Shown piece after piece: positions 1 to 64,000 of a stretch of 64,000 nt of DNA (positions within the stretch are counted from its first letter, which is position 1; every line of letters starts with the position of its first letter). Below the pieces are notes generated by a model. The model was not told the DNA's origin and did no database searches. It saw nothing but the letters and a program-made list of their open reading frames with translations. Both the position numbers and the translations under genes were made by a program. Origin of the DNA: an uncultured Oscillospiraceae bacterium (GTDB lineage: Bacteria > Bacillota > Clostridia > Oscillospirales > Oscillospiraceae). The stretch is from assembly GCA_947627715.1 (NCBI GenBank), contig CANQXK010000011.1, forward strand, positions 1-64,000, read 5' to 3'.

Positions 1-1055
1 CGGTCCTCGCCGTCGTAGACCTGCTCGGTGCCGCCGTTGAAGAAGAAGGTCACATGGGCGTACTTCTCGGTCTCGGCGATGCGCAGCTGCTTCATGCCCC
101 GCTTTGCCAAAATCTCGCCGAAGGTGTTCCGAAGCTCCTCCGGCGGGAAGGCCACGGTGACGTTGGGCATGGAGGCGTCGTACTGGGTGGTGCAGACGTA
201 GTTCACCGGGAAGAAGCCCTTTTTGCGCTCAAAGCCGGTGAAGTCGGGGTCCACGAAGGTGCGGGTGATCTCGCGGGCGCGGTCGGGCCGGAAGTTGGTG
301 AAGATCACGGAGTCACCGGGCTTGACGGTGCCCTCCGGGTCGCAGACCGTGGGGACCACGAACTCATCCGTCACGCCCGCGTCGTAGCTGGCCTGCATGG
401 TGTGGACCGGGTCGGGGTCCATGTTCCCCTCGCCGTAGACCATGGCGGCGTAGGCCTTCTCCACCCGCTCCCAGCGGTTGTCCCGGTCCATGGCGTAAAA
501 GCGCCCGGCGATGGTGGCGATCTTGCCCACGCCGATCTGGGCGCACTTGGCGACACACTCTTCGATATACTCCTTGCCGGAGGAGGGGGGCACGTCGCGC
601 CCGTCCATGAAGCAGTGGATATAGACCTTTGAAAGGCCGCGCCGTTTGGCCATCTCCAAGAAGGCCCAGGTGTGGGTGTTGTGGCTGTGGACGCCGCCGG
701 GGGACATGAGGCCGAAGAGGTGCAGCGCGCCGCCGCTCTCCTTCGCCGCGTCCATGGCGGCGATATACGCCGGGTTCTCAAAGAAGCTCCCGTCCCGGAC
801 GGCCACGGTGATGCGCAGGAGGCTCTGATACACGATGCGGCCCGCGCCGATGTTGGTGTGGCCCACCTCGGAGTTGCCCATCTGCCCGTCGGGCAGGCCC
901 ACGTCCTCGCCGCTGGCCTGGAGCTTGCAGATGGGGCTGGAGGCGATGAGCCGGTCCAGATTGGGGTGCTTCGCCGCCGCGATGGCGTTGATCTTGGGGT
1001 CCGGCTTGTCGATGCCGAACCCGTCCATAATGATAAGGGTCACAGGACGTTTCAT
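1..1055 (-). CDS. gpmI: 2,3-bisphosphoglycerate-independent phosphoglycerate mutase (partial, C-terminus outside window)
   Basis: Interconverts 3- and 2-phosphoglycerate in lower glycolysis, a cytoplasmic Mn-dependent enzyme of the alkaline phosphatase superfamily. The ATG at 1055 follows a good SD (TGAGGAGGTA). The protein opens MKRPVTLIIMDGFG, with the first metal-binding Asp, and carries NSEVGHTNIGAG with the phosphorylatable Ser at residue 62, as in characterised family members. HSHNTHTWAF and the FMDGRDVPP metal/substrate segment follow. About 351 of the usual ~510 codons lie in the window, and the frame stays open to base 1. It is last in a pgk-tpiA-gpmI run on the minus strand, 105 bp after tpiA, so it is probably co-transcribed. 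Identity is very secure. Confidence 0.96.
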   Translation of the reverse strand, partial: MKRPVTLIIMDGFGIDKPDPKINAIAAAKHPNLDRLIASSPICKLQASGEDVGLPDGQMGNSEVGHTNIGAGRIVYQSLLRITVAVRDGSFFENPAYIAAMDAAKESGGALHLFGLMSPGGVHSHNTHTWAFLEMAKRRGLSKVYIHCFMDGRDVPPSSGKEYIEECVAKCAQIGVGKIATIAGRFYAMDRDNRWERVEKAYAAMVYGEGNMDPDPVHTMQASYDAGVTDEFVVPTVCDPEGTVKPGDSVIFTNFRPDRAREITRTFVDPDFTGFERKKGFFPVNYVCTTQYDASMPNVTVAFPPEELRNTFGEILAKRGMKQLRIAETEKYAHVTFFFNGGTEQVYDGED

Positions 1056-1084
1056 AAAAGTACCTCCTCAAAGATTTAGAGGGC

Positions 1085-1140
1085 GGGCCGGTCGCATGAC
1101 CGGCCCGGAAGAGCATCGCAGATCTCGCGTCCGCGGACGC
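1085..1140 (-). other. intercistronic hairpins between tpiA and gpmI
   Basis: A perfect 9-bp GC-rich stem with a 4-nt loop (GGGCCGGTC at 1085-1093, GACCGGCCC at 1098-1106) is followed by a 16-bp self-complementary CGCGTCCGCGGACGCG at 1125-1140. Neither has a T-tract on the minus strand, so full termination is unlikely. They may stabilise mRNA ends or set the tpiA:gpmI ratio; that role is inferred. Confidence 0.45.
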
Positions 1141-1160
1141 GAATACGGAAAGGGCGGTCC

Positions 1161-1934
1161 TTACTCCTGATTTGCCGCCATGATGATCTTGGCAAACTTC
1201 TCCGGCACCAGGCTCGCCCCGCCGATGAGGCCGCCGTCGATGTCCGGCTGGGCCAGAAGCTCAAAGGCGTTCTTCTCGTTCATGGAGCCGCCGTAGAGGA
1301 TGGAGGTGGCCCTGGCAAGGCGCGCCCCGTAGATGCTGCGGATGATGGAGCGGATATAGCGGTTCACCTCGCCCGCCTGCTCGGCGGTGGCGGTGTTGCC
1401 GGTGCCGATGGCCCAGATGGGTTCGTAGGCGATGACAACCTTTCTGATCTGCTCCTCGTTGACGCCGGAGAGGGCGGCCCTCACCTGATAGTTGATGTGG
1501 GCCTCCGTCAGGCCAAGCTCCCGCTGCTTCTCGCTCTCCCCCACGCAGACGATGGGGTGAAGCCCCAGATCCAGGGCGGCCCGGACCTTCTCGTTGACGG
1601 TGAGGTCCGTCTCGTTGAAGTACTGGCGGCGCTCGGAGTGGCCGATGATCACGTACTTAACGCCCAGGTCCCTGAGCATCTCGCCGGACACCTCGCCGGT
1701 GTACGCCCCCCTGGGGTACTCGCTCATGTTCTGCGCGCCCACGGAGATGCGGGCCTCCTTCAGGTACTTCAGGCCCGCCGTCAGGTCCACAAACGGGGCG
1801 CAGATGACGGTCTCGCACCAGCGCGCCCTGGGCACAAGGGTCTTCATGCTCTCGGCGTAGGCGCGGATCTCGCCGGGGAGCATATTCATCTTATAGTTTC
1901 CGGCAATGATGATCCTGCGGTATTTTCTGTTCAT
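1161..1934 (-). CDS. tpiA: triosephosphate isomerase
   Basis: Interconverts dihydroxyacetone phosphate and glyceraldehyde 3-phosphate in the cytoplasm. The 257-residue protein has the whole catalytic set: GNYKMN (Asn13, Lys15), IGHSERR (His99), AYEPIWAIGTG (Glu171) and the phosphate-binding YGGSMNEKN and GGLIGGASL. GNYKMN has Tyr where many homologues have Trp, a common variant. The ATG at 1934 is preferred over an upstream in-frame start at 1970, because AGGGGAG lies just before it and the protein then matches usual family length. It starts 18 nt below the pgk stop, so the two are surely in one operon. Confidence 0.97.
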   Translation of the reverse strand: MNRKYRRIIIAGNYKMNMLPGEIRAYAESMKTLVPRARWCETVICAPFVDLTAGLKYLKEARISVGAQNMSEYPRGAYTGEVSGEMLRDLGVKYVIIGHSERRQYFNETDLTVNEKVRAALDLGLHPIVCVGESEKQRELGLTEAHINYQVRAALSGVNEEQIRKVVIAYEPIWAIGTGNTATAEQAGEVNRYIRSIIRSIYGARLARATSILYGGSMNEKNAFELLAQPDIDGGLIGGASLVPEKFAKIIMAANQE

Positions 1935-1951
1935 TTCCCGTCCGACTCCCC

Positions 1952-3232
1952 TTATCTGTCCAGCAGGCACGCAACGCCGGGAAGCTCCTTGCCCTCCAGG
2001 AACTCAAGGGACGCTCCGCCGCCGGTGGAGATGTGGGTGATCTTGTCGGCAAAGCCCAGCTGCTCGCAGGCCGCCGCGGAATCTCCGCCGCCCACGATGG
2101 AGATGCAGTCGGAGTCGGCCAGGGCCTTCGCCACGGCGATGGTCCCGGCGGCCAGGGTGGGATTCTCAAAGACGCCCATGGGGCCGTTCCAAACCACGGT
2201 CCTGGCCTCCATGACGGCCTTGGCAAAGAGCTCGCGGGTCTTCTCGCCGATGTCCAGGCCCATCTTTCCGGCGGGGATGGCGTCGGAGGAGACGGTCTCC
2301 ACGCTCACAGGCCCGTCAATGGGGTCGGGGAAGGCGTCGGCCACCACGGTGTCCACAGGCAGGAGGAGCTTGACGCCCTTTTCCTCAGCCTTGGCCATCA
2401 TGTCCTTGCAGTAGTCCAGCTTCTCGGCGTCCAGCAGGCTGGTGCCCACGGAATAGCCCTTGGCGGCCATGAAGGTGTAGGCCATGCCGCCGCCGATGAT
2501 GAGGGTGTCCACCTTCTCCAAAAGGTTGGAGATGACGTTGAGCTTGTCGGAGACCTTGGCGCCGCCCAGAATCGCCACGAAGGGGCGGTCGGGGTCGGCC
2601 AGGGCCTTGCCCATGACCCCCAGCTCCTTCTCGATGAGGAAGCCGGAGACGGCGGGCAGATAGGCGGCGACGCCGGCGGTGGAGGCGTGGGCGCGGTGCA
2701 CCGCGCCGAAGGCGTCGGACACATAGACATCGGCAAGGCTCGCCAGTTTCTTGGCAAACTCAGGATCGTTCTTTGTCTCACCCTTATTGTAACGGGTGTT
2801 CTGGAGAAGCATGATCTCACCGGGCTTCAGCGCGGCGGCCTTCGCCCTGACGTCGTCGTTCACTACGTTGATGTCGCCGGCCAGCGTGACCGGCTTGCCC
2901 AGAAGCTCGGAAAGGCGCTTTGCCACAGGCTCCATGCACAGGGCCTCCAGGGACTTCTGCCACTTGGCCTCGGTGATGTCCTCCGGGGCCTTGCCCTTCT
3001 CGGCCTGCTTCTTGGACCACTTCTCAAAGCTGGGTTCAGGCTTGCCCAGATGCGAGCAGGCGATGACGGCGCAGCCCTGGTCAAGCAGGTACTGGATGGT
3101 GGGCAGAGCCGCCACGATGCGCTTGTCGCTGGTGATGACGCCGCCCTTCAGGGGCACGTTGAAGTCACAGCGCAGCAGCACCTTCTTGCCGGCAAGGTCG
3201 ATGTCACGGACTGATTTCTTGTTGTAGTTCAT
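1952..3232 (-). CDS. pgk: phosphoglycerate kinase
   Basis: Transfers the acyl phosphate of 1,3-bisphosphoglycerate to ADP, the first substrate-level ATP step of glycolysis. The 426-residue product shows [13 protein letters not shown] near the N-terminus, SHLGKPE, the [15 protein letters not shown] signature, [22 protein letters not shown] and the C-terminal GGGDSAAA and [20 protein letters not shown] nucleotide-binding segments. The ATG at 3232 follows AGGAGAAG. A gap gene is usually next to pgk in Firmicutes but none is present here: the upstream neighbour is trmL, 41 bp away. I see no convincing private promoter in that gap, so read-through from the trmL promoter is likely. Confidence 0.97.
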
Positions 3233-3273
3233 GATGCTTCTCCTATCCTGAAAATATTATTTTATTGAAAACC

Positions 3274-3777
3274 TTAAAAAGGGGTACGCGACACGTTTTC
3301 CGCCATGCTCCCCGTCCCGGAAAGGCCGGGAAAGCCCTGCTGCTTCAGGGCCTCGTAGCACAGGACCGCCACGGAGTTGGAAAGGTTGAGGCTCCGCGCG
3401 TCCTCCCGCATGGGGATGCGCAGGCACCTGTCCCGGTACTTCTCCCGGAAAAATTCCGGCAGCCCCGCCGTCTCCTTGCCAAAGACCAGCCAGCACCCGT
3501 CCCGGAAGGCGGCCTCATGGTAGCCGCGGGGCGCTTTGGTCGTAGCCAGCCACAGGTCCTCCCCGCGGTGCTTTTGAAGAAACTCGTCCAGGCTCTCGTA
3601 GACGGTGATGTCCACCATAGGCCAGTAGTCCAGCCCCGCCCTTTTGACGGCCTTATCGGAGATGTCGAACCCCAGGGGCCGGACCAGATGGAGCCGGGAC
3701 CTGGTGGCGGCGCAGGTGCGGGCGATGTTGCCGCAGTTCTGCGGGATCTCAGGCTCCACAAGCACGATGTTGACCAT
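3274..3777 (-). CDS. trmL: tRNA (cytidine(34)-2'-O)-methyltransferase TrmL (SPOUT family)
   Basis: SpoU/TrmL-type RNA 2'-O-ribose methyltransferase expected to modify the wobble base of tRNA-Leu using S-adenosylmethionine. The compact 167-residue, single-domain protein has the N-terminal VNIVLVEPEIPQNCGNIARTC motif, the central LVFGKETAGLP motif and the C-terminal IPM...RSLNLSNSVAVL knot motif. The ATG at 3777 is chosen over a GTG at 3786, as AGAGGTGAGG sits just upstream of it. A promoter is visible at 3804-3832. The gene lies upstream of pgk on the same strand, possibly as first gene of that unit. TrmL/CspR is the best fit by length and motifs; another SpoU member is less likely. Confidence 0.9.
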   Translation of the reverse strand: MVNIVLVEPEIPQNCGNIARTCAATRSRLHLVRPLGFDISDKAVKRAGLDYWPMVDITVYESLDEFLQKHRGEDLWLATTKAPRGYHEAAFRDGCWLVFGKETAGLPEFFREKYRDRCLRIPMREDARSLNLSNSVAVLCYEALKQQGFPGLSGTGSMAENVSRTPF

Positions 3778-3803
3778 ATGCCTCACCTCTTGCGAACGTC
3801 TCT

Positions 3804-3832
3804 ATTTTATAACTTCCCGCCGGACTTTTCAA
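3804..3832 (-). promoter_or_regulatory. sigma-A promoter for trmL (possibly trmL-pgk-tpiA-gpmI)
   Basis: On the minus strand TTGAAA (3827-3832), a 17-bp spacer and TAAAAT (3804-3809) lie about 27 bp before the trmL ATG. Confidence 0.6.
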
Positions 3833-3843
3833 TATAAATTGTT

Positions 3844-3899
3844 AAAAAGTTCGCAAACTTTTTCACTTTTGCCCTTTTGGCGAAACTTTTGCCAAAAGG
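3844..3899. repeat. two AT-rich inverted repeats
   Basis: AAAAAGTT-cgc-AACTTTTT-type hairpin at 3844-3863 (8-bp arms) followed by CCTTTTGGC (3873-3881) and GCCAAAAGG (3891-3899), a 9-bp stem with a 9-nt loop. They lie between the trmL promoter and the terminator of the next gene. They may be a dispersed repeat of the kind seen around 48.2 kb. Confidence 0.5.
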
Positions 3900-3940
3900 A
3901 GCGGAAAGATTGGAGAAATTATCTACCCCGCGCCCCTCCC

Positions 3941-3971
3941 AAAGAAAAAAGGGCCGGCGGTAAGCCGGCCC
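3941..3971 (-). terminator. intrinsic terminator of the ymfF-ymfH-lgt-hypothetical operon
   Basis: GC-rich stem GGGCCGGC/GCCGGCCC (3951-3971) with a short loop. On the minus strand it is followed by a T-rich tract (3941-3950), 46 bp below the stop of the gene at 4018-4545. Confidence 0.8.
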
Positions 3972-4017
3972 CGGTGCGCTGGAAAAAGGGCGTTGTCCTT
4001 ATTCGACAGGTCAGGTT

Positions 4018-4545
4018 TTATTCTTTTGTATTCTTCTCCACCGTGTCCACGGTCTCGTCAAAGACCTTCTGGGCCGCCTGGGCGGCCTCCTCGGCCATCT
4101 GGACGGCCTGGTCGGCGGCGGCCTCCACGGTGTTCTCCACCTCGTCCACAACGGCCTCGGCCTCAGTCGTCTCCTCCTCCGAGATCTCCACCGCCGGCTC
4201 CTCCTCCAGGGCCTCGATCTGGGCCTGCTTGGCCTCGATGAGGGCCAGGGCCGCCTCGATGGCGGAGGTGGTCTCGGCAAACTCAGGGTCGGTGTTCCCG
4301 GCGTACTTCTCGTAGTAGAGCTTTCCAAGCTCCGTGTACTTGTCCTTGATGCCGTTGCGGGCGGAGGCGATCTCCACGTTCAGCTTCGCCTTCTTGGCGG
4401 CGTCTCCCGCCTTGCCGGCCACGTTCTTGGCCGCGTCCGAGGACTTGTCGGCCACGTCCCTGGCAAAGCTCTTGGTCTTCTCCGCCACGGTCCCGAAGGT
4501 CTCGGTGACCTTCTTCTTCAGGCTCTCAAAATCGATGCTTGACAT
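4018..4545 (-). CDS. phasin/apolipoprotein-like helical protein of unknown function
   Basis: A 175-residue soluble protein with no signal peptide or membrane segment. Residues ~1-60 are amphipathic and rich in Lys, Ala and Asp, with repeated KTKSFARDVADKS- and NVAGKAGDAAKKA-like units. A middle segment (KLNVEIASARNGIKDKYTELGKLYYEKYAG) recalls a stretch common in Clostridial zinc-ribbon proteins, but no cysteines are present. The C-terminal ~70 residues are very acidic and Ala-rich. The whole is predicted helical. The second ATG (4545) has better SD spacing (GGAGG, 9 nt) than the first (4551). It follows lgt by 61 bp and is the last gene before a strong terminator. No function is assigned. Confidence 0.75.
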   Translation of the reverse strand: MSSIDFESLKKKVTETFGTVAEKTKSFARDVADKSSDAAKNVAGKAGDAAKKAKLNVEIASARNGIKDKYTELGKLYYEKYAGNTDPEFAETTSAIEAALALIEAKQAQIEALEEEPAVEISEEETTEAEAVVDEVENTVEAAADQAVQMAEEAAQAAQKVFDETVDTVEKNTKE

Positions 4546-4606
4546 ACTCATGTACCTCCGTTTTAAAATTTTTTATGTTGTCAGTTCCCCTGGCGTCCCC
4601 ACGGGA

Positions 4607-5650
4607 TCAGTTCCCGGATCTGCCGCCGCTCTCCCCGGACTCCCCGCCGGGGGCCTCCTCCGCCGTTTCGGAAGTCTCCGAAGTCTCCGCCGTCCCGGCA
4701 GTCTCCGCCGTTTCGGCATCGCTCCGGGGCGCGCCGTCCTCCGCCGGGGCGTCTCCGGCGGCCTCCGCCGCCTCCGCCGCCGCGAGGGCGGCCTTTTGCC
4801 GGTTTACGAACATTTTTTCCGGGTCCGGGCGGCGTATGAACCTATTATACAGCAAAATCGCCGCGGATGCAAGAAGAAGTATGAAGGAGACCAGCTGGCT
4901 TACGCGGATGCCGGTGCCCCACAGGTAGAGGCTGTCGTTGCGAAGCCCCTCGATGAACATTCTCCCGCAGCCGTACCAGGCAAGGTAGATGAGGAACATC
5001 TGCCCGTCGTAGCGGCGGCGCTTCTTCGACCAAAGATGCATGAAGGTGAAGCCCGCAAGGTTCCACACCGACTCGTAGAGGAAGGTGGGGTGGACGCTGT
5101 AGGAGACGCCGGAGGGCAGCGTCAGCACCATGCGGCAGAAGACGTCCGTCTCGTAGCCGAAGGCCTCCCGGTTCATGAAGTTGCCCCAGCGGCCCAGGGT
5201 CTGCCCGATGAGGAAGCCGAAGCACACCATATCCAGGAACGCCAGAAGGCTCAGCTTCTTCCACCGGCAGTAGATGACCGTGGCCAGCACCGCCCCGGCG
5301 ATGACCCCGTACATCCCCAGGCCCCCCTGCCAGATGTACAGCACGGACACCGGGTCCCCGGCGAAGAGGTCCCAGTGGAAGGCGCAGAAGTAGATCCTGG
5401 CCCCGATGATGGCCATGGGCACCCCCAGGAGGATCACGTCATAGACGTTGTCCGAGGTCAGGCCGAACTCCTTCGCCCGTCTGGAGCAGTAGAGCACGGC
5501 CAGAAGGAAGCCCGTGGCGATGATGACGCCGTACCAATGTACGGTCAGCGGCCCCACCTTGAAATACGGGGCGGGGTCGATGGACCAGTCCCCCAGCATG
5601 GGGAAGGAGATGGAGGCCTCCGGGAAGGAGGCGTCCGCAGGTAAGCTCAT
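4607..5650 (-). CDS. lgt: prolipoprotein diacylglyceryl transferase with acidic C-terminal extension
   Basis: Transfers a diacylglyceryl group from phosphatidylglycerol to the lipobox Cys of preprolipoproteins, the first step of lipoprotein maturation in the membrane. Residues ~1-270 show the family pattern: seven or so hydrophobic helices, the HWYGVIIATGF segment, GGLGMYGVIAGA and the signature RWGNFMNREAFG. Family members are usually ~260-300 residues. This one has 347, because ~75 residues of Ala/Glu/Thr/Ser/Gly repeats (TAETSETSE-like) follow the last helix. The ATG at 5650 follows AAAGGGTGA, which overlaps the ymfH stop. It serves lipoproteins such as those at 19195 and 39392. The role is secure; the tail is unexplained. 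Confidence 0.95.
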   Translation of the reverse strand: MSLPADASFPEASISFPMLGDWSIDPAPYFKVGPLTVHWYGVIIATGFLLAVLYCSRRAKEFGLTSDNVYDVILLGVPMAIIGARIYFCAFHWDLFAGDPVSVLYIWQGGLGMYGVIAGAVLATVIYCRWKKLSLLAFLDMVCFGFLIGQTLGRWGNFMNREAFGYETDVFCRMVLTLPSGVSYSVHPTFLYESVWNLAGFTFMHLWSKKRRRYDGQMFLIYLAWYGCGRMFIEGLRNDSLYLWGTGIRVSQLVSFILLLASAAILLYNRFIRRPDPEKMFVNRQKAALAAAEAAEAAGDAPAEDGAPRSDAETAETAGTAETSETSETAEEAPGGESGESGGRSGN

Positions 5651-5656
5651 ACGTTT

Positions 5657-6934
5657 TCACCCTTTCGTGTCAACAATGGAGATGGCGCATCTCTCCAGCG
5701 CCATGTACTCCGCCAAAAACGCCCTGGCGTCCTCGGCGGTCACCTCCTCCAGGACCTTCACCGTGTCGAAGTAGTCATACCCGGCAAAGCGCCCCGCCGC
5801 GGCGTTGTAGCAGACGGTCTCGAAGGAGTCCAGCGCTCTCAGGGCGCTGCCCAGGGCGGCCCGCTTCCGGCGTTGGAAGAAGTCCGGGTCGATGCCCCCG
5901 GCGGCCAGCTTCGCCGCCTCCTCCAGCACCCTCATGCACACGTACTCCGGCTTTTGCGTCTCGCCGCCGAAGGACAGCATGGAGGCCCCCCAGGTGTTCT
6001 CAAAGTCGTAGCCGAAGGTCTCGTTCACCGTCCCGCCGTCGTAAAGCTCCCGGTAGAGGGGCGACGCCTCCCCCAAGAGGGAGGAGAGGGCCAGATTCGC
6101 CGTCAGCTCGAATCTCACGCTCTCCGGGCCTGTGAGATCGCACTTCGCCTTGGCCCCGGCCAGAAAGAGCGGCGCGCCCACATCCATCGGGCGTCTGGCG
6201 CTCACCGTCACCGGCAGCGGCCCCTCCGGCGGTCCCGCCAGCTTCACGGGGGCCGGGGCGGGGCTTCCGGGCATCAGCTCCTCCGCCATGTCCAATATCC
6301 GCGCGGGGTCCCGGTCCCCCGCCACCACAAGGGCCATATTCCCCGGCACGTAAAACGCCCGGTGGGCGTCCATAAGCGTCTGGGCGGTGATCTCCCCGAT
6401 GCTCTCCACGCTCCCGGCCACGTTCTCCCGCAGGGCCGGGGTCTCAAAGAGGCAGCGGAGAAGCCCGTAGTACACGGCGTCCTCCGGGTCGTCCTCGGCG
6501 CTGAGGATCTCCCTGGCGATGATGGCCCGCTCCCGCTCCACATCCTCCTGCGTGAAATAGGGGGTGGAGACGAAATTCAGCAAAAGCGCAAGGTTCTCGT
6601 AAAAAAAGTCCGTACACTCAAAATGGTAGGCGGTCATATCGGGACTGGTGAAGGCGTTGGCGTTGGCCCCCCGCTCGGAGAGGGTGGTCAGCGCGTTGTC
6701 CCCGCCCTCCACCTCGAAGAGCCTGTGCTCCACGAAATGGGCCGTCCCCGCCGGGGTGCGGCAGAGCCTTCCCCCCAGCTTGAACTCCCTGTGGGAGGAG
6801 CCGTAATTCACGGCGAGGAACGCCATGGACTTGCGGTAGCCCGGCTTTTGCACCACCGTCACGCCGAGGCCGGAGGAGGTCTCCCCGGTGTACACCGTCT
6901 CCCCCACTGCGGCGTATTCCTGCTTTTTAAGCAT
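5657..6934 (-). CDS. ymfH: M16 family zinc peptidase, YmfH-like (catalytic member of pair)
   Basis: A 425-residue insulinase-type (M16) peptidase. The inverted zinc motif HFVEH lies near residue 66 in TAHFVEHRLFE, and the downstream Glu lies in the ERAIIAREI helix, so it appears catalytically competent. Homologues are annotated as EF-P 5-aminopentanol modification-associated proteins in Firmicutes; that link comes from family naming and cannot be seen here. The start at 6934 follows GGAGGAGAAGG and overlaps the ymfF stop by 8 nt, implying translational coupling. lgt follows 6 nt after its stop. As with other M16 pairs, it probably works with the inactive partner upstream. Confidence 0.9.
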   Translation of the reverse strand: MLKKQEYAAVGETVYTGETSSGLGVTVVQKPGYRKSMAFLAVNYGSSHREFKLGGRLCRTPAGTAHFVEHRLFEVEGGDNALTTLSERGANANAFTSPDMTAYHFECTDFFYENLALLLNFVSTPYFTQEDVERERAIIAREILSAEDDPEDAVYYGLLRCLFETPALRENVAGSVESIGEITAQTLMDAHRAFYVPGNMALVVAGDRDPARILDMAEELMPGSPAPAPVKLAGPPEGPLPVTVSARRPMDVGAPLFLAGAKAKCDLTGPESVRFELTANLALSSLLGEASPLYRELYDGGTVNETFGYDFENTWGASMLSFGGETQKPEYVCMRVLEEAAKLAAGGIDPDFFQRRKRAALGSALRALDSFETVCYNAAAGRFAGYDYFDTVKVLEEVTAEDARAFLAEYMALERCAISIVDTKG

Positions 6935-8189
6935 CCTTCTCCTCCGCTGTCAAAAAGTATGTGTGGGTGAGCCTCGCCCCCGCCGCTACGGCGGCCACGT
7001 CCTCCGCCGTCACCAGCTCGCAGAGGGCCGCCAGCTCCTCCGGCCTCGCCGCAAGGCCCAGGATGGCCCTGTCCAGGTACATTCCCTCCAGCCCCACGGG
7101 ATCGTCCAGGGCGGCCAGGATCGCGCCGGTGACGCCGCGTTTGGCCCCCTCCAGCTCCCAGGGCAGGCACTCTCCCGCCGCCAGGGACGCAAGCTCCCGG
7201 ACCACCTGGCCGTGGACCCGGTCGAACCCGTCAAAGTCGATCCCGGCGGAGACGAAGAGCGCCCCCTTGTGCATATCAAGGCGGGAGCTTACGTAGTAGC
7301 ACAGCGCCTGTTCCTCCCGGACCTTCAGGAAGAGCCGGGAGGTGGGCGAGCCGCCAAAGAGGGCGTTGAACACGCCCAGCGCGGCAGGTCCCCGCCCCAT
7401 GGCGTCCTCCGAGAGCCGGAAGCCCATCACGAGCCGCCCCTGGGTGACGTCCATGGTCTCCCGAAGGCGTTTCTCCCCGGCGCGCTCGTTCCCCTGTCCC
7501 CTCTCGGTGACGGGCCTTGCGTGCGCCCCGGTCCGGGGCATGGCCGCCAGCGCCTCCCGCACGGCCCGGGCCACCCGCTCCGGCTCCTCCGGCCCGCAGT
7601 AGAACACCTCCACCGGGGCGCAGGCGATAAGCTCCCGGTAGTACCGGGTCAGCGTCATGGCCGAGATCTTCCCGGCGTCGGCGGCCGTCCCCAGCTTCCC
7701 CAGGGCGTAATTCTCCCCGCGGAACATGGCCTCCACCAGCTTCAAAGAGGCGTAGGCGCGCTTGTCGTTGATCTCGGCGTTGATGTCGTCGATAAGGTTG
7801 CGCCGCTCGGAGAGCACGTAGTCCCCCCGCAGGCGGCCTCCCCGCGTGGCGGGGGCCAGAAGCAGCTCCCCCATCAGCGAGACCACCCCGGAGAGAACGT
7901 CCGTCCTCCCCGGCAGATACGCCCCGTCCGGGAAATCGGCGCAGAAGCCCAGCGCCGCCACCTCGCCCTTCTTGCGGATGGCCGGCTCGATCCGCGCCCC
8001 GTAGAGGGCGTCCAGCTCCCCGGCCAGGGACTCCATATCCGGGAACCGGGCCGTCCCCCGCCGGAGGACGTAGGGCAGCGCCGCGTTCATGGCCGCCGTC
8101 TTTTTGGTGTGGGGCGCAAGGAGCGTCAGGGACAGGCACCCGGTCTTGAACCTGTCGGCTCTCACCGCCGTCAGCCTCACCCCGCGCAT
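6927..8189 (-). CDS. ymfF: M16 family peptidase-like protein, YmfF-like (non-catalytic partner)
   Basis: A 420-residue M16-fold protein. The region aligned with the zinc motif of its partner reads MNAALPYVLRRGT, so HxxEH is missing and the subunit is probably structural or substrate-binding. The C-terminal half keeps M16-like segments (QGRLVMGFRL, FGGSPTSRLFLKVREE). The start at 8189 (MRGVRLTAVRADRFKTG) is chosen because GAAGAGGAG stands right before it. Longer in-frame options up to 8426 lack an SD and would run through the promoter. First gene of the ymfF-ymfH-lgt-hypothetical operon. Confidence 0.9.
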   Translation of the reverse strand: MRGVRLTAVRADRFKTGCLSLTLLAPHTKKTAAMNAALPYVLRRGTARFPDMESLAGELDALYGARIEPAIRKKGEVAALGFCADFPDGAYLPGRTDVLSGVVSLMGELLLAPATRGGRLRGDYVLSERRNLIDDINAEINDKRAYASLKLVEAMFRGENYALGKLGTAADAGKISAMTLTRYYRELIACAPVEVFYCGPEEPERVARAVREALAAMPRTGAHARPVTERGQGNERAGEKRLRETMDVTQGRLVMGFRLSEDAMGRGPAALGVFNALFGGSPTSRLFLKVREEQALCYYVSSRLDMHKGALFVSAGIDFDGFDRVHGQVVRELASLAAGECLPWELEGAKRGVTGAILAALDDPVGLEGMYLDRAILGLAARPEELAALCELVTAEDVAAVAAGARLTHTYFLTAEEKDA

Positions 8190-8260
8190 GATCTCCTCTT
8201 CATAAACCGTGTCCAACGCCTCGCCCCGCTTTCCTCCGGCCATATGATCGCATTTTATGT

Positions 8261-8289
8261 ATTGTAACACATCTTTTGGCGATATACAA
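8261..8289 (-). promoter_or_regulatory. sigma-A promoter of the ymfF operon
   Basis: Minus-strand TTGTAT (8284-8289), 17-bp spacer, TACAAT (8261-8266), about 70 bp before the chosen ymfF ATG. It supports the 8189 start, since longer ORF starts lie upstream of this promoter. Confidence 0.75.
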
Positions 8290-8390
8290 CGGCAAAATGT
8301 AAAAAAAGGGTGAATCCTTCGTCGTCGCTGATGCCGCTTGACCTCAGGCTCCCTGCGGTCGCCCTCAGGCGCGGGCATCGCTCCTCCTCT

Positions 8391-8417
8391 CCCCGCGCAA
8401 CGGTTGATTGCGCGGGG
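8391..8417. repeat. 10-bp perfect inverted repeat
   Basis: CCCCGCGCAA (8391-8400) and TTGCGCGGGG (8408-8417) around a 7-nt loop. It lies in the 312-bp gap between the glucan synthase gene and ymfF. No T-tract follows on either strand. Confidence 0.5.
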
Positions 8418-8451
8418 TCCCCACACTGGATGCCGCTCCTCCTCGCCTCAA

Positions 8452-8485
8452 AAAGGCTCCGCCGCCGCCCTGGGGGCGGCGGCGG
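8452..8485 (-). terminator. probable terminator of the cyclic glucan synthase gene
   Basis: A very GC-rich stem (CCGCCGCCGCCC 8459-8470 against GGGGCGGCGGCGG 8473-8485, loop too tight for full pairing) lies just below the stop at 8502. On the minus strand it is followed by AGCCTTTTTG, a short, offset T-tract. Confidence 0.5.
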
Positions 8486-8501
8486 AAAAAAGAAAAATTT
8501 T

Positions 8502-11500
8502 TTACGGTTCGATACTTGACAACGATTCGTTTTTGTTGTATATTAAATCTTGTTTTAAAGCATAGCCCTCTTTCGGGAAGGGTTCCCCGTTCAGGAGGAC
8601 CCCTTCGGGGTAGAGGCGGATGTCCAGCGTTTTCTCCCCCACCCGCAGCCTGACGGCGGCGGGAAGGAGGCGGTCCGGCAGGTTCGGCTCCACAAAGAGC
8701 ACCCCGTCCCGCAGGCGCAGGCCCAGCAGCGACTCGGTGACGGCGCGGAAATACCACCCCGCCGAGCCGGTGTACCAGCTCCAGCCGCCGCGCCCGGCAA
8801 GGCCGGGGGCGGAGCAGACGTCCGCCGCGATGACATAGGGTTCCGCGGCGTAGGTCCCCGCGTCCCGGCCCCCCGGCGAGAGGCTGGTCAACACGGCGGC
8901 CCCCCGCTGGGTCTGGCCGCTCTCCAAAAGCGCCATGGCCAGCCAGACGGCGGCGTGGGTGTACTGCCCGCCGTTCTCCCGGAAGCCGGGGGCGTAGGCG
9001 CGGATATACCCCGGATCGGTGCCGCCGTTGTCAAAGGGCGGGTCGAAGAGCCTGCACAGGCGGCTGTCCTGGTCAAAGAGGCGCAGATACGCCGACTGGA
9101 GCGCCGTCCCGGCGCGGGACCGCTCCGCCCCGGCGAAGAAGGCGAAGCTCTGGGAGATGGAGTCAAGCTCGCACTCCACAGCGTCCCGGCCGTCCGGCCC
9201 GGTTTTTTCCCTGTTTTCCGCGTCTCCCCTGCCGGCGGAGGGTCCCCCGGCCCTGGCGTCCCGGACGAATTTTTCCGGCGCGCCCAGGGGCGTCCCGTCG
9301 TCGAAATACCCCCGCAGATACCACTGGCCGCACCAGGCGCCCTCCGCGGCCCGGAGAAGCGCGTCCGCGGCGCGGACATACCGCGCGCGGGCCTCGCCCC
9401 TCCCCATCTTTTCGCAGAGCGCCGAAAGCCTTCTCAACGTGAGGGACCCGAACAGCGTCAGCCACACGCTCTCGCCCCGTCCGGCCCTTCCCACGCCGTC
9501 CATCCCGTCGTTCCAGTCGCCGCCCAGCATCAGCGCCAGGCCGTGGCTGCCCGTCCCCCGGTCCAGGAACAGGTTCGCCGCAAGCTCGCAATGCTCCAGA
9601 AGCGTGGCGGTCTCCGCCGTGATGCGCGGCCTTTCGTAGCGGTCCCGCTCCTCCGGGGCCAGAGGGGCGGAGTCCAGGAAGGCAAGACGCCTGTGACAGA
9701 GGGCGCTGTCGCCGGTTCGGTTAACATAATCGCACAACGCCCAGGGCAGCCACAGAAGGTCGTCCGCGCAGTGGGTGCGCACGCCCATGGGGCCGGCGGG
9801 GGTGTCGTGCCACCAGTGCATCACGTCACCCTCCCGATACTGGCGCAAGGCCGCGTTTTCCAACTGTTTCGCGGCGATCTCCGGCTTTATGAGAAGGAGC
9901 GAGCAGGCGTCCTGGAGCTGGTCCCGGAAGCCCGTGGCCCCGCCGTTTTGATAGAGGCTGGTGCGGGCCAGGAGCCGGCAGGCCGCCGTCTGATAGACGG
10001 CCCAGCCGTTTACATAATTATTTATCAACGCGTCCGGGGTCTCCACCAGGAGCCGCCCGGTCAGGTCCTTCCAATGGGATCTGGCCCTTTCAAGGCCCCC
10101 GTTGGCTCCCTCTTCGACGCCCCTTTTTCCCCCCTGCGGACCCCATCCCAGGGCCGTCACCACCCGCTCCGAGGCCGGCGCGGACCAGGCAAGGCAGGGG
10201 ATCTCCCCCGCCCCGGTGAAGCCGTCATACTCCCCCGACAGCGCCGCTTGCTTTCGGCAAGTAAAGCGCGCCGGGTTTGCCGTCGTGCAGCAGGTGACTT
10301 CCATATTTTGGCATATCCCCGAGGGGCGGCGGGCGGAGAAGGTCTCCCCGTCGAAGGCGGTGACGATCCCCTGGACGCCTGACTCCGTCTCCCCCAGAAG
10401 GAGGTCGGTGTAATAGCCGATCTCCGCGCCCGTCAGATCCCCCTCCAGCTCCAGCACGAACACCCGCGCCGGGACGTCCGGGGGGACGAAGGCGGTGAGG
10501 CGTGAGCGGATCCTGCCCAGGTCCCGCTCCCAGGAGGCCCAGCCGAAGCCGTACTCCACCGCGGTGGGGGCGGCCCCGTCGGCAAAGAGGGAGTGCTCCG
10601 CGCCGTCGAAGGTCAAGGTGAACCGCTCTGGGCCGGAGGTCGCCAGGGGGTCGTTGCGCCAGGAGTTGATCTTGCAAAGCCGGGAGTTTCCGTACCACAT
10701 ATGGCCGGTCCCGCACTCGGTGACGAGGCACCCGAAGGACTCGTTCGCCAGAACGTGGCTCCAGGCGGCCTCCGGCAGAACGTCGGTGAGGGCGAAGCGG
10801 AAGGTCCCGTCCGCGTCCTGCCGGACCTTCACCTCCCCCGCGCCCCGGCGGTAAACGGGGGGCGTTCTGGGAAGGCGCTCCCGGTGGGCGGGGGCGGCGG
10901 GGATGGCGTCCAGGCGGACCTCAAGGGCGCTGTAGCCCTCGGCGGCCCGGCTGGCCGGGTCGGCGCTGTCCACCAAATACACGCCTCCGGGCGCTCCCAG
11001 GGTGTTCTCCCGGCCCAGGGCGCGCAGCTCGTCGGCGATGGCCGTGCGCTGGGCGGTGCGGTAGTCGCCGCCGTCGGTGAGCAGGAGGGCCAGGTCCGCC
11101 TCCACGCCGTTCTCCGCCAAAAGCGCGTGGCGGCGCACCAGGGCCAGGGCCTCCCTGACGTCGCTCTCCCTCTCCACTCTGGCACACACGATGGGCCGGT
11201 CGCCGGAGAGGCCCAGCTTCCACAGCGTCTCCCAGGGCAGCTTCCCGGCGGCCAGAAGCTCCCGGCGTCTCTCCCCGCCCTCCGGCCCGAAGAGAAGGCC
11301 CGGAAGGAGGCCCAGGGCGGCGGTGACGTCGCTCTCGGACATCCCCAGCATCAGGGCGGAGGCGGCGATGCGGGAGACGGACTGGGTCTCCCGCCTTTTG
11401 AGGCTCCTGCGGGCAGCCAGGGCGGCCTCCCCGGCGTCCCCGGCGCAGGCCAGGGCCAGGGTGACGCTCCCGCGTCCGCCGGTGAGCCTGACGGGGATGG

Positions 11501-14500
11501 AGACCGCCACGCGCATATCCGGGCAGGAGCGCAGAAACTCCCCCGCCCCCGGCGCGGACCCGCGCGGCGCGTGGGTGACGGCGGTGAAGGGCGCGTCCGC
11601 GGCCACGGCCAGGCACGCCTCCCGCTCCCCGGCTCTGGGGCGGCGGCGGACGGTGAGGACCCCGCCGGAGAGGGCGGCCTCCAGGGAGAGGACCGAGAAG
11701 GCCGGGTGGGCCGCGTAGTCCTCCCGCCGCTGGAGGACGGGTTCAAAGGTACACAGCACGGTGCATTCCGCCCTGTCCAGGGGGGCGCTCAGCTCCACGG
11801 TGCGGACCTCCCCCGCGCCGGAGGGCGGCACGGAGGCGGTGATCCTCCCGGTGAACGCCCCCTTTTTGGCGGTGATCCTGCCGTAGACGTCCGTAAGCTC
11901 GCAGGAGTAGCGGACGGAGCGGTCGTATTCCGGCGCGGGGGTCAGGGGGATCAGATCCTCCCCCACGCGCACGGCGAACGTCATGCCGGCGCGGCCCAGG
12001 GGGCGCGGCTCAAAGCGCGTCACGTCCAGCCCCTGCCACACCGAGCGGGAGGCCCCCGTCTCGGTGAACAGCACCGAATAGCGCCCGTTGGAGAGGGGCA
12101 CGGCGGCGGGGAGGAAGGCGTCCACGCCCTCAAAGCGCCTGGTGACGCCGGCGCTCTCGGCGCGGCGGGGCTTCTCCGGCACGTCCCTGGGGGGCTGGCG
12201 GAGGACGATCTGTCCCGTGGGGACGCGCTCCTCCAAAAGCTCCCGGTAGGCCCTCATGCGCTCGTCCGCCATGAACCTCCGGGGAAACACGTCCCGGCAC
12301 AGGGTATTGGCGATGGCGACCAGGCTCATGCCCAGGTGGTGGGCCATAAAGCTGCGGACCACGCGGGGCCTGTCCCCCTCCGTCCGAGAGGGGGTGAAAT
12401 CCGCCGCCTCGTAGAAGCCGTACTGGCCGGAAAGCCCCAGCCGGTCCAGCCTTTTGAGGTTCTCCACCGCCTCCCGCGGGGCCAGGGGGAGGGCCAGGCA
12501 CGTGGAATAGGGGGAGACGACGCGCTCCGCGTCCATGCCCCGCTTCAGGGCCAGCCTCTGGACGCCGTGGGCCTTGTAGCGGTAGGAAAGGCCGGGGTCA
12601 AAGGCGTAGAAGGCGCTCTCGGAGACGCCCCAGGGGATGGAGCGGCCGGCGTGTCTCTGGACGTACAGGCAGAAGCGGCAGGACTCATAGAGCAGGGAGT
12701 CCTCCGGGCAGGGCAGCAGGAGGTTCGGCATCAGGTACTCGAACATGGTGCCCGTCCAACTGACCATGCCGGAGTAGTTGTTCAGGGACACCAGCGCCCG
12801 GCTCAGCCGCCGCCAGTGCTTCACCGGCGTCTGCCCCAGCGCCACGGCGATGAAGCTGGTCTCCCGTGCCTCGCTGGCCAGGAGGTCATACCAGCCCTCC
12901 GTGGGGCCGTCGCGGGACACGTCCCAGCCGATGCGGAAAAGCTTCCGCCGCCCGTCGAACAGGGGCCGCAGATCCATGGCCTCCAAGAGCTTTTCACAGC
13001 GTTCGGCCCCGCCGGGGTCGTTTTGGGACAGATACCACTGCCGGAGGGCGATGAGACAGCCCATGAGGTTGCCGCTGTCCACCGTGGAGACGTACCGGGG
13101 TTCCAGAGGCAGGAGCGAGCGGGTGTCGTACCAGTTGTAGAGGTGGCCCTTCCACTTCTCCAGCGTCTCGCAGGTGTCCAGGAGCTTGCCCAGACGGTCC
13201 GCCGCCTCGCTCCCGGCGATGAGGCCCAAATCCGAGGCCGCCACGCACGAGAGCATGGCAAGGCCGATGTTGGTGGGGCTGGTGCGGTGGGCCGGCCCCA
13301 GGTCCGGCTCCGTCTGGACGTTGTCCGGGGGCAGGAAATGGTCCTCCGGGGTCATGTGGTCGGCAAAGTAGCGCCAGATCGCCCCGGCCTTGGCCAGGAG
13401 ATACGCCCGGTCGCTCTGGGGCAGGGTCCGCTCCCGGCGGTCCTCCCGCGAAAGCCGCCAGGCGAGGGCCGGGGAGAAGAGCCAGACCGTCCCCACGGCG
13501 GCCCCCAGCACGTGGGGGGAGAAGAGAAGCAGGAGAAGGCCCAGCACGGGGCAGGACAAAAGCGCCCGGTAGTTGCCCGCCAGGGTGTTCCCCCGGCCGT
13601 TCTCCGCCTGGGAGGAGGTGACCCAGCGCAGCAGTCCCCGGTGGCTCACCGTCATGCGGTAGACGGCGGCGGCCACGGCGCAAAGCTGCGTCCACCCCTC
13701 CGCCGGGAGGAGCATCAGGGAGACCAGCGCCCGCATAAGCGCCCCGCCCAGTCCCGTCACCACGGAGGAGTGATACCGGGCGCGGTTGGAGCCGTCGTGG
13801 CGCAAAAACGCCCCGGCGGCGGAGAGAAGAAGGCCGCTGAGGCTCCCCGCCAGGGCGATGAGCGCGCAGACGGTCAGGGCCGGCACGTCCAGGAGCATGG
13901 CCGCCGCGAGGGCGATCAGCACCGCCGGGGCCACCAGCGAGCGGCGGAGGTTGTCGAAGAGCTTCCAGCGGTCCAGCTCCGGCAGGGGGTTGCGAATAAG
14001 CGCCCCCTCCCGGTTTTTCACCCGGCCCAGGCACCAGCGGATATTCTGCCAGTCGCCCCGCGTCCACCGCTCCTGACGGGTGAGCCAGGAGACGGCCTTA
14101 TAGGGCGCGCCGTCCGTCAGCTCCACGTCGGACACGAAGGCGCAGCGCAGATAGGCCCCCTCCAAAATGTCGTGGGAGAGGACGGTGTTGTCCGGGAAAA
14201 CGCCGCTCAACAGCCGTGCGTAGACCGGGACGTTGATGAGGCCCTTGCCCATGAAGGTGCCGGAGGAAAAGAGGTCCTGATAGAGGTCGGAGACCGCCTG
14301 ACAGTAGGGGTCAAGGCCGCCCTCCCCGGCGAAGAGGCGGGCAAAGTCGCTGCGCCCGGCGCTCTCAAGGCCCACGCAGACCCGCGGCTCCAAGATGCCC
14401 CAGCCGGACACCACCCGGCGGCGGTCCTCGTCGATGACCGGCACGTTCAGCGGGTGGAGGGCCGTGCCCACCAGCTCCCTGGCCGCGCCGGCGGTGAGGC

Positions 14501-15944
14501 GGGTGTCCGCGTCCAGGGTCAGGATGAAGCCCGCCCCGGCAAGGCGCGCCCCGTCGCCGGAGAGCACCCGCAGCGCGCTCTTTTCGCCGGAGAGAAGCGC
14601 CACCAGGTCCTCGATGGCCCCGCGCTTTCGCTCCCGGCCCATCCAGATCCCGTCCGCGGCGTTCAGCTCCCGTTCACGGTAGAAGAGGTAGAAGCCGCCG
14701 CCGTATTTCCCGTTCAGCGCGTCCACGGCGCGTTTGGCCGCGTCCAGGATCGGGCCGTCCTCCCGCTCCCGCCGGGAGGGGGACTCCCGGAGATCGGCCA
14801 GGACGCCGAAAAGGAGGTTCTCGCCGGCGTCACGGTTGGACAGGCGGTATTCCTCTAAGAGGGAGGCAAATTTCGGCCCGTCCTTCTCGCCGGTGAGGAG
14901 CGCGGAGATTACGCAGACGGTTTTGGCGCAGGCGGGGATGCCCCCCGGAAGCTCCATGCGCGGAAGGCGTCTCGGCGGGACGGCCCGGAGGGCGGCCAGG
15001 TCCACCGCGCTCTTCACCAGCTGTGAGACCGGCAGGAGCGTCAGGAGGAAGGCCGGGGCGAAGTTTGTGAGCACGGCGGCAAGGAGGCTGAGAAACAGCG
15101 TCGGCAGGAGGATGAGGGCCATGTACCAGCCGCCGGAGGGGGCCTTCTTCTCCCGGCCCAGGGGGCGGGTGAAGATCCACGTCCCCACGTGGCTGTTCCC
15201 GGCCTCCGCCGCCAGCTTCACGGCGCGTTTCGCCGCCTCGGTCTCGGTGAGGCCCTCCTTTGCGGCCAGACGCGCGATCTCCGCCCGGTAGGCGCGGCGC
15301 GTGTCCTCGTCCATCTTGGGGTAGACCCCGGCGGGGTCGCCGCGCAGAGCGGCCTCGGTGAGGTTCACCTCCTCCAGAAGCTCGCCCATGTCCATGACGG
15401 ACAGCGCCCGCAGGGAGGTGAAGGTGTTCCCCAGGAGCAGCGCCTGCTCCTCCCCCGCCGGTTCCGGGAACACGGCGGCCAGGAAGGCACACAGCTCCGC
15501 CTTCAGCGCCGGGACGAACACCGCAAGCTCCCGCTCGGTGAGGGGGCGGGATTTTTGAAACTCCGTGAGGAAGAGGCGCATCCGCTCCCCCGTCACCTGC
15601 CCGCGCCCGGAGCGCACTAAGGCGCAGGCGGCCTCGGAGACCACGGCCCTGTCCGTCCCGGCGCACCGGGGCAGGCGCGGGGAGGTCCGAAGGGCAGCGG
15701 CGGCGGACTTGCCCTCCCGCTCGGCCAGATACCAGTTGTCCGAAAACCACCGGGCCGCCTCGTCCCGGCTCCCCGCCGGGATGGCCTCCAGGCTCCGCTT
15801 CAGTCCCCGCAGGACTGCCTGCACGGCGGCGGCGCAGCTCTCGCCCCGGACGGTCCCGTCCGTCTCCAGCGACTGGGCCGTGTTCCGGGCGAAGTTGCCA
15901 AGCGTCTCGTTTTCCATGTAGATCCCGATGTCTGAGTCGCGCAT
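8502..15944 (-). CDS. cyclic beta-1,2-glucan synthase-like enzyme (GT84 + GH189-like + GH94 domains)
   Basis: A giant 2480-residue membrane protein with the NdvB/Cgs architecture. In order: ~320 helical residues; a membrane pair (~290-360); a GT84-type glycosyltransferase with TLDADTRL (DxD) and QERWTRGDWQNIRW (QxxRW-like); a second membrane cluster (~710-890); a transglycosylase-like block with PAHRTSPTNIGLAML and STVDSGNLMG (GH189-type); and a C-terminal GH94 phosphorylase-like region with MLGGDWNDGMD and WYTGSAGWYFRA. In proteobacteria this family polymerises UDP-glucose into beta-1,2-glucan, cyclises it and trims its length. The ATG at 15944 follows AAGGAGG; a longer frame to 16097 has no SD. 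It is monocistronic and divergent from ylxM. The chemistry here is inferred. Confidence 0.88.
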   Translation of the reverse strand: MRDSDIGIYMENETLGNFARNTAQSLETDGTVRGESCAAAVQAVLRGLKRSLEAIPAGSRDEAARWFSDNWYLAEREGKSAAAALRTSPRLPRCAGTDRAVVSEAACALVRSGRGQVTGERMRLFLTEFQKSRPLTERELAVFVPALKAELCAFLAAVFPEPAGEEQALLLGNTFTSLRALSVMDMGELLEEVNLTEAALRGDPAGVYPKMDEDTRRAYRAEIARLAAKEGLTETEAAKRAVKLAAEAGNSHVGTWIFTRPLGREKKAPSGGWYMALILLPTLFLSLLAAVLTNFAPAFLLTLLPVSQLVKSAVDLAALRAVPPRRLPRMELPGGIPACAKTVCVISALLTGEKDGPKFASLLEEYRLSNRDAGENLLFGVLADLRESPSRREREDGPILDAAKRAVDALNGKYGGGFYLFYRERELNAADGIWMGRERKRGAIEDLVALLSGEKSALRVLSGDGARLAGAGFILTLDADTRLTAGAARELVGTALHPLNVPVIDEDRRRVVSGWGILEPRVCVGLESAGRSDFARLFAGEGGLDPYCQAVSDLYQDLFSSGTFMGKGLINVPVYARLLSGVFPDNTVLSHDILEGAYLRCAFVSDVELTDGAPYKAVSWLTRQERWTRGDWQNIRWCLGRVKNREGALIRNPLPELDRWKLFDNLRRSLVAPAVLIALAAAMLLDVPALTVCALIALAGSLSGLLLSAAGAFLRHDGSNRARYHSSVVTGLGGALMRALVSLMLLPAEGWTQLCAVAAAVYRMTVSHRGLLRWVTSSQAENGRGNTLAGNYRALLSCPVLGLLLLLFSPHVLGAAVGTVWLFSPALAWRLSREDRRERTLPQSDRAYLLAKAGAIWRYFADHMTPEDHFLPPDNVQTEPDLGPAHRTSPTNIGLAMLSCVAASDLGLIAGSEAADRLGKLLDTCETLEKWKGHLYNWYDTRSLLPLEPRYVSTVDSGNLMGCLIALRQWYLSQNDPGGAERCEKLLEAMDLRPLFDGRRKLFRIGWDVSRDGPTEGWYDLLASEARETSFIAVALGQTPVKHWRRLSRALVSLNNYSGMVSWTGTMFEYLMPNLLLPCPEDSLLYESCRFCLYVQRHAGRSIPWGVSESAFYAFDPGLSYRYKAHGVQRLALKRGMDAERVVSPYSTCLALPLAPREAVENLKRLDRLGLSGQYGFYEAADFTPSRTEGDRPRVVRSFMAHHLGMSLVAIANTLCRDVFPRRFMADERMRAYRELLEERVPTGQIVLRQPPRDVPEKPRRAESAGVTRRFEGVDAFLPAAVPLSNGRYSVLFTETGASRSVWQGLDVTRFEPRPLGRAGMTFAVRVGEDLIPLTPAPEYDRSVRYSCELTDVYGRITAKKGAFTGRITASVPPSGAGEVRTVELSAPLDRAECTVLCTFEPVLQRREDYAAHPAFSVLSLEAALSGGVLTVRRRPRAGEREACLAVAADAPFTAVTHAPRGSAPGAGEFLRSCPDMRVAVSIPVRLTGGRGSVTLALACAGDAGEAALAARRSLKRRETQSVSRIAASALMLGMSESDVTAALGLLPGLLFGPEGGERRRELLAAGKLPWETLWKLGLSGDRPIVCARVERESDVREALALVRRHALLAENGVEADLALLLTDGGDYRTAQRTAIADELRALGRENTLGAPGGVYLVDSADPASRAAEGYSALEVRLDAIPAAPAHRERLPRTPPVYRRGAGEVKVRQDADGTFRFALTDVLPEAAWSHVLANESFGCLVTECGTGHMWYGNSRLCKINSWRNDPLATSGPERFTLTFDGAEHSLFADGAAPTAVEYGFGWASWERDLGRIRSRLTAFVPPDVPARVFVLELEGDLTGAEIGYYTDLLLGETESGVQGIVTAFDGETFSARRPSGICQNMEVTCCTTANPARFTCRKQAALSGEYDGFTGAGEIPCLAWSAPASERVVTALGWGPQGGKRGVEEGANGGLERARSHWKDLTGRLLVETPDALINNYVNGWAVYQTAACRLLARTSLYQNGGATGFRDQLQDACSLLLIKPEIAAKQLENAALRQYREGDVMHWWHDTPAGPMGVRTHCADDLLWLPWALCDYVNRTGDSALCHRRLAFLDSAPLAPEERDRYERPRITAETATLLEHCELAANLFLDRGTGSHGLALMLGGDWNDGMDGVGRAGRGESVWLTLFGSLTLRRLSALCEKMGRGEARARYVRAADALLRAAEGAWCGQWYLRGYFDDGTPLGAPEKFVRDARAGGPSAGRGDAENREKTGPDGRDAVECELDSISQSFAFFAGAERSRAGTALQSAYLRLFDQDSRLCRLFDPPFDNGGTDPGYIRAYAPGFRENGGQYTHAAVWLAMALLESGQTQRGAAVLTSLSPGGRDAGTYAAEPYVIAADVCSAPGLAGRGGWSWYTGSAGWYFRAVTESLLGLRLRDGVLFVEPNLPDRLLPAAVRLRVGEKTLDIRLYPEGVLLNGEPFPKEGYALKQDLIYNKNESLSSIEP

Positions 15945-16064
15945 AAAGGGCCTCCTTGACGGCTTTTTGTCCCGCCCTGCCCACAGGACGGGCCGGGACG
16001 CGCCCACTTTGCGCGCCCCAAAGTCTTTCACACTATTATCTGTCCGAAAAATCAAAAATATTCC

Positions 16065-16093
16065 TTGACAAACCCGCGGGGAGCCTGTATAAT
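16065..16093 (+). promoter_or_regulatory. perfect consensus sigma-A promoter for ylxM-ffh
   Basis: TTGACA (16065-16070), exactly 17 bp, TATAAT (16088-16093), followed by a ~35-nt leader to the ylxM ATG at 16134. Confidence 0.9.
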
Positions 16094-16103
16094 ACACGGG
16101 TGT

Positions 16104-16123
16104 GTAAAACGATTATGTTTTAC
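16104..16123 (+). promoter_or_regulatory. inverted repeat in ylxM leader
   Basis: GTAAAAC (16104-16110) and GTTTTAC (16117-16123) with a 6-nt loop, just after the TATAAT and directly before the AGGTGATG ribosome site. It could be an operator or an RNA hairpin; the role is inferred. Confidence 0.5.
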
Positions 16124-16133
16124 AGGTGATGGG

Positions 16134-16484
16134 ATGCGCGACGACACTTATGAACTCACTCTCCTTTACGACTTCTTCGGGGAGCTGCTGACGGACACCC
16201 AGCGGGAATACTTTGAGTACTACTTTCTGGACGACCTGAGCCTTTCGGAGATCTCCGAGCTTACCGGCGTCACCCGCCAGGCCGTGCGGGCCGTTTTGCA
16301 GAGGGCGCAGGCGCTTTTGCGCCATTATGAGGAAAAGACCGGCGCGGTGGCGCGTTTCCGGGAGATCGGCCGGCGGGTGGGCGAGCTTCAGGGGAAGCTT
16401 GCGCAGCTTGCCGCAGCCGCCGGGGACGGCTCCCGCGGGCTTGCGGAGGAGATTTACGCGGGGCTTGAGGAACTGAAAGGGTAA
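16134..16484 (+). CDS. ylxM: YlxM family HTH protein associated with the signal recognition particle
   Basis: A 116-residue protein of the YlxM/p13 (UPF0122) family, thought to modulate SRP function and almost always encoded beside ffh. Residues ~1-75 hold a sigma-70 region 4-like helix-turn-helix: LTDTQREYFEYYFLDDLSLSEISELTGVTRQAVRAVLQRA. The C-terminal third is a helical, Ala-rich tail. The ATG at 16134 is picked over the longer frame from 16065, which would start inside the promoter; AGGTGATG precedes it. The stop is 3 nt before ffh, so the two genes are translationally close. Confidence 0.92.
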   Translation: MRDDTYELTLLYDFFGELLTDTQREYFEYYFLDDLSLSEISELTGVTRQAVRAVLQRAQALLRHYEEKTGAVARFREIGRRVGELQGKLAQLAAAAGDGSRGLAEEIYAGLEELKG

Positions 16485-16487
16485 GCT

Positions 16488-17834
16488 ATGGCGTTTGAAT
16501 CACTGTCGGACAAGTTAAGCAACGTATTCAGGAAGCTGCGGGGCAAGGGCCGCCTCTCCGAGGCCGACATCAAGGAGGCCATGCGGGAGGTGCGCATGGC
16601 GCTTTTGGAGGCGGACGTCAGCTACAAGGTGGTTCGGGACTTTGTGAAGCAGGTCTCCGATCGGGCCGTGGGCGCGGACGTGCTGGAATCCCTGACCCCG
16701 GCGCAGATGGTCATTAAGATCGTCAACGAGGAGCTTGTGAAGCTCATGGGCTCCACCACCACGAAGCTCAACATCAGCTCCAGGGGCATGACGGTGGTCA
16801 TGCTGGTGGGGCTTCAGGGGGCGGGCAAGACCACCAACGGCGCGAAGCTGGCCGCCCTCATGCGCAAGCAAAACGGCAAGCGGCCGCTCTTGGTGGCCTG
16901 CGACATCTACCGTCCCGCCGCCATCAAGCAGTTGGAGACCGTGGGCCGTCAGCTGGACATCCCCGTCTTTCAGATGGGGACCGAGGACCCGGTGAACATC
17001 GCCAGAGCCGCCATCGAGCACGCCAAAAAGCACGGCAACGACCTGGTGATCTTAGACACCGCCGGGCGGCTCCACATCGACGAGGCGCTGATGGACGAGC
17101 TGCGGCGCATCAAGGAGGAGGTCCGGCCCGACGAAATCCTGCTGGTGGTGGACGCCATGACGGGCCAGGACGCGGTAAACGCGGCCTCCGCCTTTGACGG
17201 GGCGCTGGGCATCACCGGCGTTATGCTCACGAAGCTGGACGGCGACGCGCGCGGCGGCGCGGCCCTCTCCGTCCGGGCCGTCACCGGCAAGCCCATCAAG
17301 TTCTGCGGCGTGGGGGAGAAGCTGGACGCCATCGAGCCGTTCCACCCCGACCGCATGGCCAGCCGCATTTTGGGCATGGGCGACGTGCTGACCCTCATCG
17401 AGAAGGCCGAGCAGAGCTTTGACGAGAAGAAGGCCCGGGAGCTGGCGGAGAAGATGCGGAAAAACGCCTTCACCCTCCAGGATTATTACGACCAGCTCCA
17501 GCAGCTCAAGGGCATGGGCGGACTTGGCGACATCGCCGGGATGCTCCCCGGCAGCATGGGCAAGGCCGTCGCCGGCGCGCAGATCGACGAAAAGCAGATG
17601 GCGCGCACCGAGGCCATCATCCTGTCCATGACCCGGAAGGAGCGCAACGACCCGTCCATCATCAACTCCTCCCGGAAAAAGCGCATCGCCGCCGGCTCCG
17701 GCACCGAGGTGGTGGACGTGAACCGGCTTTTGAAGCAGTACGACATGATGCGGCAGCTCACCCGCCAGATGTCCAAGGGCCGGATGCCCGGCTTCCCCGG
17801 CGGAAAGGGGCGGCGGGGCGGCTTCCCGTTCTGA
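16488..17834 (+). CDS. ffh: signal recognition particle protein Ffh (SRP54)
   Basis: GTPase that binds signal peptides of nascent membrane and secreted proteins, together with SRP RNA and FtsY. The 448-residue protein shows the N domain (~1-85), G1 loop GLQGAGKTTNGAKLA, DTAGRLHID (G3), TKLDGDARGG (G4) and the Met-rich M domain with GMGGLGDIAGMLPGSMG and a final RQMSKGRMPGFPGG segment. The length is typical. AAAGGG lies before the ATG. Upstream partner ylxM ends 3 nt before; rpsP starts 87 nt after the stop. Confidence 0.98.
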   Translation: MAFESLSDKLSNVFRKLRGKGRLSEADIKEAMREVRMALLEADVSYKVVRDFVKQVSDRAVGADVLESLTPAQMVIKIVNEELVKLMGSTTTKLNISSRGMTVVMLVGLQGAGKTTNGAKLAALMRKQNGKRPLLVACDIYRPAAIKQLETVGRQLDIPVFQMGTEDPVNIARAAIEHAKKHGNDLVILDTAGRLHIDEALMDELRRIKEEVRPDEILLVVDAMTGQDAVNAASAFDGALGITGVMLTKLDGDARGGAALSVRAVTGKPIKFCGVGEKLDAIEPFHPDRMASRILGMGDVLTLIEKAEQSFDEKKARELAEKMRKNAFTLQDYYDQLQQLKGMGGLGDIAGMLPGSMGKAVAGAQIDEKQMARTEAIILSMTRKERNDPSIINSSRKKRIAAGSGTEVVDVNRLLKQYDMMRQLTRQMSKGRMPGFPGGKGRRGGFPF

Positions 17835-17921
17835 CGGACCGGCCGGCCAAACAGGTATCAATTATCTTTCGCGGATATTTGAAATAAAAAACACTTTTTC
17901 AACTTTGGAGGTACACACAAA

Positions 17922-18161
17922 ATGGTAAAGATCAGACTTCGCAGGATGGGCGCCAAGAAGGCCCCCTTTTACAGGATCGTCGTGGCGGACTCCCGTTTCC
18001 CCCGCGACGGCCGCTTCATTGAGGAGCTTGGCACCTACGACCCCCGCACCGAGCCCAACACCGTGAAGGTGGACGGCGACAAGGCCAAGGAGTGGATCCG
18101 CAACGGCGCTCAGCCCACCGACACCGTCAGGAAGCTTCTCAAGAACGCCGGCGTGCTTTGA
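17922..18161 (+). CDS. rpsP: 30S ribosomal protein S16
   Basis: Small-subunit assembly protein of 79 residues, opening [25 protein letters not shown], which is the unmistakable S16 N-terminus. The [16 protein letters not shown] segment and short C-terminus follow. The SD GGAGGTAC is at the right spacing. It sits between ffh and khpA in the order conserved in Firmicutes; khpA begins 13 nt after the stop. The 87-nt leader after ffh holds no clear promoter, so transcription from the ylxM promoter is expected. Confidence 0.98.
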
Positions 18162-18174
18162 TTGGTGGTTCACC

Positions 18175-18405
18175 ATGAAGGAACTGCTGATCTATATCGC
18201 GCGCAATCTCGTGGATCAGCCCGACGCGGTCACGGTGACCGAGCGGCAGGACGGGGACAAGACCGTCTTTGAGCTGCGGGTCGCCCCTGACGACATGGGC
18301 AAGGTCATCGGCCGCCACGGGAAGATCGCCAAGGAGATCCGTACCCTGATGCGCTCCGTGGCGCAGAGGCAGGGTCTGCACATTAGCGTGGACATTGTGG
18401 ACTGA
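18175..18405 (+). CDS. khpA: KH-domain RNA-binding protein KhpA (YlqC)
   Basis: A 76-residue single KH domain protein. The RNA-binding GxxG loop is in VIGRHGKIAKEIRTLMRSVA, and the ending HISVDIVD is typical. In Firmicutes KhpA pairs with KhpB (Jag) to bind many RNAs and influence cell elongation and division. The ATG at 18175 follows GGTGG. In most Firmicutes rimM follows at once. Here a strong hairpin and a terminator come next, and rimM is 2.4 kb away beyond an accessory module. Confidence 0.95.
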   Translation: MKELLIYIARNLVDQPDAVTVTERQDGDKTVFELRVAPDDMGKVIGRHGKIAKEIRTLMRSVAQRQGLHISVDIVD

Positions 18406-18413
18406 AACTGATA

Positions 18414-18440
18414 TTGGAGGGCCGCTTTGCGGCCCTCCAA
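18414..18440 (+). repeat. 12-bp perfect hairpin after khpA
   Basis: TTGGAGGGCCGC-ttt-GCGGCCCTCCAA directly after the khpA stop. It lacks a T-tract, so it may protect the mRNA 3' end ahead of the real terminator downstream. Confidence 0.6.
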
Positions 18441-18463
18441 ATGCCATAAGGGAACGTGCGGAA

Positions 18464-18512
18464 GGTCCGGCTTGGGTTCTGTGAGATCCAAGCCGGGCCT
18501 TTCTTCTGTTTT
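18464..18512 (+). terminator. intrinsic terminator of ylxM-ffh-rpsP-khpA
   Basis: CCGGCTTGG (18467-18475) and CCAAGCCGG (18488-18496) pair around a 12-nt loop, followed by GCCTTTCTTCTGTTTT. Confidence 0.8.
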
Positions 18513-18553
18513 GCTGCGCGGGGTCCTGCCCCGCTGTCTCTCTTATGCCATTG

Positions 18554-18585
18554 AAAATGCCGTGGGGTTCTCCCCACGGCATTTT
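18554..18585 (-). terminator. intrinsic terminator of the membrane protein-lipoprotein module
   Basis: AAAATGCCGTGGGG-ttct-CCCCACGGCATTTT, a 14-bp perfect stem abutting the stop of the minus-strand gene at 18586. Its A/T ends let it act on both strands. Confidence 0.8.
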
Positions 18586-19155
18586 CTAATTGTCCTGCCT
18601 TATACGGCGCTTCTTCTGTCTGCGCTTCACTGCAAACATCCAAACGGCGACTGCCAGAATAATTATGGGCACCACATTCAGCAGATAATAGCCGATGCTC
18701 CACTCCCAACGCGAATCGGGAAGAACGCCCCTGTCGATCAAATCATATACCATCAGGCGAAAAATGGCGAAAGAAATCCCGTCAAACAGAATCACCCCGA
18801 TCGGCATATTGAGAGCGGCAAAGAGCAGGGTCAGGAGCGCCGCCGCAGCCAACGCCGCCGAAATGACAATATACACCGTACCCTCTACGCCGTCAAAGAT
18901 TCTTCCGTAAATCCTTCCATAGTCCACTGCGGAGACGCTCGCAAGCTCGTGGATATTCAATCCCGTTGTTTCGTCCACATAGCCGGCAGGATAGCTGTCC
19001 AAATAGTCTGCGTAATCATCCTTCACCACAAAAAGGGGCAATAGCAGACAGGCCGCCAACAGCAGAGCGCATATCGTCCCAAGAAGCCTTGAGAGATTTA
19101 CGCTTTTATGTCTGCCCGGTTTATTTTCCAGGGATTCAACAGTGTTCGTGTCCAT
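18586..19155 (-). CDS. four-helix membrane protein of unknown function
   Basis: A 189-residue integral membrane protein. Hydrophobic segments lie at ~22-45 (LLGTICALLLAACLLLPLFVV), ~93-112, ~113-135 and ~152-172. There is a Tyr/Asp-rich extracytoplasmic loop after the first (DYADYLDSYPAGYVDETTG) and a very basic C-terminus (KRRQKKRRIRQDN). The ATG at 19155 follows AAGGAG. Base composition looks less GC-rich than the flanking housekeeping genes. It lies 39 bp below the lipoprotein gene and ends at a terminator, so the two form an operon. I recognise no family; it could be the membrane partner of the lipoprotein. Confidence 0.8.
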   Translation of the reverse strand: MDTNTVESLENKPGRHKSVNLSRLLGTICALLLAACLLLPLFVVKDDYADYLDSYPAGYVDETTGLNIHELASVSAVDYGRIYGRIFDGVEGTVYIVISAALAAAALLTLLFAALNMPIGVILFDGISFAIFRLMVYDLIDRGVLPDSRWEWSIGYYLLNVVPIIILAVAVWMFAVKRRQKKRRIRQDN

Positions 19156-19194
19156 TGTGTTCTCCTTATCTCCATATTGATATTGACCAGGCCG

Positions 19195-20397
19195 TCACCT
19201 GACTTCAGCTAACATCTCTGTAATGCGCAGCGTCACCTCGGTATAGTACCTAAGCTCCTCCGTAGACATCTCACCCTCTTTCATGTCACCCAGAGCTTCT
19301 TCCGCCTCGGCAAGCCGTTTAAGCATGGAGAGATAATCGGAAAGCATGGCTATGGAATTGTCGGATTCCTGATATTTTTTCATGAAATCCACGTATTCAC
19401 GGTAAAACGCCTCGTATTCATCCATGGCCTTTTTAAACTCCGGGCGGATCCCATCCGCCGGGGGTGCGCCGGTTTCCTCCGGCGTTGTTTCAGGGGGCGT
19501 TGTCTCAGGGGGCGTCGTCTCAGGGGGCGTTGTCTCAGGGAGCGTTGTTTCAGGGGGCGTCGTCTCAGAGGGCGGTTCCGTGGAGGGGGGATCTGTGGGT
19601 TCCTCCTGATCTCCGCTCTCCGCGGCCTCCTTTAGAATTGCGTCAACGTCAGTATTCCCGTCAAAAAAGCCCTCCCAAACAGCATTGTAGCGGTCATAGC
19701 CATCGCTCCAGGCATTGGAATAGATGTCATACATTTCCGACCAGCTGTCGGAATAGACCTCATAATTTTCCGACCAGCCGTCGGAATACTCACTGTATTC
19801 AAGCTCGTCCGCTTCGTCCTCGATGATCCTCCTGCATTTTTCATACACATCCTCAAACGAGTCGGTCCAGGAATCATAATAGTCATTCATGCCGTCATCC
19901 CAAGCATCGTAGATGTCTTCCATGGCCCTGTCCCAGACCTTGTACTCGTCCATATCGTGCGCGGCAACGTACTTGAAATAATCGGCTCCCATAGCCTCTG
20001 CGTCCGCATACAGCTTCCCCGCATTCTCAATAGCGCCGCTGTAAAACGCCTCGACGGAGGGCTTTTGCTCCTTATATGTATCATAGGAGTTCCCCAGGGC
20101 ACTGATCAGGGAATCTGCTTCCTTCTCCAGTGCCTGTCCCGCATTTTTAAACGCGGTCTCCAGCGAAGCAAGGATGCTGTCCGGGTCGTCCTTGTCGTAC
20201 TGGTTTCCTTCAGTTCCCTTGCCGTCTGTGGTCTCAAGCCCACCAGCGGTGGAACCCTGCGGCAAATCCACGCGCTCTGTGGTCCTCTCCGTCTGCCGCT
20301 GTGTGGCTTCTTTTTGATTATCTCCCGTCTGCCCGCCGCAGGAGACCAGGCCGAACAGCAAGGAGACGAAGGCAAAAATCAAGAATATCTTTTTCAT
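19195..20397 (-). CDS. lipoprotein with eight aromatic 11-residue repeats and PETT linker (DUF6591-like C-terminus)
   Basis: A 400-residue exported lipoprotein: MKKIFLIFAFVSLLFG signal peptide, lipobox LVSC with Cys20. After a low-complexity stretch and a helical region (~75-150) come eight 11-residue units (~151-194 and ~203-246) such as IYDAWDDGMND and VYSDSWSEMYD, most with Tyr at position 2 and Trp at 5. Then a Pro/Glu/Thr linker of repeated PPETT (~265-310) and a C-terminal helical domain beginning EFKKAMDEYEAFYREYVDF. That domain resembles one I recall as DUF6591; no search was run. The ATG at 20397 follows GGAGG and a perfect promoter lies at 20440-20468. Function unknown. Confidence 0.82.
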   Translation of the reverse strand: MKKIFLIFAFVSLLFGLVSCGGQTGDNQKEATQRQTERTTERVDLPQGSTAGGLETTDGKGTEGNQYDKDDPDSILASLETAFKNAGQALEKEADSLISALGNSYDTYKEQKPSVEAFYSGAIENAGKLYADAEAMGADYFKYVAAHDMDEYKVWDRAMEDIYDAWDDGMNDYYDSWTDSFEDVYEKCRRIIEDEADELEYSEYSDGWSENYEVYSDSWSEMYDIYSNAWSDGYDRYNAVWEGFFDGNTDVDAILKEAAESGDQEEPTDPPSTEPPSETTPPETTLPETTPPETTPPETTPPETTPEETGAPPADGIRPEFKKAMDEYEAFYREYVDFMKKYQESDNSIAMLSDYLSMLKRLAEAEEALGDMKEGEMSTEELRYYTEVTLRITEMLAEVR

Positions 20398-20420
20398 AAT
20401 TTAATCCTCCACTTTTTGCA

Positions 20421-20485
20421 TATTCTTATCTTTACCACAATTATAGAGTATTCCTGTGTTAATGTCAAGAATATTCTTATCATTA
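20421..20485. promoter_or_regulatory. candidate operator: paired direct repeats and a palindrome around the lipoprotein promoter
   Basis: TATTCTTATC-t-TTA at 20421-20434 recurs as TATTCTTATC-a-TTA at 20472-20485, 51 bp apart, flanking the minus-strand promoter. AAGAATATTCTT, a 12-bp palindrome (20467-20478), overlaps its -35. This is a likely binding region for the divergently encoded XRE protein at 20501; the link is inferred. Confidence 0.55.
20440..20468 (-). promoter_or_regulatory. perfect consensus sigma-A promoter of the lipoprotein operon
   Basis: Minus-strand TTGACA (20463-20468), 17 bp, TATAAT (20440-20445), ~43 bp before the lipoprotein ATG. Confidence 0.88.
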
Positions 20486-20500
20486 TCGCAGGAGGACATC

Positions 20501-20749
20501 ATGAAAATATACAACTATAAAGGGCGACGAAATCTCTGCGGCGAGCGGATACGAATCATCAGGATCAAAAAACACATCACGCAGGAGGATCTTGCCGCAA
20601 GGCTCCAGGTGGAGGGCATCACCCTGGAACGGGATTGCATCAGCAGAATTGAAAAAGGCACACGCTTCGTGGCAGACTACGAGCTTAAAAAGCTGGCGCA
20701 AATCTTGGGCGTCTCTGTGGATCAGCTTTTGGAGGAAGCGGAGGAATGA
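20501..20749 (+). CDS. XRE family helix-turn-helix regulator
   Basis: An 82-residue protein, essentially one HTH_3 domain: CGERIRIIRIKKHITQEDLAARLQ, then DCISRIEKGTRFVADYELKKLAQILGVSVDQLLEE. The ATG at 20501 follows AGGAGG; an alternative longer start at 20456 overlaps the divergent promoter and has no SD. It is divergent from the lipoprotein operon with repeats in the shared intergenic region, so it probably controls that operon and itself. Its stop is only 12 bp before the rimM promoter. Confidence 0.88.
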   Translation: MKIYNYKGRRNLCGERIRIIRIKKHITQEDLAARLQVEGITLERDCISRIEKGTRFVADYELKKLAQILGVSVDQLLEEAEE

Positions 20750-20760
20750 GGGCGCATAAG

Positions 20761-20790
20761 TTGACATGACGGCAAATACTGTGCTACAAT
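20761..20790 (+). promoter_or_regulatory. sigma-A promoter of rimM-trmD
   Basis: TTGACA (20761-20766), 18-bp spacer, TACAAT (20785-20790), about 30 bp before the rimM ATG. It makes rimM-trmD independent of the ffh-khpA transcript. Confidence 0.8.
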
Positions 20791-20820
20791 ATCCACAAAG
20801 TACAGGGTGGAAGTGAGTAT

Positions 20821-21300
20821 ATGGATTTGATCGAGACTGGGCGGATCGTGAACACCCATGGCCTCCGGGGGGAGGTCAAGATCGAGCCGTGGGCCGATTC
20901 GGTCGAGGCGCTGTGCGGCTTTTCGCGGCTCTTTGTGGACGGCGTGGAGCGGAAGGTGGAGCGCGGGCGGGCGCAGAAGGGGTTCGCCATCGTGAAGCTT
21001 GCCGGCATCGACTCCATCGACGAGGCCGAGCGGGTGAAAAACCGGGTGGTGTACGTGCCGCGGGAGGACATCGCCTTAGAGGAGGGCGGCTGTCTTGTCG
21101 CCGATCTCATCGGATGCGCCGCCTTTGACCAGGACGGGAAGAGCCTGGGGAAGGTCACGGACATTCTGACGCCCCCCGGCGGTGAGGTGCTGGAGATCCG
21201 GGGCCAGCGGGAGATACTGGTGCCGCTCAACGGGGAATTTCTGCTAAACGCGGACGTGGAGGGCGGAACGGTGACGGTGCGGCTGCTGGAGGGTATGTGA
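20821..21300 (+). CDS. rimM: ribosome maturation factor RimM
   Basis: 16S processing factor that binds S19 and helps 30S head assembly. The 159-residue protein has the N-terminal beta-barrel start (IETGRIVNTHGLRGEVKIEPW), the ERVKNRVVYVPRE middle segment, and the PRC-barrel part (DLIGCAAFDQDGKSLGKVTDIL, ILVPLNGEFL). The ATG at 20821 follows GTGGAAGTGAG. Its TGA overlaps the trmD ATG by one base, so translation is coupled. Confidence 0.96.
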   Translation: MDLIETGRIVNTHGLRGEVKIEPWADSVEALCGFSRLFVDGVERKVERGRAQKGFAIVKLAGIDSIDEAERVKNRVVYVPREDIALEEGGCLVADLIGCAAFDQDGKSLGKVTDILTPPGGEVLEIRGQREILVPLNGEFLLNADVEGGTVTVRLLEGM

Positions 21301-22076
21301 TGAGATACTGGATCGACATTATGACGCTCTTCCCGGACACCGTGGGGGACCTGATGAACGAGTCCATCCTGGGCCGCGCCCAGGACCGGGGGATCGTGCG
21401 CATCGAGACCCATCAGATCCGGGACTACACTAAAAACAAGCAGTGCCAGGTGGACGACTACCCCTACGGGGGCGGGCGGGGGTGCGTGATGCAGGCCCAG
21501 CCCCTCTACGACTGCTGGCGGTTTTTGAACAAGGCCCACCGGGAGCGGGTGCACACCGTCTTCCTCTCCCCCTGCGGCAGGACCTTCACCCAGGCCGACG
21601 CCAAGCGTCTGGCCGCCGACTATGACAAGCTGATTTTGGTCTGCGGGCACTACGAGGGCGTGGACCAACGCTTTCTTGACGAGTGCGTGGACGAGGAGAT
21701 CAGCCTGGGCGACTTCGTCCTCACCGGCGGGGAGATCCCGGCCATGGCGGTGGCGGACGCGGTGTGCCGGCTCATCCCCGGCGTTCTGCCGGACCCGGAG
21801 TGCTTTCAGGAGGAGAGCCACTGGAACGGGCTTTTGGAGTACCCCCAGTACTCCCGGCCGGAGGAGTGGCGGGGGCGGCGGGTGCCGCCCGTCCTGCTCT
21901 CCGGCGACCACGCGAAGATCGCCCGCTGGCGGCGCAAGCAGTCCCTCATCCGCACAAGGCTCCGGCGGCCCGATATGTACGAAAAGCTCACATTTGAGGA
22001 CACAAAGCAGGAAAAAAAGCTCCTTGCGGAGATCGAAACCGAATTGGAGGAAATGAACCATGGATCCGAGACTTGA
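21300..22076 (+). CDS. trmD: tRNA (guanine(37)-N1)-methyltransferase TrmD
   Basis: SAM-dependent trefoil-knot enzyme that makes m1G37, preventing +1 frameshifts. The 258-residue protein begins MRYWIDIMTLFPD and carries VDDYPYGGGRGCVMQ, LVCGHYEGVDQRFL, GDFVLTGGEIPAMAVADAVCRLIPG and SHWNGLLEYPQYSRP, all TrmD hallmarks. The ATG at 21300 shares its A with the rimM TGA; a GTG one codon earlier is possible. The C-terminus overlaps the next gene by 17 nt. rplS, often next in Firmicutes, is not here. Confidence 0.97.
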   Translation: MRYWIDIMTLFPDTVGDLMNESILGRAQDRGIVRIETHQIRDYTKNKQCQVDDYPYGGGRGCVMQAQPLYDCWRFLNKAHRERVHTVFLSPCGRTFTQADAKRLAADYDKLILVCGHYEGVDQRFLDECVDEEISLGDFVLTGGEIPAMAVADAVCRLIPGVLPDPECFQEESHWNGLLEYPQYSRPEEWRGRRVPPVLLSGDHAKIARWRRKQSLIRTRLRRPDMYEKLTFEDTKQEKKLLAEIETELEEMNHGSET

Positions 22077-23292
22077 TAAATACGCAAAGCTTCTCATCGA
22101 CGTGGGCATCCACGTCCAGCCGGGGCAGACGCTGGTGATCAACTGCCCCGTGGAGAAGGCGGAGTTTGCCAGAATGCTGGTGCGGGAGGCATACCGGGCC
22201 GGAGCGCGGGAGGTGGTCATGCGCTGGAACGACCAGGCCATCAGCCGGGAGACGTATCTGCACGCCGCGGACGAGATTTTTGACACCTTCCGCCCGTGGC
22301 AGGCCGACCAGCTCAACATCCTGGCGCGGGAGGGGGCGGCGTTCCTCTCCATCGACAGCTCAGACCCCGACGGCATGAACGGCATCGACCACGCCCGTCA
22401 GGTCCGGCAGAGCCGCGCCTTCGGCCCCGCCGTCCGGGAGTACCGGGAGATGCAGATGTCCGACAAGGTCCAGTGGTGCATCGCCGCCCTGCCGGAGAAA
22501 AACTGGGCGAAGAAGATGTTCCCCGGCGTCCCGGAGGACGAGGCGGTGGAAAAGCTCATGGACGCCATCTGCGCCACCATGCGCATCACCCCGGACAACG
22601 ACCCGGCGGAGGCGTGGCGGCAGCACAACGCGGAGCTGAACGCCCGCAAGCGGAAGCTCACGGAGTTCAACTTCAAATCGTTGCATTATGTAAACTCTCT
22701 TGGCACCGATCTTACCATCGAGCTGCCGGAAAACCATTACTGGGACGGGGGCAACTCCGTCAGCGCCAAGGGCGTCAGCTTCAACGCCAATATGCCCACG
22801 GAGGAGATCTTCACCGCCCCCAAACGCGACGGCGTCAACGGGCGCGTCGTCTCCACCAAGCCCTTCGACGTGGGCGGGGAGATCATCGACCGCTTCGCCT
22901 TCACCTTCCGGGACGGCAAGATCGTGGGCGTGGAGGCGGACGACCCCCATCACCGCGAGCTTCTGGAGGCGGAAATCGCCCTGGACGAGGGGGCGGCGTA
23001 CCTGGGCGAGGTCGCCCTTGTCCCCTATGACTCCCCCATCAGCCGCATGGACGCCCTCTTCTATGACACCCTCTTTGACGAGAACGCCAGCTGCCACCTG
23101 GCCTTTGGCGCCAGCTACCCCACCGTCCGGGGCGGCGCGGACATGACGGAGGAGGAGCGGCTGGCCGCCGGCCTCAACCAGTCCATCACCCACGAGGACT
23201 TCATGGTGGGTTCCGCCGACCTGAGCATCACCGGCGTCACCCATGACGGCCGGGAGGTCCCCGTTTTCGTGGACGGGAACTTCGCGTTCTGA
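22060..23292 (+). CDS. M29 family metalloaminopeptidase (AmpS-like)
   Basis: Cytoplasmic leucyl-type aminopeptidase, dimeric and two-metal in characterised relatives. The 410-residue length is typical. The N-terminal domain has VQPGQTLVINCPVEKAEFAR. The catalytic domain holds the expected ligand segments: TEEIFTAPKRD, GEVALVP, CHLAFGASYP and HEDFMVGSADLSITG, with conserved Glu, His and Asp. The ATG at 22060 lies inside the end of trmD, with GGAGG 9 nt before, so it is probably expressed with rimM-trmD. The family is clear; substrates cannot be told. Confidence 0.93.
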   Translation: MDPRLDKYAKLLIDVGIHVQPGQTLVINCPVEKAEFARMLVREAYRAGAREVVMRWNDQAISRETYLHAADEIFDTFRPWQADQLNILAREGAAFLSIDSSDPDGMNGIDHARQVRQSRAFGPAVREYREMQMSDKVQWCIAALPEKNWAKKMFPGVPEDEAVEKLMDAICATMRITPDNDPAEAWRQHNAELNARKRKLTEFNFKSLHYVNSLGTDLTIELPENHYWDGGNSVSAKGVSFNANMPTEEIFTAPKRDGVNGRVVSTKPFDVGGEIIDRFAFTFRDGKIVGVEADDPHHRELLEAEIALDEGAAYLGEVALVPYDSPISRMDALFYDTLFDENASCHLAFGASYPTVRGGADMTEEERLAAGLNQSITHEDFMVGSADLSITGVTHDGREVPVFVDGNFAF

Positions 23293-23381
23293 TGGCGTGA
23301 GGGCGGTATGGGATAGGCCGAACCTTCATCAAGTCATTCTATTCATCTAAATTTATCCCCCCTCTTTTCTCTCCGCACACG

Positions 23382-23419
23382 AAAGCCCCCGGAACGGCCC
23401 AGCCGTTCCGGGGGCTTTT
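23382..23419. terminator. bidirectional terminator
   Basis: AAAGCCCCCGGAACGG and CCGTTCCGGGGGCTTT form a 16-bp perfect stem with a 5-nt loop, ending in T residues on both strands. It separates the aminopeptidase gene (plus) from the XRE gene (minus). Confidence 0.85.
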
Positions 23420-23469
23420 ACCTGCCGGGATTTTGAGCGTAAAGCTTGTGAACGCCCGCCCTTTGGGGG

Positions 23470-23700
23470 TCACCGCCTCTCCCCCGCCGGGGGTATGTAC
23501 TCCAGAAGATCGTTGACGGCGACGTGGAGGTAGGCGCAGAGCTTGCAGAGAAATCTGGCGTCCAAGAGCCGGAAATCGCCGCGGCAATAGCGGCTGAAGG
23601 CCGCTGGTGAAATGTTCAGGTCTTCGCAAAGCCTGTCCCCGGAGATTCCTCGTTCCGCCAGAAGCTCCGGGATTTTGATATGAAGCTCACCATAGTTCAT
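23470..23700 (-). CDS. XRE family helix-turn-helix protein
   Basis: A 76-residue protein made of one HTH domain: IPELLAERGISGDRLCEDLNISPAAFSRYCRGDFRLLDARFLCKLCAYLHVAVNDLLEY. The recognition helix region (ISPAAFSRY) is well formed. The ATG at 23700 follows AAGGAG. It lies 23 bp below the 56-codon gene at 23724-23894 and shares its promoter. Probably a transcription regulator of this small locus; targets unknown. Confidence 0.8.
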   Translation of the reverse strand: MNYGELHIKIPELLAERGISGDRLCEDLNISPAAFSRYCRGDFRLLDARFLCKLCAYLHVAVNDLLEYIPPAGERR

Positions 23701-23723
23701 ATTGATTGCTCCTTTTGTGTAGT

Positions 23724-23894
23724 TTATTTACGCGGCTGCCGGTTTTTCCCGCTGGGCGGATGAAGAACCGTTATGTTTGATTCCGGCGCGGACAGGTACA
23801 TTTCTTCGCACTCCCGCTGGGCAGAAATTAGGACATTTATGGCCTCCTCCGTGGCGCGAATAAGCTTGAGGTACATTTCTTTATAGTCCGGCAT
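23724..23894 (-). CDS. 56-residue conserved small protein
   Basis: A short ORF with its own SD (GAGGGGTGATGG) and a strong promoter 18 bp upstream. It begins MPDYKEMYLKLIRATEEAI and continues NVLISAQRECEEMYLSAP before a polar, Pro-containing tail. I recall near-identical ~55-residue proteins beside XRE genes in many Clostridia, but did no search. Mostly one amphipathic helix, with no signal peptide or cysteine pair. The XRE gene follows after 23 bp. It may be a partner or small regulator of that XRE protein. Confidence 0.75.
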   Translation of the reverse strand: MPDYKEMYLKLIRATEEAINVLISAQRECEEMYLSAPESNITVLHPPSGKNRQPRK

Positions 23895-23911
23895 ACCATC
23901 ACCCCTCGAAC

Positions 23912-23940
23912 ATTTTAGGACTTATTGTCCTATTTGTCAA
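23912..23940 (-). promoter_or_regulatory. promoter with embedded palindromic XRE operator
   Basis: Minus-strand TTGACA (23935-23940), 17 bp, TAAAAT (23912-23917). The spacer carries AGGAC-TTATT-GTCCT (23917-23931), a perfect 5-bp inverted repeat with a 5-bp centre, typical of XRE repressor sites. A half-site (TTAGGACAT) recurs inside the small ORF near 23829. Confidence 0.78.
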
Positions 23941-23984
23941 GAAAAACAACTGAAGAGGTGTATATTTTACTTTGGTGATGACAG

Positions 23985-24197
23985 ATGCGATTGCGGATTC
24001 GGGATCTGCGGGAGGACGCGGATCTGACCCAACAGCAGGTCGCGGAGATCCTTATGTGCGACCAGTCCCTATACTCGAAATATGAGCGCGGCGAGAGGCC
24101 GCTGCCCCTGGAGGCGGCGGTGCAGCTGGCGGTGCTTTACAACACGAATCTGGATTACCTTGTCGGCAGGACCGACGACCCCACGCCGCCGAAATAA
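23985..24197 (+). CDS. XRE family helix-turn-helix regulator
   Basis: A 70-residue HTH_3 protein: RLRIRDLREDADLTQQQVAEILMCDQSLYSKYERGERPLPLEAAVQLAVLYNTNLDYLVGRTDDPTPPK. This is a textbook XRE domain with recognition helix around CDQSLYSKYERGE. The ATG at 23985 follows GGTGATGACAG. It is divergent from the 56-codon/XRE pair, with the AGGAC-N5-GTCCT palindrome between them. It is the best candidate to bind that operator. A terminator follows. Confidence 0.85.
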   Translation: MRLRIRDLREDADLTQQQVAEILMCDQSLYSKYERGERPLPLEAAVQLAVLYNTNLDYLVGRTDDPTPPK

Positions 24198-24239
24198 CAG
24201 TACGCCGGGGGCGGGAGGCTTACGAACCGCAAAATTCAA

Positions 24240-24295
24240 CAAAAAGACCCCACCGGGGCCGTGGAAGCGGCGTCCCGGTGGGGCGTTTCTTTTTA
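24240..24295. terminator. bidirectional terminator
   Basis: CCCCACCGGG (24248-24257) pairs with CCCGGTGGGG (24274-24283). On plus it is followed by CGTTTCTTTTT; on minus by TCTTTTTG. It ends the XRE gene and the transglutaminase-like gene. Confidence 0.8.
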
Positions 24296-25771
24296 TCAGC
24301 TCAGGAAGGCGATGCGCATGGCCAGCAGGCCGAACTGGTCGGAGTGGATGGACTGGAAGGAGTAGCCCAGGCCCCGCTCTAAGGTCCACTCCCTGACCAG
24401 GTCGGTGAGGCCGTCAAGGAGGGCGGCGTAGGCGGCGTTGTCCTCAAACTGGAGGACGATCTCCCCCTCCCCGGCGGGGAGGGCGTTTTCCATGGCGGCC
24501 CGGAGCGCCTCCGCCCCGTCCTCTCCGCGCCTCACAAGCTGCCCTGAGAGGGCGTAGGGACTCAGCTCCGCGCTGGTGCATTTGGGCAGGGGCGCCGCCC
24601 GCGACAGCTCGTCGTTGATGATGTAGGTGGATGCGTCCATGGTGTCGGCGATGTTCAGCGCAAAGTAGAGGGGCCGTGTAAGGCCGGTTCCGTCGTCGCT
24701 CTCATAGATGGCGCTGGGAGTCAGGTCCACCCGGTACCACGTGTCATCCAGGCAGACGTTGTTCCAGGCGTGGCCCTCGGCCTGTCCGGGGATGTCGGCT
24801 GTCACGGTGATGGCCCGCACCCCCAACTCGTCCAGCGTCCATTTCATGGCGTGGGCAAAGCCGATGCACTTGGCGCGGCCCTCCACAAGCGCCCCGTAGG
24901 CGTTGCCGCACATGGGCGTCTCGCTGTCGTACCAGGTGGGGCCGGCGATGGCGTCAAAGGCCACCTTCTCCCGGCCCAGCGCGTCCAGGCCCGCGGCGGA
25001 CGCGGCGATTTGGGCAATGGCGCTTTCACAGGCGGCGCGCTTTTCCGCGTACTCCGTCTCGGTCATCACGTAGCGGAAGGTCACGTCCAGGACGCGGCCC
25101 GTGAGAGGTTCGTAGTTGTAGCTGTACCCGTAGACGGAGAAGTCCAGCTGCATCAGCTCCGGGCAGTCGGAGGTCATGACCGTGGTGCAGACGTCCAACT
25201 CGTCCCGGTTTATCCGGGTGGTGAGCTTCACCGTGGTCTCGAACTCCATCGCCCCGGCGTAGAGGTCGCAGATGCACGTGAGGGCGTCCTCGCTGACGCT
25301 GTTCAGAAAATACCTGTTCTCAAAGTACGGGATCAGCTCCCGCGCCCGCTCCCGGACCAGGGCGGCAGGCTCCGGCGCGGCGGCCGTCTCGCCGCCGGCG
25401 GTCTCCCCCGCTGCGGCGGTCTCCCCGGAGGTCTCCCCCGGCGCGGTGGTCCCCCCGGCGGTCTCCGCCGCCGTGGGCGCGCCGCCGGAGGGCGCGGTGG
25501 GGTCCGCCGCATCGGGCCGGCCCTCCCTTTGGGCGTAGGCCGCAGCCAGCGCCGCCGCGAGGATGAGGGCGAAGGCCGCCGCGGCCGCGGCGGCGATCCA
25601 GCCCCCTTTGGACTTTTTCCTCACCGGGGGCCGGGCCGGAGGGCGGCCCGGCGTCCAGCCCGTACCGTACCCCCCGCCGGAGCCATAGTCCCAGCCGCCT
25701 CCGCCGGGCGGCAGCGGCTTGTTCCCCGTCTCATAGGGGGACGGGGGCATCTGTCCGTTTTTGAACTTCAA
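24296..25771 (-). CDS. membrane-anchored transglutaminase-like protein
   Basis: A 491-residue protein: Gly/Pro-rich cytoplasmic head (~1-55), one membrane segment (~60-82, Ala-rich), a disordered Ala/Gly/Thr/Glu stalk with repeated TAAxETAGGET-like units (~85-140), then a mixed domain and a transglutaminase core. The catalytic triad looks intact: Cys in GRAKCIGFAHAMK, His in EGHAWNNV, Asp in WYRVDLTPS. Such enzymes act as extracytoplasmic peptidases or crosslinkers. The start is probably TTG at 25771, with GGAGGTGA 5 nt before it; GTG at 25780 and ATG at 25750 are poorer. Substrate unknown. Confidence 0.85.
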   Translation of the reverse strand: MKFKNGQMPPSPYETGNKPLPPGGGGWDYGSGGGYGTGWTPGRPPARPPVRKKSKGGWIAAAAAAAFALILAAALAAAYAQREGRPDAADPTAPSGGAPTAAETAGGTTAPGETSGETAAAGETAGGETAAAPEPAALVRERARELIPYFENRYFLNSVSEDALTCICDLYAGAMEFETTVKLTTRINRDELDVCTTVMTSDCPELMQLDFSVYGYSYNYEPLTGRVLDVTFRYVMTETEYAEKRAACESAIAQIAASAAGLDALGREKVAFDAIAGPTWYDSETPMCGNAYGALVEGRAKCIGFAHAMKWTLDELGVRAITVTADIPGQAEGHAWNNVCLDDTWYRVDLTPSAIYESDDGTGLTRPLYFALNIADTMDASTYIINDELSRAAPLPKCTSAELSPYALSGQLVRRGEDGAEALRAAMENALPAGEGEIVLQFEDNAAYAALLDGLTDLVREWTLERGLGYSFQSIHSDQFGLLAMRIAFLS

Positions 25772-25805
25772 AAGCCTCACCTCCCGGGCACCGCCGGACC
25801 GATTT

Positions 25806-25835
25806 CGCGGCCACGCCCGGAAAGACGTGGCCGCG
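25806..25835 (-). repeat. 10-bp hairpin after pgi
   Basis: CGCGGCCACG (25806-25815) and CGTGGCCGCG (25826-25835). It lies between the pgi stop and the transglutaminase gene. It has no T-tract on the minus strand, so it is at most a weak end to the glycogen operon. Confidence 0.5.
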
Positions 25836-25856
25836 TGAAGGAGTGATAAGGGGCGC

Positions 25857-27428
25857 TTATTTCACGCCGAAGCGGCTGAGGGTCACGTCCTCGTCGTCGT
25901 AGGCGACGGTGAGGGCGGGGTCATTGGCGCACAGATGGAGCATCAGCCGGAAGATGTCCTGCGGGTCGGCGTTCAGGGCCTCGGCGATCTCCGGGGCGGT
26001 CATGGTCTTCCCGGTCTTGAGCAGAAGCTCCCTGGCACGGTTTTTCGTCTCGATGAGCACGCCGGCGCACTTCTTGCCGTACTCCACGGCGGGCTGGTGG
26101 TAGGCGTTGATGTTGATGAGCTGGGCGTAGATGCCCACGGCCCGCTCCCAGATGGCGATGAGCTGGCCCACGTTGTAGGCGCTCACCTCCGGGACGGTGA
26201 CGGTCATGGTGTGCTTGCCGTGGTCCTCCAGGTTCTTCTTGGTGCCCAGCATGAAGGCGTTCAGGTAGTCGCCGGAGGTGGAGTCCTCCCCCACGCAGAC
26301 GGACTTGCCGGCCCGGTCGCGGAGCACCTGGACGAAGATGACGAAGATGTTGGAGGGGCCGCCCACCAGCTGCTGGACGTAAGAGTGCTGGTCGGAGGTG
26401 CCCTTGTTGCCCATGACGGCCAGGCCCTGGTTGACCTTCGCCCCGTCAAGGTCGATCTCCTTGCCCAGGGACTCCATCACCAGCTGCTGGAGGTACTTCG
26501 CCAGAAGGTCCAGGCTGTCCTTATACGGCAGGACCACCTGGGTGACGCCGCCCTTGCCGTGGGATTCCCGGTACCACGCCAGTGCCATCACGGCGGCGGG
26601 GTTCTCTAAAATGTTGGGTTCCCGGCCCAGCTCGTCGCAGTCTGCGGCGCCCTGGAGGAAGCTGTCGATGTCAATGCCCTGCAGGGCCAGCGGCAGCAGG
26701 CCCACGGCGGACATGACGGAGGTGCGGCCTCCCACCCAGTCCCACATGGGGAAGCGGGCGATCCAGCCCTCGGAGACGGCCACCTTGTCAAGCTTGGAGT
26801 CCACGCCCGTGACGGTGACGGCGTGCCTGGCAAAGCTCAGCCCATGGGCCTCATAAAACGCCTTGGCCTCCACCATGCCGTTGCGGGTCTCGATGGTGCC
26901 GCCGGACTTGGAGATGATGACGGTCAGCGTCTCGTCCAGGTTGGGTTCCACGGCGCGGAAGACCGCGTCCATGCCGTCGGGGTCGGTGTTGTCCAGGAAC
27001 CAAAGCTTCATCTTGTCCTCCGGGGTCCCCAGCGCCTTGGAGACGAAGAGGGGGCCGAGGGACGAGCCGCCGATGCCGCCCACCATGACGTTGACGAACC
27101 GGCCGCCCTTCTCCCCGCAGATCTTCCCGGCGTGGACGTCCGCCACGAAGGACTTGATGGCCGCGAGGGTGCCGGTGATCTCCCGCTCCAGCTCCTTTGT
27201 GGGGGCCAGGTGCGGGGCGCGAAGCCAATAGTGGCCGACCATGCGGTTCTCATCGGGGTTGGCGATGGCGCCACCCTCCAGCTCGCGCATGGCGCGCATG
27301 GCGGTGTTCATCTTCTTCTCCATGGAGAAGATGTACTCCGGGTCCATGTCCATGCCGCCCCACTCCATCATCAGCTTAGTCTTGGGGGAGTAGAGAACGG
27401 TGTTGGCGTACATTGTCCAGTCATCCAT
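25857..27428 (-). CDS. pgi: glucose-6-phosphate isomerase
   Basis: Interconverts glucose 6-phosphate and fructose 6-phosphate, linking glycogen turnover to glycolysis. The 523-residue protein shows GGIGGSSLGPLF, SKSGGTIETRNG (phosphate site), WDWVGGRTSVMSAVG and NKGTSDQHSYVQQL, all conserved in PGI. It matches the longer PGI form with a C-terminal extension (ALNADPQDIFRLMLHL). It starts 6 nt after the GH13-GH77 gene and is the last gene of the glycogen operon. The SD is AGGAG at 10 nt. Confidence 0.95.
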   Translation of the reverse strand: MDDWTMYANTVLYSPKTKLMMEWGGMDMDPEYIFSMEKKMNTAMRAMRELEGGAIANPDENRMVGHYWLRAPHLAPTKELEREITGTLAAIKSFVADVHAGKICGEKGGRFVNVMVGGIGGSSLGPLFVSKALGTPEDKMKLWFLDNTDPDGMDAVFRAVEPNLDETLTVIISKSGGTIETRNGMVEAKAFYEAHGLSFARHAVTVTGVDSKLDKVAVSEGWIARFPMWDWVGGRTSVMSAVGLLPLALQGIDIDSFLQGAADCDELGREPNILENPAAVMALAWYRESHGKGGVTQVVLPYKDSLDLLAKYLQQLVMESLGKEIDLDGAKVNQGLAVMGNKGTSDQHSYVQQLVGGPSNIFVIFVQVLRDRAGKSVCVGEDSTSGDYLNAFMLGTKKNLEDHGKHTMTVTVPEVSAYNVGQLIAIWERAVGIYAQLININAYHQPAVEYGKKCAGVLIETKNRARELLLKTGKTMTAPEIAEALNADPQDIFRLMLHLCANDPALTVAYDDEDVTLSRFGVK

Positions 27429-27434
27429 TTTTGA

Positions 27435-30400
27435 TCAGCTCCTGTTCGTAAGTTTAGTATCGCTCAAAAGACGCTCCTGCGCGCCTTTAAAGTCCTTTTC
27501 CCGCGCCTGCCAGCTCCAGTTTCCGTGAACGGTCCCCGGCGTATTCATCCGCGAGGCGTTATCAAGCCCCAGGACGTCCTGAAGCTGGAGGATCACCACA
27601 TCCGCGTCCGAGGCGAAGAGCCGGGTCTTGAGCTTCCCGGCGGCCTGGGCGGGGTCCAGCTGCGGATAGCGGCGGGCGGCGAAGCCCGCCAGCGTCTCGT
27701 TGTCGTGGGTGCCGGAGTAACCGATCTTCTCCTTGGGCGGGTAATACCCCTCCAGCGGGTCGGCGTTCTGGTACTGGAGAATATCGCTCCCGGGGAAGCC
27801 GCATCTGGCCAGCAGCGCCCGGACGGCCGGGGTGATGCTCCCCAGGTCCTCCGCCACAAAGGGCAGCGGCCCGAATTTCTCCCAGGCGGCCCGGAAGAGC
27901 TTCACGCCGGGGCCGGCGATCCAGCGCCCCTCCGCCGGCGGTCTCCCCTCCGGCGTGCCCCAGGCGGACTCAAAGCCCATGAAGTGGTCCAGGCGCACGT
28001 AGTCATAGAGGTCCAGCATCCGCCGGAAGCGGCGCATCCACCAGTCGTACCCCGTCTTTTCCATCGCTTCCCAATCATAGAGGGGGTTGCCCCAGATCTG
28101 CCCCTGGTCGTTCCAGGCGGGCGGGACGCCGGCCACAAGGGCCTCCCCTCCCCCATCGCCTGTCATGAACAGCTCCGGCTCCGCCCACACGTCCGAGGAG
28201 TCCCCGGAGACGAACATGGGCATATCGCCGATGATGGCGACGCCCTTTTCGTTGGCAAGTCGCCGAAGCTCATGCCAGCGAAGCTCGAACCTGTACTGGC
28301 AGTACTTCTGGAACTCCGCCTCCGGGGCCAGGGCCTCGTCAAGGAGGAGCGATCTGTCGTAGCGGCGGTATTTCTCCGGCCACTCCCGGTGGTGCTTTTG
28401 CGAGACGGTCTTTTTAATGGCCATAAAGAGGGCGTAGGGGGCCAGCCACCTGTCGTTCTCCGTCAGGAACGAGGCGTAGCGCGTATCGGGCACGAACCCG
28501 GCAAACTCCGCCCGCAGCTCCTCCTCGCTCTGTGCAAGGAGGGCCACATTCCCCGCGAAGGCCGAGGTCCCGGCGTAGGGGGAGCCGAACCGGTCGGTGG
28601 GGTTGAGGGGGAGGATCTGCCAGTACTTCTGGCCGGAGTCCCGGAGGAAGTCCAGGAATCTCTCGGCGCACCGGCCCATGTCCCCACGGCGTTTCCCGTT
28701 GGGGAGGCTGGTGATGTGCGCCAGCACCCCCGCGCCCCGCGGCGGGGTGAGGCCCAGGCGCTCTCTTTCATGGAGGTAGAGGATCGCCGACCCCATCGGC
28801 CACATGGTGACCGTGACGCGGCCATCGCCAAATTCGTATTTCGTCCCGCCCAGGATGTCGCTCACTTCCCTGCCGTGGGCGTCCAGGGTGATGCGGCGCT
28901 CCTCCCAGCCGCGGTTCACGGCGACAACAATGCCGCCGTCCTCCCACTCCCGGTAGAAGCCGAACACATCGTCCCCGAAGGCGAACGGCTCAAAGGAGGC
29001 GCCGGGAAGCTCCGGGAAGGCCCGGCGCAGATTGATGGCGTTGCGGTAGATGGTGCGGCAGTTCTGGTCCTCGTGTCCCCAGGGGAAGGGACCCCGGTTG
29101 TAGGGGTCGGCGTAGCCCTCCATGCCCGCCTCGTCCCCGTAGTAGACGCAGGGGACGCCGGGGAGGGTCATCTGTAAGAGGGCCAGCAGCCACAGCCGCC
29201 CCTTGGCCAGCCCCCGCTGGGCGTCGGAAAGCCTGTATTTGGCCTTCTCTTCGTCGGAGATGCTCTCCGGGGCGGGCGCGCCGCCCAGGGCGGTGAGGAT
29301 ACGCGCCCGGTCGTGGCTGCCCATGAGGTTGAGGCAGGCGTTGAAGCTCTCCGGCGGGTAATTCTCCTGAAGGGAGCGCACGGTCTCAAGGACGTTCTGG
29401 GCCGAGTTGGACCCCATGAGGAAGTAGAGGACGGCGCTGCGCAGAGGGTAGTTCATGACGCAGTCCAGCTCCCCGCCCAGGAAATAGCGTCTGAGTTCCC
29501 CGTAGGCCACCTTGTTGGAGGCGTCCTCCCAGACCTCCCCCATCAGGAGGCCCTGATCGCCCTTTTCGGCGACGATGGCGGATTTGATGTCCGCGATGAA
29601 GTCGTCGGGGAGTTCGTCCGCCACGTCCAGCCTCCAGCCCCTGGCCCCAAGGCGGAGCCAGTGGCGCACCACGCTGTCGGCGTCGCCGCAGATGTAGCTT
29701 TTGTAGCCGGGGTTGTGCTCCTCCACGTCCGGCAGGTCCTCATTGCCCCACCAGCACTCGTATTTCGCGGGGAAATCGTAAAAGCGGAACCAATCAAAAT
29801 ATCTGGACTCCGGCCCCTGATACGCGCCGGGACCGGGGTAATTTCCGAATTTGTTGAAGTACTTGCTGTCACAGCCGGTGTGATTGAACACCCCGTCCAG
29901 GATGAGGCTGATGCCCCTCTTTTCCGCCTCGGCGCAGAGCCGGCGGAAGCTCTCCTCGTCGCCCAGCAGGCCGTCGATCTTTCGGTAGTCGCCGGTGTCG
30001 TAGCGGTGGTTGCTGGCGGCCTCGAAGATGGGGTTGAGGTAGATGGCGGTGATGCCCATGCCCTTTAAGTAATCCAGCTTCTCGGTGATCCCCTCCAGCG
30101 TGCCGCCGTAAAATTCCCAGGTCTTGATGCGCCCGTCCGGCAGGCGCTTGTACCCCACCGGGGCGTCCCAGTCCTCCAGGACCGCCTTGGGCGTTCCGGC
30201 GCGCTTTTGGCTCAGCACCTTCTCTGCCCGCTCCTTCCAGTCCGCGCCGCGATGGAAGCGGTCGGGGAAGATCTGATAGCAGATGGCGTTTTTGTACCAC
30301 TCCGGCATCTTGCGGGGCACGTAGACGGTGATCTGATACTCCGGGCAGCCGTCCTCATAGAGTTCCCCCACGCCGCCCACGCTCCCCCTCCGGGGGCCGT

Positions 30401-30668
30401 ACCAGCGCACGGAGCCGTCGGGGTAGTGGAGGAGGAAGTTATACCAGTAGAGATCAGCGGAAGCCGGGGTGACGCGGCAGGTGAATCTGCCGCCCTCCCT
30501 GTCCATGGGATAGTACTCTTCGCTTTTGTTGTTGACGCGGACCCGGAGTTCGGCCCATTCGGGTTCGCCCTCCCAGGTGTCTATGGAAACGGAAACAGCG
30601 CCGCCGAGGGCGACAGCGCCAAAGGGGGAACGGAATTTAAGTTCACGGGAGTCGTGGTAAGCTCTCAT
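27435..30668 (-). CDS. fusion of GH13 alpha-glycosidase and GH77 4-alpha-glucanotransferase
   Basis: A 1077-residue two-enzyme protein. Residues ~1-120 are a beta-sandwich-like N domain. Residues ~125-600 are a neopullulanase/cyclomaltodextrinase-type GH13 domain: YQIFPDRFHRG, DGVFNHTG, GWRLDVADE (nucleophile Asp), GEVWED (acid/base Glu) and LMGSHDRAR. Residues ~620-1077 are MalQ-like GH77: SLPNGKRRGDMG, PLNPTDRFGSPY, VRLDHFMGF (nucleophile), FVAEDLG and GTHDNETLAGF. Both active sites look complete. Role: hydrolyse or debranch alpha-glucan and disproportionate malto-oligosaccharides from glycogen. GlgX-MalQ-like fusions are known; this GH13 differs from GlgX. Follows glgA by 103 bp. Confidence 0.92.
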   Translation of the reverse strand: MRAYHDSRELKFRSPFGAVALGGAVSVSIDTWEGEPEWAELRVRVNNKSEEYYPMDREGGRFTCRVTPASADLYWYNFLLHYPDGSVRWYGPRRGSVGGVGELYEDGCPEYQITVYVPRKMPEWYKNAICYQIFPDRFHRGADWKERAEKVLSQKRAGTPKAVLEDWDAPVGYKRLPDGRIKTWEFYGGTLEGITEKLDYLKGMGITAIYLNPIFEAASNHRYDTGDYRKIDGLLGDEESFRRLCAEAEKRGISLILDGVFNHTGCDSKYFNKFGNYPGPGAYQGPESRYFDWFRFYDFPAKYECWWGNEDLPDVEEHNPGYKSYICGDADSVVRHWLRLGARGWRLDVADELPDDFIADIKSAIVAEKGDQGLLMGEVWEDASNKVAYGELRRYFLGGELDCVMNYPLRSAVLYFLMGSNSAQNVLETVRSLQENYPPESFNACLNLMGSHDRARILTALGGAPAPESISDEEKAKYRLSDAQRGLAKGRLWLLALLQMTLPGVPCVYYGDEAGMEGYADPYNRGPFPWGHEDQNCRTIYRNAINLRRAFPELPGASFEPFAFGDDVFGFYREWEDGGIVVAVNRGWEERRITLDAHGREVSDILGGTKYEFGDGRVTVTMWPMGSAILYLHERERLGLTPPRGAGVLAHITSLPNGKRRGDMGRCAERFLDFLRDSGQKYWQILPLNPTDRFGSPYAGTSAFAGNVALLAQSEEELRAEFAGFVPDTRYASFLTENDRWLAPYALFMAIKKTVSQKHHREWPEKYRRYDRSLLLDEALAPEAEFQKYCQYRFELRWHELRRLANEKGVAIIGDMPMFVSGDSSDVWAEPELFMTGDGGGEALVAGVPPAWNDQGQIWGNPLYDWEAMEKTGYDWWMRRFRRMLDLYDYVRLDHFMGFESAWGTPEGRPPAEGRWIAGPGVKLFRAAWEKFGPLPFVAEDLGSITPAVRALLARCGFPGSDILQYQNADPLEGYYPPKEKIGYSGTHDNETLAGFAARRYPQLDPAQAAGKLKTRLFASDADVVILQLQDVLGLDNASRMNTPGTVHGNWSWQAREKDFKGAQERLLSDTKLTNRS

Positions 30669-30731
30669 ACGAATACGGTTTCCTTTGCTGAAAATGGAAT
30701 ACGGTCCGCGGGAATGTCCCGCCCGTCATGG

Positions 30732-30758
30732 AAAAGGGGGGCGGGCGCGCCGCCCCCC
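30732..30758 (-). terminator. possible attenuating terminator inside the glycogen operon
   Basis: GGGGGGCGG (30736-30744) and CCGCCCCCC (30750-30758) form a 9-bp stem with a 5-nt loop, followed on the minus strand by TTTTCC. It lies just after glgA and could reduce read-through into the fusion gene and pgi. Confidence 0.5.
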
Positions 30759-30771
30759 TGAGCGTGCGGGG

Positions 30772-32274
30772 TCATTCCTCCCCGTCCGCCTCGTCTCCGT
30801 CTTTTTTCCTGACCCAGGGTTCGATCTCCGGGTGGGTGCGCTGGTACATCTCCAGGTACTCCCTGGCGGCGCGGTCCCAGGAGAAGTCGGCGGCCATGGC
30901 GTTGTCCTTCAGGTGTTCCCAGGCGGCCTTGTCGTCCCAGAAAAGCCCGCAGGCGGTCTGGACGGTGTAGAGCATCTCGTGGGCGTTGTAATTGGCAAAG
31001 CTGAAGCCCGTGCCCTCCCCGGTGAACTGGTTGTAGGGCTGGACCGAGTCCTTCAGGCCCCCCGTCTCCCGCACCACGGGGAGAGTCCCGTAGCGCATGG
31101 CGATCATCTGGGAGAGGCCGCAGGGCTCAAAGAGGCTGGGCATCAGCAGCATATCCGCCCCGGCGTACATACGGTGGCTCAGGGCCTCGTCAAAGCGGAT
31201 GCAGGCCGCGCAGCGTCCGCCGCGCTCCCAGGCGTAGTAGCTGAGCATATCCTCATACTGCTTGTCGCCGGTGCCCAGGACCGCCAGCTGCACCTTGTCC
31301 AGCATCTCGCCGATGACGCGCTGGACCAGGTCCATGCCCTTCTGCTCGGTGAGGCGGCCGATCATCACCACCAGCGGCACGTCGGGGTTGACCTCCAGTC
31401 CCAGCTCCTGCTGAAGCTCGGCCTTGCACCTGGCCTTGCCGGAGCGGTCCTTCCCGTCGTAGTGGAAGGGGATGAGGGGATCGGTGGCGGGGTCCCAGAG
31501 CTTCGTGTCGATGCCGTTCATGATGCCGTAGAGGATGCTCTGGCGGTCGCGGAAGATGCCGTCCATCTTCTCGCCAAAGAACGGGGTCTTGATCTCCTCG
31601 GCATACGTCCGAGAGACGGTGCTGAGGATGTCGGAATAGAGAAGAGCGCCCTTCATGAAGTTGATGCTTCTCTCGTCCGAGCGCAGCTGGCTGGCGGCGG
31701 CGGGGATACCCCAGAGGCCGAGGATGTCGCCCAGGACATAGTCGCTCATCTGCCCCTGGAACTTCAAATTGTGTACGGAGAACACCGTCTTGACGTTCTC
31801 ATAGAGGGGCAGGCCCTGATAGAACTCCCGGAGGAACACGGGGGCCAGGGCGGTGTGCCAGTCGTTGCAGTGCAGCACGTCGCACTTGAAATCCGGCAGG
31901 TATTGCAGGCACTCCACGATGGCCTTGGAGAAATAGGCGATCCTCTCCCCGTCGTCAAAGTAGCCGTAGGCCCGCTCCCGGTTAAAGTAGTACTCGTTGT
32001 CCACAAAGTAGTAGACCACGCCCTTGAAGGTGAGCTTCTCGATGCCGCAGTAGACGTTGCGCCAGCCCAGGGAGACGTAGAAGTCGGTGACGTGGGTCAT
32101 CTTGGACTTGTACTCCTCCGGGATGGTCATGAATTTGGGGATAATGACGCGGCACTCGCACCCGGCCTCCTTCAAGGCCTGGGGCAGGGACCCGCCCACG
32201 TCGCCCAGGCCCCCCGTTTTCATAAACGGCACGGCTTCAAAGGCGGCGAAAAGAACACGCAGTTTTCTTCTCAT
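30772..32274 (-). CDS. glgA: glycogen synthase (ADP-glucose, GT5)
   Basis: Transfers glucose from ADP-glucose to the non-reducing end of alpha-1,4-glucan. The 500-residue protein has the ADP-glucose-binding KTGGLGDVGGSLPQAL near the N-terminus, a central MIGRLTEQKGMDLV segment and the C-terminal EPCGLSQMIAMRYGTLPVVRETGGL motif with catalytic Glu. The ATG at 32274 follows AAGGAGAGG. It sits after glgD in the glycogen operon. Length and motifs are fully typical. Confidence 0.97.
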   Translation of the reverse strand: MRRKLRVLFAAFEAVPFMKTGGLGDVGGSLPQALKEAGCECRVIIPKFMTIPEEYKSKMTHVTDFYVSLGWRNVYCGIEKLTFKGVVYYFVDNEYYFNRERAYGYFDDGERIAYFSKAIVECLQYLPDFKCDVLHCNDWHTALAPVFLREFYQGLPLYENVKTVFSVHNLKFQGQMSDYVLGDILGLWGIPAAASQLRSDERSINFMKGALLYSDILSTVSRTYAEEIKTPFFGEKMDGIFRDRQSILYGIMNGIDTKLWDPATDPLIPFHYDGKDRSGKARCKAELQQELGLEVNPDVPLVVMIGRLTEQKGMDLVQRVIGEMLDKVQLAVLGTGDKQYEDMLSYYAWERGGRCAACIRFDEALSHRMYAGADMLLMPSLFEPCGLSQMIAMRYGTLPVVRETGGLKDSVQPYNQFTGEGTGFSFANYNAHEMLYTVQTACGLFWDDKAAWEHLKDNAMAADFSWDRAAREYLEMYQRTHPEIEPWVRKKDGDEADGEE

Positions 32275-32350
32275 TTTCCTCTCCTTTCCTTAGATTCCTC
32301 GGTGATAACGCCCCCGCGCCCCGGAGGGGGCAGGGGCGGGACGGATGGCC

Positions 32351-33433
32351 TCAGCTCTTGATGAAGGTGGTGTCGCCGGTGCCCTTGATGACGGAGCCGG
32401 CCTTGACGGTCTGGGACTTGTCCAGAATGACGTTCTCCACCACAGCGCCGTCCTCGATAACGCACCGCTGCATGATGATGGAGTTGCGCACCTTCGCGCC
32501 CTTGCCCACCTTCACGCCCCGGAAAAGGATGGAGTGGTCCACCTCGCCCTCGATGAGGGACCCGGCGGAGACCATGGAATTTTTGACCTTCGCGCCGTCC
32601 AGATACTTGGCGGGCGCGGCCTCGGCGGCCTTGGTGGCGATGGGCCGCTCATGGGTGAACAGCTCTCTGGCCACGTCGATGTTGAGAAGCTCCATGGAGT
32701 ACTCAAAGTAGTCGCGGCTGGTGAACATCTGCCGGGCATAGCCCTCGTACTTGTAGCCGCGCACGTCCATCTTGTCCAGATCTCCCTCGATGGCCTCGAA
32801 GAAATCCAGATAGTCGATGGCGGCGTACCACTCCATGATCTTCATGAGGAGGTCGCGGGAGATGACGAAGGTGTCCAGCATGGCGTCCTCATACTTCTTG
32901 GGGTTGGGCTTGAAGCCCACCACCTTGCCGTTTTCCACGGTGACGCCCAGTCTGTGCGCCTCGTCCCGGTCGGCGGTGTTGTAGACCATGGTGATGTCCG
33001 CGCCGGACTTGATATGCTCCGTAATGAGGGGCCTGTAGTCCATGTGGGAGATCACGTTGGCGGCGGTCACCAGGATGTAGGGCGCGGGGCTGCGCTCCAG
33101 ATAGATGGCGTTGCGGCGGATGTCCCGGAGAAGGAAGTGGCTGTTCTCGCTGTGTACGCCGAAAACGGAGCCGGGCAGGACGAATAGTCCGCCATTCTTG
33201 CGGTCTAAGTCCCACGCCTTGCCGGCGCCCACGTGGTCGATGATGGAGCGGTACTTATAGGGGGTCACAAGGCCGATGGTGTTGATGCCGGAGTTTACCA
33301 TATTGGAAAGGGGAAAATCCACCACTCTGTAATTTCCGCCGTAGGGGAGGCTGGCCACGGTGCGCTCCTCGGTGAGCTCGCCCATGTCCCGTGTCTCAAA
33401 GTTGGCGGCGATAAGTCCGATTACTCTGTCCAT
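32351..33433 (-). CDS. glgD: GlgD, regulatory/second subunit of glucose-1-phosphate adenylyltransferase
   Basis: A 360-residue paralogue of GlgC. The N-terminus reads VIGLIAANFETRDMGELTEERTVASLPYGGNYRVVDFPLSNMVNSGI. The Gly-rich nucleotide loop of GlgC (GGQGSRL) is missing, so it is probably a modulating subunit of a GlgC-GlgD heterotetramer, as in other Firmicutes. The C-terminal part is a left-handed beta-helix of hexapeptides (GAKVRNSIIMQRCVIEDGA). The ATG at 33433 follows AAGGAGG. It begins 15 nt after the glgC stop. Confidence 0.95.
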   Translation of the reverse strand: MDRVIGLIAANFETRDMGELTEERTVASLPYGGNYRVVDFPLSNMVNSGINTIGLVTPYKYRSIIDHVGAGKAWDLDRKNGGLFVLPGSVFGVHSENSHFLLRDIRRNAIYLERSPAPYILVTAANVISHMDYRPLITEHIKSGADITMVYNTADRDEAHRLGVTVENGKVVGFKPNPKKYEDAMLDTFVISRDLLMKIMEWYAAIDYLDFFEAIEGDLDKMDVRGYKYEGYARQMFTSRDYFEYSMELLNIDVARELFTHERPIATKAAEAAPAKYLDGAKVKNSMVSAGSLIEGEVDHSILFRGVKVGKGAKVRNSIIMQRCVIEDGAVVENVILDKSQTVKAGSVIKGTGDTTFIKS

Positions 33434-33448
33434 TCTTTCACACCCTCC

Positions 33449-34588
33449 TTATTCAACAATGGCGTTGTCGCCGACGACGGCGATGGGCTCCTTTGTGTCG
33501 GCGCTGCCGAACACGGCCCCGGCTTTGACGATGGCGCCCTCGCCCACGATGGCCCGGACGACTTTTGCGCCCTTCTCAACGGTGACGTTGGGGAGCAGGA
33601 TGGAGTCCACGATCTCGGCTCCCTCGCCCACCTCGCAGCCCTTGGAGACGATGGAGTGCTCCACCTTTCCAAGGATGATGGAGCCGTTGGCGATAAAGGC
33701 ACGGTCCACGCTGCCCTTGGGTCCCACGTAGTGGGGCGGCAGGGAGTCGTCCTGGGTGAGGACGGGGAAGTCCTCGCTCATGATGTCGAACTGCGGCTGG
33801 GCCTCTAAAAGGTCCATGCTGGTCTCGTGGAAGCTGGGGATGGTCCCCACGTCCTTCCAGAAGCCCTCGAAGCGGTGGACGAAGAGGCGCTTGCCCTGGG
33901 CAAGGAGGGTGGGGATGATGTTCTTGCCGAAGTCGTGCTCGGAGTCCGCGTCACGGGCGTCGGCGATGAGGGAGTCCTCCAGGACCTTCTTGGAGAAGAT
34001 GTAGATGCCCATGGACGCGAGATTGGATTTGGGCTTGGCGGGCTTCTCCTCGAAGTCGTAGATCTTGTCGTTCTCGTCGGCGGCCAGGATGCCAAGCCGG
34101 GGGGCCTCCTCCCAGGGGACGGTCATCACCGCGATGGTGAGGTCGGCGTTGTTCTCGATGTGGGTGCGGAGCATCTTCCGATAGTCCATGCGGTAGATGT
34201 GGTCGCCGGAAAGGATGATCACATAGTCCGGATCGTAGAGGTTTATGTAGTCCAGGTTCTGATAGATGGCGTCGGCGGTCCCGGCGTACCACTGGCCGCC
34301 GGTCTCGGTGGCGTAGGGGGGCAGGATGGCGACGCCGCCGTCATGGGAGTCCAAGTCCCAGGAAGAGCCGGTGCCGATGTAGGTATTCAGCAGGTACGGC
34401 CTATACTGGGTCAGGACGCCCACGGTGTCGATGTGGGAGTTTGCGCAGTTGGAGAGGGCGAAGTCGATGATGCGGTACTTGCCCCCGAAGGAGACGGCAG
34501 GTTTCGCAATGTGCTTTGTGAGAGCACCCAGCCTGCTGCCCTGCCCTCCGGCGAGCAGCATGGCTATGAACGGTTTTTTGTTTACCAC
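33449..34588 (-). CDS. glgC: glucose-1-phosphate adenylyltransferase, catalytic subunit
   Basis: Makes ADP-glucose from ATP and glucose 1-phosphate, the committed step of bacterial glycogen synthesis. The 379-residue protein has the intact [13 protein letters not shown] loop, [32 protein letters not shown] (metal Asp) and [10 protein letters not shown], then a C-terminal beta-helix. The start is GTG at 34588, with GGGAGGT 7 nt upstream. The pair with glgD 15 nt downstream suggests a heteromeric enzyme. Confidence 0.96.
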
Positions 34589-34658
34589 GAAAAGACCTCC
34601 CTTTATAGATAATATTTATTTATTTTGATATGCAAGCCCGTCGGGCTCAGGTGCCGCG

Positions 34659-37076
34659 TCAGTTCAGGGACCACACGTCGTTGGCGTACTCCCTGATGGT
34701 CCTGTCGGAGGAGAAGATGCCGGAGCAGGCGGTGTTGTGGACGGATTTCCTGTACCACTCGTGCTTGTCCGCGTGAAGCCCCTCCAGCCGGTGCCACGCC
34801 TCCACATAGGGGGCGAAGTCCTTCAGAACGAAGAACTCGTCGTTGGAGTTCATGAGGTTCGCGTGGACGCTCTCGAACCCGCCGGAGAGCTTGGCGTAGG
34901 TGCCGTCGGTGAGCTGCTCCACCACCCGTCTCAGGCGCGGGTTGGCGTCCACCTCGCCGCGGGCGAAGTAGCCCCAGCTGCGCTTCAGCTCAGCGATCTC
35001 CTCGGTCTTGAGGCCGAAGATCTCGGCGTTCTCCATCCCCACCTGCTCCACGATCTCCACGTTGGCCCCGTCCAGGGTCCCCAGGGTCAAGGCGCCGTTC
35101 ATCATGAACTTCATGCACCCGGTGCCGCTGGCCTCCATGCCGGCGGTGGAGATCTGCTCGGAGATGTCGGCGGCGGGGTAGATGAGCTGGCCGTTGCTGA
35201 CGGAGAAGTTGGGGATAAACACCACCCGGATGCGCCCGCGTACCCGCGAGTCGGCGTTTATCACGTCCGCCACGGAGTTGACGAGCCTTATGGTGTTCTT
35301 GGCAAACTCGTAGCCCTGGGCGGCCTTCCCCGCGAAGATGAAGGTGGTGGGCCTCACCTCGAAGTTGGGGTCCTCCAGGATGTGGTTATAGAGGTCCATG
35401 ATCTTAAAGAGGTTCAAAAGCTGCCGCTTATAGGCGTGGAAGCGTTTGACCTGGATGTCGAAGATGGAGTCGGTATCCACGATGATGCCGGTGACGTCCT
35501 TGATATATTTGGCCAGGACCTGCTTGTTCCGGGCCTTGGACCGGGCGGCCTTGTCCAGGAACGCCTTGTCGTTTTCAAAGTCCTTGAGCTTTGAAAGCTC
35601 CATGGCGTCGGTGTACCACTTGTCGCCGATGGCCTCGGTGATGAGGGCGGCGTAGCTGGGGTTGGCCTGGGCCAGGAAGCGGCGGTGGGTGACGCCGTTG
35701 GTCTTGTTGTTGAATTTCTCCGGGGTCAGGGCGTAGAAGTCCCTCAGCACATCGCGCTTGAGGATCTCGGTGTGCAGGGCGGCGACGCCGTTGACGGCGT
35801 GGCCGGAGATGACGGAGAGGTTGGCCATCCGCACCTGCCCGCCCCAGAGGATGGCGGTGTTCATCAGAAGCTCCTGATTCTGCTCCCGGCGCATGGCGAA
35901 GGACTCCCTGTAGCGGCGGTCGATCTCCTGCACGAAGTCATAGACGCGCGGCAGCAGGCGCTGGAACATATCGATGGGCCACTTCTCCAGCGCCTCGGGG
36001 AGGATGGTGTGGTTGGTGTAGGAGATGGAGCGGGTGACGATCTCCCACGCCGCGTCCCAGTCAAGCCCCTCCTCGTCGATGAGCAGCCTCAGAAGCTCCG
36101 GGGCGCACAGGGCCGGGTGGGTGTCGTTGGTGTGGATGGCGATCAGCTCCGGGAAGCGTTTCCAGGCGTGCTTGCCGTACTCGCGCTTATAGTAGCGCAG
36201 GATGGATTTAAGGCCGGCGGCCACGAACATATACTCCTGCTTTAAGCGCAGGACCTTGCCGGGGTCGGCGTTGTCGTTGGGGTAGAGGACGCTGGTGATG
36301 GCCTCCACGTCGGAGCGGAATTTCATGGCCCCGGCGTAGTCGCCCCGGTTGAAGGCGTCCATGTCGAAGTTCTGTTTGGCAGGCTCGGCGCTCCAGAGCC
36401 TCAGATTGTTGACGGTCTCCCCGCCGTAGCCCACGATGGGCACATCGTAGGGGACGGCCAGGATCTCCTCGCCGCCTGTCCACTCGTAGCTCATGGAGTT
36501 GCCGGAATATTTATGCACCACGGTGCCGCCGAAGCGCACCTTCACGGCCTCCTCAGGACGCTCGATCTCCCAGGGGTAGCCGCCCTCCAGCCAGTTGTCC
36601 GGGTCCTCCATCTGGCAGCCGCCCACGATCCGCTGGTGGAAAAGCCCGTAGCGGTAGCGGATGCCGTTGCCCTGTCCGATGTAGCCCAGAGACGCCAGGG
36701 AGTCGATGAAGCAGGCCGCCAGCCTTCCAAGGCCGCCGTTGCCCAGGCCCGCGTCCACCTCCTCGGCCGCCAGGTCGGCGATGGTCACGCCGTAGTCGGC
36801 CAGGCCCTCCTCCACGATGTCCCTGATGCCGAAGTTCATGATGTAGTTCTCCAAGAGCTTGCCCAGCAGAAACTCCATAGAGAAGTAATAGACGCGCTTC
36901 TTCTCCTCCTGGCGGGTGTTGTCGGCCAGCACCCGGACGTTCCGGGCGTTGGTGGCGATGAGCTTCGCCAGGGCGTTGTACTTGAGCTTCGGCTCCAGCT
37001 TTGAGAAGGGCTTGCCGTAATTGCCGATGGCGGTGGCCTCAAGCTGTCTTGTGAAATCTTTTTTGTCCGTGAACAT
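34659..37076 (-). CDS. glgP: glycogen phosphorylase (GT35)
   Basis: Releases glucose 1-phosphate from alpha-1,4-glucan with PLP as cofactor. The 805-residue length is standard. Visible motifs are YYFSMEFLLGKLLENYI, GLGNGGLGRLAACF, RYRYGLFHQRI, HTNDTHPAL and the PLP segment EASGTGCMKFMMNGALTLGTLDGANVEI with Schiff-base Lys. The final residues REYANDVWSL are typical. It lies 76 bp after glgB; an 8-9 bp hairpin (GGGGAGG/CCTCCCC, 37130-37150) stands in that gap. Confidence 0.97.
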   Translation of the reverse strand: MFTDKKDFTRQLEATAIGNYGKPFSKLEPKLKYNALAKLIATNARNVRVLADNTRQEEKKRVYYFSMEFLLGKLLENYIMNFGIRDIVEEGLADYGVTIADLAAEEVDAGLGNGGLGRLAACFIDSLASLGYIGQGNGIRYRYGLFHQRIVGGCQMEDPDNWLEGGYPWEIERPEEAVKVRFGGTVVHKYSGNSMSYEWTGGEEILAVPYDVPIVGYGGETVNNLRLWSAEPAKQNFDMDAFNRGDYAGAMKFRSDVEAITSVLYPNDNADPGKVLRLKQEYMFVAAGLKSILRYYKREYGKHAWKRFPELIAIHTNDTHPALCAPELLRLLIDEEGLDWDAAWEIVTRSISYTNHTILPEALEKWPIDMFQRLLPRVYDFVQEIDRRYRESFAMRREQNQELLMNTAILWGGQVRMANLSVISGHAVNGVAALHTEILKRDVLRDFYALTPEKFNNKTNGVTHRRFLAQANPSYAALITEAIGDKWYTDAMELSKLKDFENDKAFLDKAARSKARNKQVLAKYIKDVTGIIVDTDSIFDIQVKRFHAYKRQLLNLFKIMDLYNHILEDPNFEVRPTTFIFAGKAAQGYEFAKNTIRLVNSVADVINADSRVRGRIRVVFIPNFSVSNGQLIYPAADISEQISTAGMEASGTGCMKFMMNGALTLGTLDGANVEIVEQVGMENAEIFGLKTEEIAELKRSWGYFARGEVDANPRLRRVVEQLTDGTYAKLSGGFESVHANLMNSNDEFFVLKDFAPYVEAWHRLEGLHADKHEWYRKSVHNTACSGIFSSDRTIREYANDVWSLN

Positions 37077-37152
37077 ATGAGTCTCCTTGCATGATTTTTT
37101 ACCTTTATATCCCCGCCGTCGCGGGGCCGGGGAGGCTTTTGCCCTCCCCCAT

Positions 37153-39045
37153 TTACGCCTTTTTGGGCGGTAAACGCTTCAGAACAAGTCCGCCGATGGG
37201 CGGTGTGCGCACCACCACGGAATATTTCTTCCCGTGGGCGGGGATCTTCTCCGCCTCCAAAAGCTCAGGATTGACCCTCCCGGAGCCGCCGAAGCGCTGG
37301 TCGTCGGAGTTGAAGATCTCCGCGTAGGTGCCCTTTCTGGGCACGCCGATGCGGAAGCCCTCGTAGACCTCCGGCACGAAGCACAGAAGGCACACCAGGT
37401 CGTCCGTGGGCTTTTTGCCGTGGCGGATGAAGGTGAGGATGGACTGGTCCCTGTCGTCCGCGTCCAGCCACTCGAAGCCCTCCCAGGAGAAGTTCTTCTG
37501 CCACAGGGCCTTCTCTTTAAGGAACAGGTGGTTGAGCTCCTTCACATACTGCTGGTGCTTGCGGTGGGCGTCGTAGTCCAGAAGGAACCACTCCAGCCCC
37601 TCGTAGTAGCGCCACTCGATAAACTGGGCGATCTCCGCGCCCATGAAGTTGTGCTTGGCGCCGGAGTGGAGCGTCTGATAGAGCATCAGCGATCTCAGTC
37701 CCGCGAACTGCCGCCAGTAGTCCCCCGGCATCTTGCCGATGAGGGACGCCTTGCCGTGGACCACCTCGTCGTGGGAGAGGGCCAGGACGAAATTCTCGTT
37801 GAAGGCGTACATCATGGAGAAGGTCAGTCCCCCGTGGTTGGCGGGCCTGTAGGGGAAGTCGGTCTTCATATAGTTGAGGGTGTCGTGCATCCAGCCCATG
37901 TCCCACTTGAAGTGGAAGCCCAGGCCCCCGTCGTCAGGCGGATAGGTAACCAGCGGCCAGGCCGTGGACTCCTCCGCGATCATCATAACGTCCGGGTGCT
38001 CCCGCGCCACGGTGGAGTTGATCCTCTGCACCAGGGCGATGGAGTCGTAGTCGTGCTCCGTGCCGTCGGCGGCGTGCTTCTTCAGGCGCTCGTCGTCGAT
38101 GCCGAAGTTTAAGTAGAGCATACTGGTGACGCCGTCCACGCGGATGCCGTCGGCGTGGTAGCGTTCCAGCCAGAAGATGGCGTTGGAGATGAGGAAGGAG
38201 CGGACCTCCCCCTTTTTCACATTGAATTTATAGGTGCCCCACTGGGGATGGGAGCCGCCCTCGTAAAGAGGTTCGCCCACAAATTCCCCCAGGCCGTGGG
38301 CGTCCCGGCAGAAGTGCGCCGGTGCCCAGTCCAGGATCACGCCCAGACCCGCCCTGTGGGCCTCGTTCATAAAGTACTGGAAGTCCCCCGGCTCGCCGTA
38401 GCGGGAGGTGGGGGCGTAGTAGCCGGTGAGCTGATAGCCCCAGGAGCCGTCAAAGGGGTGTTCCATCACGGGCATGAGTTCAAGGTGCGTGTAGCCCATC
38501 TCCACAGCGTAAGGCACCAGCGTCTCGGCAAGCTCCCGGTAGGAGAGCACCGTGCCGTCCTCGTGACGCCGCCAGGAGCCGAGATGCACCTCGTAGATGT
38601 TCAGGGGCTTTTCCCGCCTGTCGCCTTTGGCGCGGGCGGCCATCCACTTCTGATCGGTCCAGCGGAAAGCGTCCAGGTCCGCCAGCCTCGAAGCCGTCTC
38701 AGGGGGCTTTTCGCAGAAATACCCGTAAGGGTCGGCCTTGTATAAAAGCCGCCCGTCCCTGGCCTCCACCACGTATTTGTAGCTCTCCCCGGCGTTGAGT
38801 CCGGGCATGAAAATGTGCCATACGCCGGCGTCCGCGGCGGGTTCCATGAAGTGGCGCTGGGGGTCCCAGTCGCACCAGGAGCCTGTCAGCCGCACGGAGC
38901 GCGCGCCCGGCGCCCACAGGTTGAAGCTCCATCCCTCCACGCCGTTCTCCACGGCCCGGCGCGCCCCGAATTTTTCAAAGGCGTGGGTCCATGTGCCCTC
39001 GGCAAATTCCCAGCTCTCGTCGCTGGTAAGTATCTTCTCAGCCAT
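37153..39045 (-). CDS. glgB: 1,4-alpha-glucan branching enzyme (GH13)
   Basis: Makes alpha-1,6 branches in glycogen. The 630-residue protein has an N-terminal CBM48 domain (~30-125, FNLWAPGARSVRLTGSWCDWDP) and a GH13 core: YEVHLGSWRR, ELMPVMEHPFDGSWGYQ, DWAPAHF, GIRVDGVTSMLY (nucleophile), MIAEESTAWP (acid/base) and LSHDEVVHGK. The ATG at 39045 follows GAGGGTG. A GTG three codons earlier lies in the SD. First gene of the operon glgB-glgP-glgC-glgD-glgA-fusion-pgi, with a good promoter ~100 bp upstream. Confidence 0.96.
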   Translation of the reverse strand: MAEKILTSDESWEFAEGTWTHAFEKFGARRAVENGVEGWSFNLWAPGARSVRLTGSWCDWDPQRHFMEPAADAGVWHIFMPGLNAGESYKYVVEARDGRLLYKADPYGYFCEKPPETASRLADLDAFRWTDQKWMAARAKGDRREKPLNIYEVHLGSWRRHEDGTVLSYRELAETLVPYAVEMGYTHLELMPVMEHPFDGSWGYQLTGYYAPTSRYGEPGDFQYFMNEAHRAGLGVILDWAPAHFCRDAHGLGEFVGEPLYEGGSHPQWGTYKFNVKKGEVRSFLISNAIFWLERYHADGIRVDGVTSMLYLNFGIDDERLKKHAADGTEHDYDSIALVQRINSTVAREHPDVMMIAEESTAWPLVTYPPDDGGLGFHFKWDMGWMHDTLNYMKTDFPYRPANHGGLTFSMMYAFNENFVLALSHDEVVHGKASLIGKMPGDYWRQFAGLRSLMLYQTLHSGAKHNFMGAEIAQFIEWRYYEGLEWFLLDYDAHRKHQQYVKELNHLFLKEKALWQKNFSWEGFEWLDADDRDQSILTFIRHGKKPTDDLVCLLCFVPEVYEGFRIGVPRKGTYAEIFNSDDQRFGGSGRVNPELLEAEKIPAHGKKYSVVVRTPPIGGLVLKRLPPKKA

Positions 39046-39090
39046 CGTTTTCACACCCTCTATGGTAATAATGGTGGTCCCCGGTCTCTC

Positions 39091-39142
39091 CCAACAGGCG
39101 GTTTTGCACGCAAAATCAAGGCGTACCCTGCCGCCATGTTGG
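39091..39142 (-). promoter_or_regulatory. structured leader of the glycogen operon
   Basis: Right after the promoter the transcript can fold into a two-part stem: CCAACA with TGTTGG at the ends (39137-39142 and 39091-39096), GGCGG with CCGCC inside, and a GTACGC/GCGTGC apical stem. No T-tract follows. It matches no riboswitch class I recognise. Confidence 0.45.
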
Positions 39143-39143
39143 T

Positions 39144-39172
39144 ATTATAACAGATGGATTCCGATTTGTCCA
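39144..39172 (-). promoter_or_regulatory. sigma-A promoter of the glycogen operon
   Basis: Minus-strand TGGACA (39167-39172), 17 bp, TATAAT (39144-39149), giving a ~90-nt leader before glgB. Confidence 0.8.
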
Positions 39173-39391
39173 CCGTTTTCCATAGGTTTTAGCGTCGGAT
39201 TTTCGTTATTTTTTACTGTTTGTCGAAAATAATCGACCGTATTTTGAAACAGTTGCACAAAAAGCCCCTCTTTTCCCCCTCCCGGTCATATTTTTTCAAC
39301 TTTTTGTTTACATTTGGTTTTCTTTTCGGTCGCAAAATGGTAAAATACCCGGTGTAAACTGGACCCATCTGAGGAAAATGAGGTTGTTTTT
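39173..39391. other. AT-rich intergenic region without a gene
   Basis: About 220 bp, much more AT-rich than the genes around it, between the glycogen promoter and the divergent lipoprotein gene. A TAAAAT at 39341-39346 could be a -10 for the plus-strand gene, but its -35 (TTTTCT) is poor. I see no ORF, RNA or clear repeat. Confidence 0.5.
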
Positions 39392-41536
39392 ATGAAAAAA
39401 TTCATCCTTTTGACCCTTGCGCTTTCCCTGCTCCTCTCCCTGGCCGCCTGCTCCCGCCCCGGCGGCGGAGAGACCGCAGACAACAGCGAAACCGAAAACA
39501 ACAGTGAAACCGCAAACGGCAGTGAAACCGCAAACGGCAGCGAAACCGTGAACGGCGGCGAGCCCACGACCGGCGGCGGGACCGTAAGCGGCCTTCCCAC
39601 GGACGTGGTCATCCCCGACGGGGTCCGCATCGGCCTCTCCGACGAGGGCGTCACCGTGGACGGCCAGCCCCTCGCCGAGGACAGGACGGACGTGTACACC
39701 GCCCGCGACATCGTCTACTACGAGGCCGGCCACGATTTCACCTACGGCGAGGGCGGTGAGGCGGACGAGCACTCCCGCGATGAGGCCGAGGCTCACACGG
39801 TGGTCCACATCGCCTCCCCCGGCACCTACGTCCTCTCCGGCTCCCTCTCCGCCGGGCAGATCGCGGTGGACCTGGGGGAGGACGCGGAGGACGACCCTGA
39901 GGCCGTGGTGAACTTGGTGCTGGACGGCGTGGACATCACCTGCACCGTGGCCCCCGCCGTCATCTTCTATAACGTCTACGAGTGCGGGGACAAGGACGAC
40001 CCCAAAGCGGAGGTGGACACCTCCGCCGCCGGGGCCAACGTCTACATCGCCGACGGGTCGGTGAACACGGTGAACGGCTCCTATGTTGCACGCATCTACA
40101 AATCCGTTGAACTCAGCGAGGACGGCACCGAGGTGGTGGACAGCAAGAAGCTCCACAAGTACGACGGGGCGTTCTACTCCAAAATGAGCATGAACGTCAC
40201 CGGCAACGACGGCGTTCTCAACATAAACGCCCAGAACGAGGGCCTGGACTCCGAGCTGCACCTGACCGTAAACGGCGGCGTTATCAACATCGTCTCCGGC
40301 AACGACGGCATCAACACCAACGAGGACGGGGTGTCCGTCACCACCGTCAACGCCGGGGCGCTCACCGTCACCGTCACCGGCTCCACCGGCGAGGGGGACG
40401 GCATCGACTCCAACGGGTGGCTGGTCATCAACGGCGGCACGGTCCGCGCTTACGCCTGCTCCACCTCCGGGGACGCGGGCATCGACTCGGACATGGGCAT
40501 CATCCTGAACGGCGGCGAGATCGTGGCCACCGGGAATATGCTGGACGCCATCGACGGCGCCAGCACCCAAAAGTACGTGACCTTCAGCCTGCAAAACAGC
40601 GCCGGGGGGACGGAGTACGCCCTGAAGGACGCGGAGGGGAACGAGCTGATGGCCGTCCCCACCGTGAACCGCTTTTCCATCCTGCTGGTCTCCGCCCCCG
40701 CCCTCACCGACGGCCTGTACGCCCTCTATAACGGCTCCACCCTGGCGGCCTCCGCCGAGACGGGCGCGGGCGGCATGGGCTTCCCCGGCGGCATGGGCGG
40801 CCACGGGGGCGGCCGGTTCCCCGGCGGCCAGGACGGCCAGCCCCCGGAGGGCTTCGACGGCCAAACGCCTCCCGAAGATTTCGACGGCCAGACCCCGCCG
40901 GAGGGGTTTGAGGGCCGAACGCCTCCCCAGGGCTTCGACGGCCAGACGCCCCCCGCGCTCCCCGGCGGGGACCCGGCCACCGGGGAAACCGTCCCGGGGG
41001 AGGACCTCCCCGGCGAGGCCCTTGTCAACGTGACGGACTACATTCCTGACATTTTGGTGGACCTGCGCTACGCCACAGACAGGAACTTCACCGGCCAGGT
41101 CATCTACGATTTCACCGACGCCCGCCTCCGCTGCGGCACGGTGCGGAAGCTGGCCCAGGCGGAGGAGGCGCTTCTTGAGCAGGGCCGCACCCTGAAGATA
41201 TGGGACGCCCTGCGGCCCGTCTCCGCCCAGTACGCCCTGTGGGAGGTCTGCCCCGACGCCCGGTACGTCTCCGACCCCACAAGGGGCTATTCCAACCACA
41301 GCCGGGGCAACACCGTGGACGTCACCCTGGTAAGCTCCGACGGCTCGGAGCTGCCCATGCCCAGCGACTTTGACTGCTTTACCGCCGCCGGCGACCGGGA
41401 CTATTCCGACGTCCCCGCCGATGCCGCGGAGAACGCCCGCCTTTTGGAGGAGGTCATGACCTCCCACGGCTTTGTGGGCTACAGCGGCGAGTGGTGGCAC
41501 TTCACCGACGAGGACAGCTACGACGTGGTCCTGTGA
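39392..41536 (+). CDS. lipoprotein: DUF4353-like carbohydrate-binding beta-helix fused to VanX-type D-Ala-D-Ala dipeptidase
   Basis: A 714-residue exported lipoprotein: signal peptide MKKFILLTLALSLLLSLAAC with the lipobox Cys last, then an Asn/Glu/Thr repeat linker. Residues ~60-450 match the DUF4353 (Cthe_2159-like) parallel beta-helix: repeated NGGVINI, DGINTNEDG, GDGIDSNG and DAGIDSDMG turns. A Gly-rich and PPEGFDGQT-repeat linker (~455-530) follows. Residues ~540-714 are an M15D VanX-like zinc dipeptidase with YATDRNFTG, LRPVSAQ, zinc ligands His636, Asp643 and His703, and base Glu700 (EWWHF). The expected reaction is D,D-dipeptide hydrolysis outside the cell. The start follows GAGG, spacing 12. 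No van genes are nearby. Confidence 0.88.
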   Translation: MKKFILLTLALSLLLSLAACSRPGGGETADNSETENNSETANGSETANGSETVNGGEPTTGGGTVSGLPTDVVIPDGVRIGLSDEGVTVDGQPLAEDRTDVYTARDIVYYEAGHDFTYGEGGEADEHSRDEAEAHTVVHIASPGTYVLSGSLSAGQIAVDLGEDAEDDPEAVVNLVLDGVDITCTVAPAVIFYNVYECGDKDDPKAEVDTSAAGANVYIADGSVNTVNGSYVARIYKSVELSEDGTEVVDSKKLHKYDGAFYSKMSMNVTGNDGVLNINAQNEGLDSELHLTVNGGVINIVSGNDGINTNEDGVSVTTVNAGALTVTVTGSTGEGDGIDSNGWLVINGGTVRAYACSTSGDAGIDSDMGIILNGGEIVATGNMLDAIDGASTQKYVTFSLQNSAGGTEYALKDAEGNELMAVPTVNRFSILLVSAPALTDGLYALYNGSTLAASAETGAGGMGFPGGMGGHGGGRFPGGQDGQPPEGFDGQTPPEDFDGQTPPEGFEGRTPPQGFDGQTPPALPGGDPATGETVPGEDLPGEALVNVTDYIPDILVDLRYATDRNFTGQVIYDFTDARLRCGTVRKLAQAEEALLEQGRTLKIWDALRPVSAQYALWEVCPDARYVSDPTRGYSNHSRGNTVDVTLVSSDGSELPMPSDFDCFTAAGDRDYSDVPADAAENARLLEEVMTSHGFVGYSGEWWHFTDEDSYDVVL

Positions 41537-41557
41537 CCGCGGGGCCGCTCAAAAAAC

Positions 41558-41583
41558 AAGGCGACGGGAGTTGAACCCGCGCC
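41558..41583 (-). other. tRNA T-arm-like fragment
   Basis: Read on the minus strand, GCGGG-TTCAACT-CCCGT forms a canonical 5-bp T-stem and 7-nt T-loop, followed by CGCCTTG and then a T-tract. No anticodon arm, 5' acceptor or CCA is found upstream. It may be a tRNA remnant, an old integration site or chance. Confidence 0.3.
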
Positions 41584-41599
41584 GCCATACCCTGCGTCC

Positions 41600-41641
41600 G
41601 GCGCGGCGGCTGCCGCCTCCGGGCGCGTTTTCTCTCTTTTT
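41600..41641 (+). terminator. probable terminator of the DUF4353-VanX gene
   Basis: Imperfect GC-rich stem (GGCGG-ctg-CCGCC inside GCGC/GCGC with a bulge) followed by GTTTTCTCTCTTTTTT. Confidence 0.55.
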
Positions 41642-41652
41642 TACAAAAAGTA

Positions 41653-41681
41653 GTGACAAGCCCGTTTCCGTATGCTACAAT
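41653..41681 (+). promoter_or_regulatory. sigma-A promoter of glpK
   Basis: GTGACA (41653-41658), 17 bp, TACAAT (41676-41681), 32 bp before the glpK ATG. Confidence 0.72.
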
Positions 41682-41713
41682 ATGACCAATACAGCATGAA
41701 AGGGGCGCGCTCC

Positions 41714-43201
41714 ATGGAAAAATACCTCTTAGCGTTGGACCAGGGGACCACCAGCTCCAGGGCGATCCTTTTTGACACGAAGCAGACCATCATCGGCGTC
41801 TCCCAGCGGGAGTTCACCCAGTATTTCCCCCAGGACGGCTGGGTGGAGCACGACCCGGAGGAGATCTGGCGCACCCAGCGCGGGGTGATGGAGACGGTGA
41901 TCGCCGAGTCCGGCGTCTCCCCGGCGGACATCGCCGCCATCGGCATCACCAACCAGCGGGAGACCACCATCGTGTGGGAGAAGTCCACCGGGAAGCCCGT
42001 GTACAACGCCATCGTCTGGCAGTGCCGCCGCACGGCGGACATCGTGGAGAAGCTGGTGGCTGGCGGCCTTGAACCCCACATACGGGCCGTCACGGGGCTT
42101 GTGCCGGACGCCTATTTCTCCGCCACGAAGATCAAGTGGATCCTGGACAACGTCCCCGGCGTCCGGGAGAAGGCCCGGCGGGGCGAGGTCCTGTTCGGCA
42201 CCGTGGACACCTGGCTCCTGTGGAAGCTCACCGGCGGGGCGGTCCACGCCACCGACCTCACCAACGCCAGCCGCACGATGCTCTTTGACATCCACCGGCT
42301 TTGCTGGGACGAGACGCTTTTGAAGGTGCTGGACATCCCCAGGGCCATGCTGCCGGAGGTGCGCCTGAGCAGCGAGGTTTACGGCTATGCGGACATCGGC
42401 GGCAGAAGGATCCCCGTGGCGGGCATCGCCGGCGACCAGCAGGCGGCCCTTTTCGGGCAGGGCTGCTTTGACGCCGGGGACGCGAAAAACACCTACGGCA
42501 CCGGCTGTTTCCTCCTGATGAACACCGGGAAGACCCCCTGCGAGAGCAAAAACGGCCTGGTCACCACCGTGGCCGCGGGCCTACCCGGAAAGGTCACCTA
42601 CGCCCTGGAGGGGAGCGTCTTTGTGGGCGGCGCGGTGATCCAGTGGCTCCGGGACGAGCTGCGCATCCTCACCGAGGCCCGCGAGGCCGAGACCCTCGCC
42701 CTCTCGGTGCCGGACAACGGCGGCGTGTATCTCGTGCCCGCCTTCACGGGCCTTGGCGCGCCCCGCTGGGATATGTACGCCCGCGGCGCCATCCTGGGCC
42801 TCACCCGCGCCACCACCCGCGAGCATATCGTCCGCGCCGCCCAGGAGTCCATCGCCTACCAGGTGGCGGAGCTGGTGGAGGCCATGGAGGCGGACACCGG
42901 CATCCCCATGGAGTCCCTGCGGGCCGACGGCGGCGCCAGCCGGGACAAATTCCTGATGCAGTTCCAGGCGGACGTGACAGGCAAGACCGTCCGCCGCCCG
43001 GTGATCCGGGAGACCACGGCCCTGGGCGCGGCGTACCTGGCCGGCCTTGCCATCGGCGTGTGGAGCGACACCGCGGAGCTGAAAACCTTGTGGCGGGTGG
43101 ACGCGGAGTTTGAGCCGGGCCTGGACGCCCCCGCCCGCCAGCGGCTCATGAGCGGCTGGCGCAGGGCCGTGGAGCGCGCCTCCGGCTGGGCCAGGCACTG
43201 A
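41714..43201 (+). CDS. glpK: glycerol kinase
   Basis: FGGY-family enzyme that phosphorylates glycerol to sn-glycerol 3-phosphate. The 495-residue protein starts [21 protein letters not shown] and shows the [34 protein letters not shown] and [16 protein letters not shown] family motifs. The ATG at 41714 follows GAAAGGGG; the longer frame from 41672 overlaps the promoter. It is alone between two terminators. No glpF or glpD is adjacent, so it may serve uptake systems elsewhere; its product is also the PlsY acceptor. Confidence 0.97.
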
Positions 43202-43230
43202 TACTCATTTTTTCCGCCCTCACCGCAGAA

Positions 43231-43263
43231 AAAATCCCTGAATTTCGCAATTCAGGGATTTTT
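43231..43263. terminator. bidirectional terminator between glpK and ftsK
   Basis: AAAATCCCTGAATT-tcgc-AATTCAGGGATTTTTATTT, a 14-bp perfect stem with T-tracts in both directions. Confidence 0.9.
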
Positions 43264-43277
43264 ATTTCAATAGGCTT

Positions 43278-46088
43278 TTATTCGTCCTCGCCCAAAAGGT
43301 CGTCGGCGGAGAACATGGTCTGCTCCGCGTTAGCCCCCGGCGCGGCCGGCCCGGCCCCGGTCTGGCCGATGGGGGCGGTGCCCTGGACGAACTGCATCTC
43401 CTGCCACTGCTGGTACGTCATGATGATCTGGCGGGGCTTGGACCCCTCGAAGGGTCCCAGGACCCCCACCTCCTCCAACTGATCCACGATGCGCGCCGCC
43501 CTGGCGTAGCCCAGCTTCAGCCGCCGCTGGAGGGCGCTGACGCTGGCGATCTTCGTCTCGAAGATGATCTCCGCCGCCTGGGGCAGAAGCTCGTCGTAGT
43601 CCTTGAACTTGTCCTCCTGGGACTGCTGGGGCGCGCCCTTGCCGCCGGACTCCTTCTCGGCGGCGGCCTTCTCGATCTCGTAGATAACGTCCTCGGAGTA
43701 GGTCGCCTCGCCGGAGGAGCGCTTCACGTACTCGATGACCGCCTCCCGCTCCTCGTCGCTGACCCAGGTGCCCTGGATCCTGACGGGCTTGGAGGCCCCG
43801 ATGGGCGCGTAGAGCATATCGCCGTTGCCCACCAGCTTGTCCGCCGCGCCCCCCGCGTCCAGGATGATGCGGGACTCCAAGCTGGAGGCCACCTTCAGGG
43901 CAATGCGGGAGGGGATGTTGGCCTTCATAAGGCCGGTGATCACGTCCGCGCGGGGGCTTTGGGTGGCAATGACCAGGTGTACGCCGGCGGCGCGGCCCAT
44001 CTGGGCCACCCGGCAGATGGACTCCTCCACCTCCTTGGCGGCGATCATCATAAGGTCTGCCAGCTCGTCGATGATGACCACGATCTGGGGGATCTTGGGC
44101 TGGTCCGGGGCCAGCTGGGCGTTGTACCCGGCCAGGTCCCGCGCCCCGGCGTCGGAGAAGAGCCGGTAGCGTTTCATCATCTCCACCACCGCCCACTGCA
44201 AGGCCCCGGCGGCCTTTTTGGCCTCGGTGACCACGGGAATCAAGAGGTGCGGGATGCCATTGTAAATTTTGAACTCCACCATCTTCGGGTCCACCATGAT
44301 GAACTTGACCTCCTCAGGCGAGGCCTTGTACATCAGGCTCAGGATGAGGGAGTTTAGGCACACCGACTTGCCCGACCCCGTGGTCCCGGCCACCAGCAGG
44401 TGCGGGAGCTTGGAGATGTTCCCCACCATCACGTCGCCGGAGATGTTCTTCCCGATGGCGAAAGTCAGCTTCGATTTGGCGTTTTTAAACTCCGGGGAGC
44501 TGATGATCTCCCGCAGATACACGGTGGAGACGTTCTTGTTGGGCACCTCGATGCCCACGGTGGAGATGCGGTTGGGGATGGCGGCGATGCGCACGCCCGT
44601 GACGCCCAGCGCCAGGGCGATGTCGTCCGCCAAATTCGTCAGCTTGTTGAGCTTCACGCCGATCTCCAGCTCCATCTCGTACCGCGTGATGGAGGGGCCG
44701 TGGACGATGTTGGACACGGTGACGTTGACGCCGAAGGAGCGCAGGCACAGCTCCAGCCGCTCCTTGGTCGCGGCCAGCTCGTCCTGGCTGTCCCGGCTTC
44801 CGCTCCTGACAGGCTCGTTCAAAAGTGAGATGGGCGGGAACTTGTACTCCTGGGCGGCCTCCGCCATGTCCCGCCGGGCGCTCTCCCGGATGAGGGAGGT
44901 CCCCTCCCCCGCCCCGGCGCTCCTGGCCTCCCCCGCCGAAACCACCGGCGCGGGGGGTACGGGCGCTGTCTCCGCCGGTTCGCGGCCCGCCGGGTCGCGG
45001 ACTGCCGGGTCGCGGACTGCCGGGTCGCGGCCTGCGGACGCGGCCGGGATCACCGGCGCGGGCACGTCAAAGGCGGACGTCTCCCGCCTGATGACCTCCA
45101 CGGTCTGCGGCACCTTGATCTCCGGCTCCGGCTCAGGTTCCGGCTCCGGCTCCTCCTTCTCCGCCGAGGCGCGGGTAAAGACGGTGTCCGGCGAGGGCGC
45201 GCCCTGCTTTTTGTTGAAGAAGGACTTGCGCTTCTCCTCTCCGGGAGCGGCCTGCGCGTCCTCCTCGGCCTTGCCGGACGGCTCGTCCCCGTCCATGGGG
45301 ATGTCGATGGCGCTGCGCCGTCTCGCGGCGGAGACAGGCTGCGCCGCCCCGGCGGCCCTGGCCTCCGCGGCGGTTTTCCGCCGCTCCGGCTCAGGCTCCG
45401 GCTCCGGCTCGTTCATGTACGCCTCGATCTCCCGCTGCTCTCTGGCCTTTTTCCGCTCACGGGCGTGTTCGATGAGGCTCCCCAGCGTCAGGCCCGAAAG
45501 GCTCATCAGCGCAAGGACAGACAGCGCCGACAGGAGGATCGCCGCCCCGGCGGTGGAGAAGAGCTTCTTGCACACAAGGGCCGCCGCGCCGCCCACGGCG
45601 CCGCCCCCCACCAGCTGCTTCCCGTCGGCCCACAGGGAGGCGAACATCTTCCACTCAAGCTCATACGTCCCGGCGAAGAGCTGGCAAAATGCCGCCACAA
45701 GCACAGGCACGGACAGACACGCCGTCACCTTGCCCGCCACGCCCTCCCGGCCCACGGCCAGGAACACCGCCGCCGCAAGGAGCATGGGCGGCAGGAGGTA
45801 GAAGCCCCCGCCGAAAAGCCCCGTCAGCACGCCCCGGAGAAATTTGATGATCAAGCCGTCCGTGGTGAAGTACCCCAACAGCGTAAAAACCCCCAGGCAC
45901 GCCAAAAACAGCGCGCCATAGCTCCTTCTTCGCCGGATGCGGGCCTTGTTGGCCCGCTCCCTCGCCGCCGCCTCCCGCGCCGCGTTGGAGCGCGAGGCGC
46001 TCTTGCCTGCGGAGGAGGACTTTCCGCCGGACGTTCTGCCGCCGGAGGCTCCCCCGGCGGCGGTTTTTTTCTTCTTTTGTTCAGCCAT
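43278..46088 (-). CDS. ftsK: FtsK/SpoIIIE family DNA translocase
   Basis: Septum-located ATPase that pumps chromosomal DNA during division or sporulation. The 936-residue protein begins with a Lys/Ser/Gly/Arg-rich cytoplasmic stretch (~1-50), then four membrane segments (~55-190) and a long charged Pro/Glu/Ala linker (~215-400). The motor has VAGTTGSGKSVCLNSLI (Walker A), VVIIDELADLMM (Walker B) and ATQSPRADVITG, and a C-terminal winged-helix gamma domain (LKLGYARAARIVDQLEEVG) reading polar KOPS/SRS-like sites. The ATG at 46088 follows GAGGT. FtsK versus SpoIIIE cannot be decided here. It follows uppP. Confidence 0.95.
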   Translation of the reverse strand: MAEQKKKKTAAGGASGGRTSGGKSSSAGKSASRSNAAREAAARERANKARIRRRRSYGALFLACLGVFTLLGYFTTDGLIIKFLRGVLTGLFGGGFYLLPPMLLAAAVFLAVGREGVAGKVTACLSVPVLVAAFCQLFAGTYELEWKMFASLWADGKQLVGGGAVGGAAALVCKKLFSTAGAAILLSALSVLALMSLSGLTLGSLIEHARERKKAREQREIEAYMNEPEPEPEPERRKTAAEARAAGAAQPVSAARRRSAIDIPMDGDEPSGKAEEDAQAAPGEEKRKSFFNKKQGAPSPDTVFTRASAEKEEPEPEPEPEPEIKVPQTVEVIRRETSAFDVPAPVIPAASAGRDPAVRDPAVRDPAGREPAETAPVPPAPVVSAGEARSAGAGEGTSLIRESARRDMAEAAQEYKFPPISLLNEPVRSGSRDSQDELAATKERLELCLRSFGVNVTVSNIVHGPSITRYEMELEIGVKLNKLTNLADDIALALGVTGVRIAAIPNRISTVGIEVPNKNVSTVYLREIISSPEFKNAKSKLTFAIGKNISGDVMVGNISKLPHLLVAGTTGSGKSVCLNSLILSLMYKASPEEVKFIMVDPKMVEFKIYNGIPHLLIPVVTEAKKAAGALQWAVVEMMKRYRLFSDAGARDLAGYNAQLAPDQPKIPQIVVIIDELADLMMIAAKEVEESICRVAQMGRAAGVHLVIATQSPRADVITGLMKANIPSRIALKVASSLESRIILDAGGAADKLVGNGDMLYAPIGASKPVRIQGTWVSDEEREAVIEYVKRSSGEATYSEDVIYEIEKAAAEKESGGKGAPQQSQEDKFKDYDELLPQAAEIIFETKIASVSALQRRLKLGYARAARIVDQLEEVGVLGPFEGSKPRQIIMTYQQWQEMQFVQGTAPIGQTGAGPAAPGANAEQTMFSADDLLGEDE

Positions 46089-46172
46089 CACGAAACCTCA
46101 AAAAACAGATTCTGCGTCCCGCGCCGCGCCGTTTCCGGGCGCGGCCCGCTTAACTTAAACGCCCGCTGACGC

Positions 46173-47018
46173 TCACTTCAGGAAGAAGGACAGGATCAGC
46201 GAAAGGCCGCCCACGCCCCAGCAGTAATAGGCGAACCGGCTGAATGCCTCGCCGGACAGGACAAATTTCTTCAAAAGCGCCAGGGAGAAATACCCCGTCA
46301 CCCCGGCCACGGCCATGCCCACCAGGTACGCCGGCATATTCGCCCAGACGACGGTCCCGGAGGCCAGCGCCTTCACCAGCTCCAGGATCACCGAACCCAA
46401 AATGGCCGGGATGGACATGAGGAAGGAAAACCGCACCGCAAACTCCCGCTTAAAGCCCCTGGCAAGCCCCACGGTGATGGTGGTCCCGGACCGGGAGAGG
46501 CCGGGGATGGTGGCCACCGCCTGGGCCGCGCCGACGATGAGCGCGTCCGCCACGGAGGAGGTCTTTTCGTTCTTCCGCCCCTCGGCGAGCTTCCCCGATA
46601 TGTACACAAGCCCGCCTGTGACGATGAGGGCGAAGGCCACAAAGGGCGTGCTGGCGCTGAGCTTTCCCACCGCGTCGTTGAAGGGCAGCATCACAAAGAG
46701 CGGCAGCGTCGCCGCGACGATGAGAAACACCAGCCTCACCGAGGGCTTGAGCCGCCCGCCCTCCCCGGCGTCGGAGGTGTTCCCGGCCACGAAGCTCACG
46801 GTGTCCTTCGCCATGGTCCGAATGTCCTTCCAGTAGAAGATGAACACCGCGATAAGCGTCGCCAGGTGGAGGAGCACGTCAAAGAGAAGATGCTCGTCCT
46901 CGGAGTACGGAAGCTTGAAAAGGTTCTGAAATATGGACAGGTGCCCGGAGCTGGATATGGGCAGAAACTCGCTTACCCCCTGCACAAGTCCCAGAAACGC
47001 CGCCATCAGGATATTCAC
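46173..47018 (-). CDS. uppP: undecaprenyl-diphosphate phosphatase
   Basis: Recycles undecaprenyl pyrophosphate to the monophosphate carrier used by peptidoglycan and other envelope polymers. The 281-residue membrane protein has the signature GLVQGVSEFLPISSSGHLSIF near the N-terminus and PGLSRSGTTITVGL, the two catalytic loops of the BacA family, with about eight hydrophobic helices. The start is GTG at 47018, with AGGAGG 9 nt upstream; the internal ATG at 47006 is too far from it. Raised dosage of such genes gives bacitracin tolerance. A GTTA-N3-TAAC motif lies just upstream. Confidence 0.96.
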   Translation of the reverse strand: MNILMAAFLGLVQGVSEFLPISSSGHLSIFQNLFKLPYSEDEHLLFDVLLHLATLIAVFIFYWKDIRTMAKDTVSFVAGNTSDAGEGGRLKPSVRLVFLIVAATLPLFVMLPFNDAVGKLSASTPFVAFALIVTGGLVYISGKLAEGRKNEKTSSVADALIVGAAQAVATIPGLSRSGTTITVGLARGFKREFAVRFSFLMSIPAILGSVILELVKALASGTVVWANMPAYLVGMAVAGVTGYFSLALLKKFVLSGEAFSRFAYYCWGVGGLSLILSFFLK

Positions 47019-47039
47019 AGTCAGTCCCCTCCTTTGAAC

Positions 47040-47051
47040 AGGTTACCATAA
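47040..47051. promoter_or_regulatory. GTTA-N3-TAAC motif upstream of uppP
   Basis: GGTTACCATAAC (plus strand; GTTATGGTAACC on the minus strand) lies 22 bp before the uppP SD/start region. The same 12-mer is part of the inverted repeat in the leader of the SLH gene near 59.1 kb. Confidence 0.5.
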
Positions 47052-47111
47052 CATAATTACTATACCATATTCGCGCTGAAAATGCCACAGTTTTTTTGCC
47101 CGGCCGCCGGA

Positions 47112-47738
47112 TCACTTCTTTTTGCCCCGTTTCAGGCGGACCCTGCCGGGCCTGAAGGGCTTTTCCTCGCCGCGCAGGAGCCGTTTGATGTTCTCCCGGT
47201 GCATGAAAAGTACCAGCGCCCCGGCGGCGAGGCCCAGGAGCAGGGCGGGCGCGTCCCGGAAACCCGCGATAAGCTCCGCCGGGAGGAAGGCGACGGCGCA
47301 CATCACCGACCCCGCGGACACCCGGCGCGTTATGAAGAAGGTTATGAAGAACACCGCCACAATAATGACAAAAACCTTCCAGTGGAGCATAAGGCCGATG
47401 GCCGCCCCCACGGACACGCCCTTCCCGCCCCGGAAGCCGAAATAGAGGGGGAAGCAGTGGCCTAAAAGGCACGTAAAGGCCGCCAGAAGGAACCCCCCAT
47501 AGCCGCCGATGAGCCGCCCCAGCGCCATGGCCGCCACGGTCTTCGCCCCGTCCAAAAGGAAGGTCAGCACCCCGGTGCCCATCCCGAAAAGCCGCGCCAT
47601 GTTGGTGGCCCCCGCGTTGCCGGAGCCGTAATTGCGCACATCCTTGCGGCTGATCACAAAGCTTACAACCACCGCCGAGGACAGGGACCCCAGGAGATAC
47701 CCCAAAAGCCCCGCCGCGGCGATCCTCAATGCCGTCAT
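47112..47738 (-). CDS. plsY: acyl-phosphate:glycerol-3-phosphate acyltransferase PlsY
   Basis: First acylation of glycerol 3-phosphate in phospholipid synthesis, using acyl phosphate from PlsX. The 208-residue membrane protein has the three conserved motifs: GSLSSAVVVSF, YGSGNAGATNMAR and GHCFPLYFGFRGGKGV. The ATG at 47738 is preferred, because GGAGG lies 8 nt before it; an ATG at 47774 adds 12 polar residues and has no SD. Promoter at 47799-47827. uppP follows 93 bp downstream and ftsK after that. The C-terminus is basic (LKRGKKK). Confidence 0.95.
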   Translation of the reverse strand: MTALRIAAAGLLGYLLGSLSSAVVVSFVISRKDVRNYGSGNAGATNMARLFGMGTGVLTFLLDGAKTVAAMALGRLIGGYGGFLLAAFTCLLGHCFPLYFGFRGGKGVSVGAAIGLMLHWKVFVIIVAVFFITFFITRRVSAGSVMCAVAFLPAELIAGFRDAPALLLGLAAGALVLFMHRENIKRLLRGEEKPFRPGRVRLKRGKKK

Positions 47739-47798
47739 GCTCCACGCCTCCGTTTCCTGCTTAAGGTCGTCCATGGTCGCGGGTTTGTTAATTAATTT

Positions 47799-47827
47799 AT
47801 TTTATCACACTTTTCCGAATTTGTCCA
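47799..47827 (-). promoter_or_regulatory. sigma-A promoter of plsY
   Basis: Minus-strand TGGACA (47822-47827), 17 bp, TAAAAT (47799-47804). Confidence 0.78.
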
Positions 47828-47885
47828 GCAAAACCGCCCCGCCCCCGTTGCGAAGGAAAGGCGGGAGGGGAGCCTGGCGCTCGTC

Positions 47886-48025
47886 GGCCTCATCCGGCCC
47901 CCTCCGGGGGCCACCTTCCCCACAAGTGGGGAAGGCTTTGGGTGCGTGAGACGTGGCCAGTGCGTCATCGTTTTAACCCTCAGTCAGCTTCGCTGACAGC
48001 TCCCTTCCCGCTTCGCGGCAAGGGC
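47886..48025. repeat. dispersed two-hairpin intergenic repeats (copy set 1)
   Basis: Two units. 47888-47935 (CCTCATCCG..CCTTCCCCACAAGTGGGGAAGG) and 47971-48024 (AACCCTCAGTCAGCTTCG.. to CTTCGCGGCAAGGG) are nearly identical to units at 54895-54942 and 54732-54788. Each contains two short stem-loops. Confidence 0.8.
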
Positions 48026-48280
48026 GCAAGAACGCCCCGACGATAGCCGCACCTCCGTTGGGGCGTTCCCCTGGGGGTGTGTCCAGCAGGGGGCCCGCAG
48101 GCCCCCTAAGCTGGTCGTTTTTAAAAGGGGTTCCAAGGGGGAAAATCGAAATCCCCCTTGGTTCCTTTTTCTCCTTTGTTACTTTCCTCTTTTTGGGAAT
48201 CCAAAAAGAGGAAAGTAAATCCCCCGTCCGTCCTCCGGGCGGACACCCCCTGCCGTGGTCACGGCAGCCCCCCGCGTCCT
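48026..48280. repeat. run of perfect inverted repeats before the PBP gene's 3' end
   Basis: This gene-free stretch holds five stem-loops in ~220 bp: GAACGCCCC/GGGCGTTC (48031-48069); GGGGGCC/GGCCCCC (48089-48106); CCAAGGGGGA/TCCCCCTTGG (48133-48161); ACTTTCCTCTTTTTGG/CCAAAAAGAGGAAAGT (48181-48216, 16 bp perfect); and GTCCG/CGGAC near 48226-48243. The T-rich stem at 48181 could end plsY-opposed or PBP transcripts. No ORF is credible. Confidence 0.7.
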
Positions 48281-49606
48281 TTACCTGACGGCCGCCTGGA
48301 GCACGGCGTTGGCCACAGGCGCGGCCTGGCTGAAGCCGAAGCCGGCGTTCTCCACGCACACGGCGAAGGCGTAGGGGTGTTCGGGGTCCTGGATAAAGCC
48401 CACGAACCAGGCGTTGGGCTTGTCCGTCCCCACCTCGGCGGTGCCGGATTTGGCCCGGAGCGCAAGCCCCGGAAAGTTCTCCGGCCCGTAGGTGCGCCGG
48501 ACGGCGTAGTCCATGATTTGCGCGATCTTGTCCGCCGTGGCGGCGTTCATGATATGCTCGCCCGACAGGCCCAGGAGGGCCGTTTTCTTCACCATGGTGA
48601 GGTCCGGCGCGTCGCCGGAGTTGGCGATGGCGGCCACGAATCTGGCCATGGCCATGGGGTTTACAAGGTCGTGGTACTGCCCCGCCCCCGACCAGGCCAG
48701 GTTGAGGCTCCCCTCCGCCCCGGCGTCGAAACGCCCCACCGCGGTGTGGAGGCCGTCCACGGACTGGCGCTGTGTGAGGCCGTACTGGTCGGCGTACTTC
48801 TGGAGCGTCTCCCCGCCCAGCTCCAGGGCCAGCTGTCCGAAGGTGCAGTTGCACGACAGGGCCAGGGCGTCCTCCAACTTCATGTCCCCGTGGGCGTGGG
48901 TGCAGGTGACCCTGCCGCCGCCCACCTCCATGGAGCCTGAACAGTGGAAATCCCGGTCAAAGACGTCCTCAATATTCTCGATGGCCGCCGCCAGGGTGAC
49001 AAGCTTAAAGACGGAGCCGGGGGTGTAGACGGCGGAGAGGGGCCTGTTCATGTAGATGCCCGACGTGTCGTCCGGCGCGGTCTCCGGCGGGTCTTCCGGG
49101 TCGAAGGCCGGGGAGGACACGCTGCAAACCACCTCGCCCGTGACGTAGTTTATGACCGCCACCGCGCCATTCCGCCCGTCCAGCGCCTCCCAGGCGGCCC
49201 TCTGCGCGCCGGCGTCCACCGACAGGGTGAGGACCCCGCCTGTGCCGTCGGCGCTGTAGAGGCCGTTCACCGGGTCGTAGCCCAGGATGGTCCCGGCGTA
49301 GTGGAAAAGCGCCCCGGAGCCGATGAACCCGGCCCTGTCGCCGATGATGTGGAGGCTTGCGCGCCTGACGCTCTCGTCCTGGGCGTACCTCCCCTCCCCG
49401 TCCCGGACGGCGTAGAGGACCTCCCCGTCCCGGTCCCGGACGGTCCCGGCCCGGATGCGCCCGGCGATAAAGGCGTCGCCGTTGGAGGGGAACCCGGCCC
49501 ACTCCCCGCCGTGGACGGCCCAGCGCGCCGCATAGAGGGCGGTCATCGCCAGCACGGCGGCGACCAGGAGCGCCACGGCCAGCGCCCTTTTTTGGATCCT
49601 CCTCAT
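48281..49606 (-). CDS. class B penicillin-binding protein (transpeptidase), PbpA/FtsI-like
   Basis: Peptidoglycan D,D-transpeptidase anchored by an N-terminal helix (~8-28). The 441-residue protein has the three active-site motifs: SVFK in TPGSVFKLVTLA (nucleophile Ser), SCN in ALSCNCTFG, and KSGTAE. The pedestal region before the transpeptidase domain is short, as in PbpA-type partners of SEDS proteins. Its ATG overlaps the TGA of the FHA-SEDS gene by 4 nt (ATGA), so the two are translationally coupled and probably form a glycan polymerase-transpeptidase pair. Whether it acts in division, elongation or sporulation is not visible. Confidence 0.92.
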   Translation of the reverse strand: MRRIQKRALAVALLVAAVLAMTALYAARWAVHGGEWAGFPSNGDAFIAGRIRAGTVRDRDGEVLYAVRDGEGRYAQDESVRRASLHIIGDRAGFIGSGALFHYAGTILGYDPVNGLYSADGTGGVLTLSVDAGAQRAAWEALDGRNGAVAVINYVTGEVVCSVSSPAFDPEDPPETAPDDTSGIYMNRPLSAVYTPGSVFKLVTLAAAIENIEDVFDRDFHCSGSMEVGGGRVTCTHAHGDMKLEDALALSCNCTFGQLALELGGETLQKYADQYGLTQRQSVDGLHTAVGRFDAGAEGSLNLAWSGAGQYHDLVNPMAMARFVAAIANSGDAPDLTMVKKTALLGLSGEHIMNAATADKIAQIMDYAVRRTYGPENFPGLALRAKSGTAEVGTDKPNAWFVGFIQDPEHPYAFAVCVENAGFGFSQAAPVANAVLQAAVR

Positions 49607-51381
49607 GGCCGCTCACCTCCCGCTTTTTCCCGCTTTTTCTCCTTTTTCCTGTCCAAAGCGATGGCGAAGGAGGCGTTCTGCCGCGCATCGGCGGCCTTCA
49701 CGAAGGCCAAAAGCCCCCAGACGGAGATCATGCTGGAGCCGCCCTTGGAGACCCAGGGGAAGGTGACCCCGGTGAAGGGCAGGATGTCCACGGAGCCAAA
49801 GACGTTGAGCATCAGCTGCGTCAGCAGGATGGTCACGGCGGCACACGCGCCGATGGCGTAGAAGGTACTGCGCGCCTGTCCCGCCGAGCGGACGGCAAAG
49901 ACCGCCAGCAGTACCAGCGCCAGCACGGCGGCGACAGCCACGATAAGCCCCAGCTCCTCCGCCGCCATGCCGAAGGCCATATCCGTGTCGGCGGCAAACA
50001 CCAGGTGGAGCCGCCCCCTGCCCCCGCCCAGGCCCAAAAGGCCCCCGGAGGCCGCCGCGGCCATGGTGCGGGTCTGCTGGAAGCCGCCCCCCTGGGGGTC
50101 CTGCCAGGCGCGGCCCCAGGCGGAGAAGCGGGAGAGCACGTAGGGCCGGGCGGTGAGGACCATGAAGACGCCAAGGCCCGTCCCCGCCAGGGACAGAAGC
50201 ACCGTGGCGAAGCTCCCTGAGCGCATGAACGCGATGACGATATAGGCCGTGAAAAAGACGGCCGCCGTCCCGAAATCGCTCATGGCCCCCAGGCACAGAA
50301 CGCACGCCGCGGCAAAGGCCACGAAGGCGATGAGGTTGCGTTTGCGGTAGAGCCTGTCCAGGGTCGCAGCGCCGGTGAACACAAAGCAGATCTTCACAAG
50401 CTCCGAGGGCTGGAAGGAGATCCCGGCGATCCGGATCCAGTTTTTTGCCCCGAAGATGCTCTGGGCGGTGAAGAGATTGAAAACGAGCAGAAGAAGGCCG
50501 ATGACGGCCATGGGCGCGCGCAGGGCCTTCACGCGCTCCAGATCGCGCAGCCACGAGCCGATGAAAAAGTAGAGGGCCACCCCGGCAAGGAGGCACGCCA
50601 GCTGCTTCCAAAGCCCCTCCGGGTCGGAGGACGCGCACACCCCAAGGCCGATGGCGGTGAGGAAGAAGGCCAGCGTCTCCACCTCAAACCCCGTGCGGTG
50701 AAGTCCGCGGGTGACGGCGTAGCAGGCCCACATGAGGACGGCGAGGGCCAGGAAGGCCGCGGGGACGGCGGGATGGACCCCCTCCCCCGCTGCGGCGGTG
50801 TGTTCCGCCCCCAGCGTCAGGACGAACGCGGTGAGCAGGATAAGCGTGGCCCCCGGATGGATGCGCGCGCCGGGGCGGCGGCGCGTCCTGGCCTGGTCCC
50901 GCTCCTCCTTCACCGTGGAGGGAGTAAAGACGCACGCGGCCCCTCCGAAGGCCACCGTGTCCCCGCTGTGGATGGCGGCGGGTTCCCGGAGGGGCTTTCC
51001 CCGCAGCTTCGTCCCGGTTTTTGACCGCAGGTCCTGCACCGTCCAGCCGCCCTTCCTGTCCCGCGTCAGCGCCGCGTGGGTGCGGGAGACGGACGCGTGG
51101 GGCAGGCGCGCGTCCGCCGAGCGGGAGCGCCCCACGATGTTCTCCCAGTTGGTGAGGGCGATCTTCCCCCCGCCGGGCAGGGAGAGCCACCCCCACACCT
51201 CCCGCTCCGGCTTTCCTGAGAGCATGGAGACGGCGCACCGCAGAAGGATCAGCACGGCCAGCGCCGGGAGGATCCACCGGGAGGCGGCGGTTATGGTATC
51301 CGCGGCTTCAAAAAACGCGGCGTTATTCATCAGCTCCGTGGCGAAGGCCCCCTTCCCGGCGATGGACCGGCAGATTTGCAT
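49603..51381 (-). CDS. FHA domain-SEDS (FtsW/RodA/SpoVE family) fusion
   Basis: A 592-residue membrane protein. One N-terminal helix (~37-55), then a cytoplasmic FHA domain (~75-155; NIVGRSRSADARLPHASVSRTHA with the phosphothreonine-binding GRS, SxxH and later SKTGTKLRG), then ten or so helices of a SEDS glycosyltransferase: NWIRIAGISFQPSEL, LGAMSDFGTAAVFF and TGVTFPWVSKGGSSM. SEDS proteins polymerise lipid II. The FHA suggests control by a Ser/Thr kinase. The start is uncertain: ATG 51381 lies 7 nt after a TATAAT and would be nearly leaderless; ATG 51330 has GGAG close by. Confidence 0.9.
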   Translation of the reverse strand: MQICRSIAGKGAFATELMNNAAFFEAADTITAASRWILPALAVLILLRCAVSMLSGKPEREVWGWLSLPGGGKIALTNWENIVGRSRSADARLPHASVSRTHAALTRDRKGGWTVQDLRSKTGTKLRGKPLREPAAIHSGDTVAFGGAACVFTPSTVKEERDQARTRRRPGARIHPGATLILLTAFVLTLGAEHTAAAGEGVHPAVPAAFLALAVLMWACYAVTRGLHRTGFEVETLAFFLTAIGLGVCASSDPEGLWKQLACLLAGVALYFFIGSWLRDLERVKALRAPMAVIGLLLLVFNLFTAQSIFGAKNWIRIAGISFQPSELVKICFVFTGAATLDRLYRKRNLIAFVAFAAACVLCLGAMSDFGTAAVFFTAYIVIAFMRSGSFATVLLSLAGTGLGVFMVLTARPYVLSRFSAWGRAWQDPQGGGFQQTRTMAAAASGGLLGLGGGRGRLHLVFAADTDMAFGMAAEELGLIVAVAAVLALVLLAVFAVRSAGQARSTFYAIGACAAVTILLTQLMLNVFGSVDILPFTGVTFPWVSKGGSSMISVWGLLAFVKAADARQNASFAIALDRKKEKKREKAGGERP

Positions 51382-51406
51382 ATTTGCATATTATAGCACA
51401 TTTGTC

Positions 51407-51435
51407 TTGAATTTTAAAGAAAAATACCGTATAAT
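51407..51435 (+). promoter_or_regulatory. sigma-A promoter of gltX
   Basis: TTGAAT (51407-51412), 17 bp, TATAAT (51430-51435), ~110 bp before the gltX ATG. Confidence 0.65.
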
Positions 51436-51544
51436 ATCCGCAAACCGCAGGGCGGCGCGGCGTTTTTCCCGCGTTTTTCCCTTCCCCCGCCGGCCCGCGG
51501 CGCGAAAAAGCGCGAAAGCTTATCGTTGATATGGAGGTCTTTTC

Positions 51545-53032
51545 ATGCCTGATGCAAAATGGCTCGCGGATATGGAGGCGCGCATCCCCCACGGGGGCGT
51601 TCGGACGCGCTTCGCCCCCTCCCCCACAGGGTATATGCACGTGGGCAATCTGCGCACGGCGCTGTACACCTGGCTCATCGCACGCCACGCGGGGGGCAAA
51701 TTCATCCTGCGCATCGAGGACACCGACCAGGGCCGTCTCGTGGACGGCGCGGTGGACGTCATCTACAGGACCCTGGCCGAGTGCGGCCTTACCCACGACG
51801 AGGGCCCGGATGTGGGCGGCCCCGTGGGTCCGTATATCCAGACCGGGCGGCGGGATTTTTACAAGCAGTACGCCGAGCTGCTCATCGAGAAGGGGGCGGC
51901 GTACAGGTGCTTCTGTGAAAAGACGGAGTCCGGGGAGGATTCCGGCGATTTCAGCCGCGAGGACGACCCCTGCCGCGCCCTGACGCGGGAGGAGGCGGAC
52001 GCCCGCGCCGCCGCCGGAGAACCCTTCGTCATCCGCCAGAGGATGCCGCGGGAGGGTTCCACCACCTTCCACGACGCGGTGTACGGCGACATCACCGTGG
52101 AGAACCGGGAGCTGGAGGATCAGATCCTCCTGAAATCCGACGGACTGCCCACGTATAATTTCGCCAACGTCGTGGACGACCACCTGATGGGCATCACCCA
52201 CGTGGTCCGGGGCGCGGAATATCTCAGCTCCGCCCCCAAATACGACCTTCTGTACCGCGCCTTCGGCTGGGAGATCCCCACCTACGTCCACTGCTCCTCC
52301 GTGATGGTGACGGACGCGCAGACGGGCGCGGCCCGGAAAATGAGCAAGCGCCGGGGCGACCCCTCCTATGAGGACCTGATCGCGGACGGGTATCTCACCC
52401 CCGCCGTGGTGAACTACGTGGCCCTTCTGGGCTGGTCGCCGGGGGGCGAGCGGGAGATCTACTCCCTCTCCGAGCTTGCCCAGGTGTTTGACATCCACGG
52501 CGTTTCCAAGTCCCCGGCTGTCTTTGACATCAACAAGCTCACCTATTTTAACGCGGAATACCTGCGGGCCATGAGCCAGGAGGACTTCGCCAGGGCCGCC
52601 GGGCCGTGGATCCGCAAGGCGGTGAAAAACCCCGCCGTGGACGCCGGGCAGATCGCGGCGCTCCTCCAGCAGCGGACGGAGAAGCTCACGGAGATCCCGG
52701 AGAAGGTGGACTTCTTCGACGCCCTCCCCGACTACTCCCCTGAGCTTTTCATCCACAAGAAATCCAAGACCGACATCCCCGGCTCCCTGGAGACGCTTCA
52801 AAAGCTCCTCCCGGCGCTGGAGAGCCTGCCCGTCTGGGACGACGAGCATCTCCTTCAGGTCCTGACGCAGATGGCCGAGGCCGAGGGCGTGAAAAACGCC
52901 AAAATCATGTGGCCCCTGCGCATCGCCATCACCGGCCGCGCCGTCACCCCCGGAGGGGCGGTGGAGATCGCCAGGATCCTGGGGCGCGACGAGACCCTCC
53001 GCCGGATACGGTTCGCCCTTACCCGCGGATAA
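51545..53032 (+). CDS. gltX: glutamyl-tRNA synthetase
   Basis: Class I aminoacyl-tRNA synthetase charging tRNA-Glu (and often tRNA-Gln in Firmicutes, with GatCAB). The 495-residue protein has the HIGH-type RFAPSPTGYMHVGNLRTALY, the FILRIEDTDQGR motif, LPTYNFANVVDDHLMGITHVVRG and the KMSKR loop (KMSKRRGDPS), then an all-helical anticodon-binding domain. The ATG at 51545 follows GGAGGT. It is divergent from the FHA-SEDS gene. Its transcript probably ends at the hairpin overlapping the ypeB ribosome site. Confidence 0.97.
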   Translation: MPDAKWLADMEARIPHGGVRTRFAPSPTGYMHVGNLRTALYTWLIARHAGGKFILRIEDTDQGRLVDGAVDVIYRTLAECGLTHDEGPDVGGPVGPYIQTGRRDFYKQYAELLIEKGAAYRCFCEKTESGEDSGDFSREDDPCRALTREEADARAAAGEPFVIRQRMPREGSTTFHDAVYGDITVENRELEDQILLKSDGLPTYNFANVVDDHLMGITHVVRGAEYLSSAPKYDLLYRAFGWEIPTYVHCSSVMVTDAQTGAARKMSKRRGDPSYEDLIADGYLTPAVVNYVALLGWSPGGEREIYSLSELAQVFDIHGVSKSPAVFDINKLTYFNAEYLRAMSQEDFARAAGPWIRKAVKNPAVDAGQIAALLQQRTEKLTEIPEKVDFFDALPDYSPELFIHKKSKTDIPGSLETLQKLLPALESLPVWDDEHLLQVLTQMAEAEGVKNAKIMWPLRIAITGRAVTPGGAVEIARILGRDETLRRIRFALTRG

Positions 53033-53149
53033 ACGGCGGCCTCTTCCCGCTCTACAAAGGAGTATACACCATTTCTGAAGCTTTGTCAAGTATTATTTTT
53101 AGATATTTTTAATTATTTTTCTGAGGAAATACTTTCTTTGTTTAAAAAG

Positions 53150-53188
53150 CCCCTTTGCCGCAGAATTTAGTGGCAAAGGGGTGTTTTT
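53150..53188 (+). terminator. terminator-like hairpin whose right arm is the ypeB ribosome binding site
   Basis: CCCCTTTGCC (53150-53159) and GGCAAAGGGG (53172-53181) form a perfect 10-bp stem with a 12-nt loop, followed by TGTTTTT and at once the ypeB ATG (53189). The only SD for ypeB (AAAGGGGTG) is the right arm. Confidence 0.75.
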
Positions 53189-54553
53189 ATGTATTACTCA
53201 AAGAAGGCCGCGCGTCTCATTGCGATCTACTCTCTGGCGGCGGTGCTGGTGATGGGGGCCTTTTTGGTAAAGGCGGAGCGGAGGAGCGCGGCCCTTGAGC
53301 GGGCGGCGGAGGTGGGGTACGACCACGCCTTTACGGAGCTGTCCACCGCCGTGGGGGAGCTGGACGCGGCGCTGAAAAAGAGCCTGTGCGCGGCCTCTCC
53401 GTCCATGGTCAGCACCGTCTGCGCGGAGGGGTACGCCCACTGCGCGGCGGCCTCTCAGGCCATCGCCTCCCTGCCCTGCGGGGCCATCGAGCTGGAGCAC
53501 ACGGCGGCGTTCCTCAGCCGGACGGGGGATTATATGTTCTATCTCTCCCGCAAGGCCGCCGGGGGCGAGGGGCTGACCCAGGAGGAGCGGGAGGCGCTAA
53601 GGGCCATGTCGGAGGGCGCGTCCCAGGTCTCCGGGGCGCTCTCCGAGATGACGGCGCAGCTGCTGGCGGGGAGCATCAGCGCCTCCCAGCTTGAGCGGAC
53701 GGAGGACGCGGTGGCGGACGCGGAGGCGTCCCTCACGGGGGCGGGCATCGTCTCCGGCGTCAAGGCCATGGAGGACGAGCTGCCTGAGCTGCCCACGCTC
53801 ATCTACGACGGGCCGTTCTCCCAGCACCTCCAGCGGGCGCAGCCCAGGCTCCTTGAGGGGCTGGCGGAGGTGGACGAGGACGGGGCAAGGCGCGCCGCCG
53901 CCGCGTTTTTCGGCGGGCGCGAGGAGGACTGGCGGTATATCTGCTACCGGGCAGAGCCGGTGCCGGTGTACGTCTTTTCCTCCCAGTACGGCAACGAGGT
54001 GCGCACGGTGGAGATAACGGCCTGCGGCGGGAAGGTCCTCTACTTTGGCTCGGCGCGGGAGAGCGCCGAGGGGGGCGTGGCCCCGGAGGAGGCCCTGCGC
54101 ACGGCGGCGGCCTTTCTGGAAAACCACGGCTATCCGTCCATGACCCCCACCTACCACCAGGCCGAGGGCGGGGAGCTGGTGGCCAGCTTCGCCTTTGAGC
54201 AGGACGGCGTGCTGTGCTACCCGGACCTTATCAAGGTCACGGTGGCACTGGACACCGGGGAGGTGGTGGGCATGGAGGCCGCCGGGTACGTGATGTGCCA
54301 CGCGCAGCGCGACCTGGGCGACATTGCCTTTGACACGGAGGAGAAGATCGCCGCGCTGTCGCCGTATCTCACCTGCCTCTCCCACCGCCCGGCCCTCATC
54401 CCCACCGAGGGGAAAAACGAGGTGCTGTGCGAGGAGTACACCTGTAAGACCCCGGACGGCCGCCACGCGCTGGTATATTTAAACGCCCAAACCGGGCGGG
54501 AACAGCAGATCCTGCTTTTGCTTGAGTCCGAGTCCGGGACGCTGACGGTGTGA
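53189..54553 (+). CDS. ypeB: germination protein YpeB
   Basis: Spore protein needed in Bacillus for stable assembly of the cortex-lytic enzyme SleB. The 454-residue protein has an N-terminal signal anchor (~9-28), a helical region with a conserved FxxLS..L..LDAALKKSL pattern, and C-terminal PepSY-like repeats (from ~230: AAAFFGGREEDWRY, and ~300-380). The family match rests on the N-terminal pattern and layout. sleB, usually adjacent upstream, is missing; gltX is there instead. Its ribosome site is buried in a hairpin. It supports a spore-forming host. Confidence 0.88.
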   Translation: MYYSKKAARLIAIYSLAAVLVMGAFLVKAERRSAALERAAEVGYDHAFTELSTAVGELDAALKKSLCAASPSMVSTVCAEGYAHCAAASQAIASLPCGAIELEHTAAFLSRTGDYMFYLSRKAAGGEGLTQEEREALRAMSEGASQVSGALSEMTAQLLAGSISASQLERTEDAVADAEASLTGAGIVSGVKAMEDELPELPTLIYDGPFSQHLQRAQPRLLEGLAEVDEDGARRAAAAFFGGREEDWRYICYRAEPVPVYVFSSQYGNEVRTVEITACGGKVLYFGSARESAEGGVAPEEALRTAAAFLENHGYPSMTPTYHQAEGGELVASFAFEQDGVLCYPDLIKVTVALDTGEVVGMEAAGYVMCHAQRDLGDIAFDTEEKIAALSPYLTCLSHRPALIPTEGKNEVLCEEYTCKTPDGRHALVYLNAQTGREQQILLLLESESGTLTV

Positions 54554-54588
54554 GCGAGCAGGCGGAGGATAAATCAAGCTACCGCTTT

Positions 54589-54702
54589 GGCTCCCTTTGA
54601 TAAAGGGAGCTGTCACGCGACAGCGTGACTGATTGAATCAAATTTCCTCTTTGTCTCCCTTTTACTAAAGGGAGCTGTCACGCGACAGCGTGACTGAGGG
54701 TT
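54589..54702. repeat. tandem pair of two-hairpin repeats
   Basis: GGCTCCCTTT..AAAGGGAGCTGTCACGCGACAGCGTGACTGA-type unit at 54589-54632 and again at 54654-54702, in the same direction; 30 nt of the core (AAAGGGAGC to GTGACTGA) are identical. The gap holds no gene. Confidence 0.8.
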
Positions 54703-54731
54703 ACACCCCCACGGGACCGCTCTATTATCGG

Positions 54732-54942
54732 TTTAACCCTCAGTCGCCTTCGGCGACAGCTCCCTTCCCGCTTCGCGGCAAGGGAGCCATTTGGGTGCGC
54801 GAGACGGAATCAGCAGAAAAAACGCCTTCCCCGCAGGGCGGGGAAGGTGTCGCCGGAGGCGACGGATGAGGTGGGATGCCTTGGCGATCAACGGCCTCAT
54901 CCGACCCCCTTCGGGGGCCACCTTCCCCACAAGTGGGGAAGG
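54732..54942. repeat. dispersed two-hairpin intergenic repeats (copy set 2)
   Basis: Three units: 54732-54788 (AACCCTCAGTCGCC.. through CTTCGCGGCAAGGG), 54826-54871 (CCTTCCCCGCAGGGCGGGGAAGG plus GTCGCC/GGCGAC and GGATGAGG) and 54895-54942 (CCTCATCCGACCCCC.. to GTGGGGAAGG). The last is an inverted relative of the second. The first and last match copies near 47.9 kb. The rest of the 448-bp gap 54554-55001 holds no gene. Confidence 0.8.
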
Positions 54943-55001
54943 CATTGGAATTGCGCAACGGTGGCCTGCCGTTCACCGGCGGGAGGGGGTGGGACCCTTC
55001 C

Positions 55002-55865
55002 CTACGCTCTTTTCCCGTTCGCCTTTTCCAACTGATTCATGGATTTGCGGCGGAGAGCGTCGGTGATGGCCATTTTCTCCAGGACGGTCTTGACGGTGGT
55101 TTCCAGCTCGCCGCCCTGCGAGTAGTCGGCGGGGAGCATATAATCGGCGCGGCCGTCCCGGAGCAGCTGGGCGGCGGTGTCCTTTTTATTTTTGGGGTAG
55201 ACGGCGATGGAGCAGCCGCCGTTGACCCGCACCAGCTTCATACAGGGCACGTCGGTCTTGCCGTCGGCGATGTAGAGCATATTGCGGAAGGGCACGGGCC
55301 GCTCGTCCTCCGGGGTGAAGTCGTTGAGGGCGGCGTCCTCGGACAGGTCCAGCACGCCCTTGTTGACCCGGAAGAGGAACTGGGTCTTGGTGGTGTAATT
55401 GACCACGTTTTTGGGCCAGACGGGCATACGGTCCACGTCGTAGAGAAACTCGCAGGCGAAGACCTCGGTGAAATTCTTATAGATGCTGGAGCCTTCGATG
55501 ATCTCCCGAAGGCCGGAGGAAATGATGAAGTGGCGCACGTCCACGCCCCGGCTCTTTCCGAAGGCGTTGATCCGCTCAAACCAGGTCTCCACGCCGGGGT
55601 AGAACTCCAGATCCCGCCCCAGGGCCACAAAGCTCTCCCGGCGCACCGAGACGGTCTTGGCCGAGCGGGCCTTGTCCAGCATCACGTACATATAGGCCAA
55701 AATCCCGTCCATCTTCCTCTCCCGCGCCAGGGAATTGGCCTCATCCCAGAACTCGCGGGCCGTCATGCCCACGTTGGGGATGAAGCTGTACTCCTGCATA
55801 TCCTTGGTACACAGGGTCTTATCAAAATCGTACAGGAGGGCGACGACGGGGCGTCGGTTTTTCAT
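55002..55865 (-). CDS. HAD superfamily hydrolase (phosphatase-like)
   Basis: A 287-residue cytoplasmic phosphatase of the haloacid dehalogenase superfamily. Motif I is LLYDFDKTL (nucleophile and acid Asp), motif II is IISSGL, and the acidic motif is YIADGKTDVP. A helical cap lies between motif I and II (~20-110). The ATG at 55865 follows GGAAGTGG; the frame extends upstream to 55934, but that start lies in the promoter. It resembles the phosphoserine phosphatase-like subfamily; the substrate is not evident. It stands alone, between the repeat region and the divergent two-component operon. Confidence 0.85.
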   Translation of the reverse strand: MKNRRPVVALLYDFDKTLCTKDMQEYSFIPNVGMTAREFWDEANSLARERKMDGILAYMYVMLDKARSAKTVSVRRESFVALGRDLEFYPGVETWFERINAFGKSRGVDVRHFIISSGLREIIEGSSIYKNFTEVFACEFLYDVDRMPVWPKNVVNYTTKTQFLFRVNKGVLDLSEDAALNDFTPEDERPVPFRNMLYIADGKTDVPCMKLVRVNGGCSIAVYPKNKKDTAAQLLRDGRADYMLPADYSQGGELETTVKTVLEKMAITDALRRKSMNQLEKANGKRA

Positions 55866-55905
55866 GATCTGCCACTTCCGTTTTCGTCTGAATTTTGTTA
55901 TAATC

Positions 55906-55934
55906 ATTGTAATACAGCGGCGCGGAAAATTCAA
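55906..55934 (-). promoter_or_regulatory. sigma-A promoter of the HAD hydrolase gene
   Basis: Minus-strand TTGAAT (55929-55934), 17 bp, TACAAT (55906-55911), ~40 bp before the ATG. Confidence 0.65.
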
Positions 55935-56017
55935 GCGGCGGTTTTTTTCGCGGATGATGCAGGTTTGATGCAGACAAGATGTAAACTGGGGTCATCAACT
56001 ACCGGGGAGAAAGAGAC

Positions 56018-56677
56018 ATGGTACGAATTTTGATCGTTGACGACGAGCGGCCCATCGCCAATCTAATTAAAATGAGCCTGACAAAGGCCGGTTACGCCTG
56101 CACCTGCGTCTACGACGGGCTGGCGGCGGCGGATATTCTGGAGCAGGAGACCTTCGACCTTATTCTGCTGGACATCATGCTCCCCGGCGCCACGGGGTTT
56201 GAGCTGATGGACTACATAAGGCCCCTGGGGGTGCCGGTCATCTTCCTCACCGCCAAGAGCGACATCGCCGACCGGGTCCACGGGCTGAAGATCGGGGCGG
56301 AGGACTACATCGTCAAGCCCTTTGAGATCGTGGAGCTTCTGGCGCGGGTCGAGGTGGTCCTGCGGCGCTACAACAAGCTGGCCAGCGTCATTGAGATCGC
56401 GGGCCTCAGCATCGACACCCGCTCCATGCGTGTGACGCGGGACGGGGAGGAGATACCGCTTACCAACAAGGAGTACAACCTCCTTCTGCTCTTCGCCCGG
56501 AACCCCGGCGCGGCCCTCTACCGGGAGACCATCTACGAGCGGGTCTGGGGCGGGGACTACAACGTGGGCAGCCGGACCGTGGACCTGCACATCCAGCGGC
56601 TGCGGAAAAAAGTGGGATGGGAGGACAAGCTGGTGTCCGTCCACAAGGTGGGCTACCGGCTTGAGGCGGACTCATGA
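56018..56677 (+). CDS. OmpR/PhoB family response regulator
   Basis: A 219-residue two-component regulator. The receiver domain (~1-115) has the acidic pair in ILIVDDE, phosphoacceptor Asp52 (LILLDIMLPG), Thr78 and Lys100 (YIVKPFE). The C-terminal winged helix (~125-219) ends with ETIYERVWGGDYNVGSRTVDLHIQRLRKK and VHKVGYRLE. The ATG at 56018 follows GGGGAGAAAGAG. Its stop overlaps the kinase ATG by 4 nt. Cognate kinase and exported protein follow in one operon. Signal and targets are unknown. Confidence 0.95.
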   Translation: MVRILIVDDERPIANLIKMSLTKAGYACTCVYDGLAAADILEQETFDLILLDIMLPGATGFELMDYIRPLGVPVIFLTAKSDIADRVHGLKIGAEDYIVKPFEIVELLARVEVVLRRYNKLASVIEIAGLSIDTRSMRVTRDGEEIPLTNKEYNLLLLFARNPGAALYRETIYERVWGGDYNVGSRTVDLHIQRLRKKVGWEDKLVSVHKVGYRLEADS

Positions 56678-58059
56678 AGCTGCGGGAAAAGCTGACTCTG
56701 GGCGCTGTGACGCTCCTGGCGCTGATCTTCGGCGTGTGCGGGTCCCTGCTCATCTCCGCGTCCTTCGACGCCACCCTCAAAAGCGAGCGGGACGCGGCGC
56801 TGCGGACGTATTACTCCGTCCAGAGCACCCTCCAGCTTGCCACCTCCATCGACACCCAGATGGAGTACGACGACTTTGTGGGGGCGCTCTCCATCCTCGA
56901 CCAGCGGGACCGGGATATGTGGGACGGGATCATGCTGCGCTCCGCCGACGCCACCCTCTACCGAAGCGGCCTCTGGCCCCAGGAGACGGCCACGGAGGCG
57001 GGGGAGTGCGCCATCGGCTACAGCTCCGACGGGGGGAAGCGGCTTTTGCAGGTCTCCGGGATGCTGACGGTCAACGGCCAGAAGCTCTCCCTCTACATCA
57101 TCCACGACATCACGGGCATCTATGAGCTTCGGCAGACGCAGCTTGCCACCTACCGAAGGCTCCTGGTGCTGACGGTGATCCTGGGCGCGGCCGGCTCCTG
57201 GCTGATGGCGGCGTTCCTGATGCGGCCCCTCACCCGCCTGACCCGCGCCTCCCGGCAGATCGCCGCAGGGGATCTCAGCTCCCGCGCGGAGGTCAGGAGC
57301 GGCGACGAGTTGGAGGCGCTGGCCAACGAGTTCAACGCCATGGCGGCGCGGCTTGAGGAGAACATCGGCGAGCTTCAGGAGAACGCCCGGCGGCAGACGG
57401 AGTTCATGGGTTCCTTCGCCCACGAGCTGAAGACCCCCATGACCAGCATCATCGGCTACTCCGACCTCATCCGGCGGCGGATGCTCTCCCCGGAGGAGGA
57501 GCAGGAGGCGGCCAACTACATCTTCTCGGAGGGGCGGCGGCTTGAGAGCCTGTCCCTGAAGCTTCTGGACCTGCTGATGCTGAAAAAGCGGGACTTCGAG
57601 CTGTCGGAGGCCTCCCCCGCCGCCATCGTCACCGGCGTTGTGCGCCTTCTGCGGCCGAGCCTCACCAGGGAGGGGGTCACCCTCCGCTACCGGGCGGCGG
57701 AGGGGCGGTGCCTTTTGGAGCCGGACCTTGTGAAGTCCCTGCTCATCAATCTTGTGGACAACGCCCGGAAGGCCATGGACAACGGCGGCGCGGTGTTCAT
57801 CATCTCCGAGATGACGCCCACCGGCTGCGCCGTCTCCGTCACGGACAACGGCCGGGGCATCCCCAGAGGGGAGCTTGCCAAGATCACCGAGGCCTTTTAC
57901 CGGGTGGACAAGTCGCGCTCCCGCGCCCAGGGCGGCGTGGGGCTGGGGCTGGCGCTGTGCGACGAGATCGCCAAGCTCCACGGCGGCGCGCTGGAGATCC
58001 GCAGCGTGGAGGGCCGGGGCACCAGCATCACCGTTACGCTCAACGGAGGCAGAGTATGA
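56674..58059 (+). CDS. membrane sensor histidine kinase
   Basis: A 461-residue kinase with two membrane helices (~8-30 and ~163-183) around an extracytoplasmic sensor of ~130 residues, then a HAMP linker (~184-236). The phosphoacceptor is His250 in FMGSFAHELKTPMTSI, followed by the ATP domain with NLVDNARKAM (N box), VTDNGRGIP (G1) and GVGLGLALC (G2). It is coupled by 4-nt overlaps to the regulator before it and the exported-protein gene after it. The sensor shows no domain I recognise. Confidence 0.95.
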   Translation: MKLREKLTLGAVTLLALIFGVCGSLLISASFDATLKSERDAALRTYYSVQSTLQLATSIDTQMEYDDFVGALSILDQRDRDMWDGIMLRSADATLYRSGLWPQETATEAGECAIGYSSDGGKRLLQVSGMLTVNGQKLSLYIIHDITGIYELRQTQLATYRRLLVLTVILGAAGSWLMAAFLMRPLTRLTRASRQIAAGDLSSRAEVRSGDELEALANEFNAMAARLEENIGELQENARRQTEFMGSFAHELKTPMTSIIGYSDLIRRRMLSPEEEQEAANYIFSEGRRLESLSLKLLDLLMLKKRDFELSEASPAAIVTGVVRLLRPSLTREGVTLRYRAAEGRCLLEPDLVKSLLINLVDNARKAMDNGGAVFIISEMTPTGCAVSVTDNGRGIPRGELAKITEAFYRVDKSRSRAQGGVGLGLALCDEIAKLHGGALEIRSVEGRGTSITVTLNGGRV

Positions 58060-58868
58060 AAAAGAAGCGCAATCTCATATTGTTCGCCGCCACGGCGCTG
58101 ATGTGCGTCTTCAGCTTCTTCCTCCCCGGCGCGGTGCTGGCCGTCCGGGACAGCGCCCTCAACCGGCGGGCGGAGACCGTCGCGGTGGACGAGGTGGAGC
58201 TGAATCTGCTCTCCAACCTCGACCTTTCCCAGAAGCTGGCCCTGGCCTCCGACGTGTCGGCGGTGTCCATCCCTTTGGAGGGCGGACGGGTTTTGGAGGA
58301 AAAGAGCGTCCTCTCCCAGGCCCTTGACGTGGCGGACGCCTTCGGCCACCCCTTTTACCGCGTCCTTCAGGAGAGCGCCGCCCGCGCCCATCTGCGGGTC
58401 AACGCCTCCGGCGAGGGGGCCATCCTGTGGACGGTCACCCTGAGCGGCCCCACCGAGACCGGGGAGTTGGTCATCGACGACGAGACGGGGGCGGTGCTGG
58501 CCCTGTCCCTTGCCAGCAACTACGGCGGCGTCTACGGCGACAAAATCACTGTTTACGACGCCTTCGGCGGCGTCTGGCCCTGGAAGGAGGCCTCCTCCGT
58601 CCCCAGCCAGGCCGCCGGCGGTTCCGACAGCGCCGCCCCGGCGGGGGAGGCCGTCCGCGTCACCGAGATTGAGGAGTTCCACGAGGCCGCGTCCCTCTTC
58701 CTCTCCCCTCTGGAGCTGGAGACCCTGCTCATCAGCATCGACGACTTTGACGCCGCCACCGTCCACGTGGAGCTGGACGGCGACATCCTGCGCATCCCCA
58801 TGCGTCTGGGGTACGAGGGGGCGGTCTCCTACATCAGCGTCAATATGCCCTCCGGGGCGGCGCAATGA
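58056..58868 (+). CDS. exported protein of unknown function co-encoded with a two-component system
   Basis: A 270-residue protein with an N-terminal signal peptide or anchor (MKKKRNLILFAATALMCVFSFFLPGAVLA). The rest is soluble and Ser/Glu/Val-rich: a helical part (~30-110), a beta segment (ILWTVTLSGPTETGELVIDDETGAVLALSL) reminiscent of PepSY-type modules, a short Ala/Gly/Ser linker (~195-210) and a final domain with LSPLELETLLISIDDFD. The ATG at 58056 overlaps the kinase stop (ATGA), so it is in the same operon. It may be a ligand, modulator or target of the kinase. A perfect terminator follows. Confidence 0.82.
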   Translation: MKKKRNLILFAATALMCVFSFFLPGAVLAVRDSALNRRAETVAVDEVELNLLSNLDLSQKLALASDVSAVSIPLEGGRVLEEKSVLSQALDVADAFGHPFYRVLQESAARAHLRVNASGEGAILWTVTLSGPTETGELVIDDETGAVLALSLASNYGGVYGDKITVYDAFGGVWPWKEASSVPSQAAGGSDSAAPAGEAVRVTEIEEFHEAASLFLSPLELETLLISIDDFDAATVHVELDGDILRIPMRLGYEGAVSYISVNMPSGAAQ

Positions 58869-58905
58869 TAGAATAACGGAATGATGTTTTTTATGGTTTT
58901 TCAAA

Positions 58906-58950
58906 GGCATTGCCTCCCGGCAGAGCCGGGAGGCAATGCCTCTGATTTTT
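58906..58950 (+). terminator. intrinsic terminator of the two-component operon
   Basis: GGCATTGCCTCCCGG (58906-58920) and CCGGGAGGCAATGCC (58926-58940) form a 15-bp perfect stem with a 5-nt loop, followed by TCTGATTTTTTT. Confidence 0.92.
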
Positions 58951-58984
58951 TTCCCATTTCAGTGAAAATTCACCTCTTTAAAGC

Positions 58985-59013
58985 TTGACAAGCGCACCGC
59001 GCCGAATTATAAT
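58985..59013 (+). promoter_or_regulatory. perfect consensus sigma-A promoter of the SLH/transglutaminase gene
   Basis: TTGACA (58985-58990), 17 bp, TATAAT (59008-59013), giving a ~105-nt leader. Confidence 0.9.
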
Positions 59014-59033
59014 ATGTTATGTAAATCTTCGGC

Positions 59034-59100
59034 GTTATGGTAACCTCTATGTTATGTTAACTTACGGGAGTTTGCCTGCCGCCGTTGAGGTTACCATAAC
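59034..59100 (+). promoter_or_regulatory. 14-bp inverted repeat leader with GTTA-N3-TAAC motifs
   Basis: GTTATGGTAACCTC (59034-59047) and its exact complement GAGGTTACCATAAC (59087-59100) enclose 39 nt. A further GTTATGTTAAC lies at 59051-59061, and TATGTTATGT occurs at 59013-59022 and 59048-59057. It can form a long RNA stem just before TCTTTTC and the SD, or be a cluster of operators. Confidence 0.65.
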
Positions 59101-59123
59101 TCTTTTCAGGGAGCGTGGGAGAG

Positions 59124-62100
59124 ATGAAAAAACGCTTGACAGGCCTCTTTTTGGCGCTGCTGACGGTCCTGACCGTCCTGCCGGCGCGCCTGGTCCCGGC
59201 GGCGGAGGCCGCGGGGTCCTTCGATCCGCAGGAGATCCAATTTGATTACTTTTACCAGCAGTTAAACGACCGGGCCAAGGCCATCTACAAAAAGCTCTAC
59301 GAGGCTTTTTCCGGCAGCGGCAAAGACGACTATTACGACGGGAAGAAATCCATTGACCTCATCGGGCTTTCCTATGGGAATACGTCCATAAACGAGGAGG
59401 AAGTGGCGGAGTATGTGAAGGGCAACAAGGAACTCTTCAACGACTTCTGCGCCGCCAAGGACGCCCTGGACCTGGACCACTCGGAGCTTTGGTGGATCGA
59501 CTCCGGGTATCTCACCTTCCGGGTGACCCAGGACACTTCCCCCGCCTCCAAGCCCTACGGCGGCTACCATGTCCTTATCGGCCCCGGCCGCGGTGAGACG
59601 TACCTCTTGGGCGGCGGGGAGATCGCCGATCTTGCGGAGAAGATCGCCGCCGTGGACAGCGCCGTCAGCGGCATCGTGACCAAGGCCAAAAGCGACGCCA
59701 ACAACCCCGATTACTCAGACGCGGACAAGAAGGCCGCGCTGGTGCGCTCGGTCCACAATCAGATCGTGGAGCGCATCACCTACCGCTATGAGATCGAGTG
59801 CTCCCAGCCGGAGTACGCCAACTACATCCGCACCCTCTACGCCGCCGTGACCCACGAGGGCGTCTGCGAGGCGTACGCGCGGATGCTCCAGGTGTGCCTG
59901 AGAAAGCTGGGGATCCCGTGCGTGCTTGTCCACGGGCTTCAGACCAAGGGCACGCCGGAGGACCATATGTGGAACGCCGTGCGCATCGACGACGGGGACA
60001 AACAGCGTTGGTACGCCGTGGACGCCACCTGGGACGACCCGCTGTCCGCCAACTACGACGGGACCCGCGATTACACCCACGAAAACGGCAAGGACGGCAA
60101 GGAGAACACCACCTACCTTCTGGTGGGGCAGGACGTCATCGGACAGTACTGGGTCCCCTCCGGCTATGTCTCCACGGGAAATTTTGAGTTCGCCTACCCC
60201 GCCGTGGAGATGAACAGCTACGAGGGCGCCACGGCCTTCCAGAGCGAAAACGGCCTCACCGTCATGTACTCCGCCGGCTCCGGCTCCATGGAGGACGACG
60301 TCCCCGCCGGGGTGTTCAAGGTCTCCTTCCAGGGCATGGGCCAGACGGAGGCGGCGAAGGAGGGCTTCTACTTCCTTATGAAGATGTACGACTACCACGC
60401 CGACGGCACCTTCCACGCCATGAACGAGTGGTACTACTGCTCCGCCGCCCTGAAGCTCCTTGAGTCCAACGACTATTTCTACGATACAAAAGACGGATTG
60501 CAGGTCTACACCGGCTCCTGTGAGTATGTGGAGGTCGCCGTCACCACCATCAAGCCCGAAACCTATGACAAGTGGGCCGACGCCGCCAATTTTCAGCCCT
60601 ACAGTGACGACGCCTTTTTCACCGGCTCCGACGATCAGATAATCGCGCAGACCGGCCTTCTCTACAACGTCAACTCCAATTACGAAGCGTCCCCCTACGT
60701 GTACCGCCAGACCCCCATCCCCAACGCCCAGGGCGTGGCGGGGTACGAGTACCGCTTCGACGTGCTGTTTGACGACGCCCTCATCCACCCGGCAGACGGG
60801 GTCCACGTCCCCGTGGTCACTGACAGCTCCAAGAGGGCCGGACTTCAGAATGTCCGCGTCAGCTACACCACCCTCCAGCAGGATCTGCGCACCGGCGGCA
60901 CCGTGACGGCGCAGATCACCGGGGAGCTGCCCTTCGACAAAAATAGGGACGGCTACGTGGATATGCCCGGCGACAAAATGCCCGACGGGACGGCCGTGGA
61001 GGTCTCCAGCGACCTTGTCTGGCACTATGTCTACGGCGCGGGCGAGGGGCAGAAGGACGTGACCCTGTGCCCCAGGAACACGGGAAGATCCCCCTTCCAC
61101 GTGTGCGACGTCACCAAGGGCTGCCCCATTGACGGCGTGGCCTTCAATTTCCGTGCCTCCGACCTGTGGCAGGACGACATCACCGAGTATCTCTTCCAGA
61201 TCGAGGGCGTGGTGGGTTCCCGCTCCGGCAAATTCCCCAACAGCTTCGGCGTCACCGTGGCGGTACCCGGCCTTTGCCCCGCCTGCTACCGCTCCCAGGG
61301 CATCGACTGGAACCTGTGGGGCAAGCCCACGCTTTTGGACGCACCGGAGAACCTGGACCTTCGGGAGATGGCCAAGGCCGGCGGCACCGATTCCAACACG
61401 CTCGGCAAACTGGACGAACAGATCAACAAAAACGGCTTCAACGGGCGCCTCATGCTGGTGGTGGAGGACAAGACCCCCGGCGCAGGCAGCCGCCAGGAGT
61501 ATGAGGAGATCGAAAACGCCTTAGAGGACAGCTCATTTGGCGGCGAGGTCACGGACAACGAGGTCGTGGGCCGCTCGGTCTTTGAGATCAACTTCAACCG
61601 CATCTGCCCCATGGTGAACTTAAAGCCCGGCCAGTCCCTGCGCGTCCAGGTGGGCTACCCCGCCGGGGTCACCTACGAGGACCTGACGCGCGAGGGCAGC
61701 GACATCGAGCTCAAGGCCTACCACTTCACCCGCTGCGACGCCGAGCATCCCTGCGACGAATACAACAAGGCCGGCCATAAGGACGGCCAGCACATCGTGG
61801 GGGTCAACGAGATCACCCTGATCCCCACCCCCTACGGCATGGTCATCCTGTGCGACTCCTTCTCCCCCTTTGAGATCGTGGCGGTGAAAAAGGCCTCCGC
61901 CGCCAAGGCCGTCTCCGCCGCGCCTGAGAAATCCACCGTGGTGGTGGTCTCCGACCCCAACGGCGTGGTGAAATACAATAACGGCATCGAGACCGTCACG
62001 GCCCTGCGCAAGGACGGCAACGTGGAGTTCTCCGGCGAAAAGTCCGTTGAATTCACCGTGGAGCCGAAAACCGGCTTCGTTCTGGACAGCGTATCCCTGG

Positions 62101-63161
62101 GCGGTGAGACGATCGAGGTGCAGAACAACAAATTCACCCTCACCGCCGGGAAGAACGTCACAAAGAACGACGTGCTCAGCGTCACCTTCATCCCCGACGC
62201 CGTAAAGAAGGAGGAGGCCGCCAGCCAGCAGGCCCCCGTGGCCGCCCAGGTCTGCACCCACGCCAACACCCTTGTTAAGGACAGCAAACCCGCCTCCACC
62301 CCCAGCTGCACCGAGGCCGGGTACTCCCCCGCCCTGGTCTGCCAGCACTGCGGCCAGGTGGTGACGCCGGGCCGCACCCTTCCCGCCACCGGCCACACCC
62401 CGGTGACGGAGGAGGCCGGCAAGGCCGCCACCTGCACCGAAAACGGCCAAAGGCCCCATGTGGTCTGCTCTGAATGCGGCGCCGTCCTCTCCAAGGGCAC
62501 CGTCATCGAGGCCCTGGGCCACAGCTACGGCTCCGACGGCAGATGCCTTCACTGCGGCGCTTACGACCCGTCCCGGAGGCCCTTCGGCCCCGCCGTCCCG
62601 GAGGTCCCCGATAAGACCGATAAGCCCACCCCGCCGCCCAGCCACCCGGTCATAAAGGAGTACGCCTCCTTCAGCGACGTTCAGGAGGGGAGCTGGTATC
62701 TGGAGGACCTGAAATACGTCTACACACGCGGCATCATCATGGGCTACCCGGAGAACGTCTTTTTGCCGGAGGGGAACATCACCCGCGGGCAGATGATCAC
62801 ATTCCTGGCAAGATACGACTTCGTGGACGGCTCCAGCGGCGACGACTGGCTCCGGGCCAGCACGGACTGGGCCGTGACCAATCAGATCTCCGACGGCACC
62901 GACCTGGAGAGCGACATCACCCGCGAGCAGTTTGTCACCATGCTGTGGCGCTATTACGGAAAGCCCGCCTCCGCCTTCGACCTCGGCGCTTATGAGGACG
63001 CCGGGCTTATCCAGGACTACGCCGTGGAGGCCTTCCGCTGGGCCGTGGAGGCCGGGATCATCAACGGCGTCTCCGACACCTTCCTCGATCCCACCGGCAC
63101 CGCCACCCGCGCCCAGGCGGCCGCCATCTTCGCAAGATTCGCAAGGCTGGTCGAGGGCTGA
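59124..63161 (+). CDS. large SLH-domain surface protein with transglutaminase domain
   Basis: A 1345-residue exported protein. Signal peptide: MKKRLTGLFLALLTVLTVLP, cleaved near AEAAG. Residues ~30-220 are a helical domain with a conserved start (DYFYQQLNDRAKAIYKKLYEAF). A transglutaminase core follows, with Cys in GVCEAYARMLQ, His in DHMWNAV and Asp in YAVDATWDDP. A long beta-rich middle (~390-1000) and three Cys-pair repeats (CQHCGQ, CSECGA, CLHCGA) follow. The C-terminal ~170 residues are SLH repeats (FSDVQEGSWYLEDLKYVYTRG). SLH repeats bind secondary wall polymers. The ATG at 59124 follows AGGGAG; a GTG three codons earlier is less likely. Confidence 0.92.
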   Translation: MKKRLTGLFLALLTVLTVLPARLVPAAEAAGSFDPQEIQFDYFYQQLNDRAKAIYKKLYEAFSGSGKDDYYDGKKSIDLIGLSYGNTSINEEEVAEYVKGNKELFNDFCAAKDALDLDHSELWWIDSGYLTFRVTQDTSPASKPYGGYHVLIGPGRGETYLLGGGEIADLAEKIAAVDSAVSGIVTKAKSDANNPDYSDADKKAALVRSVHNQIVERITYRYEIECSQPEYANYIRTLYAAVTHEGVCEAYARMLQVCLRKLGIPCVLVHGLQTKGTPEDHMWNAVRIDDGDKQRWYAVDATWDDPLSANYDGTRDYTHENGKDGKENTTYLLVGQDVIGQYWVPSGYVSTGNFEFAYPAVEMNSYEGATAFQSENGLTVMYSAGSGSMEDDVPAGVFKVSFQGMGQTEAAKEGFYFLMKMYDYHADGTFHAMNEWYYCSAALKLLESNDYFYDTKDGLQVYTGSCEYVEVAVTTIKPETYDKWADAANFQPYSDDAFFTGSDDQIIAQTGLLYNVNSNYEASPYVYRQTPIPNAQGVAGYEYRFDVLFDDALIHPADGVHVPVVTDSSKRAGLQNVRVSYTTLQQDLRTGGTVTAQITGELPFDKNRDGYVDMPGDKMPDGTAVEVSSDLVWHYVYGAGEGQKDVTLCPRNTGRSPFHVCDVTKGCPIDGVAFNFRASDLWQDDITEYLFQIEGVVGSRSGKFPNSFGVTVAVPGLCPACYRSQGIDWNLWGKPTLLDAPENLDLREMAKAGGTDSNTLGKLDEQINKNGFNGRLMLVVEDKTPGAGSRQEYEEIENALEDSSFGGEVTDNEVVGRSVFEINFNRICPMVNLKPGQSLRVQVGYPAGVTYEDLTREGSDIELKAYHFTRCDAEHPCDEYNKAGHKDGQHIVGVNEITLIPTPYGMVILCDSFSPFEIVAVKKASAAKAVSAAPEKSTVVVVSDPNGVVKYNNGIETVTALRKDGNVEFSGEKSVEFTVEPKTGFVLDSVSLGGETIEVQNNKFTLTAGKNVTKNDVLSVTFIPDAVKKEEAASQQAPVAAQVCTHANTLVKDSKPASTPSCTEAGYSPALVCQHCGQVVTPGRTLPATGHTPVTEEAGKAATCTENGQRPHVVCSECGAVLSKGTVIEALGHSYGSDGRCLHCGAYDPSRRPFGPAVPEVPDKTDKPTPPPSHPVIKEYASFSDVQEGSWYLEDLKYVYTRGIIMGYPENVFLPEGNITRGQMITFLARYDFVDGSSGDDWLRASTDWAVTNQISDGTDLESDITREQFVTMLWRYYGKPASAFDLGAYEDAGLIQDYAVEAFRWAVEAGIINGVSDTFLDPTGTATRAQAAAIFARFARLVEG

Positions 63162-63173
63162 AAAGCGCAGCCT

Positions 63174-63293
63174 GTCGAAAAAGGCCGTTGGCCTTTTCCG
63201 ACGTACACGCCGCCGGAAAAACTACTCAACTTGAGTTTTTTGACAGTCTGAGAAAATTCCCGCCGAGGCCGTGCCCCGGCGGGAATTTTTTCT
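63174..63293 (+). terminator. tandem terminators after the SLH gene
   Basis: Three stem-loops: GTCGAAAAAGGCC/GGCCTTTTCCGAC (63174-63203), ACTCAA-c-TTGAGT with TTTTTT (63223-63242) and ATTCCCGCCG/CGGCGGGAAT followed by TTTTTTC (63256-63292). The last two are good intrinsic terminators. Confidence 0.85.
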
Positions 63294-63321
63294 TGCTTTT
63301 TTCGGCGCGGCGGGCTAAAAT
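63293..63321 (+). promoter_or_regulatory. weak candidate promoter for murT
   Basis: TTGCTT (63293-63298), 17 bp, TAAAAT (63316-63321). The -35 matches only half the consensus and overlaps the terminator T-tract. Confidence 0.4.
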
Positions 63322-63400
63322 AGCAGGGGCGGCGGAGAGCGGGTCTCCCGCGCCGCGCCGGACATTATCCTCCGCGAAAAGCGCGGAACGGAGGCGTCAA

Positions 63401-64000
63401 ATGGACAAGTCGTCAACTTACGTGAAACCCAGGGGGCTTGCGGCGGTGAGGTTCTTCCTGGCCCTGTGGGCCTCGAAGCTCACGGTGCCGCTTTTGAAGA
63501 TCACCCGCCACAACGGCACCAACTTCCCCGGCGAGGTGGCCATGAAGCTCTGCCCGGACTTCCTGAAATACGTGGCAAGGCCGGAGAAGATCATCACCGT
63601 CACCGGCACGGACGGGAAAACAAGCGTGTCGAATCTGCTGGTGGATATGCTGGAGAGCGCGGGACACCGGGTCCTCAACAACCGCATGGGGTCCAACATC
63701 AACTCCGGCATCGCCACAAGCCTGCTCACGGGCTGTACCGTCTTTAACCGCTCCCGCCACGATATGGCGGTGCTGGAGGTGGACGAGCGGTCCTCCCGGC
63801 GCGTCTACCCCTATATCCACCCGGACATGACGGTGATCACCAACCTCTTCCGGGACTCCCTCATGCGCAACGCCCACCCGGAGTTCATCGCCGGGTTCCT
63901 CAACGAAAGCTTCCCGCCGGACACCCGGCTCATTTTGAACGCCGACGACCTCATTTCCTCCGGCGTGGCGCCGGAAAACCCCCGCGTCTATTTTGGCATC
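63401..64000 (+). CDS. murT: lipid II isoglutaminyl synthase subunit MurT (partial, C-terminus outside window)
   Basis: Mur ligase-like subunit that, with the amidotransferase GatD, amidates D-Glu of lipid II to D-isoglutamine. Two hundred codons are visible and the frame is open at the window end. The ATP loop is TVTGTDGKTSVSNLL; NNRMGSNINSGIATSLL, MAVLEVDERSSRRV and VITNLFRDSLMRNAHPE follow as in MurT. The ATG at 63401 follows GGAACGGAGG. The DUF1727 C-terminal domain and a gatD gene should lie just beyond the window; that is a prediction. Confidence 0.88.
   Translation, partial: MDKSSTYVKPRGLAAVRFFLALWASKLTVPLLKITRHNGTNFPGEVAMKLCPDFLKYVARPEKIITVTGTDGKTSVSNLLVDMLESAGHRVLNNRMGSNINSGIATSLLTGCTVFNRSRHDMAVLEVDERSSRRVYPYIHPDMTVITNLFRDSLMRNAHPEFIAGFLNESFPPDTRLILNADDLISSGVAPENPRVYFGI

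Follow-up and report, generated by a model that had tools for sequence, protein, structure and literature searches.

We identified a gene in an uncultured Oscillospiraceae bacterium from the rabbit gut (genome G000) that joins a Cthe_2159-type beta-helix to a complete M15D peptidase domain within a single lipoprotein-type polypeptide. The gene lies on the plus strand at positions 39392-41536 of the window, the 64,000-nucleotide stretch of DNA analysed here, and encodes 714 amino acids; its boundaries are exact. The encoded protein comprises a lipoprotein signal, a beta-helix (Pfam accession PF14262), a disordered linker and the M15D domain, and the fusion is confirmed as real. All of its parts are known. 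The combination of beta-helix and M15D seems undescribed: as the first-pass annotation supposed, no account of it was found in the literature searched, with most subscription journals and the InterPro architecture tables outside coverage.

The N-terminal signal (MKKFILLTLALSLLLSLAAC, residues 1-20, positions 39392-39451) ends in the lipobox LAAC, assigned by reading the sequence together with an alignment of 12 orthologues. The putatively lipidated Cys20 is invariant in all 12, in agreement with the lipid anchor predicted at the outset. A low-complexity Asn/Ser/Glu/Thr/Gly spacer (residues 21-74, 39452-39613) follows, with low pLDDT over most of residues 15-67 and with lengths that vary among orthologues. 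Residues 75-456 (39614-40759) form the beta-helix and its C-terminal strands; the family PF14262 is now named Cthe_2159, DUF4353 being the older name. A Gly/Pro-rich linker of about 85 residues (457-541, 40760-41014), with pLDDT below 50 over residues 459-535, leads to the predicted D-Ala-D-Ala dipeptidase domain (residues 544-714, 41021-41533, pLDDT mostly above 90). In the orthologue alignment, a Gly/Pro-rich tail is also the end of enzyme-free orthologues.

Pfam scores above the gathering cut-offs and matches of predicted folds both uphold the initial assignment of the C-terminus to M15D and of the N-terminus to PF14262. Peptidase_M15 (Pfam accession PF01427) matches residues 544-708 (E=2e-31, 109.7 bits, cut-off 27), and Cthe_2159 matches residues 136-378 (E=2.1e-20, 73.5 bits, cut-off 25.8). 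An AlphaFold2 model built from 35 aligned sequences (mean pLDDT 73.9, pTM 0.56) has two mostly confident domains, with residues 459-535 disordered between them. The N-terminal part of the model resembles Cthe_2159 (4peu; Z 25.9, rmsd 2.6 over 238 residues, 26% identity) and the C-terminal part resembles VanX (1r44; Z 23.5, rmsd 2.2 over 171 residues). The best non-VanX M15 structures listed (LdcB, VanY, VanXY and Ply500) reach Z 9.8-10.9. The helix also matched phage tailspikes, which was put down to the general beta-helix fold. The model predicts no contact between the two domains (pTM 0.56), and a coupling of beta-helix and peptidase is therefore an assumption.

The zinc-binding and catalytic motif of M15D, H-x6-D ... 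E-x-x-H, is present. Counting along the alignment to 1r44, the zinc ligands His636 (41297-41299), Asp643 (41318-41320) and His703 (41498-41500) correspond to VanX His116, Asp123 and His184, and the catalytic base Glu700 (41489-41491) to VanX Glu181. These four residues, picked out from the letters alone as the VanX set, are invariant in 35 of 35 aligned relatives. Two residues of the substrate pocket are equally invariant (35/35): Arg608 (41213-41215), equivalent to VanX Arg71, and Asp661 (41372-41374), equivalent to VanX Asp142, which from the VanX structure we take to hold the amino group of the substrate. Sequence and modelled fold together identify the C-terminal part as a VanX/DdpX-type domain whose site is intact and probably binds zinc.

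DdpX is the best NCBIfam match of this domain, aligned over 164 residues with almost no change in length. The scores are 154 bits for DdpX (NF007557, cut-off 176) and 73 bits for VanX (NF033115, cut-off 320). Since both lie below the curated cut-offs, the domain is a relative of DdpX and VanX and an equivalog of neither, and its sequence appears DdpX-like rather than VanX. The original label of VanX-type D,D-dipeptidase thus holds for a VanX/DdpX-type domain and not for VanX proper.

The fusion occurs in seven of the 34 genomes of the genus (G000, G001, G002, G011, G012, G018 and G027), and in all seven its gene adjoins glgB and glgP in a glgP-glgB-DUF4353 locus. In the window, the divergent neighbour glgB (glycogen branching enzyme, 37153-39054, minus strand) anchors this locus, which is syntenic across 16 congener loci. 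Downstream lies glpK (glycerol kinase, 41672-43201, plus strand), also the other flank in many congeners; both neighbours stand outside the mechanism proposed below. Ten congeners (G005, G006, G014, G016, G019, G021, G024, G030, G032 and G033) encode an enzyme-free orthologous beta-helix at the same glg locus. The nearest of these, in G006, is 84% identical over the N-terminal part and ends without M15D; tblastn found no M15D remnant behind its stop codon, and the G006 genome has no PF01427 match at all. Because orthologues with and without the enzyme share one locus, the tail of the beta-helix protein has gained or lost M15D. The dN/dS of the M15D domain is 0.15-0.50 in every pair of fused genomes, which indicates that the domain is maintained. 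An assembly or frameshift artefact is ruled out by the same in-frame join in seven genomes, the conserved flanks and this purifying selection.

In a tree of glgP and glgB, six fused genomes group together, with G006 beside them and G027 apart; in the M15D tree, all seven fused domains form one group with weak support (61/87). The origin may be one fusion followed by losses, transfer, or two fusions. The fusion gene is the sole PF01427 match in its own genome. A GTDB scan returned 393 relatives, and among the best 80 of these a beta-helix is present in six, all of them congeners; fused relatives with a named source are uncultured Oscillospiraceae from rabbit-gut 'Lapin' assemblies. Among the long-frame candidates read or scanned from 400 genomes of the family and 391 of the class, a search that may miss rarer cases, M15D has other partners and no beta-helix fusion outside the genus was found. 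The best explanation is a lineage-specific fusion: the beta-helix lipoprotein is the older partner, and its tail acquired an exported dipeptidase domain of a kind common in Clostridia.

Accounts of VanX-type enzymes usually treat them as cytoplasmic components of vancomycin resistance, and the first-pass annotation took them to be normally lone and cytoplasmic, so that a location outside the cytoplasm looked unusual. That view does not survive comparison with the family: among the best 80 of the 393 relatives, the majority stand alone as exported proteins of 214-320 amino acids from gut Clostridia, and a simple pattern assigns a lipobox to many of them. An entire exported branch of VanX-type enzymes occurs widely in gut Clostridia; the novelty of the fusion lies in the combination with a Cthe_2159 helix, not in export. 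Lone M15D lipoproteins of Oscillospiraceae and Lachnospiraceae (for example, L112 and L120) have peptidase domains 59-70% identical to that of the fusion but are about 215-320 amino acids long and lack the beta-helix.

M15D domains of this family have several other partners recognised by Pfam. BlaR1-type M56 proteins end in M15D at three loci (L118:2920-5516, L132:3279-5516 and L107:21-2324), and at L118 the gene overlaps one for a BlaI/MecI-like repressor. Further partners are PGA_cap (L128, L167 and L216), M14 (L173 and L217), NADase_transloc (L165) and SH3_3 (L113, L117 and L196). YkuD (L,D-transpeptidase-like) is joined to M15D in lipoproteins of other Clostridia, above the Pfam cut-off in one (L213:1666-3279) and just under it in two (L211:2310-3827 and L212:147-1601). 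Two membrane-anchored HAD-type phosphatase-like proteins, one of them with DUF3089, have a VanX-like M15 domain at their end (L190:2231-4054 and L191:2263-4947). Three congeners (G025, G026 and G028; L082:5221-6684, L083 and L084) encode an M15D lipoprotein with an extra C-terminal part of about 180 residues, which in L082 matches no Pfam family.

A second home for the domain was found within the genus itself. In four congeners (G024, G030, G010 and G017), an anti-sigma-like membrane protein ends in M15D of the same subfamily, 65-68% identical to that of the fusion and in the same clade. At this second syntenic locus, the gene for the membrane protein directly follows those for an ECF sigma factor and a tRNA-dihydrouridine synthase; the window's genome has the same dus-sigma-anti-sigma locus (L197) without M15D. 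At L078:5581-7325, and likewise at L079, L080 and L081, the ECF sigma gene overlaps the gene for the zf-HC2 anti-sigma-like protein, which on its extracytoplasmic side ends in an intact M15D domain; an anti-sigma-like N-terminus here takes the place of the beta-helix. Within one genus, the same enzyme domain is thus found on two carriers, a probable glycan-binding lipoprotein and an anti-sigma factor. None of the 34 genomes has both homes, for which the chance probability, given seven and four of 34, is about 0.38, and we therefore do not claim mutual exclusion. That several envelope scaffolds, two classes of signal transducer among them, share exported M15D is a more interesting point than the single fusion. 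Exported M15D may be a portable module of gut Clostridia, carried by glycan-binding lipoproteins, ECF anti-sigma factors, BlaR1-like transducers and wall enzymes, with the beta-helix fusion as one member; tentatively, hydrolysis or sensing of wall-derived D-Ala-D-Ala at the surface would then add to wall recycling, or to envelope-stress signalling, a general layer that has so far gone undescribed.

For the fusion itself, we favour a surface lipoprotein that recycles D-alanine, a proposal that, taken whole, we rate at about even chances. The lipid on Cys20 would tether the exported protein to the outside of the membrane, the beta-helix would dock onto a polysaccharide, and the flexible linker would carry the zinc dipeptidase. 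The enzyme would hydrolyse free D-Ala-D-Ala, or close dipeptides containing a D-residue, that wall turnover or the lysis of neighbours sets free, and the D-alanine product would be taken up or recycled. A scavenging or recycling role is suggested because an exported enzyme would meet only D-Ala-D-Ala freed by lysis or wall turnover; surface dipeptide scavenging is plausible. If the enzyme is active, extracellular D-Ala-D-Ala would be a nutrient or signal worth processing.

Salmonella PcgL is a periplasmic D-Ala-D-Ala dipeptidase (in part PMC7933661). It is likewise a VanX-type dipeptidase outside the cytoplasm, a likeness of description; unlike the fusion, it is a single-domain Gram-negative protein without lipid anchor or beta-helix. 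DdpX is a further precedent for dipeptide specificity (PMC6403190), and these two, together with the VanX-like pocket and the invariant amino-group residue, suggest the same specificity here. DdpX/VanX-type dipeptidases (MEROPS M15D; VanX 1r44) share their fold, zinc triad, catalytic Glu and pocket residues with the fusion domain, whereas the fusion is an exported lipoprotein with the enzyme at the C-terminus of a two-domain protein. On the other side of the linker, Cthe_2159 of Clostridium thermocellum (4peu/4phb) shares the beta-helix fold at 26% identity but has no peptidase domain. For Cthe_2159 proteins, binding to cellulose and to polygalacturonic acid is documented and calcium sites are known (PMC6712302), and by analogy the beta-helix may bind a glycan; with so distant a match (26% over 238 residues), the particular ligand may not carry over. 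The wall- and envelope-type partners of relatives (YkuD, PGA_cap, M14 and SH3) count for the proposal, and the life of sister species without the enzyme domain at the glg locus counts against it. So do the NCBIfam scores below the equivalog cut-offs and the surroundings of the gene: in the window and the congener loci, its neighbours are glycogen genes and glpK, and genes for wall recycling or uptake are absent there.

The main rival is that the enzyme trims longer wall peptides, as a D,D- or L,D-carboxypeptidase or a muropeptide peptidase, while the beta-helix keeps it bound to peptidoglycan or to a secondary wall polymer. Wall peptides are found outside the membrane, where the enzyme is predicted to be, and YkuD and SH3 domains are fusion partners in relatives. 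The precedent is ZrlA of Acinetobacter baumannii, a membrane-anchored zinc M15 peptidase, as predicted for the fusion, that cleaved diacetyl-Lys-D-Ala-D-Ala better than D-Ala-D-Ala (PMC7812711). The precedent stands although the active-site motif differs: ZrlA is a single-domain protein with a QxH motif and a preference for acylated Lys-D-Ala-D-Ala, whereas the fusion has ExxH and two domains (PMC7812711). The domain is also far closer in fold to VanX than to VanY, LdcB or VanXY, and the Asp142 equivalent, the expected binder of a free amino group, is invariant; we consider trimming unlikely. Similarly doubtful is the view that M15D is a portable module captured by any surface scaffold, with no coupled function beyond the display of an exported dipeptidase. 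One M15D clade does occur on a beta-helix, on an anti-sigma factor and as lone lipoproteins, its presence varies among sister species at a syntenic locus, and the disordered linker joins domains without predicted contact; against this, both domains are kept under purifying selection in seven genomes.

In a signalling role, D-Ala-D-Ala or wall peptides would be the envelope-stress signal that M15D senses or removes; the transducer versions would signal, and the beta-helix version would be their surface counterpart without a signalling function. This role draws on M15D being the extracytoplasmic end of an anti-sigma factor encoded by a gene overlapping that of an ECF sigma factor, and on BlaR1-like M56 proteins that end in M15D, one with a gene overlapping a BlaI-like repressor gene (L118). 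However, the beta-helix version lacks any transmembrane or signalling segment, and the intact catalytic residues of the transducer versions mean that these may be mere enzymes, so we regard this role as quite improbable; the anti-sigma and BlaR1-like versions make the idea directly testable. Least probable, and only barely credible to us, is glycopeptide tolerance in which the fusion supports a vanG-type D-Ala-D-Ser wall. The window's genome does encode a vanG-like ligase (479 bits, cut-off 495) adjoining a vanT-like racemase (489.6 bits, cut-off 460), with no VanY or VanXY match in that genome, but tolerance of this kind needs a cytoplasmic dipeptidase, the fusion carries a lipoprotein signal, and no van gene lies near it.

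Surface scavenging of D-Ala-D-Ala, our preferred reading, also agrees with the first-pass annotation in setting the gene apart from ordinary vancomycin resistance. No vanHAX genes lie beside the fusion, and an exported enzyme would be unable to drain the cytoplasmic D-Ala-D-Ala pool; as it could not serve the classical role of VanX, a part in resistance is unlikely. A vancomycin-resistance gene at the fusion locus was rejected, van genes being absent from the neighbourhood in the window and the congener loci. Such genes in metagenomes should not be read as vancomycin resistance. The vanG-like D-Ala-D-Ser/D-Ala ligase gene and the following gene for a vanT-like membrane serine racemase are on another contig than the fusion (L203:1791-4963, contig C10 of G000).

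A tRNA-like stretch just behind the fusion gene was checked and is not a tRNA. It is a copy (window positions 41558-41590) of a dispersed repeat of about 28-32 nucleotides that resembles a tRNA T-arm (AAGGCGACGGGAGTTGAACCCGCG...). Further copies are present in the genome and at L062, L063, L204 and L208, and some loci have inverted pairs about 180-280 bp apart.
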